This document shows positions 1-43,531 of a stretch of DNA of 43,531 nucleotides, in pieces; the stretch's first letter is position 1; each line of letters begins with the position of its first letter. This stretch comes from Owenweeksia hongkongensis DSM 17368 (lineage in GTDB: Bacteria > Bacteroidota > Bacteroidia > Flavobacteriales > Schleiferiaceae): positions 1 to 43,531 of the forward strand of contig CAMDTE010000005.1 of assembly GCA_945907425.1 (NCBI GenBank), written 5' to 3'. The position numbers and the translations under genes were made by a program. The notes below the pieces were generated by a model. It saw only the letters and a program-made list of their open reading frames with translations, did no database searches and was not told the origin of the DNA.

Positions 1-863
1 CCGCTGCGGTTGGTTAGTGTTTTTTCCAAACCGATAAAAGCATCGTTGTGCTGGCTGCCCAAAAGCTGAGAACCCGCAAAGCCACTTCCAAATTCTACCC
101 CTTTGACCGCATTGATACTCAATAGGGCATGGCCCAAAACGGCGTGCAATTTATCAAATACGGGCTCTCCCCAACCGGCAGGGACACCGTCTACGCAGCA
201 ATAAATAGTACCCCCCACTGTATCCCCTTGGGCTTGCACGGATCCGAGGAGCCCCTCCATGGCGGTACTGGTTGCTGTGTCTGGACAACGCAAAATACTC
301 GACTCCGTGGCCTCTTTTAATAAAACAGCGGATTGTTTCAACACGCTGTCCGGGACAGAAATCCCGCCCATGGAATCCACACAGGCGGCCACTTCCACCG
401 AAGGCGGAAGAACAAAACGAGCCACCGCGCCGGCTACCACACGCGCTACAGTTTCTCTCGCAGAAGACCGCCCCCCACCCCGATGGTCTCGGAGACCAAA
501 TTTTGCATCCCATGTAAAATCCGCATGGGAGGGTCTATAAATATTTTTCAACGCATCGTAATCACGCGAACGTGCATCCTTGTTTCGGACAAGAAACGAC
601 ACGGGTGTTCCCAAAGTAGTGGCGATTCGCTCATTATTTTCTGAAAGCAACATGCCCGACAGCCATTCGACACAATCGTCTTCTGTACGAGTGGATGAAA
701 AGGAATTTTGTCCTGTTTTTCTCTGATTTACAACCGATTGAATCCAATCTAGATCCAGAGAAACGCCGGCGGGGACCCCGTCAAGAACCCCTCCAATGGC
801 AGCTCCGTGAGATTCTCCAAAGGTGGTAAGTGTAAATATTTTTCCAAAGACGTTCCCAGCCAT
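1..863 (-). CDS. aroC: Chorismate synthase, partial (3' end beyond the window)
   Basis: Chorismate synthase makes chorismate from 5-enolpyruvylshikimate 3-phosphate with reduced FMN, the last step of the shikimate pathway. About 287 residues are visible, read leftwards from ATG at 863; the family is usually 350-360 residues, so the C-terminus lies off the left edge. Recognisable family segments include the N-terminal MAGNVFGKIFTLTTFGESHG, the RPSHADFTWDAKFG stretch, the GGGRSSARET signature, and later AVKGVEFGSGF. The frame stays open to the window edge. The gene diverges from hutI, with 36 bases between start codons, and a TACTTTTG box ends four bases before its ATG. Recognition of the family is secure. 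Confidence 0.95.
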   Translation of the reverse strand, partial: MAGNVFGKIFTLTTFGESHGAAIGGVLDGVPAGVSLDLDWIQSVVNQRKTGQNSFSSTRTEDDCVEWLSGMLLSENNERIATTLGTPVSFLVRNKDARSRDYDALKNIYRPSHADFTWDAKFGLRDHRGGGRSSARETVARVVAGAVARFVLPPSVEVAACVDSMGGISVPDSVLKQSAVLLKEATESSILRCPDTATSTAMEGLLGSVQAQGDTVGGTIYCCVDGVPAGWGEPVFDKLHAVLGHALLSINAVKGVEFGSGFAGSQLLGSQHNDAFIGLEKTLTNRS

Positions 864-867
864 TTTT

Positions 868-875
868 CAAAAGTA
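868..875 (-). promoter_or_regulatory. Bacteroidota -7 box (TACTTTTG) for aroC
   Basis: On the minus strand TACTTTTG matches the Bacteroidota TAnnTTTG element and is followed by AAAA and the aroC ATG at 863. Initiation about 5-8 bases after the box would put the transcript start at or next to the start codon. No TTTG -33 element is seen at the usual distance, so this rests on the single box. Confidence 0.5.
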
Positions 876-885
876 GTGGCTTTTG

Positions 886-893
886 TACATTCG
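886..893 (+). promoter_or_regulatory. Weak -7-like box (TACATTCG) for hutI
   Basis: TACATTCG differs from TAnnTTTG at one fixed position and ends six bases before the hutI ATG at 900. It lies back to back with the aroC box in the 36-base divergent gap. The spacing mirrors that of aroC, but the match is imperfect and no -33 element is evident. Confidence 0.3.
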
Positions 894-899
894 TTGCTT

Positions 900-2162
900 A
901 TGCGGCATCGATTTACTCATATTAAAGGACTCGCTTTTGTCCAAACAGCACAAAATCCACACGGTTTTGTTTCTGGCGCCGATCAAGGCAACATTTCCAT
1001 TGTAGAAAATGCCTATTTAGACATTGACAAAGGATTGATTGCTGGTTTTGGTGCCATGAATTCACCCGAGGCGTTGGATTTATCGGGGATAGACACGGTA
1101 GAAAACGTAGAAGGTCGTTGGATCTTACCCGGTTTTGTCGATAGCCATACACACACCGTTTTTGCTGCTTGGAGAGAATCTGAATTTGACATGCGGTTGA
1201 AAGGCGTCAGTTATCAAGAGATCGCAGCGGCCGGGGGAGGTATTTTAAATAGCGCTCTAGCTCTTTCCTTTAGGGACGAAGCAAGACTATGCGATGACGC
1301 ACTGCAGCGATTGCATTCCATGCGCAAAACAGGCACCACAGCAGTGGAAATCAAAAGCGGGTACGGATTGTCTTTGGAAACGGAAAGAAAGATGCTGCGG
1401 GTAATTGCCGCACTCAAACGACAAGCGCCCCAAACCATCAAGGCTACTTTTTTAGGCCTTCATGCCCTACCCACATCGTTTCATGGGAACATTCAAGGGT
1501 ATGTGAAAGAGGTAGTGGAACAATGGCTTCCTGCATTAGCCGATGAGGGATTGATTGATTTTGTCGACATCTTTACGGAGACGGGCTATTTTTCCGTCCA
1601 ACACCAAGACATCTTACTGGAAGCTGCCCATCTTCTGGGAATTCCGAGCAAAGTACATGTCAATCAATTTTCCTCCTTGGGAGGGGTATCCCATGCGGTT
1701 TCAAAAAATGCCTACAGCGTGGATCATTTGGAAGTGATGACGGAGAATGATTTTGAGGCTTTGGCTGCTTCGCTCGTAAAGGATCGACCCACTCTGGCTA
1801 CCGCCCTTCCCGGTTGTAGTCATTTCTTAAAAATACCGTACGCCCCCGGAAGAACTTTGATAGATCGCGGCATTCCGTTAGCGCTCGCCTCTGATTTCAA
1901 TCCCGGAAGCTCTCCATGCAGCAATCTCTTTACCGTGTGGAATTTGGCCTGTGTTCACATGGGGTTGACACCCAAAGAAGCATTAGCTGCCCTCACGCTA
2001 AACGGGGCGTATAGTATAGGATTGGAATCCACCATGGGCAGTATTGCCGTTGGCAAACGAGCTCATTTTATTGTCACGGAACCGAGCACCTCTTTGGCTT
2101 TTTTCCCCTACCGATACGGCGAGAACCACGCTGCAAAGGTGTACATTGACGGCGTTTCTTAA
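900..2162 (+). CDS. hutI: Imidazolonepropionase
   Basis: HutI hydrolyses imidazolone-5-propionate to N-formimidoyl-L-glutamate, the third step of histidine degradation, in the cytoplasm. The product from ATG 900 is 420 residues, typical for the family. Amidohydrolase features are visible: the metal-binding HTH at residues 83-85 within SHTHTVFA, VHNQ-like HVNQFSSLGGVSHA and SVDHLEV further on, and ALASDFNPGSSP near the C-terminal metal site. The frame stays open upstream to an ATG at 807, but that extension would run antisense through the start of aroC and adds 31 residues with no family resemblance, so 900 is preferred. The formimidoylglutamase gene follows after ten bases. hutH and hutU are not in the window. 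Confidence 0.93.
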   Translation: MRHRFTHIKGLAFVQTAQNPHGFVSGADQGNISIVENAYLDIDKGLIAGFGAMNSPEALDLSGIDTVENVEGRWILPGFVDSHTHTVFAAWRESEFDMRLKGVSYQEIAAAGGGILNSALALSFRDEARLCDDALQRLHSMRKTGTTAVEIKSGYGLSLETERKMLRVIAALKRQAPQTIKATFLGLHALPTSFHGNIQGYVKEVVEQWLPALADEGLIDFVDIFTETGYFSVQHQDILLEAAHLLGIPSKVHVNQFSSLGGVSHAVSKNAYSVDHLEVMTENDFEALAASLVKDRPTLATALPGCSHFLKIPYAPGRTLIDRGIPLALASDFNPGSSPCSNLFTVWNLACVHMGLTPKEALAALTLNGAYSIGLESTMGSIAVGKRAHFIVTEPSTSLAFFPYRYGENHAAKVYIDGVS

Positions 2163-2172
2163 TACTTCTCCT

Positions 2173-3141
2173 GTGAACTACAAATACACCACCTCCCGCC
2201 AGGGCGAAACACGCACCGGAGAGGAGTGGGAATCCACTCCCTGGAATACTCCGGAATCTCTTTTTGTTTTGATAGGTGCAGCGGAAGATATAGGGGTTCG
2301 GGCCAACGGCGGCCGACCCGGCGCTGCGCAATCCACGGAAGCCCTTTTGTCTGCTTTGTGCACCCTTCAGGTCAATGATTTCTTCCCCGCCTCTCTTGTC
2401 GGACTCTATGGACTGATACCGCTGGACGATTTACAACAGAAATCGTTGGACCTGCCGATAGAAGCCTTGCGAGCCTTAACCGAGGAGGTGGATCAACGGG
2501 TAGAAAAAGTTGTGTTGGAAGTGCTGTCCGCGGGAAAAATTCCCATTCTCATCGGCGGCGGACACAACAATGCGTTTCCTCTCCTGAAATCGGCTAGTCA
2601 TCACTTTCAAAAGCCCATCCATGCTATCAATTTGGATGCACACACGGATTTGCGCCCCCTAGAAGGTCGGCATTCTGGAAATGGGTTTTCCTATGCTCTC
2701 CATCAGGGCTATTTAAAAAAATATGCCATTGTCGGATTGCACGAATCGTACACACCGCAAGACATTGTGAGGCGCATAAAAGAAGATTCCAACATTGCCT
2801 TTGCCACATTGGAAAGTTGGGCAGTCCGAGGAGAATCCTCCTTCTCCTCAAGCATCGAACGGCTGCTGCAGTTCTTGGAGTTCTCAACACCTATAGGAAT
2901 AGAATTAGACGTGGATGCCATTGCCCATTTCCCATCGAGCGCGCAGTCCTACACAGGCGTAACGGCAGAGGAGGCTAGACAATTTGCCTATCGTATGGGA
3001 CAAACAAGACAAGCCGCCTATTTTCACGTATGCGAAACTGCCCTTCCGTTGTGTTCAACGGAGCAAAATCTGGCAGCCGCAAAGACTGTAGCGAGTATTG
3101 TTATTGACTTTATCAAAGGGCACTTGAATCCATTGATTTAA
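2173..3141 (+). CDS. hutG: Arginase-family hydrolase, probable formimidoylglutamase
   Basis: Arginase/agmatinase-fold enzyme that most likely hydrolyses formimidoylglutamate to glutamate and formamide; the substrate is inferred mainly from its place between hutI and the formimidoyltransferase gene. Binuclear manganese motifs are visible in order: GGGHNNAF (about residues 128-135), NLDAHTD (about 153-159) and ELDVDAI near residue 255. The third motif lacks the Asp-Pro that many arginases have. I chose GTG 2173, ten bases after the hutI stop, giving 322 residues; the frame is open further upstream inside hutI. The stop overlaps the next ATG by one base (TAATG), so translation of the two is probably coupled. 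Agmatinase or proclavaminate-type activity is a less likely alternative. Confidence 0.82.
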   Translation: MNYKYTTSRQGETRTGEEWESTPWNTPESLFVLIGAAEDIGVRANGGRPGAAQSTEALLSALCTLQVNDFFPASLVGLYGLIPLDDLQQKSLDLPIEALRALTEEVDQRVEKVVLEVLSAGKIPILIGGGHNNAFPLLKSASHHFQKPIHAINLDAHTDLRPLEGRHSGNGFSYALHQGYLKKYAIVGLHESYTPQDIVRRIKEDSNIAFATLESWAVRGESSFSSSIERLLQFLEFSTPIGIELDVDAIAHFPSSAQSYTGVTAEEARQFAYRMGQTRQAAYFHVCETALPLCSTEQNLAAAKTVASIVIDFIKGHLNPLI

Positions 3142-4112
3142 TGGAATGGAACGATTCCCGCTTGACGGGTTGGCTAGAAGCAATCCCCAATGTTTCCGAA
3201 GGGAGAAATAAACGCCACATCGCGTTGTTCGGGAAGGTGATGGCGGAAGTGGATGGAGTTCATTTACTGCATACCGATGCCAATGCCGATGCCCATCGAA
3301 CCGTTTATACGCTGGTGGGTCCTGCCGATGCGGTAAGGAAAGCATTGGTCGCTTTGTATGTGTCTGTTTCAGAAAATCTCTGCATGGAAACACATCGTGG
3401 CGAACATCCTCGTCAAGGATTGGTGGATGTCTGTCCTTTGGTTCCGCTGGGATCAACCCCTCTCTCTGTCGCCATAGAAGCAGGAAAAAAACTAGCCTTT
3501 GAATTGGGCTTTCTCCTGGGACAGAGCGGATGGTTTTACGAATACAACGCCACGCAACCGCACCGAAAGTCGTTGGCTTCCCTGCGCAAAGGGGAGTACG
3601 AAGCTTTGCCAAGAAAAGCCTTATTGCCTGAGTGGGCACCTGACTTTGGAAATTTTGACAAATCGTCCACTTTGGGAATGACGGTCATTGGCGCTAGACC
3701 TCTGCTGGTCGCTTACAACATAGCACTGTCTGGATTAAACGTCGTCCAGGCACAACGGATTGCGAAAAAAGTGCGGGCAAGCAACGGCGGGCTACCAGGA
3801 CTTCGATCCATCGGTTGGTGGATGGAAGGATATGGATGTGCGCAAGTCAGCTGCAACATCGTTGATATCCAGCAAACAACGGCCAAACAAGCGTTTGATG
3901 CGGTAGCTTTTGAAGCACAGCAGGCAGGAGGTTCAGTGATAGGCTCAGAACTAATAGGTCTCATGCCCCTGTCTTCCTTGCGAGACTTTCCCAACGTAGA
4001 AAGCGCCGTAGCGTACCTACAGCTCACCAAAATACACTCCTTTGACCCAAAAGAACGCATTCTTGAATGGTCATTGGATCGCCTTGCTTCTGTCCTTCCC
4101 GCCGAGGAATGA
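3141..4112 (+). CDS. ftcD: Glutamate formimidoyltransferase (monofunctional)
   Basis: Transfers the formimino group from formimidoylglutamate to tetrahydrofolate, linking histidine breakdown to one-carbon metabolism. The 323-residue product matches the transferase half only; the cyclodeaminase domain of the mammalian bifunctional enzyme is absent. Family-like stretches include EAIPNVSEGRNKRHI at the N-terminus, DANADAHRTVYTLVG, and the RGEHPRQGLVDVCPLVPL region, followed by the C-terminal half with RASNGGLPGLRSIG. The start overlaps the hutG stop by one base. Having both a hydrolytic and a folate-dependent enzyme for the same intermediate in one operon is notable. No cyclodeaminase gene (fchA) is present here. 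Confidence 0.9.
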   Translation: MEWNDSRLTGWLEAIPNVSEGRNKRHIALFGKVMAEVDGVHLLHTDANADAHRTVYTLVGPADAVRKALVALYVSVSENLCMETHRGEHPRQGLVDVCPLVPLGSTPLSVAIEAGKKLAFELGFLLGQSGWFYEYNATQPHRKSLASLRKGEYEALPRKALLPEWAPDFGNFDKSSTLGMTVIGARPLLVAYNIALSGLNVVQAQRIAKKVRASNGGLPGLRSIGWWMEGYGCAQVSCNIVDIQQTTAKQAFDAVAFEAQQAGGSVIGSELIGLMPLSSLRDFPNVESAVAYLQLTKIHSFDPKERILEWSLDRLASVLPAEE

Positions 4113-4182
4113 CACATTGTCAGTTTTGATGCGTTGGCACAAAACTTGAAAAGTGGCAACCAAACGTAACCTCAAACAAGCC

Positions 4183-6072
4183 ATGGCCACAGGAAAAATC
4201 AATGTATCCGCAGAAAACATTTTCCCAATTATCAAGAAATTTCTTTACAGTGATCACGAGATTTTTCTAAGAGAGCTCATTTCCAATGCGGTTGATGCCA
4301 CAAACAAACTGAAGCATTTGGCCAATTTAGGCGAATTCAAAGGGGAATTGGGCGATCTAACGATTCACGTTGAGGTGGATAAAAAGAAAAAACAAATCCG
4401 CGTTTTGGACCGTGGTATCGGAATGACCTCGGATGAAGTGGAAAAATACATCAACCAAGTAGCCTTTTCCGGAGCCGAAGAATTCGTGAAACAATACGAA
4501 GGAAAATTAGACGCCTCCTCTATGATTGGACATTTTGGCTTGGGATTTTATTCTGCCTTTATGGTTGCCAAGGAGGTGCAAATCAAAACCAAAAGCCATA
4601 CCCAATCCCCTGAGTCCAAGGGAGCACATTGGACGTGCGATGGATCTCCAGAGTTTCAACTGACAAACTGCAAAAAAGAAGGCCGAGGCACAGAGATTAT
4701 TCTGAATATCGCGGATGACAGCACCGACTTTTTGGAAGAATTCAAAATCAGAGAACTTCTGAAGAAATATGCACGTTTTATGAGTGTGCCTATCCAATTT
4801 GGAGAAAAAGAAGAGAGTATCAATGTCGCTGCAGAAGGAGAAGAGCCAAAATTTGAAAAGAAAAAAGTAGCGGATATCATCAATGCAGATGCTCCCGCCT
4901 GGACAAAGAAACCCTCTGAATTAACGGATGAGGACTACAAAAAGTTTTATAAGGCCTTGTATCCGTATTCCTTTGAAGAGCCCCTGTTCCATATCCATTT
5001 AAATGTTGATTACCCGTTTGACTTAACGGGAATTTTATTTTTTCCTCGCATCAAACCCACCATGGAGTTGCAGCGGAACAAAATACAATTGTACCAAAGC
5101 CAAGTGTTTGTTACCGACAACGTGGAAGGGATTGTACCCGACTTCTTGACAATGTTGCACGGCGTATTGGACTCCAAGGACATCCCTTTGAACGTTTCTC
5201 GTTCTTATTTGCAAACCGACGGGAATGTGAAAAAAATCAGCGGCCACATAACAAAAAAAGTCGCCGACAAATTGGAAGAAATGTTCACGTCCGACCGGGA
5301 AGACTTTGAATCCAAATGGAACGATATCAAAATGATCATAGAATACGGAATGATCACAGAAGAGAAATTCTTTGAACGCGCAGAGAAGTTTGCTTTGGTA
5401 AAAAATACGGATAGGAAACATTTTACGTTTGACGAGTATTTTGATAAAATCAAACCATTGCAAACGGACAAAGAGGGAACCATCGTTGCTTTGTATGCTG
5501 CCTCCATGGATAACCAACACGCCTACATTGAAAAAGCCAAGGCGGCAGGGTATGATGTGATCGTTTTGGATTCCCCTATAGTGAGCCATTGGATGCAGAA
5601 AATTGAATCGAGCAAGGAGAAGATTCGTTTTGCCAGAGTGGATGCCGATTTATTGGACAAGTTGATTCCAAAGGAAGGAGAACGCCCTTCGTTGTTGACC
5701 GAGGACGAAAAAAACAATCTGAAAGAAACGGTGGAAAGCGCCATAGAAAAAAGCAAATTCAGTGTTCGTGTGGAAGCCTTGGAATCAGACGACGTGCCGA
5801 TGGTCGTTACCATTCCCGAATTTATGCGTCGCATGAAGGAAATGAGCGCCACCGGTGGAGGCGGATTTATGGGCATGGGAGACATGCCTGAGATGTATGA
5901 TCTCGTCGTGAATGCAAACCATGCATTGGCGGGAAAAATAATCGCCGCCGATGCGGAAATGAAAAAAGATATCATTCTACACGCCAAAGACTTAGCTCTT
6001 CTGCAGCAAAATCTTTTGCACGGGGAAGCCTTGACCGCTTTTGTTAAGCGAGCGATGGAAAAAATGCTCTAA
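4183..6072 (+). CDS. htpG: Molecular chaperone HtpG (Hsp90)
   Basis: Cytosolic ATP-dependent Hsp90 chaperone. From ATG 4183 the product is 629 residues, a usual length for this phylum. The N-terminal GHKL ATPase motifs are clear: ELISNAVDA, DRGIGMT and GHFGLGFYSAF, followed by middle and C-terminal dimerisation domains. A GTG at 4153 would add ten residues (ATKRNLKQA) not typical of the family. ATG 4183 begins MATGKINVSAENIFPIIKKF, which matches the conserved Hsp90 N-terminus, so it is preferred. The gene follows ftcD by 70 bases on the same strand and no convincing promoter box is seen there. It may be read through from the hut genes or have an unrecognised promoter. Confidence 0.95.
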   Translation: MATGKINVSAENIFPIIKKFLYSDHEIFLRELISNAVDATNKLKHLANLGEFKGELGDLTIHVEVDKKKKQIRVLDRGIGMTSDEVEKYINQVAFSGAEEFVKQYEGKLDASSMIGHFGLGFYSAFMVAKEVQIKTKSHTQSPESKGAHWTCDGSPEFQLTNCKKEGRGTEIILNIADDSTDFLEEFKIRELLKKYARFMSVPIQFGEKEESINVAAEGEEPKFEKKKVADIINADAPAWTKKPSELTDEDYKKFYKALYPYSFEEPLFHIHLNVDYPFDLTGILFFPRIKPTMELQRNKIQLYQSQVFVTDNVEGIVPDFLTMLHGVLDSKDIPLNVSRSYLQTDGNVKKISGHITKKVADKLEEMFTSDREDFESKWNDIKMIIEYGMITEEKFFERAEKFALVKNTDRKHFTFDEYFDKIKPLQTDKEGTIVALYAASMDNQHAYIEKAKAAGYDVIVLDSPIVSHWMQKIESSKEKIRFARVDADLLDKLIPKEGERPSLLTEDEKNNLKETVESAIEKSKFSVRVEALESDDVPMVVTIPEFMRRMKEMSATGGGGFMGMGDMPEMYDLVVNANHALAGKIIAADAEMKKDIILHAKDLALLQQNLLHGEALTAFVKRAMEKML

Positions 6073-6082
6073 TTTGGTGGAA

Positions 6083-6934
6083 ATGAAAAAGACCTTATTC
6101 TCTCTCCTGTTGTTGGCATCAGCGGTTGCCTACGGACAGGAATTGCCCGCCGCTTCACCTGCTGCCTCCTTTAAACAACGCGTTGGCTTAACGGACGTGG
6201 AAGTGAGCTACGCGCGCCCTTCTATGAGAGGGAGAAAGATATTTGGCGGATTGGTCCCTTACGATGCCCTTTGGAGAACCGGCGCCAACCAAAGCACATT
6301 GATTACCTTTTCAACTTCGGTTGTTTTTTGTGGAGTTTCTCTTCCTGCAGGGAAGTACAGTTTGATGACTATACCCAGCGCAAAGAACTGGACCATTATC
6401 CTGAATCAATCCACTGATTTATGGGGAATTGAAGGGTATTCCGAATCCAACGATGTGGCCCGTATACCTGTTGTACCTAACCGTATGGACTCATCGGTAG
6501 AAACCATGACATTGGAAATGGGAGAAATCACATTGGATAAAGCGGTGTTGACCATGAAATGGGAAAACACACAGGTTTCTATGCCATTGGAGGTTAGCAC
6601 GCACGAGCATGCAATGAACAATATTGAAAAAGCTATCGACGAAAAACCGGAAGATGCGCGGGTATACCGCAATGCTGCCAGTTATTTGAACTCCGTGGGG
6701 AAAGACAATGAACTGGCACTGGGTTTTGCAGAAAGGTCGGTACAATTGTCTCCAGAAAATTGGTATTCACACTACCTCTACGCCCAGTTATTGAGAAAGA
6801 ACGGAAAAGAAAAGGAAGCTGTAGTGGCAGCTGAATTAGCTTTAAAATTAGGGAAGGAAGATTCCGGTAAAAAGGACCAACCCTTTTCGTACGAAGACAA
6901 TATCAAAGCTTTTTTGAAAGAAAAAAAGAATTGA
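6083..6934 (+). CDS. Exported DUF2911 protein with C-terminal TPR-like region
   Basis: The 283-residue product begins with a signal peptide (MKKTLFSLLLLASAVAYGQ). The DUF2911 domain follows at roughly residues 25-175, with the recognisable SYARPSMRGRKIFGG, WRTGANQSTLI and LPAGKYSLMTIP segments. Residues about 190-283 form paired helices resembling tetratricopeptide repeats (EDARVYRNAASYLNSVGK; ENWYSHYLYAQLLRKNGK). The biochemical role of DUF2911 is not established; export to the periplasm or envelope is inferred. The ATG lies ten bases after the htpG stop; an earlier in-frame ATG at 6041 lies inside htpG and lacks a signal peptide. The stop is separated by one base from the stop of the convergent namZ-like gene. 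Confidence 0.85.
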   Translation: MKKTLFSLLLLASAVAYGQELPAASPAASFKQRVGLTDVEVSYARPSMRGRKIFGGLVPYDALWRTGANQSTLITFSTSVVFCGVSLPAGKYSLMTIPSAKNWTIILNQSTDLWGIEGYSESNDVARIPVVPNRMDSSVETMTLEMGEITLDKAVLTMKWENTQVSMPLEVSTHEHAMNNIEKAIDEKPEDARVYRNAASYLNSVGKDNELALGFAERSVQLSPENWYSHYLYAQLLRKNGKEKEAVVAAELALKLGKEDSGKKDQPFSYEDNIKAFLKEKKN

Positions 6935-6935
6935 T

Positions 6936-8441
6936 TTATTTTCTGCTTTTTAGCGGAGTATAGGATTCATAGCTCGTTTCTACCAAAACATCGGGATATA
7001 ACAAGTATTTTCGGCGTTTTTGTTTGAAATCAACCAATCCTCTGTGCCATTGAGCGCGAATTTCCTGCTCTGACATCCCTTTTTCAATAGAGACACGCAA
7101 CGCTGGCGTTCCCGCCAATCGAGAGAAGAAGGGCCAAAAAAATCCTCTGGCCTTGGTGCTTTTCGGAACTCGAGGGGTGGGGAAAAAGAGCGTTGAGTCC
7201 GTCTCTGTCCATTTCTCTGGTTCGTTCAGGCCGGAAGGAAGGGACGTGTCCAAAGGCAATCCTATGGTGTCTTGTGCCGATAACAACGTGTCGTACGCCG
7301 CATTGTATTGAAAAAAGGTATTGGAATCTTGCTGTAAAGCTTTCCGTAATTCAAACTCCCTCTTTTTTTTGCGCGCTTTGTACGCTTGTCGGGCCAAAGT
7401 GTTTTCCGCATCTTTTTGTATTTGCGCTTCAAAGAGGGCAAAATACCGAATCAGAATAGACAGATCCAACGGCATTCTGTATCCCATTTCTATCTTCTGC
7501 AAGTTTTCACCAAAACAAGTGTCCTTCTCGTACAGAGGCTCAGCGGCACCCACTTTTGCTCGGGGAATGAAATAGGACTTTCCTCTAGGAACCCAAGGCG
7601 CGCCCACCCATTCAAAAGGTCGGTCTGTCCCCCTGCCTACGCTCACCGGGGTGCCTTCAAAAAAGCACAACGAGGGGTAAAGAAAAATTGCGGCCGGAGA
7701 AGTGAGATTGGGGGAAGGCGGAACGGGAAGAATCACCTGTTGTCTTTGGTAATGTCGACAAGGTACCACGGTCATTCTCAATTGATCTGCTTTGGGAATC
7801 CACCCTTCTCCCTGAACCATTTGACCGTACTCACCGATAGTCATTCCGTACAAAACAGGCACAGGATGCAACCCAACAAACGATTTGCTCTTGCTAGTGT
7901 CCAACAAGGGGCCGTCTATACGCGTTCCGTTAGGATTGGGCCTGTCCAACACAATCAACGGTTTTTGATGCTCCGCACAGGACTGCATGACATAGGACAA
8001 GGTGCTGATGTACGTGTAAAATCGCGCGCCTACGTCTTGCAAATCAAACACCACGATATCTACATCTTGCAAATCAGCCTTCGAAGGCATTTTGTGGTTG
8101 CCGTACAATGAAACAATGGGCAATTTTGTCTGTGGATCTCGCTCATTGGGAACGGACTCCCCCGCCGATGCGGTCGATCTAAACCCATGTTCGGGGGCAA
8201 ACACCTTTACCACTCGGATTCCTTTGGACTGCAACGCATCCACCAAATGGATTTGCTGCCCCCCTTCGGTCACAGTAGACGCTGCATGGGCTACCACAGC
8301 CACGCGGGCATAGCGTAGCGAGGGAAGGTACAGTTCAAAGCGTGCAGCTCCTGGAAGCATCGTCAAGGCGGGACCTCCCTCTGATCCCTGTAGGTTTTGT
8401 GCCCCAACCACGAGGAAAAAAGTCAAAATCAGCCGAGGCAT
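6936..8441 (-). CDS. namZ: DUF1343 exo-beta-N-acetylmuramidase (NamZ-like) with insertion
   Basis: DUF1343 proteins such as Bacillus subtilis NamZ release N-acetylmuramic acid from peptidoglycan ends during wall recycling. The product is 501 residues with a signal-like N-terminus (MPRLILTFFLVVGAQNLQG). Conserved stretches are FAPEHGFR (about 81-88), FDLQDVGARFYTY (about 132-144), VLDRPNPNG, PVLYGMTIGEY and FEGTPVSVGRGTDRPFE. Family members are usually near 400 residues. Here about 95 charged residues (about 339-433), including a Lys/Arg-rich stretch, separate the DLSILIRYFALFE segment from the conserved FFSRLAGTPALR tail. ATG 8441 is chosen because it starts the signal peptide; the frame remains open upstream. 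The start codon is only 16 bases from the divergent permease start. Confidence 0.85.
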   Translation of the reverse strand: MPRLILTFFLVVGAQNLQGSEGGPALTMLPGAARFELYLPSLRYARVAVVAHAASTVTEGGQQIHLVDALQSKGIRVVKVFAPEHGFRSTASAGESVPNERDPQTKLPIVSLYGNHKMPSKADLQDVDIVVFDLQDVGARFYTYISTLSYVMQSCAEHQKPLIVLDRPNPNGTRIDGPLLDTSKSKSFVGLHPVPVLYGMTIGEYGQMVQGEGWIPKADQLRMTVVPCRHYQRQQVILPVPPSPNLTSPAAIFLYPSLCFFEGTPVSVGRGTDRPFEWVGAPWVPRGKSYFIPRAKVGAAEPLYEKDTCFGENLQKIEMGYRMPLDLSILIRYFALFEAQIQKDAENTLARQAYKARKKKREFELRKALQQDSNTFFQYNAAYDTLLSAQDTIGLPLDTSLPSGLNEPEKWTETDSTLFFPTPRVPKSTKARGFFWPFFSRLAGTPALRVSIEKGMSEQEIRAQWHRGLVDFKQKRRKYLLYPDVLVETSYESYTPLKSRK

Positions 8442-8442
8442 G

Positions 8443-8450
8443 CTATCTTT
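8443..8450 (+). promoter_or_regulatory. Bacteroidota -7 box (TATCTTTG) for the FtsX-type permease
   Basis: TATCTTTG fits TAnnTTTG exactly and ends seven bases before ATG 8458, so the predicted transcript start falls at or just before the start codon. The box lies in the 16-base gap between divergent starts. No TTTG -33 element is seen; that position falls inside the namZ-like coding region. Confidence 0.5.
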
Positions 8451-8457
8451 GAAGTAT

Positions 8458-9663
8458 ATGGCCAATCCCTTCCAAACACTGGCTCCGTATTGGCTCAAAC
8501 GTCCCGTATCACGCGCTGGAAAAACGGCGAGGCGAATTGCCATAGGGGCTGTTGCGTTGAGTTTGACGGTCATGGAACTGGGCATCGCTACAGGGTCCGG
8601 CCTACAGCAAGCTATCTCCAACAAATTAACCGGTTTATGGGGAGATATTCAAATTCGATCGTACGGAAATCCTGACCCCTTGAAACCTCAAGGCATAACA
8701 CTAGATATCAGTACTTTAAAGAATATTTATCAGATAAAAGAAGTAGAATCCATCCGGGGAATCGCGCTTTCTAGCGCGATGATTTCGCACAATAACGAAC
8801 TTTCCGCCATCCTCTTCAAGGGAATTCCTCCACAGTACTCACCCAATCAAGAACTGAAATCAGGGCATTGGCCGCGCATCCAGACAACGGAAATTGCTGT
8901 TCCAGAAGGTCTAGCCCGCTCATGGGATGTGCAAGTAGGAGATGAAATGACCCTCTTGTTTTCTCGCGGAGCGGAACGACTGCCTGCTTTGCGCTATTTT
9001 ACCATTTCCGGAATTTTCTACCCTGCGGTGGAGGAATTGGACGGGCAATGGGTGATGGGCGGATTGCATGGATTGCAAAAATGGGTCAAATGGGATTCAA
9101 ACCGCGTAACGGCGTACGAAATACATCTCACCCCTCAAGCCAACACTTTTGCCGTTGCTTCCCAGATTCGGCAACACCTTCCCCACGAGATGCAAGCATT
9201 TACAGCGAAAGACGACTATCCGGCTTTGTTTCAATGGATGGCTCTATTCGATGTTAATTTGGCCTTGGTTGTAGGCGTGTTGTTCATCGTAGGATTGTTC
9301 AATACGGCCGTGGTTGTTTTCATCCTATTATTAGACAAGGTGCACGATATTGGGGTGTTGAAATCCATGGGCGCCAGCAATTCACTGCTACGAATGCTCT
9401 TTGTAGGTCAAGCGGCAAAATTGACAGCGCAGGGCCTTTTATGGGGTAATGCGATAGGCCTCTCGCTGTGCGCTGTGCAATACTACGGGCAGGTGATTAC
9501 CCTTGACCCTGCCACTTATTACGTTCGATTCGTGCCCATTGCTTGGAATTTTGGCTCGTTTGCACTGGCTAACGGCATTTTATTTTTTGTTTCTGTCGCC
9601 ACAATGGCTATTCCCACAACCATCATCGGTCGAATACAGCCTGGAAAAACCGTGCGATTGTGA
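8458..9663 (+). CDS. FtsX/LolC-type ABC transporter permease
   Basis: Inner-membrane permease of the FtsX/MacB/LolCE superfamily, 401 residues. It has an N-terminal hydrophobic segment (about 28-48), a large periplasmic domain, and three further membrane segments in the last 140 residues (ALVVGVLFIVGLFNTAVVV; a second around AAKLTAQGLLWGNAIGLSL; a third near the end). The cytoplasmic DIGVLKSMGASNSLL segment is typical of the superfamily. LolC/LolE-like lipoprotein release is plausible but unproven. No ATP-binding partner is encoded next to it. I start at ATG 8458 after the TATCTTTG box; ATG 8440 is in frame but overlaps the divergent start. The stop overlaps the next gene's GTG (GTGA). Confidence 0.85.
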   Translation: MANPFQTLAPYWLKRPVSRAGKTARRIAIGAVALSLTVMELGIATGSGLQQAISNKLTGLWGDIQIRSYGNPDPLKPQGITLDISTLKNIYQIKEVESIRGIALSSAMISHNNELSAILFKGIPPQYSPNQELKSGHWPRIQTTEIAVPEGLARSWDVQVGDEMTLLFSRGAERLPALRYFTISGIFYPAVEELDGQWVMGGLHGLQKWVKWDSNRVTAYEIHLTPQANTFAVASQIRQHLPHEMQAFTAKDDYPALFQWMALFDVNLALVVGVLFIVGLFNTAVVVFILLLDKVHDIGVLKSMGASNSLLRMLFVGQAAKLTAQGLLWGNAIGLSLCAVQYYGQVITLDPATYYVRFVPIAWNFGSFALANGILFFVSVATMAIPTTIIGRIQPGKTVRL

Positions 9664-10601
9664 ACGAATTGCCCGCCCCCTCTTTGACGGAGTTGCTTTC
9701 ACCTCAAGGACTTGAGCATTTATCTCTTTACGCGAATCACTTGATTTCCGGGACATTGACAGGCTATCACAGTGCTCCTTACCAAGGCTTTTCCGTTGAG
9801 TATGCTGAACATCGACCTTATGTGGCCGGAGAAAGTCTACGGTTTGTGGATTGGAAGCTCTACGCAAAAACAGATAAACTAATGGTTCGAACCACGCGGG
9901 CCGAAACCAATTTACAGTGCACCTTCCTTGTGGATAGATCTGCCTCCATGCGGATGGGAAACAAAGATGTGTTCTCCGTTTTGGCTACCGCTACCCTTGT
10001 ACAGTTGCTAGGAAAACAACGAGATGCCGTTGGCTTGGAATGGATTGGAGAAGGGACGCAACGAGCATGGCCGTGCAAAACTTCAGCAGCACATCGGCAT
10101 GAAATAATCCAGGCTCTACGCGATTATTTGGGTGAAACTCCAAAAATTAACGGTGGAAAGACAGCGCTAAGCGACGCATTGCATGCGCTCGCTGAAAAAA
10201 GTCCTCGTCGCTCCATGATCGTCGTGTTTACTGACTTTTGGGATGTGGAACACCCAGAGGAACAAAACTGGGAAAACTTAAAGAGAGCCCTTGAACATGC
10301 TCGATCTAGACACCATTGGGTCCTTCTGTTCCGCGTGTGGAGCCCGGAAGAGTCTTTATTGCAATGGGATAAGCGAACAAATCCCCCGTGGATTGAACTT
10401 TTGGACCCGGAAACGGGAAAAACCATTAAAATTCAGCCTAGCGCTGTCCAAAAGGAATATTCATTGGCAATGCGGGAACGGCAGGATGCGCTCCATCATC
10501 TACAGCAGCCGCCCAGCGTGCAAATATTTCCGTTGGATTCTATGGATTCCGTTGCGCACGCTCTACTCCCCTTTCTTTTGGCGCACCAAAAGTTGAAATG
10601 A
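9660..10601 (+). CDS. DUF58 domain protein (vWA-like)
   Basis: A 313-residue cytosolic-looking protein. The DUF58 core is visible at RPYVAGESLRFVDWKLYAKT (about 53-71), followed by a von Willebrand A-like segment with a MIDAS-type DxSxS motif, VDRSASM (about 91-97), and VVFTDFWD further on. DUF58 proteins often accompany MoxR ATPases and are thought to act in metal-dependent assembly; no moxR is present here. It starts at GTG 9660, overlapping the permease stop by four bases, so the two are almost certainly co-translated. This pairing suggests a role tied to the permease, but the function is unknown. Confidence 0.85.
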   Translation: MNELPAPSLTELLSPQGLEHLSLYANHLISGTLTGYHSAPYQGFSVEYAEHRPYVAGESLRFVDWKLYAKTDKLMVRTTRAETNLQCTFLVDRSASMRMGNKDVFSVLATATLVQLLGKQRDAVGLEWIGEGTQRAWPCKTSAAHRHEIIQALRDYLGETPKINGGKTALSDALHALAEKSPRRSMIVVFTDFWDVEHPEEQNWENLKRALEHARSRHHWVLLFRVWSPEESLLQWDKRTNPPWIELLDPETGKTIKIQPSAVQKEYSLAMRERQDALHHLQQPPSVQIFPLDSMDSVAHALLPFLLAHQKLK

Positions 10602-10603
10602 GG

Positions 10604-10634
10604 TTTGTTTTATTGTCAATTCGTTCTATATTTG
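10604..10634 (+). promoter_or_regulatory. Promoter for tRNA-Asp (TTTG-N19-TATATTTG)
   Basis: TTTG at 10604-10607 and TATATTTG at 10627-10634, separated by 19 bases, form a textbook Bacteroidota promoter. The tRNA begins 20 bases downstream. Confidence 0.85.
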
Positions 10635-10653
10635 CAACCCCTATGAACACACT

Positions 10654-10727
10654 GGTGCGGTAGTTCAGCTGGTTAGAATACCGGCCTGTCACGCCGGGGG
10701 TCGCGGGTTCGAGTCCCGTCCGCACCG
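10654..10727 (+). tRNA. tRNA-Asp (anticodon GTC)
   Basis: A 74-base cloverleaf. The acceptor stem GGTGCGG (10654-10660) pairs with CCGCACC (10720-10726) and the discriminator base is G10727. The anticodon stem CCGGC/GCCGG encloses CTGTCAC with anticodon GTC at 10688-10690. The T arm contains GGTTCGAGTCC. The CCA end is not encoded. It has its own promoter and terminator. Confidence 0.97.
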
Positions 10728-10732
10728 CAGAT

Positions 10733-10768
10733 AAAAAGGCCAAGCTTCGCTTGGCCTTTTTGTTTTTT
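10733..10768 (+). terminator. Rho-independent terminator after tRNA-Asp
   Basis: GGCCAAGC (10738-10745), loop TTC, GCTTGGCC (10749-10756), extended by a flanking A-run/T-run and followed by a T-rich tract. It insulates tRNA-Asp from the thioredoxin gene. Confidence 0.9.
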
Positions 10769-10833
10769 TCGCCGCGCTGTTTAACGGCAAGAACTGTCCA
10801 TTCGAACAATACCTTATTTAGTTTAGAACGGCG

Positions 10834-10841
10834 TACCTTTG
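10834..10841 (+). promoter_or_regulatory. -7 box (TACCTTTG) for the thioredoxin/heptose operon
   Basis: An exact TAnnTTTG match 31 bases before the thioredoxin ATG, giving a leader of about 25 bases. The -33 region has TTTA rather than TTTG and the spacing is short. It sits just downstream of the tRNA terminator, as expected for a new transcription unit. Confidence 0.65.
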
Positions 10842-10872
10842 CATCACTTTAACCGTTTCAGACAATTTAGAC

Positions 10873-11190
10873 ATGGCTCTAGAATTAACAGACGCAAACT
10901 TCCAAAGCACCGTTTTGGAATCAGACAAGCCCGTATTGGTCGATTTTTGGGCAGAATGGTGTGGCCCTTGCCGCATGGTTGGACCTATCGTAGAAGCATT
11001 GGCAGAAGATTTTGAGGGCCGTGCTGTGGTAGGTAAAGTGAATGTAGACGAGCACCAAAGCATCGCTATGCAATTTGGAATTCGCAACATTCCTACCCTT
11101 TTGGTATTCAAAAACGGAGAAATAATAGACAAACAAGTGGGCGTTGCCTCGAAAGAAGCATTGGCGCAAAAGCTTGAAGCGGCGCTTTAA
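10873..11190 (+). CDS. trxA: Thioredoxin
   Basis: A 105-residue cytosolic thioredoxin that reduces protein disulphides using electrons from thioredoxin reductase. The active site WCGPC is at residues 29-33, inside the conserved VLVDFWAEWCGPCRM stretch; the cis-proline segment NIPTLLVFKNG and the length match classical thioredoxins. It is the first gene after the TACCTTTG box. The next gene starts nine bases after its stop, so it appears to share an operon with the heptose genes. Confidence 0.95.
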   Translation: MALELTDANFQSTVLESDKPVLVDFWAEWCGPCRMVGPIVEALAEDFEGRAVVGKVNVDEHQSIAMQFGIRNIPTLLVFKNGEIIDKQVGVASKEALAQKLEAAL

Positions 11191-11199
11191 CGCGTTGAC

Positions 11200-13077
11200 G
11201 TGGTAAAAACAGCGGTACTCCTCGCTGGGGGCAAAGGAACAAGACTTTCCGCCTTGTTCCCCCAAACACCCAAACCCATGGTGCCTGTGGGCGGCATTCC
11301 TTTACTCGAACGCTTGGTGATCTCTTGCCGAGATCAAGGCATAGATACATTTTATTTTTCCGTTCATCATTTACACGAGCAAGTCCGACACCATTTTGGG
11401 GACGGATCCGCTTTTTCTGTGCGTATTAAATACCTAGAAGAGTCCTCGCCCATGGGCTCCGCAGGTATTCTACACCGTTTGGAAAATCATTGTACAGGAA
11501 CAACCCTTGTGTTGAACGCAGATGTTTTAGCGGAAATAGACTGGCAAAAGATGGCGGCCTTTCACGCCGACAAAAAAGCAGACATCACCTTGTTGGTGCA
11601 CCCTAACGACCATCCCCACGATTCGGATTTAGTGGTTATGGACAAAGAGGACAAAGTAACTGCCCTTCACAGCAAGCCTCATCCGACATCTTTGGTGGCT
11701 CGAAATTGCGTAAATGCCGGAGCTTACCTGTTGGAGCCTTTGTGTTTTTCTCTCATACCCAAAGACTTACCCTCTGATTTTGGAAAAGATTTGTTTCCAA
11801 AATGGTGTCAAGAATTGTCGATGTTCGGTTACTCTACTCCGGAATACATCAAAGACATGGGCACCCCGGAGCGCCTGAAAGAAGGGGAGGAAGCGCTCCT
11901 TTCGGGACGGGTCCAAAACCGGTCCTTGCATTTGGCTCAAAAAGCTATTTTTTTAGACCGCGACGGTGTCATCAATGAAGATACAGATCTAATTCACCGC
12001 GTAGAGGATTTTCATCTTTTCCCATGGACAGCCTCCGCTTTGCGGCGCATCAACAAAAGCGATTATTTGAGTATTGTAGTGACCAACCAAAGTGCAGTGG
12101 CCAGAGGCTTGGTAGACGAAGAGGGATTAAACGTCATCCATTCTCACATGGACACACGGTTGGGAAAGGAAGGGGCGTTTGTGGATGCACTTTATTATTG
12201 TCCACACCATCCACACGGTGGATTTCCAGGAGAAGTCATGGCTTTGAAAAAAGACTGCGCCTGTAGAAAACCCAAACCCGGTATGTTGCTTCAAGCAGCG
12301 GATCGGTTTCGTATTGATTTTTCCGATAGTTGGATGGTGGGCGATTCCGAACGAGATGTACTGGCCGGCAGAGCAGCGGGTGTAACCACTGTGGGCGTGA
12401 GGACAGGACATGGATCCAAAAACAAAGAAGCCATGCCCGAATTTCTCTTTGACCATTTGGGAGAAGCGGTAGACTATATTTTGGATCAGCCTTTTGCTCG
12501 TATTGAAAATGAATTCATGCAACGATGGGCGAAGAAAACAACGGAGGAGCCTTTTGTGATTAGTATTGGAGGGCAAGCCCGCAGCGGAAAGTCAACCTTG
12601 GCCGCTGCCTTGGCTAGAAAAGCCAGAAGAAGCGGAATAGAGTGCACATTGATTTCCTTGGATCATTGGATTCGGGCCGAAAAGGATCGGACCACGGAGG
12701 AAAAACCCTGGGATGCCTACCCGCACGACACACTGCGCAAGAACCTGGAAGATTTTCTGATACACGGAAAAGAAATGACTGCCCCTGGCTATGCCTTGCA
12801 CCCCAATGAAAGCGCCCTACCCCACACGTTCCGGAGCGCACCTTTGGTAATAATTGAAGGAGTTGTTGCTCTTTCTTTTCCTTTTTTACGCGAGTCTTCG
12901 CACTGGACATTAGCCGTGGAAACATCCGTAGAAAAAAGGAAGAAACGATTTTTGTCTTTTATGGACTGGAGAAATCGACCCGAAGAAACGGAATCCTTGT
13001 GGCAGAATCGCTTGCAAGAGGAAGTTCCCGCCATTGAAAAGGGTCTTATCTTCGCTGAAACACATCTAACAACGTGA
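11200..13077 (+). CDS. Fusion: sugar nucleotidyltransferase (HddC-like) / HAD heptose-bisphosphatase (GmhB-like) / P-loop kinase
   Basis: A 625-residue three-domain protein starting at GTG 11200. Residues about 3-235 are a nucleotidyltransferase with LLAGGKGTRL and TPKPMVPVGG, like guanylyl- or cytidylyltransferases that activate heptose 1-phosphate. Residues about 247-430 are a HAD phosphatase: FLDRDGVINE (Asp253, Asp255), VTNQS, the GmhB zinc ligands Cys334-x-His336 and Cys353-x-Cys355, and VGDSERD. Residues about 450-625 are a P-loop domain resembling uridine kinases, with Walker A GGQARSGKST (457-466); its substrate is unknown. The next two genes encode a GHMP kinase (four-base overlap) and a sedoheptulose 7-phosphate isomerase, so the fusion probably performs the last two steps to GDP-D-glycero-D-manno-heptose. 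Confidence 0.88.
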   Translation: MVKTAVLLAGGKGTRLSALFPQTPKPMVPVGGIPLLERLVISCRDQGIDTFYFSVHHLHEQVRHHFGDGSAFSVRIKYLEESSPMGSAGILHRLENHCTGTTLVLNADVLAEIDWQKMAAFHADKKADITLLVHPNDHPHDSDLVVMDKEDKVTALHSKPHPTSLVARNCVNAGAYLLEPLCFSLIPKDLPSDFGKDLFPKWCQELSMFGYSTPEYIKDMGTPERLKEGEEALLSGRVQNRSLHLAQKAIFLDRDGVINEDTDLIHRVEDFHLFPWTASALRRINKSDYLSIVVTNQSAVARGLVDEEGLNVIHSHMDTRLGKEGAFVDALYYCPHHPHGGFPGEVMALKKDCACRKPKPGMLLQAADRFRIDFSDSWMVGDSERDVLAGRAAGVTTVGVRTGHGSKNKEAMPEFLFDHLGEAVDYILDQPFARIENEFMQRWAKKTTEEPFVISIGGQARSGKSTLAAALARKARRSGIECTLISLDHWIRAEKDRTTEEKPWDAYPHDTLRKNLEDFLIHGKEMTAPGYALHPNESALPHTFRSAPLVIIEGVVALSFPFLRESSHWTLAVETSVEKRKKRFLSFMDWRNRPEETESLWQNRLQEEVPAIEKGLIFAETHLTT

Positions 13078-14060
13078 TTTTAAGCCGAACACCCTTTAGG
13101 GTAAGTTTTGTTGGGGGAGGATCTGATCTTCCCGCTTTCTATGAGCAATCGCCTGGCGCCGTACTCTCTACGAGCATCAATCGCTATATGTACATTCAAA
13201 GCCACGCTTTTTTTGAAGAGTCTTTGTGGCGCGTGAAATATGCGCAGACGGAAACCGTTCAATCACTACCCGACTTACAGCATCCTATTTTTCGTACTGT
13301 TTTTCAAAAATGGGCCATTGATAAAGGGATAGAGGTCAGCTCGATTGCAGATGTTCCTTCGGGAACCGGACTGGGCTCGAGTTCAAGCTTTACCGTAGGA
13401 CTTTTGCATAATATGCTAATTCACAAAGGATTAAATTCAATTATCACAAAAGATTTCTTAGCTCAACAAGCCTGTGAAGTGGAATTGATCGATTTGAAAG
13501 AGCCGATCGGGAAGCAGGATCAATACGCGGCAGCGCACGGTGGCTTGAATATATTTCGCTTTTTATCCGACGGACAAGTGATTACGGAACCGCTCGGTTT
13601 GTCCGCCGATGCCTTGACCGATCTCTCCTCCCATTTGGTCATGTATTACACAGGGGACCAACGGAGTGCCTCGGCTATTCTGTCAGAGCAATCTGCAAAA
13701 ACAGCCACTGAAGCGGATAAGAAAAACGCATTGCACACCATGGTCTCTTTGGTTGATCCATTGGCCGATGCTTTGCGTGCTGAAAATTGGACAGAAATGG
13801 GCCGATTCCTACACGAAAACTGGCTCTTAAAACAGAGTTTAGCCAACGGTATTTCCACTGCTTTCATTCAACAATTATACACAACGGCCCTGCGCAATGG
13901 CGCTACAGGAGGAAAGTTATTAGGTGCTGGAGGGGGCGGGTTTTTATTATTTTTCTGTCCTCCTTCCGAGCAGGATCGATTGGATATGGCACTGCACGCT
14001 GTACGAAAATTTCCTTTCTCGTTTGAGTCGGAAGGTTCAAAAGTTCTTTATGCTGATTAA
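13074..14060 (+). CDS. hddA: GHMP kinase, probable D-glycero-D-manno-heptose 7-phosphate kinase
   Basis: A 328-residue GHMP-family kinase. Motif 1 is near RTPFRVSFVGGGSDLPAFY (about 5-23), the ATP-binding motif is VPSGTGLGSSSSF (about 94-106), and the C-terminal motif is GGKLLGAGGGGF. The N-terminal GGGSDLP stretch and neighbourhood fit HddA, which phosphorylates D-glycero-D-manno-heptose 7-phosphate at C1. The product would be the substrate of the HAD domain of the upstream fusion. Start is GTG 13074, overlapping the fusion's TGA by four bases. L-fucose- or galactose-kinase-like activity is possible but less consistent with a neighbouring gmhA. Confidence 0.85.
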   Translation: MILSRTPFRVSFVGGGSDLPAFYEQSPGAVLSTSINRYMYIQSHAFFEESLWRVKYAQTETVQSLPDLQHPIFRTVFQKWAIDKGIEVSSIADVPSGTGLGSSSSFTVGLLHNMLIHKGLNSIITKDFLAQQACEVELIDLKEPIGKQDQYAAAHGGLNIFRFLSDGQVITEPLGLSADALTDLSSHLVMYYTGDQRSASAILSEQSAKTATEADKKNALHTMVSLVDPLADALRAENWTEMGRFLHENWLLKQSLANGISTAFIQQLYTTALRNGATGGKLLGAGGGGFLLFFCPPSEQDRLDMALHAVRKFPFSFESEGSKVLYAD

Positions 14061-14069
14061 CTTACGTCC

Positions 14070-14669
14070 ATGAAACCCACTGAATACCGCTCCTTACTTA
14101 TACAAACACTGGAAACCCTGGATATGGAATCCGTGGATCGCTTGGCCGATGGTTTTTCCAAGGCATACGAAAACGGCTCCACTATTTACACCATGGGAAA
14201 CGGCGGCTCTGGCGCTAGTGCATCCCATGCCGCGGGAGATTTTTTGAAAGGAGCAAGTTTTGGCTTGAACAAACGGTTTCGAATGATCTGTTTGAACGAC
14301 AATTTGCCTTCCCTGATGGCTATTGCAAACGACATTGGCTGGGACGATATTTTCGTTGAACCCCTCAAGAATTTCTTGAAACCCGGCGATTTGGTTATTG
14401 GGATTTCAGGTAGCGGCAATTCCAAAAACGTGCTGAAAGCCATTGCCTATGCCAAAGAACACGGCGCTGTAACCGCAGGCTTGACGGGGTATTCTGGAGG
14501 AGTATTGGCTACTCAGGTGGATATTCATGTGCATTCCGCAGCCAACGATATGGAAGTGGCGGAGGATGTCCACATGGCTGTATTCAACATGGTGAAGAAA
14601 ACGATGATGAATAAGTACATGGGAGAAAGCCCGAGTATGGGCAGCACCTACGATGCTCGAGTAAAATAA
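14070..14669 (+). CDS. gmhA: SIS-domain sedoheptulose 7-phosphate isomerase
   Basis: A 199-residue SIS-domain protein with the phosphosugar-binding MGNGGSGASASHAAGDF (about 42-58) and the second SIS motif GISGSGNSKNVLKAI. GmhA isomerises sedoheptulose 7-phosphate to D-glycero-D-manno-heptose 7-phosphate, the first step of heptose activation. It lies nine bases after hddA. Together with hddA and the fusion it supplies all steps to a nucleotide-activated heptose for lipopolysaccharide, S-layer or other glycan. Its stop is one base from the stop of the convergent subtilase gene, and no hairpin terminator is seen there. Confidence 0.88.
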   Translation: MKPTEYRSLLIQTLETLDMESVDRLADGFSKAYENGSTIYTMGNGGSGASASHAAGDFLKGASFGLNKRFRMICLNDNLPSLMAIANDIGWDDIFVEPLKNFLKPGDLVIGISGSGNSKNVLKAIAYAKEHGAVTAGLTGYSGGVLATQVDIHVHSAANDMEVAEDVHMAVFNMVKKTMMNKYMGESPSMGSTYDARVK

Positions 14670-14670
14670 A

Positions 14671-16230
14671 TCAGCGCATCAATCGTGCGCCGTAGAGCGC
14701 AGAACCCACCCGAACACGCACCACCACTGGACCCGAAGGGAGGGACAGGGAATGGACGAATCGCCCGTTCTCTACGAAAACATTTTCTTGGAAAAACAAA
14801 ACCCTCCCAGCAAGGTCTAGGACAGAAAGTGTGGCTTTTCCTGAAAATTCATCGTCCCATTTTCCGTTCAATCCCTCCGCTGAGAACCAAAACGAAACGC
14901 CAGGAGCGCCGTATTCTTTTTGTCCAATAAACGTATCCGCCATCCCGAAATTGGGTATTCCCCACCCCATCAGGGTATCCGGGCTAAATCCTTGACTCGC
15001 TGTGAGTCGAAGTACAGACAAAATATCTTGAGCCGTACGTGTGGGATGCTTCTGCATCAAGCAAGCCGTCATTCCGCACAAAATTGGGGAACTGAAACTG
15101 GTTCCATTCCCTGTCACGATGTCCCCTGCGCCATTCACAATGCCTGCCTGCCCTCCCAACGCCATCAAATCGGGTTTGATACGAGCATCAGAGCTAGGCC
15201 CTTGACTACTGAACGGGGTACGAACACCCATGGGGTTCACCGCGCCTACTGTCAATACGCTGTCCGCGTCCGCTGGAGCCGTTATATGCCTCCAAGAGGA
15301 AGAGCCTTCGTTGCCCGCGGATACACAAACCAGGATGCCCGCTTGCGCTGCTTTCACGGCCGCACGAGAAATCGGCGTCGTTCTACCGTTCATATCCGCA
15401 TAGCTGTGATTGTCCAATGGGTTGTCAAAGACACTGTACCCCAAGGAGGTATTCATAAGATCTGCGCCCAGGCTATCTGCCCATTCCGCCGCCCGAACCC
15501 AATGCAGTTCTTCTAGGGGCGTTTCCGAAGCGACAATTTCTGTTTTGAACAATGAAAAAGTGGCCTTTGGGGCCGTACCCACAAAGAGTCCGTTCAGATC
15601 AGAGCACATGGTAGACAAAACACTGGTTCCGTGTGTACTGGACTCAAAAACATTGGTATCTCCATCGGTAAAATCTTTCGTTGTCACGATTCTGTTTTGA
15701 GCAAATAGGGACGCAAAGGCACCCAGGGCAGGAACCCCGCTAAATCCAGCATCCATTACCGCAATATGCATACCTGCAGCGTCATAAAAGGCGTCGTGCA
15801 GAGGTACTCCATTCAATTGCTGTATGGCCGTGAGTCCGGAACCATAGGCATAGCTCTCGGTGGATTCCTCCGCCCAACTCGTTGAGCGCATAGGAGTGGT
15901 GTACAGCACGAAATCTTCCGGTAAGGGTTTTGCCTCGTTCGTCTTTTGTACAGCAACTGCATTGAGATACCGGGAAGCGCCCAGTACGTGATACCCTAGC
16001 GTTTGAATTCTTTGGATGTCCGCTTGGGCTACAGGATAATCGGAAGGCTGCAACGGAATGGCCGCGCGTTGCCGACGAAGCAAGGCTTTTTCGCCCAAGG
16101 CAGGAGAAACGATACAACGCGCGGGGTTATCCTCTAAAAAAATCCAGAAGGGCTGGGACTGTGGAACTACTTGGCCCATCGCTAAGGAAGAAACAAGGAA
16201 GATAAAAGAAAGGGTGTAGAATTTTTTCAT
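14671..16230 (-). CDS. Secreted S8 (subtilisin-family) serine protease, probable T9SS substrate
   Basis: A 519-residue protease with a signal peptide (MKKFYTLSFIFLVSSLAMGQ). The subtilase triad is complete: Asp160 in HIAVMDAGFSG, His200 in SSTHGTSV, Ser378 in GNGTSFSSP; the oxyanion Asn307 is in VSAGNEGS. Residues about 30-145 may be a propeptide-like region. The last 75 residues (from about KATLSVLDLAGRVLF to LYGARLMR) are beta-rich and end in a basic motif like type IX secretion sorting domains, so export to the cell surface or medium is inferred. ATG 16230 is chosen for the signal peptide; the frame is open upstream into mnmA. It is the last gene of the ftsY-to-subtilase block, ten bases after mnmA. 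Confidence 0.88.
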   Translation of the reverse strand: MKKFYTLSFIFLVSSLAMGQVVPQSQPFWIFLEDNPARCIVSPALGEKALLRRQRAAIPLQPSDYPVAQADIQRIQTLGYHVLGASRYLNAVAVQKTNEAKPLPEDFVLYTTPMRSTSWAEESTESYAYGSGLTAIQQLNGVPLHDAFYDAAGMHIAVMDAGFSGVPALGAFASLFAQNRIVTTKDFTDGDTNVFESSTHGTSVLSTMCSDLNGLFVGTAPKATFSLFKTEIVASETPLEELHWVRAAEWADSLGADLMNTSLGYSVFDNPLDNHSYADMNGRTTPISRAAVKAAQAGILVCVSAGNEGSSSWRHITAPADADSVLTVGAVNPMGVRTPFSSQGPSSDARIKPDLMALGGQAGIVNGAGDIVTGNGTSFSSPILCGMTACLMQKHPTRTAQDILSVLRLTASQGFSPDTLMGWGIPNFGMADTFIGQKEYGAPGVSFWFSAEGLNGKWDDEFSGKATLSVLDLAGRVLFFQENVFVENGRFVHSLSLPSGPVVVRVRVGSALYGARLMR

Positions 16231-16240
16231 AAATGGGGCA

Positions 16241-17389
16241 TTACGCGAGCATGGCACCAGAAGCCACACACTCATTGTCAAGGTACAAGGCAAGGAATTG
16301 TCCTGCCGCAACAGCTTTCTGGGGATGAGAAAAATCAACTCGAAGTGAGCCGTCTTCCAAACAACAAACCGATGCTTTTTGCAAGGGTTGACGGTATCGA
16401 ATGCGGGCCATAGCTTCCATTCGTTCGCCCGGATGCAAGGCCAAATCTGGACGAATCCAATGAACATCCTCGGCAGCAATGGCTACAAAGGGTCTGTAGA
16501 GTCCCGGAAAATCTTTCGATTGGCCTACATACACTGTATTGGTATGTGTATCTGTAGCCACCACAAAAAGAGGGTTCGGCTTCCCTCCTACCCACAATCC
16601 TTTTCTTTGCCCAATGGTGAAATAATGGGCCCCCGAATGAGTTCCTACCACCTTTCCCATGGAAGGCGATAACGCCCACGATTTACCAAAAAGAGGGTGG
16701 GACCACAAGGGAAGATCGGATGGCAACTCCACAATATCCCCTTTTTTGGGCTCCAATTGCTGTTGCAAGAAATCGGGAAGCTTTACTTTTCCTATAAAGC
16801 ACAATCCTTGGGAGTCCTTTTTGTCAGCCGTCGCTAGCCCTAAAGAAGAGGCCCGTTTTCGTACCTCTGTTTTCTTCAGGTGTCCAATAGGAAACAATGC
16901 TTTGGCCAATTGTTCCTGGGTCAATTGGCATAAAAAATAGCTCTGATCCTTGCTTGAGTCTTCCCCAGCCAGCAGTGTATACAAACCCCCTGGCGTTACT
17001 CCTTTTTGGACATAGTGACCCGTTGCCACAAAGTCCGCGCCCAAAGACAAGGCGGCCTTTAGAAACAAATCGAATTTTATTTCACGATTGCAAAGGATGT
17101 CCGGATTGGGTGTTCGACCGGCTTGATATTCCGCAAACATGTAATCCACAATACGCTCTTTGTACGGCGTTGATAAGTCCAACACTTGAAAGGGTATGCC
17201 CAATTTTTCGGCCACGAGCAATGCGTCATTGGAATCCTCAACCCAAGGACATTCTGCTTCCAGCGTAACAGAAGCATCGTTCCAATTGCGCATAAACAAA
17301 CCAATCACTTCGTGCCCTTGCTGTTGCAACAAGGCCGCAGCAACACTGCTATCCACACCACCGGAAAGGCCAACCACTACGCGGGCCAT
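16241..17389 (-). CDS. mnmA: tRNA-specific 2-thiouridylase MnmA
   Basis: MnmA adds sulphur to U34 of tRNA-Lys, -Glu and -Gln. The 382-residue product has the PP-loop SGGVDSS (residues 9-15), the catalytic Cys100 in NPDILCN and Cys197 in DSQGLCFIG, plus the ATGHY segment and a C-terminal beta-barrel. Length is typical. It starts one base after the stop of the MORN-like gene, so translation is probably coupled. Confidence 0.96.
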
Positions 17390-17390
17390 C

Positions 17391-18092
17391 CTAGAACGTT
17401 TTCGATTTTATTCGCTTACCCGATCGATATACTTCTTGTCGGACCACTTTTCCATTCTCGAAAAAAGTCCATGTTCCCGAGGGGAGTCCGTTCTTGTATT
17501 CCCCCTTGAAAAGTATTTTTCCCTCCCAATCAAAGGATTCAACTGGGCCATTCAATGTATCGTTCAGATAATTTCCCCGCCATTTCAATTGACCATTTTC
17601 AAAATATTGCACCCAAGGGCCTTCTTTTTTACCCTGTGTGTACGTGTGCGTTTCACTGCAGTTTCCGTTCAGATAATAGAGATTCCAAACTCCTTGAGAA
17701 AGGCCCTTCTCGTAGGATTCTACTTGAATTTTCTCACCCGACTGCCTATAATAGACCCACACGCTGTCTTTGGTCGACTGGGATGTATAGACTCCCTCGG
17801 CAATTCGTTTTCCCTCCATGGAGTATTCACGCGCACGACAGACGCCTGTTTTGGCCCGATAGACCATTTCTGCCTTCACCACACCGTTGGGATGGTAGTG
17901 TACAAACGTACCTACGGGGATTCCATTGGAAAACTGGCCTGCGTAACGCATTCCTTTGCTTCCGTCGTAATACTTCACCCAAAGACCTTCTTTTTGACCT
18001 TGTGAGTTCAAGCGATTCACCACTTCTCCGGACTGTCCCAAGGCCGCCCAGGAAAGACACAAAAAAAGGAAACTCAGACCAAACTTTTTCAT
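17391..18092 (-). CDS. Exported MORN/YwqK-repeat protein
   Basis: A 233-residue protein with a signal peptide ([20 protein letters not shown]) followed by about eight imperfect repeats of the MORN-variant type. Typical units are [48 protein letters not shown] and [12 protein letters not shown]. Such proteins are common in Bacteroidota, and their role is not known. The family is sometimes annotated as a YwqK antitoxin, but nothing here supports a toxin-antitoxin pair. Its ATG overlaps the dnaE stop by four bases (ATGA) and mnmA starts one base after its end. Confidence 0.85.
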
Positions 18093-21000
18093 TTCTCTCG
18101 TGTTGCTTTAATCACCACAGACGCTCCTGTTACGGCTTCCAAACCTTCAAATAGCGACTTTTCCATCCGCACTTTCATTGTTCTGCTCGGAAGGGTCACC
18201 TGTGGACCGGACCCGCCTTCTCCTACATAAAATGTAATTTTCTTATCTCCCTTGTGCCTATGCAGCAATTCTGATACTTCCTGGATGAATTCCGGTCGAA
18301 TGGCTTCTAATGGCAAATGAACGTGGACGCTATGCCCCATACTAGACAGGAGTCCACCCAACAATCGAATATCCAACACGTTCATTACCCATCTCTCGGG
18401 AGCGCCGTCTTTCCCGCCCCAGGAAGGCTTTTGAACGCGTCCGCGGACAAACAAGAGTTGATCTGTCACCAAAAAGTGTTTGAATTTCAAATAATCTTCG
18501 CCGAAAAGCACCAATTCTATAGATCCATCGACATCCTCCAAATGCAACGTACCCATTTCCCTACCCGATTTCGTCATTCGGCTGGTCACGGCAGTCACCA
18601 TTCCGGCTACGCTGAAATCCTTGGTTGTGCTTCCCTGGATAAAGGTTTCCAAAGAATCCAATTCAGCGATGGAATTTTTGATAAAGGCACGGCGCTCGTA
18701 TCGGAATTCATCCAACGGATGCGCCGAAATATAAACCCCATTGATTTCTTTTTCTCGTTTTAAAACCAATAAGGGGTTTGGTACGGGCACTTCCGGCAGG
18801 GTGGGTTCGAGGATTTCTGTTCCCATGGATTCCCCAAACAAAGAAGCTTGATTGCTCATGGCTGCTTCTTGAATCCCTTGACCATAGCGGCGCGCCTTTT
18901 CCAAAAAAGATTTACCATCCACATCCTCGTAGAAAAAATGACCACGGTGTGTACCCTGCAAACCATCAAAGGCGCCACCAGCGGCCAAAGCTTCCAGAGT
19001 TCCTCTATTGACCGTGCGTAAATCCACACGCCGAACAAAATCGTACAACGTTGTAAAGGGTCCACGACTCGTTCGTTCTGAAATCAAGTGCTCTACTGCG
19101 CCACCTCCTACTCCGCGCATACCTCCCAAACCAAATCGAATCGCACCTGCTGTATTTACTGAAAAGGGGAAATCTGATTCGTTTACATCCGGACCCAGTA
19201 CAGGGATTTTCATCCGACGCGCTTCCTCCATAAAGAAGGTCACTTGCTTGATATCGTCCATGTTGTTGGAAAGGACTGCCGCCATGTATTCTGCCGGATA
19301 ATTGGCCTTCAAATAAGCCGTTTGATAAGCAATCCAGGCGTAACAAGTAGAATGCGATTTGTTAAAAGCATACGAAGCAAATGCCTCCCAATCTTTCCAA
19401 ATTTTATCCAAAACAACCTCATCGTGTTGCAGTGCATTCCCTCCCTCTAAAAATTGGGGTTTCAACTTGGCCAAAAGTGCCGCATCTTTTTTACCCATAG
19501 CCTTTCGAAGTACATCCGCTTGGCCTTTGGTAAAACCAGCTAGTTTCTGCGACAAACGCATTACTTGTTCCTGGTACACCGTGATACCGTATGTCTCCTC
19601 TAAAAATTCCTGCATATCTGGCAGGTCGTAGGTTATGGCTTCCGTTCCGTGTTTGCGGCGAATGAAAGAAGGAATGTATTCCAAAGGGCCTGGCCGATAC
19701 AAAGCATTCATGGCAATCAAATCACCAAAAACACTCGGTTTCAGGTCTTTCAAGTGTTTTTGCATGCCCGGCGATTCGTATTGGAAAATACCCACGGTTT
19801 CCCCTCGCTGGAACAGAGCATACGTCAATGCATCGTCCACAGGTATTTCTTCCCTCTCTAGGAGTATACCGTGGCGTTTTTGAATCAGCACCACCGCATC
19901 GGAAATGATGGTCAACGTCCGCAATCCCAAAAAGTCCATCTTCAAAAGACCAGCACTCTCCACCACGGCATTGTCAAACTGGGTACACCACATGGCGCTG
20001 TCCTTGGCCGTTGCCACGGGAATTAACTCTCGAATATCCATCGGTGTGATGATCACCCCACAAGCGTGAATTCCTGTGTTTCGCAATGAGCCTTCCAAAA
20101 CCCTGGCTTGCTTTAAAGCCGCACCCTCCGTGGTATGCGTTTCTTGGGCCATTTTGCGGAGATCCATCGCCTTGGAATAATCCTCTGGACGCAAAGAATC
20201 GCGCAATTTTTTTTCATCCGTTTCTAGCATCTCTACAAGCCCTCTTCCATCCGGAATGCTCTTCGATATTTTATCCGCTTCCGCAAAACTCATATCCAAG
20301 ACGCGCGCCGTGTCTTTGACGGAACTTTTGGCCGCCATGGTGCCGTAAGTGATGATTTGCGCTACTTGACTCGATCCGTATTTATCAATGACATATTGAA
20401 TGACACGGTCTCTGCCCCTATCGTCAAAGTCAATATCGATATCTGGCAAACTCACCCGGTCTGGGTTGAGAAAACGTTCGAAAAGTAAATCGTACCGAAT
20501 GGGATCTACATTGGTAATACCTGTGCAATAAGCCACCACAGATCCTGCGGCCGATCCACGACCGGGGCCCACACTGACTCCCATTTGTCGGGCGGCATGA
20601 CAAAAATCTTGCACAATGAGAAAGTACCCTGGATAACCCGTTTTTTGGATGGTCTCCAGCTCAAAATCCAAACGATCTACAATGGCCGGGGTGATTTCGC
20701 TGTATCTTTTTTTCGCTCCCTCAAACGCTAAATGACGGAGGTAGCCATTTTCTCCTCTTTTCTCCGTGTCGTTGGCATCGTCCGGGTGCAGAAACTCTGT
20801 TGGAATGTCAAAATTGGGCAATAAAACTTCTCGTGCCAAAGAATAGTTTTCCACGCTCTCTGCGAGGGCTTGGAGGGACACAAAAGATTCGGGCAAATCA
20901 GAAAACAGGACATGCATCTCTGCTTGCGTTGCAAAATGATACGAATCGTTCGGAAATCCAAAACGAAAACCGCGTCCACGTCCAATCGGCGTTGATTTTT

Positions 21001-22447
21001 TTTCATTGTTTTTCACACACAACAAAATGTCGTGTGCCTCAGCCTCTGTTCTGTCAAGGTAATACGCGTTGTTCGCAGGGATATAGGGCACATTGTATTT
21101 CGCGCAAAAAGCCAGCAATGTCTTGTTCACGACCTCCTCTTCGGGCAGGCCGTGTCGATTGATTTCTGCGTAAAATCTATCTCCAAAGGTTTCCTTATAC
21201 CACACGAAGGCATCCTCCGCCTGACGGAGCCCCACATTGAGTATCAACTGAGGGATTTCACCGTACAACCCACCGGTCAAGGCCACCACATCTTCCGCAT
21301 GCGAGGCCAGGTTGGATTTGTCGATGCGGGGTACGTAATAAAACCCTTCAATAAAAGCGGCAGAACTAAGCTTTGAGATATTAGAATAGCCCTTTTTTGT
21401 TAGCGCCAGCAAGGGAATCTGATATCCGTCGTCCTTTTGAGACTTGTCTAGTCTGTCCCTGCAGACAAAGGCTTCGTACCCAACGAGTGCTTTTAATTCT
21501 TTTTGATCTTCCGATCTGATTTTATTGTGTTCTTGAACGGCTTTTACGAATTGAAAAGCACCCATCATGTTACCAGAATCTGTCAATGCGATAGCAGGCT
21601 GCTGATCTTCAATGGCACGTTGGACTAATTTTACCACAGAGGCAGTGGCCTGCAGTACGGAAAACTGACTGTGGGCGTGGGCGTGAAAAAAGGGTGCCAA
21701 TTTCTCTTGCCCTTTTTCTGTTTGATTCGCCTGGGGCTCAACCGAAGGGGGAGAATCACTCCATAACGCAGAGGCCTGTTTCAGCTCACGATGGATCAGT
21801 CCGGCAAGAGGCACACCCCTAGGAAAGGCAGCAAGAAATCCTTCTTGAGATGCTCCCAAGCGTTCCTTCGAATAAAATCCACGGTGCGCCAAGGCCACAA
21901 AAACACGAGCGCTCGCTTCAACATCCGCCGTTGCGTTGTGCGCTTGGGCAATGCTTTCGGAAAATAAATGGGCATAAAGCTCCTCTAATTTGGGGAATTT
22001 GAATTTTCCATTTCTTCCTCCAGGAAGCTGACACAACTGGGCCGTATCCTCTTGGCATGTGTCGATGACCGGGATTTCATTCCAGGTACAGGTGCGTTGC
22101 AATCGGTAATATTCCGCTTGTAAAACAAGTCGATCAAATTCCAAATTGTGCCCTACCAACCGGTGTGCCTTTCCAACGGCCGATTCAAATGCATCCAAGG
22201 CTTCGGACAAGGAAGTTCCCTCCTGTAGGGCCAAAGCCGTGGAGATTCCATGAATTTTTTCAGCAGAAAACGGTATATCAAATCCCTCTGGGCGAATGAT
22301 AAAATCACCGTGCTCCATCAATTTGCCCTTTTCGTCGTGCAGTTGCCAGGCCAATTGAACCACGCGCGGCCAATTGTCCGAGTCGCTAAACGGCGCGGAA
22401 TAGGAGCGGATGAGACCGGTGGTCTCTGTATCGAAGACTAAAAACAT
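18089..22447 (-). CDS. dnaE: DNA polymerase III alpha subunit with N-terminal 3'-5' exonuclease domain
   Basis: A 1452-residue replicative polymerase, about 290 residues longer than E. coli DnaE. Residues 1-190 are a DnaQ-type proofreading exonuclease with ExoI DTETTG (Asp6, Glu8), ExoII HNLEFDR (Asp105) and ExoIII HNATADVE (His170, Asp175), so all metal ligands are present. A PHP domain starts near residue 252 (HAHAHSQFS). The C-family polymerase core includes GPGRGSAAGS (about 627-636) and the catalytic PDIDIDFDD (668-676). Helix-hairpin-helix and OB-fold regions follow (SVAGMVTAVTSRMTKSGREM). It starts eight bases after the rimO stop and overlaps the MORN-like gene by four bases. Similar fusions occur in other Bacteroidota. 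Confidence 0.96.
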   Translation of the reverse strand: MFLVFDTETTGLIRSYSAPFSDSDNWPRVVQLAWQLHDEKGKLMEHGDFIIRPEGFDIPFSAEKIHGISTALALQEGTSLSEALDAFESAVGKAHRLVGHNLEFDRLVLQAEYYRLQRTCTWNEIPVIDTCQEDTAQLCQLPGGRNGKFKFPKLEELYAHLFSESIAQAHNATADVEASARVFVALAHRGFYSKERLGASQEGFLAAFPRGVPLAGLIHRELKQASALWSDSPPSVEPQANQTEKGQEKLAPFFHAHAHSQFSVLQATASVVKLVQRAIEDQQPAIALTDSGNMMGAFQFVKAVQEHNKIRSEDQKELKALVGYEAFVCRDRLDKSQKDDGYQIPLLALTKKGYSNISKLSSAAFIEGFYYVPRIDKSNLASHAEDVVALTGGLYGEIPQLILNVGLRQAEDAFVWYKETFGDRFYAEINRHGLPEEEVVNKTLLAFCAKYNVPYIPANNAYYLDRTEAEAHDILLCVKNNEKKSTPIGRGRGFRFGFPNDSYHFATQAEMHVLFSDLPESFVSLQALAESVENYSLAREVLLPNFDIPTEFLHPDDANDTEKRGENGYLRHLAFEGAKKRYSEITPAIVDRLDFELETIQKTGYPGYFLIVQDFCHAARQMGVSVGPGRGSAAGSVVAYCTGITNVDPIRYDLLFERFLNPDRVSLPDIDIDFDDRGRDRVIQYVIDKYGSSQVAQIITYGTMAAKSSVKDTARVLDMSFAEADKISKSIPDGRGLVEMLETDEKKLRDSLRPEDYSKAMDLRKMAQETHTTEGAALKQARVLEGSLRNTGIHACGVIITPMDIRELIPVATAKDSAMWCTQFDNAVVESAGLLKMDFLGLRTLTIISDAVVLIQKRHGILLEREEIPVDDALTYALFQRGETVGIFQYESPGMQKHLKDLKPSVFGDLIAMNALYRPGPLEYIPSFIRRKHGTEAITYDLPDMQEFLEETYGITVYQEQVMRLSQKLAGFTKGQADVLRKAMGKKDAALLAKLKPQFLEGGNALQHDEVVLDKIWKDWEAFASYAFNKSHSTCYAWIAYQTAYLKANYPAEYMAAVLSNNMDDIKQVTFFMEEARRMKIPVLGPDVNESDFPFSVNTAGAIRFGLGGMRGVGGGAVEHLISERTSRGPFTTLYDFVRRVDLRTVNRGTLEALAAGGAFDGLQGTHRGHFFYEDVDGKSFLEKARRYGQGIQEAAMSNQASLFGESMGTEILEPTLPEVPVPNPLLVLKREKEINGVYISAHPLDEFRYERRAFIKNSIAELDSLETFIQGSTTKDFSVAGMVTAVTSRMTKSGREMGTLHLEDVDGSIELVLFGEDYLKFKHFLVTDQLLFVRGRVQKPSWGGKDGAPERWVMNVLDIRLLGGLLSSMGHSVHVHLPLEAIRPEFIQEVSELLHRHKGDKKITFYVGEGGSGPQVTLPSRTMKVRMEKSLFEGLEAVTGASVVIKATREK

Positions 22448-22455
22448 GGGAACCC

Positions 22456-23772
22456 CTAAGGTACCAATTGAGCCGTCAAATCGTACTCTGTTGCCTCTGT
22501 AATTATGACCTCCACAAATCGACCGGGGGTTAGGTGTAAACCCTCTGACGGAATCAGAACTTCGTTGTCCACATCGGGGCTATCAAACTCAGAACGAGCA
22601 ATATAAAAATCCCCTTCCAGGCGATCAATTAAAACACGGTATTTCTGACCCAAACGGGCATCGTTTAGCTCTGCCGAAATATGCATCTGCGCTTCCATGA
22701 TTGCCTCCGCTCGGGCTTTTTTTGTTTCTTCTGGAACATCATCCACCAGCGCAAAAGCGGAAGTATTTTCTTCGTGAGAGTAAGTGAATACGCCTAAACG
22801 ATCGAATCGACTATCCTTCACCCATTGCAGCATTTCTTGGAATTCTTCTTCCGTCTCTCCCGGGTAGCCCACAATCAATGTAGTGCGCAAAGCGATGCCG
22901 GGCACCCTTTTTCGCATGGTTTCCACCAATCGATTCGTTCGCTCTTGGGTGGTTCCGCGCTTCATGCTCTTGAGAATGCGATCGGAAATGTGCTGAAGAG
23001 GGATATCCGCATACAAACAAATTTTTGGATTGCTTATCATTTCATCCAAAACGTCTTCCGGAAAGCCTGTAGGAAACAAATAATGCAACCGAATCCACTC
23101 GATCCCTTCCACCTTGGAGAGGGCAGACAATAAAGGGGTGAGAGCGCGTTCTTTGTATAAATCCAGCCCGTAATAGGTTAAATCTTGGGCAATTAAAATC
23201 AACTCCACCACTCCCTTGGCGGCCAATTTTTCCGCCTCAAGGACCAGAGAATCTATGGGCGTGCTGACGTGGCCTCCGCGCATCAAGGGGATGGCACAAA
23301 AGGAGCAAGGGCGGTCACAGCCTTCCGCAATTTTCAAATAAGCATAGTGTTGGGGTGTTGTCATCAATCGTTCACCCACCAATTGTTTTTTGTAGTCTGC
23401 GCCCAGTGCTTTTAACAGAAGGGGCAAATCACGCGTGCCGAAATAAGAATCTACCTGGGGAATTTCTTTCTTTAAATCAGGCTTGTATCTTTCTGATAAA
23501 CATCCAGTTACAAACACTTTTTTCACTTCACCGCGTTCCTTTTTTTCGACATAGGAAAGTATGGTATCGATGGATTCTTGTTTGGCGTTGTCTATGAAAC
23601 CGCAGGTATTGATGACCACTATTTCTCCCTCTTCCTTGCCAGAGGCTTCGTGTACTACGTCCTTTCCACTGGCTCGGAGCTGACCCATTAACACCTCGGA
23701 ATCGTAGGTGTTTTTGGAGCACCCCAACGTAATGACATTGATTCTGTTTTTCTTGTAACTCTTGGTGCGCAT
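22456..23772 (-). CDS. rimO: Ribosomal protein S12 methylthiotransferase RimO
   Basis: A radical-SAM enzyme that methylthiolates an aspartate of ribosomal protein S12; 438 residues. The N-terminal UPF0004 domain carries cysteines in TLGCSKN, INTCGF and VTGCLSERY. The radical SAM cluster motif is CDRPCSFC within AEGCDRPCSFCAIPLMRGGH. A C-terminal TRAM domain follows. RimO rather than MiaB is favoured by the TLGCSKN start and by FTYSHEENTSAF. It lies between amn (two bases) and dnaE (eight bases), in the same transcription unit. Confidence 0.94.
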   Translation of the reverse strand: MRTKSYKKNRINVITLGCSKNTYDSEVLMGQLRASGKDVVHEASGKEEGEIVVINTCGFIDNAKQESIDTILSYVEKKERGEVKKVFVTGCLSERYKPDLKKEIPQVDSYFGTRDLPLLLKALGADYKKQLVGERLMTTPQHYAYLKIAEGCDRPCSFCAIPLMRGGHVSTPIDSLVLEAEKLAAKGVVELILIAQDLTYYGLDLYKERALTPLLSALSKVEGIEWIRLHYLFPTGFPEDVLDEMISNPKICLYADIPLQHISDRILKSMKRGTTQERTNRLVETMRKRVPGIALRTTLIVGYPGETEEEFQEMLQWVKDSRFDRLGVFTYSHEENTSAFALVDDVPEETKKARAEAIMEAQMHISAELNDARLGQKYRVLIDRLEGDFYIARSEFDSPDVDNEVLIPSEGLHLTPGRFVEVIITEATEYDLTAQLVP

Positions 23773-23774
23773 AC

Positions 23775-24545
23775 TTAGTATTTCAAATGGCGAACAGACT
23801 GACCGTCATTCATTATTTCTTTCAGTGTTTCTATACCGATATCAATGTGTTCATTTACAAAAGAACCGCTGACTTTCGCATCGCTAGCCACCGTTTTCAC
23901 CCCTTCTGGGGTCATGGGTTGATCGCTTACAAGCAAAAGTGCGCCTACGGGTATTTTATTTTTAAAACCGGCTGAAAATAGAGTAGCCGTTTCCATATCA
24001 ATGGCCATCGCTCTGATTTCATTGAGGTACGATTTAAAAGAATCATCGTGTTCCCAAACGCGACGGTTGGTAGTGTAAACGGTTCCCGTCCAATAATCCA
24101 AACTCCGGGTGCGGATGATATGGCTCGTGGCGCGCTGGACACTGAAAGCGGGCAACGCCGGGACTTCTTTTGGAAAATAAGAGTCAGAGGTTCCCTCCCC
24201 TCGAATAGCGCCGATGGGCAGAATGAAATCACCTACTACCGTCCGGTCTTTCAACCCTCCGCATTTTCCCAAAAAGAGCACGGCAGCCGGTGATATGGCG
24301 CTCAACAGATCCATAACGGTGGCAGCATTGGGACTCCCCATGCCAAAATTGATGATAGTGATCCCATCGGCGATGGCCATCCGGAAGGGACTGCTTTCTC
24401 CCAAGATAGGAACCTGAAAGCGCTCTGCGAATCGTTTGACATAATCATCAAAATTCGTCAGCAAAATGTGTTTGGTAAATTGATCCAACGGCTGTCCCGT
24501 ATAGCGAGGAAGCCAATTCTGTGTAATTTCTTCTTTGGTTTTCAT
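23775..24545 (-). CDS. amn: AMP nucleosidase (Bacteroidota short form)
   Basis: Phosphorylase-superfamily enzyme predicted to split AMP into adenine and ribose 5-phosphate; 256 residues against about 480 in E. coli, i.e. only the catalytic half. Visible features are the IINFGMGSPNAATVMDLL nucleoside-binding segment, FLGKCGGL, MAIDMETATLF, which holds the base/ribose-binding Glu, and SDQPMTPEGVKT. Other purine nucleoside phosphorylase-like activities cannot be excluded. It is 14 bases after ftsY and two bases before rimO. Confidence 0.87.
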   Translation of the reverse strand: MKTKEEITQNWLPRYTGQPLDQFTKHILLTNFDDYVKRFAERFQVPILGESSPFRMAIADGITIINFGMGSPNAATVMDLLSAISPAAVLFLGKCGGLKDRTVVGDFILPIGAIRGEGTSDSYFPKEVPALPAFSVQRATSHIIRTRSLDYWTGTVYTTNRRVWEHDDSFKSYLNEIRAMAIDMETATLFSAGFKNKIPVGALLLVSDQPMTPEGVKTVASDAKVSGSFVNEHIDIGIETLKEIMNDGQSVRHLKY

Positions 24546-24559
24546 ACGGAGTAGAACAA

Positions 24560-25486
24560 TTAAGAAAGTTGTGCTTGAGAAAACAACGCTTTGACGAAAC
24601 CAGATGGCGAAAAGACTTCCAAATCTCCCGCTTTTTCCCCCGTTCCTGCAAAGCGCACCGGAATGTTCATTTTGTGTGCAATAGACAAGGCCACACCCCC
24701 GCGAGCGGTGCCGTCCAATTTGGTCAATATCAACCCCGTGACCTGCGTCACTGCGGTGAACTGCTGGGCTTGTTCTAGCGCATTTTGCCCGGTGCTCGCA
24801 TCCAAAACCAGCAAAACCTCGTGCGGTGCCCCCTGTACCACTTTTTCCACGGCTCTTTTGATTTTGGCCAATTCGTTCATCAAATTTACTTTGTTGTGCA
24901 ACCGACCGGCAGTATCCACCAAAACTACATCGGCTTGGTCTTTCACCGCTGCATCGACGGCTGCAAAAGCCACCGCAGCAGGGTCCGCACCCATTCCGTG
25001 GTCAATCAAACGAGCCCCCGTGCGTTCGCACCAAAGCGCCAACTGATCTACCGCAGCGGCCCGAAAGGTATCGGCAGCCCCTACGTATACCTTCTTTCCT
25101 TGCAATGCGTATTGGGCGGACAGCTTTCCAATACTCGTAGTCTTACCCACACCGTTCACACCAACAACCAATACGATATGGGGTTTGTGGGGAAGTTCAA
25201 ACCCTAAGGCGGAAGCTGCACGACTCTCGGCAGGGGCCAAAAGTGCCAACATCTCTTCTTGAAGAAGTGACAGCAGCTGCTCTGTCCCTGTGTACTTATC
25301 CTTTGCTACCCGCTGTTCCAATCGCTTGATGATTTCCAGGGTAGTTTCTACCCCCACGTCGGATGTCACCAATGCGGTTTCCAAAGCGTCCAAAACTTCC
25401 TCATCAATCGTGCTCTTGCCCGCGATAGCATGTACTATCTTTCCAAAAAAACTTTCTTTTGTTTTCCCTAGTCCAAAAAATCCCAT
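24560..25486 (-). CDS. ftsY: Signal recognition particle receptor FtsY
   Basis: SRP receptor GTPase that directs ribosome-nascent chain complexes to SecYEG. The product from ATG 25486 is 308 residues and comprises the N domain (about 1-95) and G domain, with G1 GVNGVGKTTSIGKL (about 109-122), DTFRAAAV, DTAGR and TKLDGTARGG. The long acidic A domain of E. coli FtsY is absent, as in many Bacteroidota. ATG 25513 would add nine residues and run into the upstream terminator stem, so 25486 is chosen. It heads the ftsY-amn-rimO-dnaE block. A hairpin terminator sits just upstream, followed by TATCTTTT ending three bases before the ATG. Confidence 0.95.
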   Translation of the reverse strand: MGFFGLGKTKESFFGKIVHAIAGKSTIDEEVLDALETALVTSDVGVETTLEIIKRLEQRVAKDKYTGTEQLLSLLQEEMLALLAPAESRAASALGFELPHKPHIVLVVGVNGVGKTTSIGKLSAQYALQGKKVYVGAADTFRAAAVDQLALWCERTGARLIDHGMGADPAAVAFAAVDAAVKDQADVVLVDTAGRLHNKVNLMNELAKIKRAVEKVVQGAPHEVLLVLDASTGQNALEQAQQFTAVTQVTGLILTKLDGTARGGVALSIAHKMNIPVRFAGTGEKAGDLEVFSPSGFVKALFSQAQLS

Positions 25487-25496
25487 ACGAAAAGAT

Positions 25497-25524
25497 ACAA
25501 AAAAACCGCCCATAAGAGCGGTTT
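25497..25524 (-). terminator. Rho-independent terminator between DUF4295 and ftsY
   Basis: Read on the minus strand: AAACCGC, an eight-base loop, GCGGTTT, then a run of T (arms 25518-25524 and 25503-25509). It should end the rpmB-rpmG-DUF4295 transcript, leaving ftsY to start from its own promoter immediately after. Confidence 0.75.
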
Positions 25525-25546
25525 GAGTTGAAACAAACGATTTGAA

Positions 25547-25699
25547 TTATCCTTTGAAAAAGTCACCAGCGACGTCTTTGTTCATGATTCTTTCTTCAAA
25601 CGTGTAGGCTCCCGTTTTATCACTCTTCACCATTTTAATGGCGCGCGTGTAAATCGCAGATCCTTCTTTCTTCAGGGTAGCTACTACTTTCTTTGCCAT
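25547..25699 (-). CDS. DUF4295 small ribosome-cluster protein
   Basis: A 50-residue basic protein starting MAKKVVATLKKEGSAIYTRA and ending DVAGDFFKG. It is the DUF4295 family found in Bacteroidota directly between rpmG and ftsY. The function is unknown; its position and small basic nature suggest association with the ribosome. It lies 24 bases after the rpmG stop. Confidence 0.9.
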   Translation of the reverse strand: MAKKVVATLKKEGSAIYTRAIKMVKSDKTGAYTFEERIMNKDVAGDFFKG

Positions 25700-25723
25700 G
25701 ATTCCTTGCGATTAGGGGGTTGT

Positions 25724-25906
25724 TTACTTAATTTCTTTGTGGACGGTCATGCGACGAAGGATGGGATTGAATTTCTTAATCTCCATCCGATCGGGCGTGT
25801 TCTTCTTGTTCTTGGTGGTAATATAACGAGACGTTCCGGCCATGCCAGACTCTTTGTGTTCCGTGCATTCCAAGATAACTTGTACGCGGTTGCCTTTTTT
25901 TGCCAT
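25724..25906 (-). CDS. rpmG: 50S ribosomal protein L33
   Basis: A 60-residue basic protein ([20 protein letters not shown] start; [13 protein letters not shown] in the middle; RMTVHKEIK end) typical of L33 in the large subunit. It lacks the usual pair of CxxC zinc motifs, having a single Cys at residue 14, so it is of the zinc-independent type. It follows rpmB by nine bases. Confidence 0.95.
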
Positions 25907-25915
25907 GATCTGTTA

Positions 25916-26155
25916 TTATTTAGAGGTCAAACCGTTGGCGCGGGCATCGGCCAACACTGCGTCGATTCCCTTTTTATTTACTGTTTTCAATGCAGCAGCA
26001 GAAATGCGAAGTGTAATCCACTTGTCTTCAGCAGCAACGTAAAAACGCTTGCGCAACAAATTCACATTGAACTTGCGTTTGTTCTTTTTATTGGAGAAAG
26101 AAACATGATTTCCCGTCATGGCTTTCTTTCCCGTCAATTCGCATACTCGTGACAT
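25916..26155 (-). CDS. rpmB: 50S ribosomal protein L28
   Basis: A 79-residue ribosomal protein with the L28 N-terminus [20 protein letters not shown], the [13 protein letters not shown] segment, and [15 protein letters not shown]. It is the first gene of the rpmB-rpmG-DUF4295 unit. A strong promoter lies 22 bases upstream, partly inside the end of cinA. Confidence 0.96.
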
Positions 26156-26176
26156 AATTGTCTAAAATTTGGAGTG

Positions 26177-26206
26177 CAAAGATATGAATTTCTCTTTAAT
26201 GTCAAA
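26177..26206 (-). promoter_or_regulatory. Promoter for rpmB (TTTG-N18-TATCTTTG)
   Basis: On the minus strand, TTTG (26206-26203) and TATCTTTG (26184-26177) are 18 bases apart, a near-canonical Bacteroidota promoter. The -33 box abuts and overlaps the cinA stop codon. The leader to ATG 26155 is about 15 bases. Confidence 0.8.
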
Positions 26207-27458
26207 GGGGATTAGAATCTTTTTCTAATTCTCGTCGTAGCCAATTCAATGCCGTTAGCACCGTCTTTTGAACAATACGACCTCTATCCGTACCCATAGC
26301 AAATTTTTCAGCGGTTGTACCCATCGGTCCTGACAAGGCAATCCAAACCGTTCCAACCGGCTTTTCGTCCGATCCACCCGACGGGCCCGCTACACCTGAA
26401 GTAGCCAAAGCCCAGTCGGAACACAAGCGTTTTTTCACTCCTTCAGCCATTTGTTTCACAACCACCTCGCTCACAGCGCCTTGAGACAATACATCCATGG
26501 GATCCACACCCAATTGCGACACTTTTACTTCGTTGGAATACGCTACCACTCCCCCCGTAAAATACTGGCTGCTGCCGGAAACAGAAGTGACGGCGGCCGC
26601 AATGGATCCACCGGAACAACTCTCTGCCGTGCTCAGTGTTTGTCCCCTCTGCGTCAATATTTCACCTATCATTTTTTCCAACGAATCCTCATTATCTCCA
26701 TAATACGCTGATTCTGCGGCCCTTCGCACATCGGAAACCAAAACCTGCAATTCCCTTTCTGCTAGCATAGAATCGGTTTTTTTTCCACGCCAAGTCAAGC
26801 GCAATTTCACCTTACCCGGCGAGGGTAAATAAGCCAAGGAAACATGAAATGGAAGTTCGTATTCAAAAGAAGAAAGAATTTCAGCCAATTGGGATTCAGG
26901 AACCCCTTGCGTGTGCAGAGTGTGGTGCAGAATTAGATCCTGCGAATTTTCATCGGCCCAAGGCAATACGTACGTTTCCATGAGGTGTTTCATTTCGTAC
27001 GGAACTCCCGGCATAGCAATAAAAACCACCCCTTCTCTCTCCCATCGCATCCCAGGAGCCGTACCCTTGGCGTTGAAAAGAGCCTCACACGTGGAAGGAA
27101 CGAACGCTTGAGCCCGGTTCAATAATGAAGGTACACGCCCCATGCTTTGAAACAACTGTTCAATGTGAGTATAGATCTCTTGGATGAAAATCAATTCCCC
27201 TCCAAAATAGGAAAGCAACACGTTTTTCGTCATGTCGTCATGGGTCGGGCCCAACCCTCCGGTCAACAAAACCAATTTGGTTTCCGGCCACAATTGATCC
27301 AAAGACCGAACCATATCCTCCGGGGAATCCTTCACTCGTGTCGCACGCACCACTTCTACACCTACCTTATTGAGCTCCTGCCCCATCCATGCGGCGTTTG
27401 TGTCCACCGTTTGCCCAATGAGCAATTCTGTTCCAATGGCTATTATCTCTGCATTCAC
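26202..27458 (-). CDS. cinA: CinA: competence/damage-inducible protein with NMN amidohydrolase domain
   Basis: A 418-residue two-domain protein. The N-terminal MoaB/MogA-like domain (about 1-170) has IIAIGTELLIGQTVDTN and TGGLGPTHDDMT, associated with ADP-ribose pyrophosphatase activity. The C-terminal CinA/PncC domain (about 255-415) has TAESCSGGSIAAAV and ATSGVAGPSGG, the nicotinamide-mononucleotide deamidase signature. It is a pyridine-nucleotide salvage enzyme. Start is GTG 27458 (GTG AAT GCA GAG). It diverges from the lipoprotein gene at 27521. Confidence 0.94.
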   Translation of the reverse strand: MNAEIIAIGTELLIGQTVDTNAAWMGQELNKVGVEVVRATRVKDSPEDMVRSLDQLWPETKLVLLTGGLGPTHDDMTKNVLLSYFGGELIFIQEIYTHIEQLFQSMGRVPSLLNRAQAFVPSTCEALFNAKGTAPGMRWEREGVVFIAMPGVPYEMKHLMETYVLPWADENSQDLILHHTLHTQGVPESQLAEILSSFEYELPFHVSLAYLPSPGKVKLRLTWRGKKTDSMLAERELQVLVSDVRRAAESAYYGDNEDSLEKMIGEILTQRGQTLSTAESCSGGSIAAAVTSVSGSSQYFTGGVVAYSNEVKVSQLGVDPMDVLSQGAVSEVVVKQMAEGVKKRLCSDWALATSGVAGPSGGSDEKPVGTVWIALSGPMGTTAEKFAMGTDRGRIVQKTVLTALNWLRRELEKDSNPL

Positions 27459-27462
27459 AAGG

Positions 27463-27470
27463 CTAATTTA
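27463..27470 (-). promoter_or_regulatory. Weak -7-like box (TAAATTAG) for cinA
   Basis: On the minus strand TAAATTAG differs from TAnnTTTG at one fixed base and ends four bases before the cinA GTG. The spacing is the same as at aroC. Support is weak because no -33 element is visible. Confidence 0.25.
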
Positions 27471-27495
27471 CGGCCTGTAAGCGTAAAGAATCGTT

Positions 27496-27503
27496 TACCT
27501 TTG
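27496..27503 (+). promoter_or_regulatory. -7 box (TACCTTTG) for the lipoprotein/barrel operon
   Basis: Exact TAnnTTTG match ending 17 bases before ATG 27521, in the 62-base divergent gap with cinA. No TTTG is found at the -33 spacing. Confidence 0.6.
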
Positions 27504-27520
27504 ATCAAATTCCCACTCCG

Positions 27521-29629
27521 ATGCAATGTTCCTTTCTCAGCTCGTTTTCCATTCTTTTATTGGTCTTGGCTCTGACAAGTTGTCAACGGGAAAATTTAGA
27601 TCCTTCCGATTTGTCCGCGACACTTCGGCCCGGGGTAATGATCCCCCTGGGGCATGCGCATTTGACCCTTTCCGATATCATTGCTCCTGACAGCAACCTC
27701 ATTACCGCGGATGATAATGGAATGTATCGATTGGTGTATAAGCAAGACAGCCTTATTTCCTTGCATGTCCATGATTTAATCGATATTCCCAATCAAGCCC
27801 CTATTCAGAATTCTTTTTCTATGGGATTGATATCCATCCCAAACATCCTCACAGGAACGAACATTCCTTTTGGGAAATTAGCCCGACACATTGCAAATCC
27901 ACCTGGTTTTGGTACACAAATAAAAAATGCGCACAACACAAATGGATTCATTCCAGCTGTACCTGCGCAAAACCCCGGCGATATTGCCGGAACCACAATA
28001 CCTAATTTTCAAACGGCGTCTTTTGCCTCTGGAAGCTTGGACATGAAGGTGTACAACCAATACAAAGCGCCCATAGCTTTTACCATGGCCCTCACGAACA
28101 CCACGGGAACAGAGTTGTTGAATTATATCTTTCCCACCATAGCTCCTGGTGATTCCATGGTGGTTTCTGGAAATTTGGCTGGGAAAACCATTCCCAATCA
28201 ATTGCGCTTCAAATTGAAAAACTTCAGCTCACCGGGTGTTGGAACCATGGGGCAGCCTTCTACCTACGTTTTGATTGACACCAATGATATTTTGAGTGTT
28301 TCCGTCTCAGGAACCAACTTGAAAGTATACAATGCTGTCGCCAAGACAAGCAATCAGCAAATCACTGCAGACACATTGTCTGTTGACTTTGGTACGGCTC
28401 AAGGTGTTGAATTGGAAGAATGCAAACTATTATCGGGAAACTTTCACTATTCCTTTGCCTCTGCTTTACCAGAAGCCGTTCAATTCCAATTGTCTATTCC
28501 CGGATCCCTCGTCAATGGCAGTCCCTGGATTCAAACGATAACGGCCATTGCTGGGCAAACAACCAGTGGTAATTTTAGTTTGGCTGGTGTTCAATTGGAC
28601 TTAACCCAGAATCCACAACAGCCCTTCAATGCATTTACCGTTTCCTACAATGCACAACTGATCAGCTCTGGAAACTTGGTGACCTTGGACTCTTCGTCTT
28701 CTTTGGCCATGACTTTCTCGCTCCAAGCAATTCAAATAGAACATCTCAAAGGGTTTTTCGGACAAGACACCCTTTCAATTGGGGCAGATTCTATTGTCAT
28801 TCCCTTGGATTGGGTCAATAAGCTGGGAGGACAAATACAATTTGCAGAGCCATCCGTGCAATTGCCCATTCAAAACAGCATAGGATTGCCCGTCCACTTA
28901 GACTTGGATTTGACTTCCTATTCAAGCAATCACGCAGCAACTCCCTTGAATGCTCACTCCACTTTGCTCCCCTATCCGACCATCGGTCAATGGGGACAAA
29001 CCATTGAGGATACCGTTGTTTTTGACAAAACAAACACGTCCATTGTCAGCTTTTTGACGCTGCCCAAGCAAAGCATTTCGTATACAGGAGAAGTGTACAT
29101 CAATGCGGACACGACGGCAAACGGACGACAGAATTTCATTTCTCATCTCGGGGCAATAGAAGCCGGGATTCTCGTTGAATTGCCTTTTTATTTTACAGCA
29201 CAAGGCATTGGCTTGGTGGATACATTGGACATTTCAGGTATTACAAATGCCTATGATTCGACAAAATTTCAATTCATCGGAGGAGAGCTGTTCATCGGCA
29301 GCAGCAACACCTTGCCATTGGGAGTGAATGTATTCTTCCGCTTCTACGATTCCATGGGCACATTGGTCTATTCAGATCAAGTCGACTTATTGGAAAGCGG
29401 TGTTCTTGACCCTCAAACCGGATTGGTAACAGGGCCCTCTATGCATCAATCACACCTGCTCTTAGACCAACAACGCATTCAATCCCTATTACTAGCAGAA
29501 AAGGTGGAAATCCAAGCCGTCCTTCATACGGCCTTCGCGGGGACCGTTCCCGTTAAGCTCTTGACAACGGCACAATTGGATTTGCATGTTGGCCTTCAGC
29601 TAGAAGTCCAGAAAAAATTATTTCCATAA
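27521..29629 (+). CDS. Large predicted lipoprotein, function unknown
   Basis: A 702-residue protein with a lipoprotein signal: the hydrophobic ILLLVLALTS is followed by Cys21 in the lipobox, then QREN, so outer-membrane anchoring is inferred. The mature part is rich in Ser, Thr, Asn, Leu and Ile with alternating polar/hydrophobic runs, suggesting stacked beta-sandwich domains. Asn/Gln-rich stretches such as NSIGLPVHLDLDLTSYSSN are typical of exported Bacteroidota proteins. I do not recognise a named domain. The next gene, an outer-membrane barrel protein, begins five bases after the stop, so the two form a unit and may work together at the cell surface. Confidence 0.8.
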   Translation: MQCSFLSSFSILLLVLALTSCQRENLDPSDLSATLRPGVMIPLGHAHLTLSDIIAPDSNLITADDNGMYRLVYKQDSLISLHVHDLIDIPNQAPIQNSFSMGLISIPNILTGTNIPFGKLARHIANPPGFGTQIKNAHNTNGFIPAVPAQNPGDIAGTTIPNFQTASFASGSLDMKVYNQYKAPIAFTMALTNTTGTELLNYIFPTIAPGDSMVVSGNLAGKTIPNQLRFKLKNFSSPGVGTMGQPSTYVLIDTNDILSVSVSGTNLKVYNAVAKTSNQQITADTLSVDFGTAQGVELEECKLLSGNFHYSFASALPEAVQFQLSIPGSLVNGSPWIQTITAIAGQTTSGNFSLAGVQLDLTQNPQQPFNAFTVSYNAQLISSGNLVTLDSSSSLAMTFSLQAIQIEHLKGFFGQDTLSIGADSIVIPLDWVNKLGGQIQFAEPSVQLPIQNSIGLPVHLDLDLTSYSSNHAATPLNAHSTLLPYPTIGQWGQTIEDTVVFDKTNTSIVSFLTLPKQSISYTGEVYINADTTANGRQNFISHLGAIEAGILVELPFYFTAQGIGLVDTLDISGITNAYDSTKFQFIGGELFIGSSNTLPLGVNVFFRFYDSMGTLVYSDQVDLLESGVLDPQTGLVTGPSMHQSHLLLDQQRIQSLLLAEKVEIQAVLHTAFAGTVPVKLLTTAQLDLHVGLQLEVQKKLFP

Positions 29630-29634
29630 ACGAC

Positions 29635-31080
29635 ATGAAAAAGTTCGCCACACTTCTTTTTATCGCACTCTTTGTTCCTGCTGTTGGTCAAAACAGTCTA
29701 CTGTATGGAATCAAAGGAAATCCCTTGTCGTTGTTGCAAAATCCCGGGGCTCAGACTGATCTTCGATTCCATGCTTTTCTAGGGACAGTGGGTAATTTCA
29801 ACGCCCAACTGGAGCGGCCACTGGGCGAATATTGGGGTGACTTATCTGCCCAATGGGATAATTTTACCAACCCATCAGAGCACATTTCTTTGCAAGCAGA
29901 CTGGGAAGTATCCAGTATAGGATGGCAGTATAAAAAATCCTATGTGTACGCTGGCATACGTCATCAAACAGATTTCCTTGGCTCGGTGGATAACGACTTG
30001 ATGCGGTTCGCATTTCATGGAATGCGCGATTCCAATGGGGTAATTGACCCCCATTTTTCGGGAGATTTTTCCAACACCTCCCTCATTGTTCAAGACCGAA
30101 TCATTCGCTATGTCGGATGGCAGAAAAAACTGAGTCCAAAGCTAACTTTTGGAGGAACTATTGAAGCAACGAATCACGTGTTTGATTTTCGGCTGAAAAT
30201 GAATGCGTTCCAAGTAAACAGTGTTCTTCAACCCGATGGGACCAACACGTTGAACATCGGTGTACACGGAGAGGCTCAACTCCATGGTTTATCTCTTCTA
30301 GAAGTGCCTTTGGATTCATTGATCAATGGAAGTTATCCACTCTTGCAGTATTTTAAGGACTACAGAGGACTTCTTTGGAAGGGAGAGACGCGGTTTCTGT
30401 CCACCTCTTTCGGCGCAACATACCAAGTCAGTCCTACTTTGAAAATCACAGGCGCTATCACGGGGCTTGGAAAAAGGGTTTCTTCGACAAAGAACAATGT
30501 GTCCATGCAAGTGAACACAGATTTGATATATTCTGGATTTCAGTACAACTCTGGCGACACAGCCTCCTTGAAAGGGTTTTATGCTCAACTCAGAGAAGAC
30601 CTGAAGGAGTCTATCACATGGACAGAGGGAAGCGCGATGCAAACCCTACCTTTTCAGACCACACACTTAGGTTGCTATTACAACCCCTATTCAAAACACG
30701 CTTTGGGCATCAACCTATTGCGGGTTCAAAGGGCCAGCGCAAACTATGCTAGTCTTTCCCTGGAGTATCATGGATTTTGGACTCGCAACATACAATTCAG
30801 CACCTCTTATCAATGGAATCACGGGTTTACCCTTCCGATGAGCAACCAACTCAGTTTTCAACTCCAGACTCGTCTTCTTCCTATGACACAAATCTATCTT
30901 GGCTCTTCCAGTGCATTGATGTTGCCCGGTCCTGATGCGTTGATTCCTAGTAATTTGGATCGACTCAATGTGTACGGCGGCATCCAACTGATTCTTTTCG
31001 ACACTCACTGGAAACAAGCTCATCAGAAGAAAAAAGCGGAAAGAAAATCAAAACGATCCGTGCGTTCCTCCGAAAAATGA
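29635..31080 (+). CDS. Outer-membrane beta-barrel protein, DUF5723-like
   Basis: A 481-residue protein with a signal peptide (MKKFATLLFIALFVPAVGQ) and an N-terminal NSLLYGIKGNPLSLLQNPGA segment like DUF5723 proteins of Bacteroidota. Many aromatic-ended amphipathic strands follow (e.g. SIGWQYKKSYVYAGIRHQ; LSLEYHGFWTRNIQFSTSY), fitting a large barrel. The final 30 residues are strongly basic (KKKAERKSKRS) and probably periplasmic. The function is unknown. It is the second gene of a two-gene unit with the lipoprotein and is followed by a strong terminator. Confidence 0.75.
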   Translation: MKKFATLLFIALFVPAVGQNSLLYGIKGNPLSLLQNPGAQTDLRFHAFLGTVGNFNAQLERPLGEYWGDLSAQWDNFTNPSEHISLQADWEVSSIGWQYKKSYVYAGIRHQTDFLGSVDNDLMRFAFHGMRDSNGVIDPHFSGDFSNTSLIVQDRIIRYVGWQKKLSPKLTFGGTIEATNHVFDFRLKMNAFQVNSVLQPDGTNTLNIGVHGEAQLHGLSLLEVPLDSLINGSYPLLQYFKDYRGLLWKGETRFLSTSFGATYQVSPTLKITGAITGLGKRVSSTKNNVSMQVNTDLIYSGFQYNSGDTASLKGFYAQLREDLKESITWTEGSAMQTLPFQTTHLGCYYNPYSKHALGINLLRVQRASANYASLSLEYHGFWTRNIQFSTSYQWNHGFTLPMSNQLSFQLQTRLLPMTQIYLGSSSALMLPGPDALIPSNLDRLNVYGGIQLILFDTHWKQAHQKKKAERKSKRSVRSSEK

Positions 31081-31110
31081 GATAGAAACGGAAAAGGAAA
31101 AAATGGGGAG

Positions 31111-31145
31111 TAAAAAAAGGCGGGCCTTGCGGCCCGCCTTTTTTG
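31111..31145. terminator. Bidirectional terminator between convergent genes
   Basis: GGCGGGCC (31119-31126), loop TTGC, GGCCCGCC (31131-31138), flanked by an A-run on the left and a T-run on the right. It can end both the barrel gene (plus) and the OmpA-family gene (minus). Confidence 0.93.
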
Positions 31146-31159
31146 TACGTACTGGAATT

Positions 31160-32146
31160 TTACTTGAGTAGAATAACCAAAACTCGGCGATTCAACGCAT
31201 TGTCCTCTGAATAAGCTTCTGACTCGCCTTTTGAAATGACTTCAATTCTGGACTCAGCAATGGAGTACTTATTCAACAATTCATTTTTCACCGAAAGGGC
31301 ACGAGCGCGACCAATCTGATCATTTACAGCATCCGTTCCAATCGGATCCGCATGACCCACAATAACAATTTGCAATTCCGCGTATCTATTCAAATAAGAA
31401 ACCGCCTCTTCCAACTTGATTCGCTCCGATGGCTTGATTCGGTAATCGTTGAAATTAAAGTATACGGTGGCAGCAACACCATCCAAGGGCCAATGCTCTA
31501 AATCAAAAACAGGTTTAGGCTCCATTACTGGCTCTATCGTTTTTGGCTCCTCCACGACCACCACTTCCACTGTTTTCGCCGTGTCCACAATCACCACTTT
31601 CACCTCTTCCACTAAGGCTACTTTGAACTCTTGCGGCGTATGCGGAACTTTCTGTTTTTTATCCTTGTAGGATTTCAAAGGCCCGTTCAATGGGATTTGA
31701 TAACCCAGTGTTGTGCCCAGCCCAACCCAATTGGAATACGTGATACGCAGGGCAATCCCTTTGTAGATATAAGCTGCACCTACTTCCTTTCTCACCTTAT
31801 CAAAAAATCCGTCGGACCCTAGGTCGTTATTGAAACCAAACTTTCCAAAGGGGCTCAATCCAGCGAACAAATACATCGGTTTGGATATTTTAATGGTGGG
31901 GCCCATCAGGTATCGGAAATAATTTCCATCCCCATTGGCATCGTCGGAAAAAGTCACGTTGTTGCGCATCTCAAAAGTCGAGTATACCCCTATGCCCTTG
32001 TACATATCGAGCATAGAAGCGCCAAATCTAGGAACAGTAAATCCTTCCGAATGTTTAATATTCACTCCCAAATGTGGCTCTAGTATTTGTGCAGAGGCCG
32101 CTGTACCCATCAAGAGCGCGGCAATAAGTGTGATCACTTTTTTCAT
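31160..32146 (-). CDS. OmpA-family outer-membrane protein
   Basis: A 328-residue protein. The signal peptide is MKKVITLIAALLMGTAASAQ. Residues about 20-190 look like an eight-strand barrel. A linker rich in Val, Glu, Lys and Pro (about 195-235) is followed by a C-terminal OmpA domain with VYFNFNDYRIKPSE, IVGHADPIGTDAVND and RARALSVKNEL. The domain anchors the outer membrane to peptidoglycan. ATG 32146 is chosen for the signal peptide; the long upstream extension runs antisense into the divergent gene. A TAACTTTG box lies 23 bases upstream. Confidence 0.92.
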   Translation of the reverse strand: MKKVITLIAALLMGTAASAQILEPHLGVNIKHSEGFTVPRFGASMLDMYKGIGVYSTFEMRNNVTFSDDANGDGNYFRYLMGPTIKISKPMYLFAGLSPFGKFGFNNDLGSDGFFDKVRKEVGAAYIYKGIALRITYSNWVGLGTTLGYQIPLNGPLKSYKDKKQKVPHTPQEFKVALVEEVKVVIVDTAKTVEVVVVEEPKTIEPVMEPKPVFDLEHWPLDGVAATVYFNFNDYRIKPSERIKLEEAVSYLNRYAELQIVIVGHADPIGTDAVNDQIGRARALSVKNELLNKYSIAESRIEVISKGESEAYSEDNALNRRVLVILLK

Positions 32147-32169
32147 AACAGAGTCAATTAGTCGTTTAA

Positions 32170-32177
32170 CAAAGTTA
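32170..32177 (-). promoter_or_regulatory. -7 box (TAACTTTG) for the OmpA-family gene
   Basis: Exact TAnnTTTG match on the minus strand, ending 23 bases before ATG 32146. A TTTG occurs upstream but only 11 bases away, so the -33 element is unclear. Confidence 0.6.
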
Positions 32178-32254
32178 CCTCCTTTTAGCAAACATAGGCG
32201 TTTCTTTTTGCTTTTTTTGTAATGAAAAATCCGCGTTCTTAATCCAAAATAGGC

Positions 32255-32262
32255 TATATTTA
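32255..32262 (+). promoter_or_regulatory. Probable -7 box (TATATTTA) for the small barrel-like gene
   Basis: TATATTTA misses the final G of TAnnTTTG; it is 22 bases before ATG 32285, in the 138-base divergent gap with the OmpA-family gene. Confidence 0.4.
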
Positions 32263-32284
32263 GTACTATAAAAAACCTGTATTC

Positions 32285-32818
32285 ATGAAAAAGTTCTTTT
32301 TGACTGCTTTTGCCGTCGTCTCTTTCTCCGCAATGGCGCAAGTATCTGACTTTCAGTATTCCAAATACGCCTTGTACGGAACCATCAACGTCATGAACTT
32401 TGGAACGACCAATCAAGTCATGCTGAAAGTAGGGAACGATCAGCAGGCGGCTCGGTATACTTCCATGGTTTACCTCTACCACACGACCAACGCTACTTCC
32501 GTTTCTCTTGAGGCGTATGTTGGAAGAGAAAGAAGAAAAACAGTAGGCTCCACGCGTATTTATTATGGAATGGATGGCGGATTGTCCACCAACGCCTACC
32601 TATCGGATCCAACCGGTGGCAGTTACAACTCGGTAGGATTGCATGCTCGACCCTTCTTTGGTCTGGACATTCCATTGACAAAGCATCTAGTTGTCGGAGC
32701 AGAAATGATTACTGTTGCTAGTTTCAATTTGAATTGGACAAGCTCAGAGGTTACTACTCACTTGGGTTTATACAGTGGGAACAATACGGCCACGCTCAAA
32801 CTGGGCTATCATTTCTAA
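32285..32818 (+). CDS. Small exported barrel-like protein, function unknown
   Basis: A 177-residue protein with a signal peptide (MKKFFLTAFAVVSFSAMAQ) and alternating amphipathic strands ending LKLGYHF. A terminal Phe is a typical outer-membrane barrel assembly signal, so a small barrel of about eight strands is inferred. No specific family is recognised. It diverges from the OmpA-family gene and is followed by the three-copy micro-repeat and a terminator, with no co-transcribed partner. Confidence 0.75.
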   Translation: MKKFFLTAFAVVSFSAMAQVSDFQYSKYALYGTINVMNFGTTNQVMLKVGNDQQAARYTSMVYLYHTTNATSVSLEAYVGRERRKTVGSTRIYYGMDGGLSTNAYLSDPTGGSYNSVGLHARPFFGLDIPLTKHLVVGAEMITVASFNLNWTSSEVTTHLGLYSGNNTATLKLGYHF

Positions 32819-32824
32819 CCTAGA

Positions 32825-32886
32825 GGACAAGTCCGCCGCTGCAATTTAGAATAAGTCCGCCGCACCAAGGAGGACAAGTCCGCCGC
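32825..32886 (+). repeat. Three-copy intergenic micro-repeat (AAGTCCGCCGC core)
   Basis: The 11-base core AAGTCCGCCGC occurs at 32829-32839, 32853-32863 and 32876-32886, with steps of 24 and 23 bases. Copies 1 and 3 share the longer GGACAAGTCCGCCGC; copy 2 is GAATAAGTCCGCCGC. GGAC-AA-GTCC in copies 1 and 3 is a short inverted repeat. It lies between the stop of the small barrel-like gene and a terminator. The role is unknown. Confidence 0.85.
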
Positions 32887-32912
32887 CGAAAGAATGGGAT
32901 CGGTGCCAAAAG

Positions 32913-32943
32913 AAAAACCCCGCCACTTGTGGCGGGGTTTTTT
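32913..32943. terminator. Bidirectional terminator between the small barrel-like gene and tRNA-Arg
   Basis: CCCCGCCAC (32918-32926), loop TT, GTGGCGGGG (32929-32937), flanked by five A on the left and six T on the right. It can end the plus-strand transcript and, on the minus strand, the tRNA-Arg transcript. Confidence 0.92.
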
Positions 32944-32944
32944 G

Positions 32945-33018
32945 TGACCCTGTTAGGATTCAAACCTAAAACCTCTTGATCCGTAGTCAAGTGCTCTATT
33001 CAATTGAGCTACAAGGCC
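32945..33018 (-). tRNA. tRNA-Arg (anticodon ACG)
   Basis: A 74-base cloverleaf on the minus strand. The acceptor stem GGCCTTG pairs with CAGGGTC with two G-T pairs, discriminator A. The anticodon stem CTTGA/TCAAG encloses CTACGGA; the anticodon ACG is complementary to plus bases 32982-32984. The D arm AGCTCAATTGAATAGAGC and T arm GGTTTGAATCC are normal. CCA is not encoded. The wobble A would need deamination to inosine. Confidence 0.96.
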
Positions 33019-33036
33019 ATTCCCTTTTGGAGAGTG

Positions 33037-33067
33037 CAAATATACACTACGGAATTTATTATCGAAA
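33037..33067 (-). promoter_or_regulatory. Promoter for tRNA-Arg (TTTC-N19-TATATTTG)
   Basis: On the minus strand TATATTTG (33044-33037) matches exactly; TTTC (33067-33064) is 19 bases upstream and one base off TTTG. The tRNA starts 18 bases downstream. The -33 box lies just before the end of the giant gene's coding region. Confidence 0.75.
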
Positions 33068-33071
33068 TACT

Positions 33072-36000
33072 TTACGGGGTTTCGCCAAGGGAATCCAATG
33101 ACTCCCCTTCCTTTTTTTCACTACTGGCCTCATCCACAAGGGGTTGATTTTCTAAAAACAACTTCATCCGGCCTTTGGAAGACGAATTATACATATACGG
33201 AGGCTGACCATTTTTAGGAGCAATACTCCTTTTGTCTGGAGGAAGAGAAAGGATTGCCTCCATGTAGGGTTTGTGTGTACTGTAAAATTGCAAGTTGTTT
33301 CGCTTGTAGTGGAAAAAATGCTCGTTTCCGTTGTTCAGGTAAAAGGCCATTTCATCCCCTCTGTTTTTCTTGCGAATCTCTAGAATACCGTCCACTTCCG
33401 CGTGAATCGCCTCTCCCTCTATCCCGCCAATCATCACAGGGCCCTGGCTACGGAATGCATGGGCTGATGGATCCCACATCACGTCGACCTTTTCAAAAAA
33501 TAGGGTGGATTTGAATTCCTTGGGGAGTTTTCCTTGCAGACCTATCCCGTAATACGATTGTTTTTCTCTCGGTGAAAGCAAGTGATTCGCCATCTCTGCG
33601 GCTGGATCTCCGTACATATCTCCTTTGGGCAAAAGGGACAGTTCCGTTTTCAGCCCTTTCAGCACCTCTTCGTTGAATAAGAAATTCGCTTTCATCGCGA
33701 CGGATGCCTTGATCGTTTTTTGACGCAAATCCGCTTTCATTTGACCGTAGGCCTCCAAGGAGGCCAATCCCATGTTTTTACCCAACTGTAATTGGCCCAC
33801 TCCTTCCACAATACACGATTCAGTATACAGGGCTATCCAATTGTCAGGTGCCTCCATATCCTCTTTGCGGCGGCGTGTTGTGACTACATAGCGACGTTTG
33901 TCTGGTTCGTAAAACAAAATGCCATAAGCCGTCAGAAGTTCAACGGCGGAGGACGCTCCTGTGCGGCCGACAAAGGCAGCATAAGGCCGAACGGAGTCTT
34001 GTGCTATGAAAATACCATTGTACACACGTTCAATGCCTTTGGCCGAATCACGAGAGGGCAATTCCAAAACAATTTCTTTTGGATTGACATAGGATGCTGT
34101 TTTAAACCAGCCGGAAACCACCGCGGGACACACAGCCGTGATGGAAGTAAATCCTTCAAAAAGAAGGTGTTCTTTCGTGGAATACATTTTTACCACTCCG
34201 TAAAAGGAAAATTGGGGAGAAAGAGCAAAAGGACTCGATTCACTCAACTCGCCACGACCATAGGTAGTCTCTCCGGAGTCCGACTGAATTCTGGAAAATA
34301 AGATGGGCTTGATTTTGCCTACAGCGTCTTTGTACAAGTAAGTTGCGGTTCCCCCGAAGGAATTTCTACCGGAAATGCGCAGCTCTCCATTTTCCAAACG
34401 GTGGTATTGATGGTTTCGATCAGCCACCATTTTGGCACGGACCAACGGACGAATCACAGCGACAGGGTCTATCACCACCTTCCCTGAGTCTGGATAAATA
34501 CGCGCATCGGCAACGTCGATGTAGGGAACCCCCCTTCCTTTCAGCACACTAGGCAAGAGAAAGAAGATGGCTTTTTCCGCCATAAACCGAAGAGAATCTT
34601 GGTGTCTATGCAAAGAGACCATTTCTGCCGTTGCGCCAGAAGTTCCCCTGGCAAGCGCCACAGCCTGGGCGGAAATATCCCAGTAGGCGCGGTCCATGGA
34701 GGATTTGTATTGGTTGATAGGGAACTCTACCCACGAAGCACCATAAATAGAAACAAATTGTCCTTTTTTGGTGGTCAAATCCACTTGAGCGGTGGCCGTA
34801 GGCATCACAAAACCCCAGGGCCCACTATCGGTCGCCCGCACCCGAAAAGTGGCACTTGGAGATTTATACCCCAACGCAAAGAGAGATAGGTCCTGGCTTT
34901 CCAGTTCGGAATGAAACATGCCGGCCACACCGCGCAAGGACAATTTATCGGGTGCATAGGCCAATCGACCGGTGGCGGTCCCTTTGTGGGCACTATAAAT
35001 AGACAAGGGCGTGGCTTTGGATGTAACCAACAAACGGCCGGCATACGGCTGCCATTGGACCCAAGCGCCTTGGCACGAAGCGTCGGGGTGTCCGGTGATT
35101 GTGGATCCAGACAATGCCGTTAGGTGCATATTTTCCGCCGCTCCTCGGGTAGAGTCTGGGAAAAGGACCCATTGAGAGGAGGTAGAAACGGATCGGACAT
35201 ACACGAGTTCTCCCTTGGCTTCTAATCCATTGTTACTGAGGGATACTCTTCCCTTCACGAGGCCTTTTCCAGCATAAGCAGACCATCCTTCCGGGGGTGT
35301 TTGCGTTGAAAATCCGAGCGAATAATCCCGCTGCACTCCGATAGATTGCCGGGTCACAGGGAAAATTCCCGCGCTAGTCAACATCCCGTCAAATCTCAAC
35401 CCCTGGGTAGAGGTATTGTCCAAGGAATCGATAGTAAAAGGGGAGATTTCCACATGAAACCGAGACCGCTTGTATATCCCATCGTAGGTAGAGGGTTTGT
35501 CGTAGTACACGTAACATCTTTTTCCGCTATTAAAGATGGGGTAATGCGTATAGCGCTTACGGCTCGATTTATTCAGAGGATGGTCTATCTCTAGGCGACC
35601 GTTGATGTCTTGTAGCGTGTTTTTCACCAAGACCATTCGTTTACGACCATCCGATTCGGCGTCAAAGGATTCCACCATGAATTTCATGGAGTCAATGGTG
35701 GGCATGTTCAGCTCAAAAGGCGCATAGGAAAAGGAAAATTTTCGACCATAAAAAGCAAATCGCCCCGCCTTAACGGTTCCATTGAAGTCGAAATCGAGTC
35801 CCTTTTTGACAAGAATTCGCTGATTCACCGGGAACAAGGCCACTTTTTGCGAATCGCTCACTGTCAAATTCTGAATCCCCACCAATTCCATCTCGTTGTT
35901 CAAAAAACTAATTTTTGCATTCATTCCTTCGGCCACTTCGGACACAAATCGAATGACATCATAATCCCTTCTTCCGACATTGTTCAGAATATACTCTTGC

Positions 36001-37523
36001 GTTTTGGGTTGCACCTCTATCCAGCGCGTGTCTGGACTGTAGCGAACAAAACCTTGCAGCGCCAATTCCATCATGAAAATATCGCACGCCGGAACACTCA
36101 TACTGAGCGCACTGGCCATGTCTGCTAGACTCAATTGGTTTCCGAAGGCCGTACCTATGCGTTCTATTTGAACCAAGGGATTCTTGGACGACAATCCTTG
36201 CAATCGAGAGAATCGCTCCCCACGGAAATACTGTCGACTCTCCAAAATCATGGGTGTTGGCGTTCCCAAATTCAATGTTCCTAGATAAAAAACAGGCTCT
36301 GATGTGTTCCATTCTATTTTATCCAAATAAACATCCAGCGCGTGGTAGGTGTCGGTATAAGGGATCAGGGCTAAGCCTTCTTGCGGTCGCTTGGCTGAAA
36401 AATCTCCCGTTGTGGGATGGTAACGAACCGAGCTTTTTTGGTGGTACAGCGAATCGGTCGGTCCCAATAAAAAAGAAACAGTGGACTCTTCAGAACTCAT
36501 TCCCTCTGGCGTGATCAGAAATCGTTTGGCGCGCAATTTTAATGCGGGTTTCTCATCGTAATAAAATAAGAATTGTGCCTTTTCACCGTCTCGGGCAGAG
36601 GCGAAAAATTTTCTTCCCACGATAGAAAAGCCGCCTTCGTAATCCACCTCTGGAAAGAAATCGAGTAAATGTAAACGACTATACGCCTCAAAACGCGGAA
36701 AAATGGCCCTTTCTTCTTCGTTTCGAGCCGTTAAGCGGTCTTCAAATCGACCTTTTTCCGGCGTCAGAATGTAGTGTTGGCTATGAATAACAGCAGAATC
36801 CGCTACAAAACCCGGTTTGTTCGCTTCGAGCACAAACGAGCCTAGATCCACATACATTTCGTCGGGAGAAAATCCCGCGCGCTGCCAATGGGCCAGGCCA
36901 GCCGAAGCGTGCAAGGTACCCGTAGAAGGGTTGTATAGGCCGGATACGCCTTCGAGAACAATAGAATCCTCCTTGTATCTTCCTATCATCTTCACCCCAT
37001 CGAGGATTAATTGTGGAAAGGGATCGTGTTCCATTGAAGAAGATCCCCCCTGCCAACGCCAAGTGATTTGACCGTCTGAAAACAAGATTCCATTGTGAAA
37101 TACATGATTCCAGGTTTCAAAGTGGACCGTGACTTCTTTCAAAGAGGCTTTGCGAAGCACCTCGAGAGAATGCTTGGACCAAGCAGACACAAATTCTTCT
37201 GTCATTCCGCTCGCTAAACCCAGGATGCACTGCATATAGGATTCCCACACAAGAGGATCCGTTGTCCTTTTTTTAACCAGCACATTCGCCACTTCAGCCA
37301 AATGAACTTGTTGCTCCTCCGTGAAGGCAAAGGAGTTCCAGACCGCCTGAAAAGGAGCAAGTTGAGGTTCCGCCAGCTTTTTTCCCCCTTTCAAACCTGT
37401 GTAATTTTTTGTGAAATCACCCAAAAAATCTGCAGGATCTAAACGCATCTCTTTGATACTCTGCGCGGATAGGTTATGAACCGCTACCACAAGGAAAAGC
37501 AACAGAAGGATCCGTGATCTCAT
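33072..37523 (-). CDS. Giant exported protein of unknown function (1483 aa)
   Basis: Begins with a signal peptide (MRSRILLLLFLVVAVHNLSAQ). After a helical region (about 50-140), most of the protein is built of beta-rich segments rather like stacked beta-helix or OstA/LptA-type strands, e.g. FSIVGRKFFASARDGEKAQF and KPALKLRAKRFLITPEG. Two short blocks resemble each other: about 485-504 (MELALQGFVRYSPDTRWIEV) and about 1194-1214 (VELLTAYGILFYEPDKRRYV). The end is polar and acidic. No named domain is recognised. The ATG overlaps the prmA stop by four bases (ATGA), so it is the last gene of the DUF1599-to-giant operon. A periplasmic or surface location is inferred. ATG 37523 is chosen for the signal peptide; the open frame upstream is antisense-free but lies inside prmA. 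Confidence 0.85.
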   Translation of the reverse strand: MRSRILLLLFLVVAVHNLSAQSIKEMRLDPADFLGDFTKNYTGLKGGKKLAEPQLAPFQAVWNSFAFTEEQQVHLAEVANVLVKKRTTDPLVWESYMQCILGLASGMTEEFVSAWSKHSLEVLRKASLKEVTVHFETWNHVFHNGILFSDGQITWRWQGGSSSMEHDPFPQLILDGVKMIGRYKEDSIVLEGVSGLYNPSTGTLHASAGLAHWQRAGFSPDEMYVDLGSFVLEANKPGFVADSAVIHSQHYILTPEKGRFEDRLTARNEEERAIFPRFEAYSRLHLLDFFPEVDYEGGFSIVGRKFFASARDGEKAQFLFYYDEKPALKLRAKRFLITPEGMSSEESTVSFLLGPTDSLYHQKSSVRYHPTTGDFSAKRPQEGLALIPYTDTYHALDVYLDKIEWNTSEPVFYLGTLNLGTPTPMILESRQYFRGERFSRLQGLSSKNPLVQIERIGTAFGNQLSLADMASALSMSVPACDIFMMELALQGFVRYSPDTRWIEVQPKTQEYILNNVGRRDYDVIRFVSEVAEGMNAKISFLNNEMELVGIQNLTVSDSQKVALFPVNQRILVKKGLDFDFNGTVKAGRFAFYGRKFSFSYAPFELNMPTIDSMKFMVESFDAESDGRKRMVLVKNTLQDINGRLEIDHPLNKSSRKRYTHYPIFNSGKRCYVYYDKPSTYDGIYKRSRFHVEISPFTIDSLDNTSTQGLRFDGMLTSAGIFPVTRQSIGVQRDYSLGFSTQTPPEGWSAYAGKGLVKGRVSLSNNGLEAKGELVYVRSVSTSSQWVLFPDSTRGAAENMHLTALSGSTITGHPDASCQGAWVQWQPYAGRLLVTSKATPLSIYSAHKGTATGRLAYAPDKLSLRGVAGMFHSELESQDLSLFALGYKSPSATFRVRATDSGPWGFVMPTATAQVDLTTKKGQFVSIYGASWVEFPINQYKSSMDRAYWDISAQAVALARGTSGATAEMVSLHRHQDSLRFMAEKAIFFLLPSVLKGRGVPYIDVADARIYPDSGKVVIDPVAVIRPLVRAKMVADRNHQYHRLENGELRISGRNSFGGTATYLYKDAVGKIKPILFSRIQSDSGETTYGRGELSESSPFALSPQFSFYGVVKMYSTKEHLLFEGFTSITAVCPAVVSGWFKTASYVNPKEIVLELPSRDSAKGIERVYNGIFIAQDSVRPYAAFVGRTGASSAVELLTAYGILFYEPDKRRYVVTTRRRKEDMEAPDNWIALYTESCIVEGVGQLQLGKNMGLASLEAYGQMKADLRQKTIKASVAMKANFLFNEEVLKGLKTELSLLPKGDMYGDPAAEMANHLLSPREKQSYYGIGLQGKLPKEFKSTLFFEKVDVMWDPSAHAFRSQGPVMIGGIEGEAIHAEVDGILEIRKKNRGDEMAFYLNNGNEHFFHYKRNNLQFYSTHKPYMEAILSLPPDKRSIAPKNGQPPYMYNSSSKGRMKLFLENQPLVDEASSEKKEGESLDSLGETP

Positions 37524-38386
37524 GTTCCGGGTTGTAAAAATTCCATTCGACACCATTTGTCTTTGATTTCCGACCCCGCCCATTGAAGTCCGCAGCGCAC
37601 CGCCTCTGTTTGTATTACCGATTGATCTTCTGTAAAAAATCCACTCACCACCAAACGACCTGAAGGAGACAAAACGGAGGCATAAATCAACATATCCTGA
37701 ATCAAAATGTTTCGTTGAATATTGGCCAATAGGATATCGAATCGCTTCCCTTCCAATGACTGACTCTGTATCCATTGACCATCCCCTACCCACAGCGGGA
37801 TTTCCGAAAAACCGTTGTCTCTCACAATTTCTTTGGCATTGTCAATCGCCCACGGGTCAATGTCCACCCCTTCCACAAAGGAAGCTCCACGATATTTCGC
37901 GACCAGCGCCAAAACGGCTGTGCCGCAACCCATATCCAAAACGGTTTTTCCCGTCAAGTCGCGCTCCAATAACCACCGACACATCAGATAGGTAGTGGCG
38001 TGGTGACCTGTTCCAAAAGCCATTTTTGGCTCCATAATAATTTCGTAGGCAAATCGACCGGGAATCGGCGGCGCGTGAAAAGGTGCACGAATCAAAAGGG
38101 TGTCGTCGACTTCTAGGGGTTCAAAATTACTCTCCCACAAGGCGTTCCAATTTTGATGTTCTACCCATGTTGTGGTCCATCGAACCTCTCCCAACGATCC
38201 GGCCAAAGGAAAATCCTGCTCCGTCATTTCTCTGTACAGATTCTCAGGAATATACGCCTCGGCCACACGGCCCTCCTCTCCCTGCGGGTAATGCACTGTT
38301 TCGACCGGCAACCCATCCAAGTCCGCCATCAACAAAGCCAGCGCATCTGCCGATGAAACCTCGATGGTCAATTGGTAATAATGCAT
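37520..38386 (-). CDS. prmA: Ribosomal protein L11 methyltransferase
   Basis: S-adenosylmethionine-dependent trimethylation of ribosomal protein L11. The 288-residue product has the N-terminal substrate-recognition domain, the PKMAFGTGHHATTYL segment (about 119-133), the SAM-binding VLDMGCGTAVLALVAKYRGA, VDIDPWAIDNAKE, and the LANIQRNIL motif. Length is typical. It overlaps tpiA by one base and the giant gene by four. Confidence 0.95.
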   Translation of the reverse strand: MHYYQLTIEVSSADALALLMADLDGLPVETVHYPQGEEGRVAEAYIPENLYREMTEQDFPLAGSLGEVRWTTTWVEHQNWNALWESNFEPLEVDDTLLIRAPFHAPPIPGRFAYEIIMEPKMAFGTGHHATTYLMCRWLLERDLTGKTVLDMGCGTAVLALVAKYRGASFVEGVDIDPWAIDNAKEIVRDNGFSEIPLWVGDGQWIQSQSLEGKRFDILLANIQRNILIQDMLIYASVLSPSGRLVVSGFFTEDQSVIQTEAVRCGLQWAGSEIKDKWCRMEFLQPGT

Positions 38387-39147
38387 TAGGACTCGCGCAA
38401 GGCATCCAGCAATGCCAAAAAGTCATGGGCAACCAAAGAAGCGCCGCCGATCAATCCTCCATCCACATCGGGCAAAGCAAAGAGTTCCGCTGCATTGGAG
38501 GGTTTGCAGCTTCCGCCGTATAACAAGGGAACATTCTGCGCACTCGCGTGGTATTTTTCTCGCAACCATTGGCGAATGGCTCCGTGCATCTCTTGCGCTT
38601 GTTCTGGTGTGGCCACTTCTCCTGTGCCGATGGCCCACACGGGTTCGTAGGCGATGACCACATCCACTATTTCTTCTGAGGATACTTGGGAAAGTCCCGT
38701 CTGCAATTGATTTTTTACTACCTCCCAAGCACGTCCCGATTGGCGTTCCTGATGGGTTTCGCCCACACAAAAGATCGGAGACAACTCATGATTAAGGCAC
38801 GAGCGGATTTTTTCTGCACAATCTGCATCGGTTTCGTTGAAATAGTTTCGTCTTTCAGAATGACCGATGATAACGGCATCGACATCCAATGCGCGCAGCA
38901 TGGGGGCAGAAATTTCTCCTGTAAACGCACCCATGCTTTGCTGATGACAGGTTTGCGCTGCAACGCTGATTTCCGGCACATTCCATAAGCGTTCAACGGC
39001 TTGCGAGAGCTGCACCATAGGTGGCGCGACGACGATTCTCACCTCCCCCAATCGCTCGGGGGACAAGCCCAGAACCAACGCATCCAACAAGGCCAACCCC
39101 TCCTCTGGGAGGGTGTTCATTTTCCAGTTTCCGGCAAGAATTTTCAT
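38386..39147 (-). CDS. tpiA: Triosephosphate isomerase
   Basis: Interconverts dihydroxyacetone phosphate and glyceraldehyde 3-phosphate. The 253-residue product has all active-site segments: GNWKMN with the catalytic Lys, IGHSERRNYFNET with the electrophilic His, AYEPVWAIGTG with the catalytic Glu, and the phosphate-binding YGGSCKPSN and GLIGGASL. ATG 39147 starts MKILAGNWKMN; the longer frame upstream is inside the neighbouring permease gene. The upstream permease stop is 22 bases away. Confidence 0.97.
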   Translation of the reverse strand: MKILAGNWKMNTLPEEGLALLDALVLGLSPERLGEVRIVVAPPMVQLSQAVERLWNVPEISVAAQTCHQQSMGAFTGEISAPMLRALDVDAVIIGHSERRNYFNETDADCAEKIRSCLNHELSPIFCVGETHQERQSGRAWEVVKNQLQTGLSQVSSEEIVDVVIAYEPVWAIGTGEVATPEQAQEMHGAIRQWLREKYHASAQNVPLLYGGSCKPSNAAELFALPDVDGGLIGGASLVAHDFLALLDALRES

Positions 39148-39169
39148 AGGGTGAAGGTACAAAGAGGAA

Positions 39170-40162
39170 TCAAAGGTCTCGTGCCCGCGGATCCAAAAGC
39201 CTATACATGACATCTACAAAAGATTGTAGAAAAACAAAAACAGTGGACAACAACAAAACACACCCCATGACAACGGGCAAATCTTTACCATTGAGCGCAT
39301 CCACCATCAATTTACCCGTGCCGTTCCAACCAAAGACAGCTTCTACAAAGACCGCGCCCGAAAGCAGGCCCGCCAACCAACCGGACAAGGTGGTTACCAA
39401 CGGATTGAACGCATTCTTCAAAACATGCCGTCGAACAAGGTCCCAGGTGCCTACCCCCTTGGCTTTGGCTGTCCGTATGTAATCTTGCGCCAAAACATCT
39501 AGCGCAGAGGATCGCATCATTTGCACCACAACGCCCAAGGGCCGTATACCCAGTGTCACCGCCGGCAGAAGAACATGGCTCCAATGCCAATGAACCTCCT
39601 CTCCTAAATCATCTAATTCTCTGATATTTCCCGAGAGCGGTAATCCTGTGTACTCGCCCAAAACAAAAGCAAAAAACCATCCAATAACCAAAGCAGTAAA
39701 AAAGCTAGGAGCCGCCATGCCTAAAGTGGCTACCATGCCAATGGAGCGATCGATCCACGTTCCTTTTTTGAGTGCGCTGATCATCCCCAAGGGTATTCCA
39801 ATAAGCATCGCTATCGCCATGGATAAAAAAGCCAAGAGGGCTGTATTGGGAAATGTTTCGCTGAGCAATGTGGTCACGGAAACTCCGGGACGCTGGTAAG
39901 ATGTCTGCAAATCAGGCCAGCCGACTATCCAGTGTCCTTCTTCCCATCGCACCGGAGAAAGTCCGTTCAAATAATGGATGTACTGCACACCGATGGGCTG
40001 ATCAAACCCGTATTGCGCTCGCAGAAGTGTCAATTGTTCCGGATCTTCTCGCTGATCCAACATCATTCTGGCCGGGTCTCCAGAAACCAAATGAAAGAGA
40101 AAAAAAACAACCGTGGCCACTCCCCACAACACCAAAAGGGCTTGCAGGAATTGTTTTTTCAT
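39170..40162 (-). CDS. DppB/OppB-type ABC transporter permease
   Basis: A 330-residue inner-membrane permease of the dipeptide/oligopeptide/nickel class with about six membrane segments (first: LLVLWGVATVVFFLFHLVSG). The SGDPARMM stretch after the first membrane helix and the EAA-type loop QDYIRTAKAKGVGTWDLVRR (about 239-258) are typical. No DppC, ATPase or substrate-binding protein is encoded nearby, so its partners must be elsewhere. The substrate is unknown. It overlaps the MauE-type gene by four bases. Confidence 0.88.
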   Translation of the reverse strand: MKKQFLQALLVLWGVATVVFFLFHLVSGDPARMMLDQREDPEQLTLLRAQYGFDQPIGVQYIHYLNGLSPVRWEEGHWIVGWPDLQTSYQRPGVSVTTLLSETFPNTALLAFLSMAIAMLIGIPLGMISALKKGTWIDRSIGMVATLGMAAPSFFTALVIGWFFAFVLGEYTGLPLSGNIRELDDLGEEVHWHWSHVLLPAVTLGIRPLGVVVQMMRSSALDVLAQDYIRTAKAKGVGTWDLVRRHVLKNAFNPLVTTLSGWLAGLLSGAVFVEAVFGWNGTGKLMVDALNGKDLPVVMGCVLLLSTVFVFLQSFVDVMYRLLDPRARDL

Positions 40163-41307
40163 TGGAAATAAATCATCAAATCCGTTTGCTCATCCACATC
40201 GTTTCCGTGAAGATGTTTGATGACTTTTCCTTTCTTTAGTAACGTAATGCCTGGATTGCCCCGATTGATCGTTTTTACCGTCGTTCCATCCATTATACAC
40301 CACGAAAAAGGAGCATTGATTTCGTGAGCCCACTCGTTGACAGCGGCCTCATCCGTCGCAGTCAAGGCGATCACTTTGAACCCTTGTTTTTCCCAGGCCC
40401 ACGCCGCGTTTGCAATGCGTTGAAAATTTTCTTTGTCTGAACGATCCAACCGGTAGGCTGTTATCCACACTAATTTTTCCTCCTGCAACAGGGAAGCCGT
40501 TCTATCTTCTCCTTCAACGATCAGAGAAAAATCATGAATGGGAGGAACATATCCTTCTTTTATCTTTTCTGAACGCGTTGCCTCTATTTGCATTACCCAC
40601 TCGGGTTTTTCAAACCATTTTTCCTCCACATACGCCGTGCCTGAAACCTCTATTGACTTTTCGTTGGCACTGTTTTTTAACGTGTAAAAGGTTTCGTAAA
40701 CAGGTCCTTGGAGTCCCAATTCTTCTGCCGACTTTAGGGCTGTTTCAATGTGCGTTCCCGGCTTAAAGGCTCTAAAATCCCACACCGGCAAGTGGTTCAG
40801 TACATAGGTTCCAAACCCAACGCACCCTAAAAAACTCATGCCCAAAAGAAGCTCATTGATCCGGGGTGGAAACAGCGGTTGAATCCTCTGTCGCCCCCAA
40901 AACAATAATCCTATCAGCACAGACAAAATCACGTCTTTGGTAAAGGATTCCCAGGGTGTCAGCGGGATAGCATCTCCAAAACATCCGCAGTCCGTTACTT
41001 TGTTGAAATAGGCACTATAAAAGGTCAAGAAGGTGAAAAAAATCATGAGGCCAGCCAAAACGAACAAGCTTCCTTGACGAAACATTCCCAGCAACAAAGT
41101 AATCCCGACCAAGACCTCTAGGACGAGTAGAAAAAAGGACAAGGGGAGTACAAAAGGTTCTAAAAAAGGCAGATTCAGCACCGAGGGAGAAAAATATTCT
41201 TCCAGTTTGTACGAAAAACCCATGGGGTCGTTCAATTTGATCACCCCCGAAAAAACAAACAACCCCCCCACGAGCAGGCGGGCGATGTGGGTTATAGCGC
41301 TCTTCAT
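40159..41307 (-). CDS. MauE/DoxX-type membrane protein with C-terminal thioredoxin-like region (BT_3928-like)
   Basis: A 382-residue protein. Residues 1-170 form the MauE/DoxX four-helix membrane domain (LLVGGLFVFSGVIKLNDP start), containing a CGCFGD motif between helices. Residues about 175-382 are soluble, and the last part resembles a thioredoxin-like fold (GFKVIALTATDEAAVNEW; NPGITLLKKGKVIKHLHG with a cis-Pro-like site) but without a CxxC pair. A role in envelope disulphide or redox handling is suggested by the MauE family but is not shown. Its start and stop each overlap a neighbour by four bases (ATGA). Confidence 0.82.
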   Translation of the reverse strand: MKSAITHIARLLVGGLFVFSGVIKLNDPMGFSYKLEEYFSPSVLNLPFLEPFVLPLSFFLLVLEVLVGITLLLGMFRQGSLFVLAGLMIFFTFLTFYSAYFNKVTDCGCFGDAIPLTPWESFTKDVILSVLIGLLFWGRQRIQPLFPPRINELLLGMSFLGCVGFGTYVLNHLPVWDFRAFKPGTHIETALKSAEELGLQGPVYETFYTLKNSANEKSIEVSGTAYVEEKWFEKPEWVMQIEATRSEKIKEGYVPPIHDFSLIVEGEDRTASLLQEEKLVWITAYRLDRSDKENFQRIANAAWAWEKQGFKVIALTATDEAAVNEWAHEINAPFSWCIMDGTTVKTINRGNPGITLLKKGKVIKHLHGNDVDEQTDLMIYFQ

Positions 41308-41843
41308 TTTTTAGTCAATAAGATGAGTGCAAAGGCGGCGTAATTGATCATGTCCAAATAGTTGGCCTCTATCCCTTCGCTCACCAGCGTTTTTCCCTGG
41401 TTGTCTTCTATTTGTTTCACCCGGAGAATTTTTTGCAAGATCATATCCGTCAAAGAAGGGATGCGCATGTCACGCCACGCCTCGCCGTAGTCATGATTCT
41501 TGTTTTTCATTAAGTCAAATGCCTTTTTCGACTGAACATCAAAGCATTCCAATGCTTTCTCTGCGTTCATATCGGGCTGATCCACCACACCCAACTCGAG
41601 TTGAATCAGCGCTACAATGCTGTAATTCAAAATACCAATAAACTCGCCCTCTATGGAATCCTCTATTTTCTGTTGACCTGCCAATTGAATGCTTCTAATT
41701 CTATTGGCCTTAATGTAGATTTGATCTGTTAAGGAAGCGACACGCAAAATGCGCCAAGCGGGACCGTAATCGTGCAGTTTCTTTTCAAACAACGAACGGC
41801 ATTGGAGTATGATATGTTGAAATTCAGTGGCTGTAGTGGACAT
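41304..41843 (-). CDS. DUF1599 domain protein
   Basis: A 179-residue protein with two copies of a similar helical unit: KKLHDYGPAWRILRVASLTDQIYIKA (about 26-50; shown here only as KKLHDYGPAWRILRV) and NKNHDYGEAWRDMRIPSLTD (about 120-139). The repeated HDYGxAWR motif is characteristic of DUF1599, whose function is unknown; a nucleotide-pyrophosphatase-like fold has been suggested for related proteins, which I cannot verify. ATG 41843 begins MSTTATEFQ; the upstream extension is antisense to folP. It heads the compact operon ending in the giant gene. Confidence 0.85.
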   Translation of the reverse strand: MSTTATEFQHIILQCRSLFEKKLHDYGPAWRILRVASLTDQIYIKANRIRSIQLAGQQKIEDSIEGEFIGILNYSIVALIQLELGVVDQPDMNAEKALECFDVQSKKAFDLMKNKNHDYGEAWRDMRIPSLTDMILQKILRVKQIEDNQGKTLVSEGIEANYLDMINYAAFALILLTKK

Positions 41844-41847
41844 GCTA

Positions 41848-41855
41848 TACCTTTG
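41848..41855 (+). promoter_or_regulatory. -7 box (TACCTTTG) for folP
   Basis: Exact TAnnTTTG match ending 19 bases before ATG 41875, in the 31-base gap between divergent starts. Confidence 0.6.
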
Positions 41856-41860
41856 AAGCC

Positions 41861-41868
41861 GAAAGATA
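41861..41868 (-). promoter_or_regulatory. Weak -7-like box (TATCTTTC) for the DUF1599 operon
   Basis: On the minus strand TATCTTTC is one base off TAnnTTTG and ends 17 bases before ATG 41843. The divergent folP box lies within this leader, so the two promoters overlap face to face. Confidence 0.4.
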
Positions 41869-41874
41869 CAACCC

Positions 41875-42750
41875 ATGACGCATTCTCTTCGCTGGGGCAC
41901 GCACTCCCTTTCCTTGGAAGAACCCTTGGTTATGGGAATTGTGAATGCAACACCCAACTCCTTTTTCGATGGGGGGCGGTATGCATCCTCTTCCACCTCT
42001 ATAGCTCGAGCAGACGAACTCATCGCTCAAGGCGCTCGGGCACTGGATTTTGGCGGATGTTCTACCCAGCCTGGCGCTGTGCCTCCGACGCTAGAAGAAG
42101 AATGGAAACGCGTGGAACCCGCGATTCAACACTGTGCAAAGCACCACCCGAACATCCTCCTATCTATCGATACCTACAGAGGTGAAATAGTGCATCGCGC
42201 GGCGCAAGAAGGCATCGGTTTAGTGAATGATATCTCCGCTGGGCGAATGGATCCCGCGATGCTTCCGGTGGTCGCCCGCTGGGACCTTCCCTATGTTCTG
42301 ATGCATATGCAAGGCACCCCCGCTACCATGCAGCTCCATCCCACCTATGAAAATGTCACGAAAGAAGTATTGGCGTTCCTTCAAACAAAGCACGCAGAAT
42401 TGCATTCTTTGGGAGTGCGCGTCGCCTGCATAGATCTTGGATTTGGATTTGGAAAAACAAGGGAACACAATTTTACACTGTTGCGTCATCTTGCCGATTT
42501 TCACGCTTTGGAGCTACCCCTTCTCGTGGGGATCTCTAGAAAATCCATGATTTACAAGTCACTGAATACCACCGTAGAAAAATCCTTGAACGGAACCTCG
42601 GCTCTGCATGCGTGGGCTTTAGACCGGGGAGCGAAAATTCTCCGAGTTCACGACGTTACAGAAGCGATAGAAGTTGTCCGTTTGCATCAATCACTAATGC
42701 GCGACGCCACCCTTTCGGGGTCCAGTCCCATTGCTGATACACCGCAGTAG
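41875..42750 (+). CDS. folP: Dihydropteroate synthase, with two substituted active-site loop residues
   Basis: Joins 6-hydroxymethyl-dihydropterin diphosphate and p-aminobenzoate in folate synthesis. The 291-residue TIM-barrel has MGIVNATPNSFFDGG (20-34), SIDTYR, VNDISAG, MHMQGTPATMQ, VGISRKSM and the C-terminal RVHDV. Two usual residues differ: loop 2 reads GGCSTQPGA with Gln65 where the family normally has Arg (STRPG), and the DPGFGFGKT segment reads DLGFGFGKT with Leu for Pro. Activity is still likely given the rest. The last 20 or so residues extend past the usual end and overlap the convergent comEC gene by 95 bases. It diverges from DUF1599. Confidence 0.92.
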   Translation: MTHSLRWGTHSLSLEEPLVMGIVNATPNSFFDGGRYASSSTSIARADELIAQGARALDFGGCSTQPGAVPPTLEEEWKRVEPAIQHCAKHHPNILLSIDTYRGEIVHRAAQEGIGLVNDISAGRMDPAMLPVVARWDLPYVLMHMQGTPATMQLHPTYENVTKEVLAFLQTKHAELHSLGVRVACIDLGFGFGKTREHNFTLLRHLADFHALELPLLVGISRKSMIYKSLNTTVEKSLNGTSALHAWALDRGAKILRVHDVTEAIEVVRLHQSLMRDATLSGSSPIADTPQ

Positions 42751-43531
42751 CATCAAATTCCGGCCACTGCTTAACAGCCAAACGCAAATAAGCGGATGGC
42801 ACCACCCGCAGTGTGGGTAGTTCACTTTTTCCGCGCCTCAGGACATCGGCTCGAACCATTTTCTCCCAAAAGAAATCATTCTTTACTTGATTTGCGGTGC
42901 AATAGGCCCACTGCTTTTCGGGAGTTGAAAATTCTAAAACCCAAGCGGAAGTGGTTTTGTAACAGACCAAATGGGAGGTATTCAACGGCTTGCTCCCATA
43001 CGCCGCAACAAATATGAGTCCCATCGCACTGAGCATGGTACCCGTCGACCGGCGAAATCCAACACGCCAAAAAGCAGCCGTTCCCACGGCCACGCAACAA
43101 ACAAGGAGATACCTTTCTAGCGATGGATACAGGGACATCCAAGCAACCCACGGCAGATTCCCAAACCAGACAATCCACTCTAAAAGGGGTGCAACAAAGT
43201 GGTTTTGGAAGGAATCAAAGAACCAAACTTCGCCAAAGAACAGGCCCAAAATCCATCGTACAATCCAAACCGGCAACAAGGCGGTAAAGAGCGGGACAGC
43301 CAGCATGTTGGAAGCAATAAACAGGAGTGGGAACTGATGAAAAAGAGGCAACGTAACGGGCAGGGTTGCCATTTGGGCGCACCAAGAAATCGCTATACTT
43401 TCTTTCAGCCATGCCCATCGACCTTGGTACGAAGGAACCCACGCCATGATTCCAAAAAGAGATAAAATGCTCAATTGAAATCCAACATCAAAAGCCCACA
43501 GGGGCTTCAAAAACAGCAACAAGAAAACGAT
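42656..43531 (-). CDS. comEC: ComEC/Rec2-type DNA-uptake membrane protein, C-terminal part
   Basis: The frame is open to the right edge, giving about 291 C-terminal residues; the start is outside the window. The stretch PLWAFDVGFQLSILSLFGIM is typical of the ComEC competence domain, followed by several membrane segments (MATLPVTLPLFHQFPLLF; MLAVPLFTALLPVW; YLLVCCVAVGTAAFW) and a soluble tail of about 110 residues. ComEC forms the inner-membrane channel for transforming DNA. The tail is short and lacks the metallo-beta-lactamase domain motif (HxHxDH), so this is the form without that C-terminal domain. The stop lies inside folP on the other strand. Confidence 0.85.
   Translation of the reverse strand: MVFLLLFLKPLWAFDVGFQLSILSLFGIMAWVPSYQGRWAWLKESIAISWCAQMATLPVTLPLFHQFPLLFIASNMLAVPLFTALLPVWIVRWILGLFFGEVWFFDSFQNHFVAPLLEWIVWFGNLPWVAWMSLYPSLERYLLVCCVAVGTAAFWRVGFRRSTGTMLSAMGLIFVAAYGSKPLNTSHLVCYKTTSAWVLEFSTPEKQWAYCTANQVKNDFFWEKMVRADVLRRGKSELPTLRVVPSAYLRLAVKQWPEFDATAVYQQWDWTPKGWRRALVIDANGQLLSLL

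Follow-up and report, generated by a model that had tools for sequence, protein, structure and literature searches.

The sequences make a somewhat better than even case that three genes of Owenweeksia hongkongensis, within the 43,531-nucleotide stretch of DNA analyzed here (the window), form an operon for a sugar nucleotide of the heptose type, in which the isomerase is altered and an additional kinase is present. The operon would activate a sugar, probably one with seven carbons. In the known series, GmhA, HddA, GmhB and HddC act in succession to produce GDP-D-glycero-D-manno-heptose. Each enzyme type of this series (SIS isomerase, GHMP 1-kinase, zinc HAD phosphatase and nucleotidyltransferase) is encoded in the operon, whose GHMP and HAD active sites are likewise intact (Table 1). 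The operon differs in that the transferase and phosphatase are fused, with an additional kinase behind them, the isomerase site is rebuilt, and the transferase scores under the cut-off of the HddC model. A first-pass annotation had proposed the triple fusion, and profile searches recovered all three domains at the residues listed (the third from about residue 450). The neighbors of the operon are housekeeping genes. No polysaccharide cluster was seen around the locus, and in a promoter and terminator scan promoter-like sites were no more numerous than in shuffled sequences.

Table 1. Features of the three-gene operon, in window coordinates
Feature	Position	Strand	Basis
Triple-fusion protein, 625 aa (nucleotidyltransferase + HAD phosphatase + P-loop kinase)	11200..13077	+	GTG start; 28 same-architecture homologues
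Nucleotidyltransferase domain, residues 5-233, HddC / mannose-1-phosphate guanylyltransferase-like	11212..11898	+	PF00483, man1P_GTase_Rv
GmhB-type HAD phosphatase domain, residues 247-428	11938..12483	+	PRK08942.1, 2gmw
P-loop kinase domain, residues 450-625, uridine kinase / phosphoribulokinase fold	12547..13074	+	Alignments, model, PF00485
Overlap of fusion gene and GHMP kinase gene, four bases	13074..13077	+	Open reading frames
HddA-like GHMP (sugar 1-) kinase, 328 aa	13074..14060	+	GTG start; NF049969, 3k85
SIS-domain protein, GmhA relative with rebuilt metal/catalytic site	14070..14669	+	SIS_2 family; active-site alignment

Phosphatase, 1-kinase and transferase

The HAD domain matched PRK08942.1 (E 5e-52), scoring 178.9 bits alone and 175.9 bits within the whole chain against a cut-off of 178, and matched E. 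coli GmhB (2gmw) at E 3e-35. The catalytic residues D253/D255, T295, K357 and D382 and the zinc ligands C334, H336, C353 and C355, which form a CxH...CxC loop, were invariant in 29 fusion homologues. HAD motifs, zinc loop and equivalog model thus place the domain with GmhB, upholding the heptose-type identity proposed for it. Polynucleotide kinase 3'-phosphatase also has a HAD phosphatase followed by a P-loop kinase, the same order of fold types as in the window protein. However, the window HAD domain is GmhB-type with the GmhB zinc loop, its kinase belongs to the uridine kinase group, and the PNK3P match was weak (E 0.011), so that this identity was rejected.

The GHMP kinase matched PDB 3k85 (E 1.6e-41) and the HddA model NF049969 (E 1.3e-41), the latter with 143 bits against a cut-off of 600. 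Note that this cut-off is very strict, since no genome among 60 relatives and 14 controls reached it. Mutation of R13, D22, S118-S120, Q162 and D163 in WcbL abolished heptokinase activity (PMC4691232). The equivalent residues of the window kinase, R9, D18, S102-S104, Q148 and D149, are identical and were invariant in its 56 closest relatives. With every WcbL residue shown critical by mutation retained, the enzyme is HddA-like, consistent with the heptose-type identity first proposed for it.

The transferase domain matched PF00483 (NTP_transferase) at E 1e-28, and residues G10, G11, G13, R15, K25, D108 and D219 were invariant in 29 of 29 fusion proteins. The nucleotidyltransferase part of its HddC-like label is sound, but the HddC part is not supported: the HddC model NF049965 gave 71 bits (E 9e-19) against a cut-off of 300, and the top NCBIfam model was the mannose-1-phosphate guanylyltransferase man1P_GTase_Rv (E 8e-43). 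The family fixes neither the nucleotide nor the sugar.

The isomerase and the identity of the product

The third gene had been assigned as GmhA, which the active site contradicts. In GmhA the zinc ligands and catalytic residues H64, E68, Q175 and H183 (B. pseudomallei numbering) have been called completely conserved (PMC5705639). At GmhA positions D61, H64, E68, Q175 and H183 the SIS protein has S50, H53, D57, E165 and N173; His64 alone is kept and four of the five positions are changed. Across the SIS clade, alignment showed D61 replaced by S or T (36 of 36), E68 by D (36 of 36) and Q175 by E (35 of 35), while H183 was retained in 14 proteins and replaced by N in 19. Ordinary GmhA-type proteins were canonical in 43 of 43 cases, including D at the channel residue D61. 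The GmhA model TIGR00441 gave 95.6 bits against a cut-off of 209, the clade was separate from GmhA in the tree (support 0.999), and several genomes with the altered isomerase also carry a separate, ordinary GmhA. Thus, judged by its sequence, the protein is an SIS_2-family isomerase but not a GmhA.

A canonical GDP-D-glycero-D-manno-heptose operon, in which the SIS protein would still work as GmhA despite sequence drift and the kinase would be an accessory, for example for salvage of free heptose, that leaves the product unchanged, appears possible but rather unlikely. Three of the four canonical activities are recognizable with intact catalytic residues, GmhAs are the nearest solved relatives of the SIS protein, and no product other than D,D-manno-heptose has been proven for gene sets of this kind (PMC10680097). 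Drift is nevertheless improbable, because the equivalents of Asp61, Glu68 and Gln175 are replaced uniformly and together across the clade. Moreover, these include zinc ligands described as completely conserved in GmhA, and the Q175E mutant of B. pseudomallei GmhA, the same exchange as the natural one in the clade, contained unconverted substrate in the crystal (PMC5705639). Retention of an ordinary GmhA in several of the genomes argues in the same direction. GDP-D-glycero-D-manno-heptose, the product originally proposed for the operon, is therefore not established, given the changes at GmhA positions and the separate clade.

The fused kinase domain

As the first-pass annotation had stated, the P-loop domain has no place in the GmhA-HddA-GmhB-HddC series. 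It also passed the check suggested there for a degenerate remnant: residues G458, G463, K464, D488, W490, R497, G554, R604 and E608 were invariant in 29 of 29 fusion proteins, preserving the Walker A Lys and the catalytic Asp, Arg and Glu. By these motifs the domain is intact and non-degenerate. A single-sequence profile search gave weak matches to uridine-kinase models (E 7e-10), and 28 of the 29 fused kinases matched PF00485 at E <= 0.001. The closest solved folds to the model of the domain (pLDDT 94.7) were uridine-cytidine kinase, pantothenate kinase and phosphoribulokinase (Z about 20 over 170-191 residues). Fold, Walker A motif and catalytic Asp (D488, equivalent to UCK2 Asp62) thus place it in the uridine kinase / phosphoribulokinase superfamily (PF00485).

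In contrast to uridine-cytidine kinases, the domain lacks the nucleoside-binding motif and has its own conserved D-x-W ... R signature. The N-F/Y-D-x-P nucleoside segment was present in 21 of 21 aligned uridine kinases and absent from all 29 fused kinases, which form a clade apart. Equivalents of UCK2 Asp84, located in this segment, and of UCK2 His117, both of which have nucleoside-binding roles (PMC9163393), were likewise missing in all 29. By its nucleoside-binding residues the domain is not a uridine kinase (Udk/UCK) and probably phosphorylates a sugar or another small molecule; we infer that it acts on a sugar of the same pathway rather than a nucleoside.

PFK-2/FBPase-2 combines a kinase and a phosphatase as a regulatory pair in one chain. 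A similar arrangement, with the kinase restoring the phosphate that the HAD domain removes and so tuning flux, would fit the adjacency of the two domains and their single well-defined arrangement in the AlphaFold2 model of the whole 625-residue chain (mean pLDDT 93.2, pTM 0.92). We consider it unlikely, since no effector-binding domain is visible in the chain and many lineages manage with a two-domain form lacking the kinase.

Still less probable is a nucleoside kinase that replaces a missing uridine kinase and is linked to the pathway by chance or for nucleotide supply. The best family models and folds are indeed uridine kinases, and a standard uridine kinase is absent from every host-family genome. 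However, it is equally absent from genomes with and without the fusion, so that there is no replacement pattern, and the nucleoside-binding motif is missing throughout the fused kinases.

In two host-family genera and in Gastranaerophilales, Planctomycetota and others, the remainder of the operon is kept but the kinase domain was lost or never present, indicating that the core route can run without it. No detached kinase copy was seen in genera without the fused domain; matches in two genomes (G025, G006) lacked the D-x-W signature. Long-frame matches in other Bacteroidota (G295, G289, G285) turned out to be uridine kinases of the ordinary type, or other kinases, lying in long frames, and RecA matches were P-loop matches summed over artificial repeats. 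A match in G027 that runs into the kinase region with stops is not a kinase remnant, as the GHMP gene starts directly after the phosphatase.

Distribution and related systems

The three-domain order was shared with 28 further full-length homologues (34-58% identity, catalytic motifs invariant) from Flavobacteriales, betaproteobacteria, one Chlorobiaceae MAG and one spirochaete MAG, which excludes a chance origin. Although the window belongs to a draft genome of 124 contigs, an assembly artefact or decaying remnant has a negligible probability and is already refuted by conservation: the architecture, with invariant motifs, recurs in these 28 assemblies, including isolates (Roseateles, Pandoraea) and a complete 4.0-Mb chromosome. 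A survey of Burkholderiales with one kinase sequence recovered, apart from the query genome itself, a single ordinary uridine kinase, suggesting a patchy distribution there. Our literature search found no published description of the triple fusion.

Of 37 host-family genomes, 24 had the HddA-like kinase together with the fusion or the two-domain version of it, 10 had neither and 3 were discordant (Fisher p 2e-6). This co-occurrence, which holds also where the genes are unlinked, supports pathway coupling. Wherever the fused kinase was seen (19 of 19 loci), the isomerase was of the altered type, and none of 43 ordinary GmhA-type loci had the kinase, an association confounded by descent because both belong to one clade.

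Two-domain HddC-GmhB-type proteins (~430 aa) are widespread, occurring in Treponema, Prevotella, Gastranaerophilales and others; a literature search found no paper describing them. They share the first two domains and the GHMP and SIS neighbors with the window fusion, but have no kinase. Moreover, the two-domain systems of Treponema, Prevotella and Clostridia have an isomerase with ordinary GmhA residues, unlike the window. Several heptose-activating steps are also joined in one chain in HldE and in the actinobacterial tridomain isomerase/kinase/nucleotidyltransferase NDP-heptose synthetases, which produce ADP-beta-heptose (Tang et al. 2022, cited in PMC11573728). The synthetases differ from the window fusion, which joins transferase, phosphatase and uridine-kinase-like domain and leaves the 1-kinase and isomerase as separate genes.

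Proposed pathway and significance

In the heptose-type pathway that we favor, the altered isomerase would convert sedoheptulose 7-phosphate or a related ketose phosphate to an aldose 7-phosphate, the GHMP kinase would add the 1-phosphate, the HAD domain would remove the 7-phosphate and the transferase domain would form the NDP-sugar. Tentatively, the fused kinase would make a phosphorylated seven-carbon sugar, in a feed or salvage step, for the GHMP kinase and phosphatase. Fusion-type operons of other phyla lie in a polysaccharide context, where the neighboring epimerase and GT2 glycosyltransferases would use the NDP-sugar for surface polysaccharide.

GDP-D,D-manno-heptose with one extra step is a plausible outcome. 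HygP, associated with hygromycin B, is an altro-heptose isomerase that makes altro-heptose 7-phosphate. Since the active site of the window isomerase differs from that of GmhA, the operon may yield a stereoisomer different from D-glycero-D-manno-heptose. A different NDP-sugar, with the isomerase, whose metal site has Asp/Glu in place of the Glu/Gln of GmhA, yielding another epimer or using another ketose phosphate and the fused kinase providing a new sugar-kinase feed, is a possibility that we put forward with reserve.

Annotation pipelines label these genes as heptose genes, which would lead to a prediction of manno-heptose in many bacteria. The clade of altered isomerases, to which the fused kinase is exclusively tied, offers a clean, testable case in which the product and the extra step may differ. 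The question of mechanism is directly approachable, because B. pseudomallei Q175E, the natural exchange of the clade, has already been crystallized. If an NDP-sugar other than GDP-D-glycero-D-manno-heptose is indeed made, the operon would represent an undescribed nucleotide-sugar pathway common to several phyla.

Architecture and distribution of the fusion operon

The three operon genes were present at the coordinates reported in the first-pass annotation.

Operon genes, domains of the fusion protein and adjacent genes
Feature	Position	Strand	Remark
Thioredoxin gene	10873-11190		Ends nine bases before fusion gene
Fusion gene	11200-13077		625-aa product
Nucleotidyltransferase domain	residues 5-233 of fusion
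GmhB-type HAD phosphatase domain	residues 247-428 of fusion
P-loop domain	residues about 450-625 of fusion
GHMP kinase gene	13074-14060		Shares four bases with fusion gene
SIS-domain gene	14070-14669		Nine bases after GHMP kinase gene
Subtilisin-like secreted protease	14671-16479	(-)	Convergent to operon

The three-domain protein was found in about 20 of 60 related genomes, always as an open frame without stops, and six genomes from two genera (g6 and g12) of the window's family carried only the two-domain form without the kinase. When GTDB genomes were scanned, further three-domain proteins turned up in betaproteobacteria (Roseateles, Pelomonas, Pandoraea, Aquabacterium and Polynucleobacter), one Chlorobiaceae MAG and one spirochaete MAG. 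Proteins with only the first two domains came from Treponema, Prevotella, Gastranaerophilales, Clostridia and candidate phyla. The three-domain architecture is real and old.

GHMP and SIS genes adjoin either form in most loci found. Genomes of the window's family either had the HddA-like (GHMP) kinase together with the fusion or two-domain form (24 genomes), lacked both (10) or were discordant (3), giving a Fisher p of 2e-6. This co-occurrence, despite the two genes being non-adjacent in several genomes, links them to a single pathway.

In the betaproteobacterial, Chlorobi, spirochaete and Gastranaerophilales loci, the operon's neighbors include GT2 glycosyltransferases and an NAD-dependent sugar epimerase, a setting that resembles a surface polysaccharide locus. 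In contrast, the window's operon is flanked by housekeeping genes only. The thioredoxin gene and the fusion may share a transcript, because a short gene of similar size occupies the same position in six other loci (L022, L035, L037, L046, L048 and L050). The protease is a conserved neighbor in most of the window's family, as is mnmA behind it.

The P-loop domain is a conserved kinase

The possibility that the P-loop domain is a degenerate remnant fails, because nine kinase residues, including the catalytic motifs, are invariant in 29 homologues: G458, G463, K464 (Walker A), D488, W490, R497, G554, R604 and E608. AlphaFold2 modeled the domain with a pLDDT of 94.7 (whole chain: pLDDT 93.2, pTM 0.92). 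Among solved folds, first place was shared by uridine-cytidine kinases, pantothenate kinases and phosphoribulokinases, all with Z about 20 and with rmsd values of 2.3-2.6 across 173-191 residues, in agreement with a profile search. The domain is thus predicted to be an ATP-dependent small-molecule kinase. Alignment with 21 uridine kinases showed that the catalytic Asp, equivalent to UCK2 Asp62, is retained in the fused kinases, but that the N-F/Y-D-x-P segment (UCK2 Asp84) and the base-reading His117 are both absent (residue roles from PMC9163393). Because this nucleoside-binding segment and His117 are missing, and the fused domains form their own clade (support 0.91, tree rooted on UCK2), the domain is most likely not a nucleoside kinase. 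As initially proposed, this conserved, fused kinase has no place in the known GmhA-HddA-GmhB-HddC series.

Standard uridine kinase (Udk) was absent from all 37 genomes of the window's family, but present in families f2, f3, f4, f6 and f9 of the same order. Pyrimidine salvage must differ in the window's family. A Burkholderiales genome (G561) carries a tandem pair of uridine-kinase-like genes, back to back (L172:1489-2800).

The third gene encodes an altered isomerase

The closest solved relatives of the SIS protein are GmhAs. A study of B. pseudomallei GmhA describes complete conservation of the zinc ligands H64, E68, Q175 and H183 and lower activity after mutation of each; it also reports 6% residual activity for D61A and substrate in the Q175E crystal (PMC5705639). 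The window's protein has S50 at the D61 site, H53 at H64, D57 at E68, E165 at Q175 and N173 at H183. Its clade (support 0.999) has S/T at the D61 site with D at the E68 site in 36/36 distinct sequences, and E at the Gln site in 35/35. The canonical set was found in 43/43 distinct GmhA-type proteins of two-domain operons. Thus, with changes at the D61, E68, Q175 and H183 sites and a separate clade, the original assignment of the third gene as GmhA did not stand. Because the exchange is uniform and co-ordinated, with the histidine retained, it suggests a shift in chemistry or substrate rather than decay.

A separate ordinary GmhA also occurs in betaproteobacterial, spirochaete, planctomycete and Gastranaerophilales genomes and in G019; the three tested carried an HldE/HldA-type kinase (searched: G019, G351, G353 and G359). 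Neither was found in G000, G005, G010, G013 and G015. G019 is the only checked genome of the window's family combining the altered-isomerase operon with ordinary GmhA and an HldA-like kinase (L027, L141); in this genome about 4 kb separates the fusion gene from the GHMP and SIS genes.

Association of kinase and altered isomerase

A tree built on the first two domains placed every kinase-bearing protein inside the altered-isomerase clade (support 1.0). Where a SIS gene was visible at a kinase-bearing locus, it was of the altered type in 19/19 cases; the kinase was present in 0/43 loci with a GmhA-type isomerase. As all members sit in one clade, this association is not independent functional evidence. 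Either the fused kinase was lost, at least in g6 and g12, or it was gained on several occasions; its monophyly favors a single origin. One Staskawiczbacteria locus within the clade (L084:1183-4086) encodes an isomerase with ordinary GmhA residues, possibly an exchange or the ancestral state, and is helpful for timing the isomerase change.

Pathway assignment

The GHMP kinase retains all residues whose mutation abolished activity of the heptokinase WcbL (R13, D22, S118-120, Q162 and D163; PMC4691232). The GmhB-like assignment of the HAD domain was borne out: it keeps its catalytic and zinc residues and, scanned alone, reaches the GmhB model cut-off. The transferase domain is likewise intact, but the HddC model fits it less well than a mannose-1-phosphate guanylyltransferase model does, so sequence fixes neither nucleotide nor sugar.

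Judged by its genes, the operon is one for heptose-type nucleotide-sugar synthesis, a known kind, departing from the known series by the fused conserved kinase and the isomerase with a rebuilt active site. GDP-D-glycero-D-manno-heptose, with the SIS protein a working GmhA, is a possible product. The most economical reading is a route to an NDP-heptose, possibly not D-glycero-D-manno-heptose, in which the fused kinase would act on one of the pathway's sugars.
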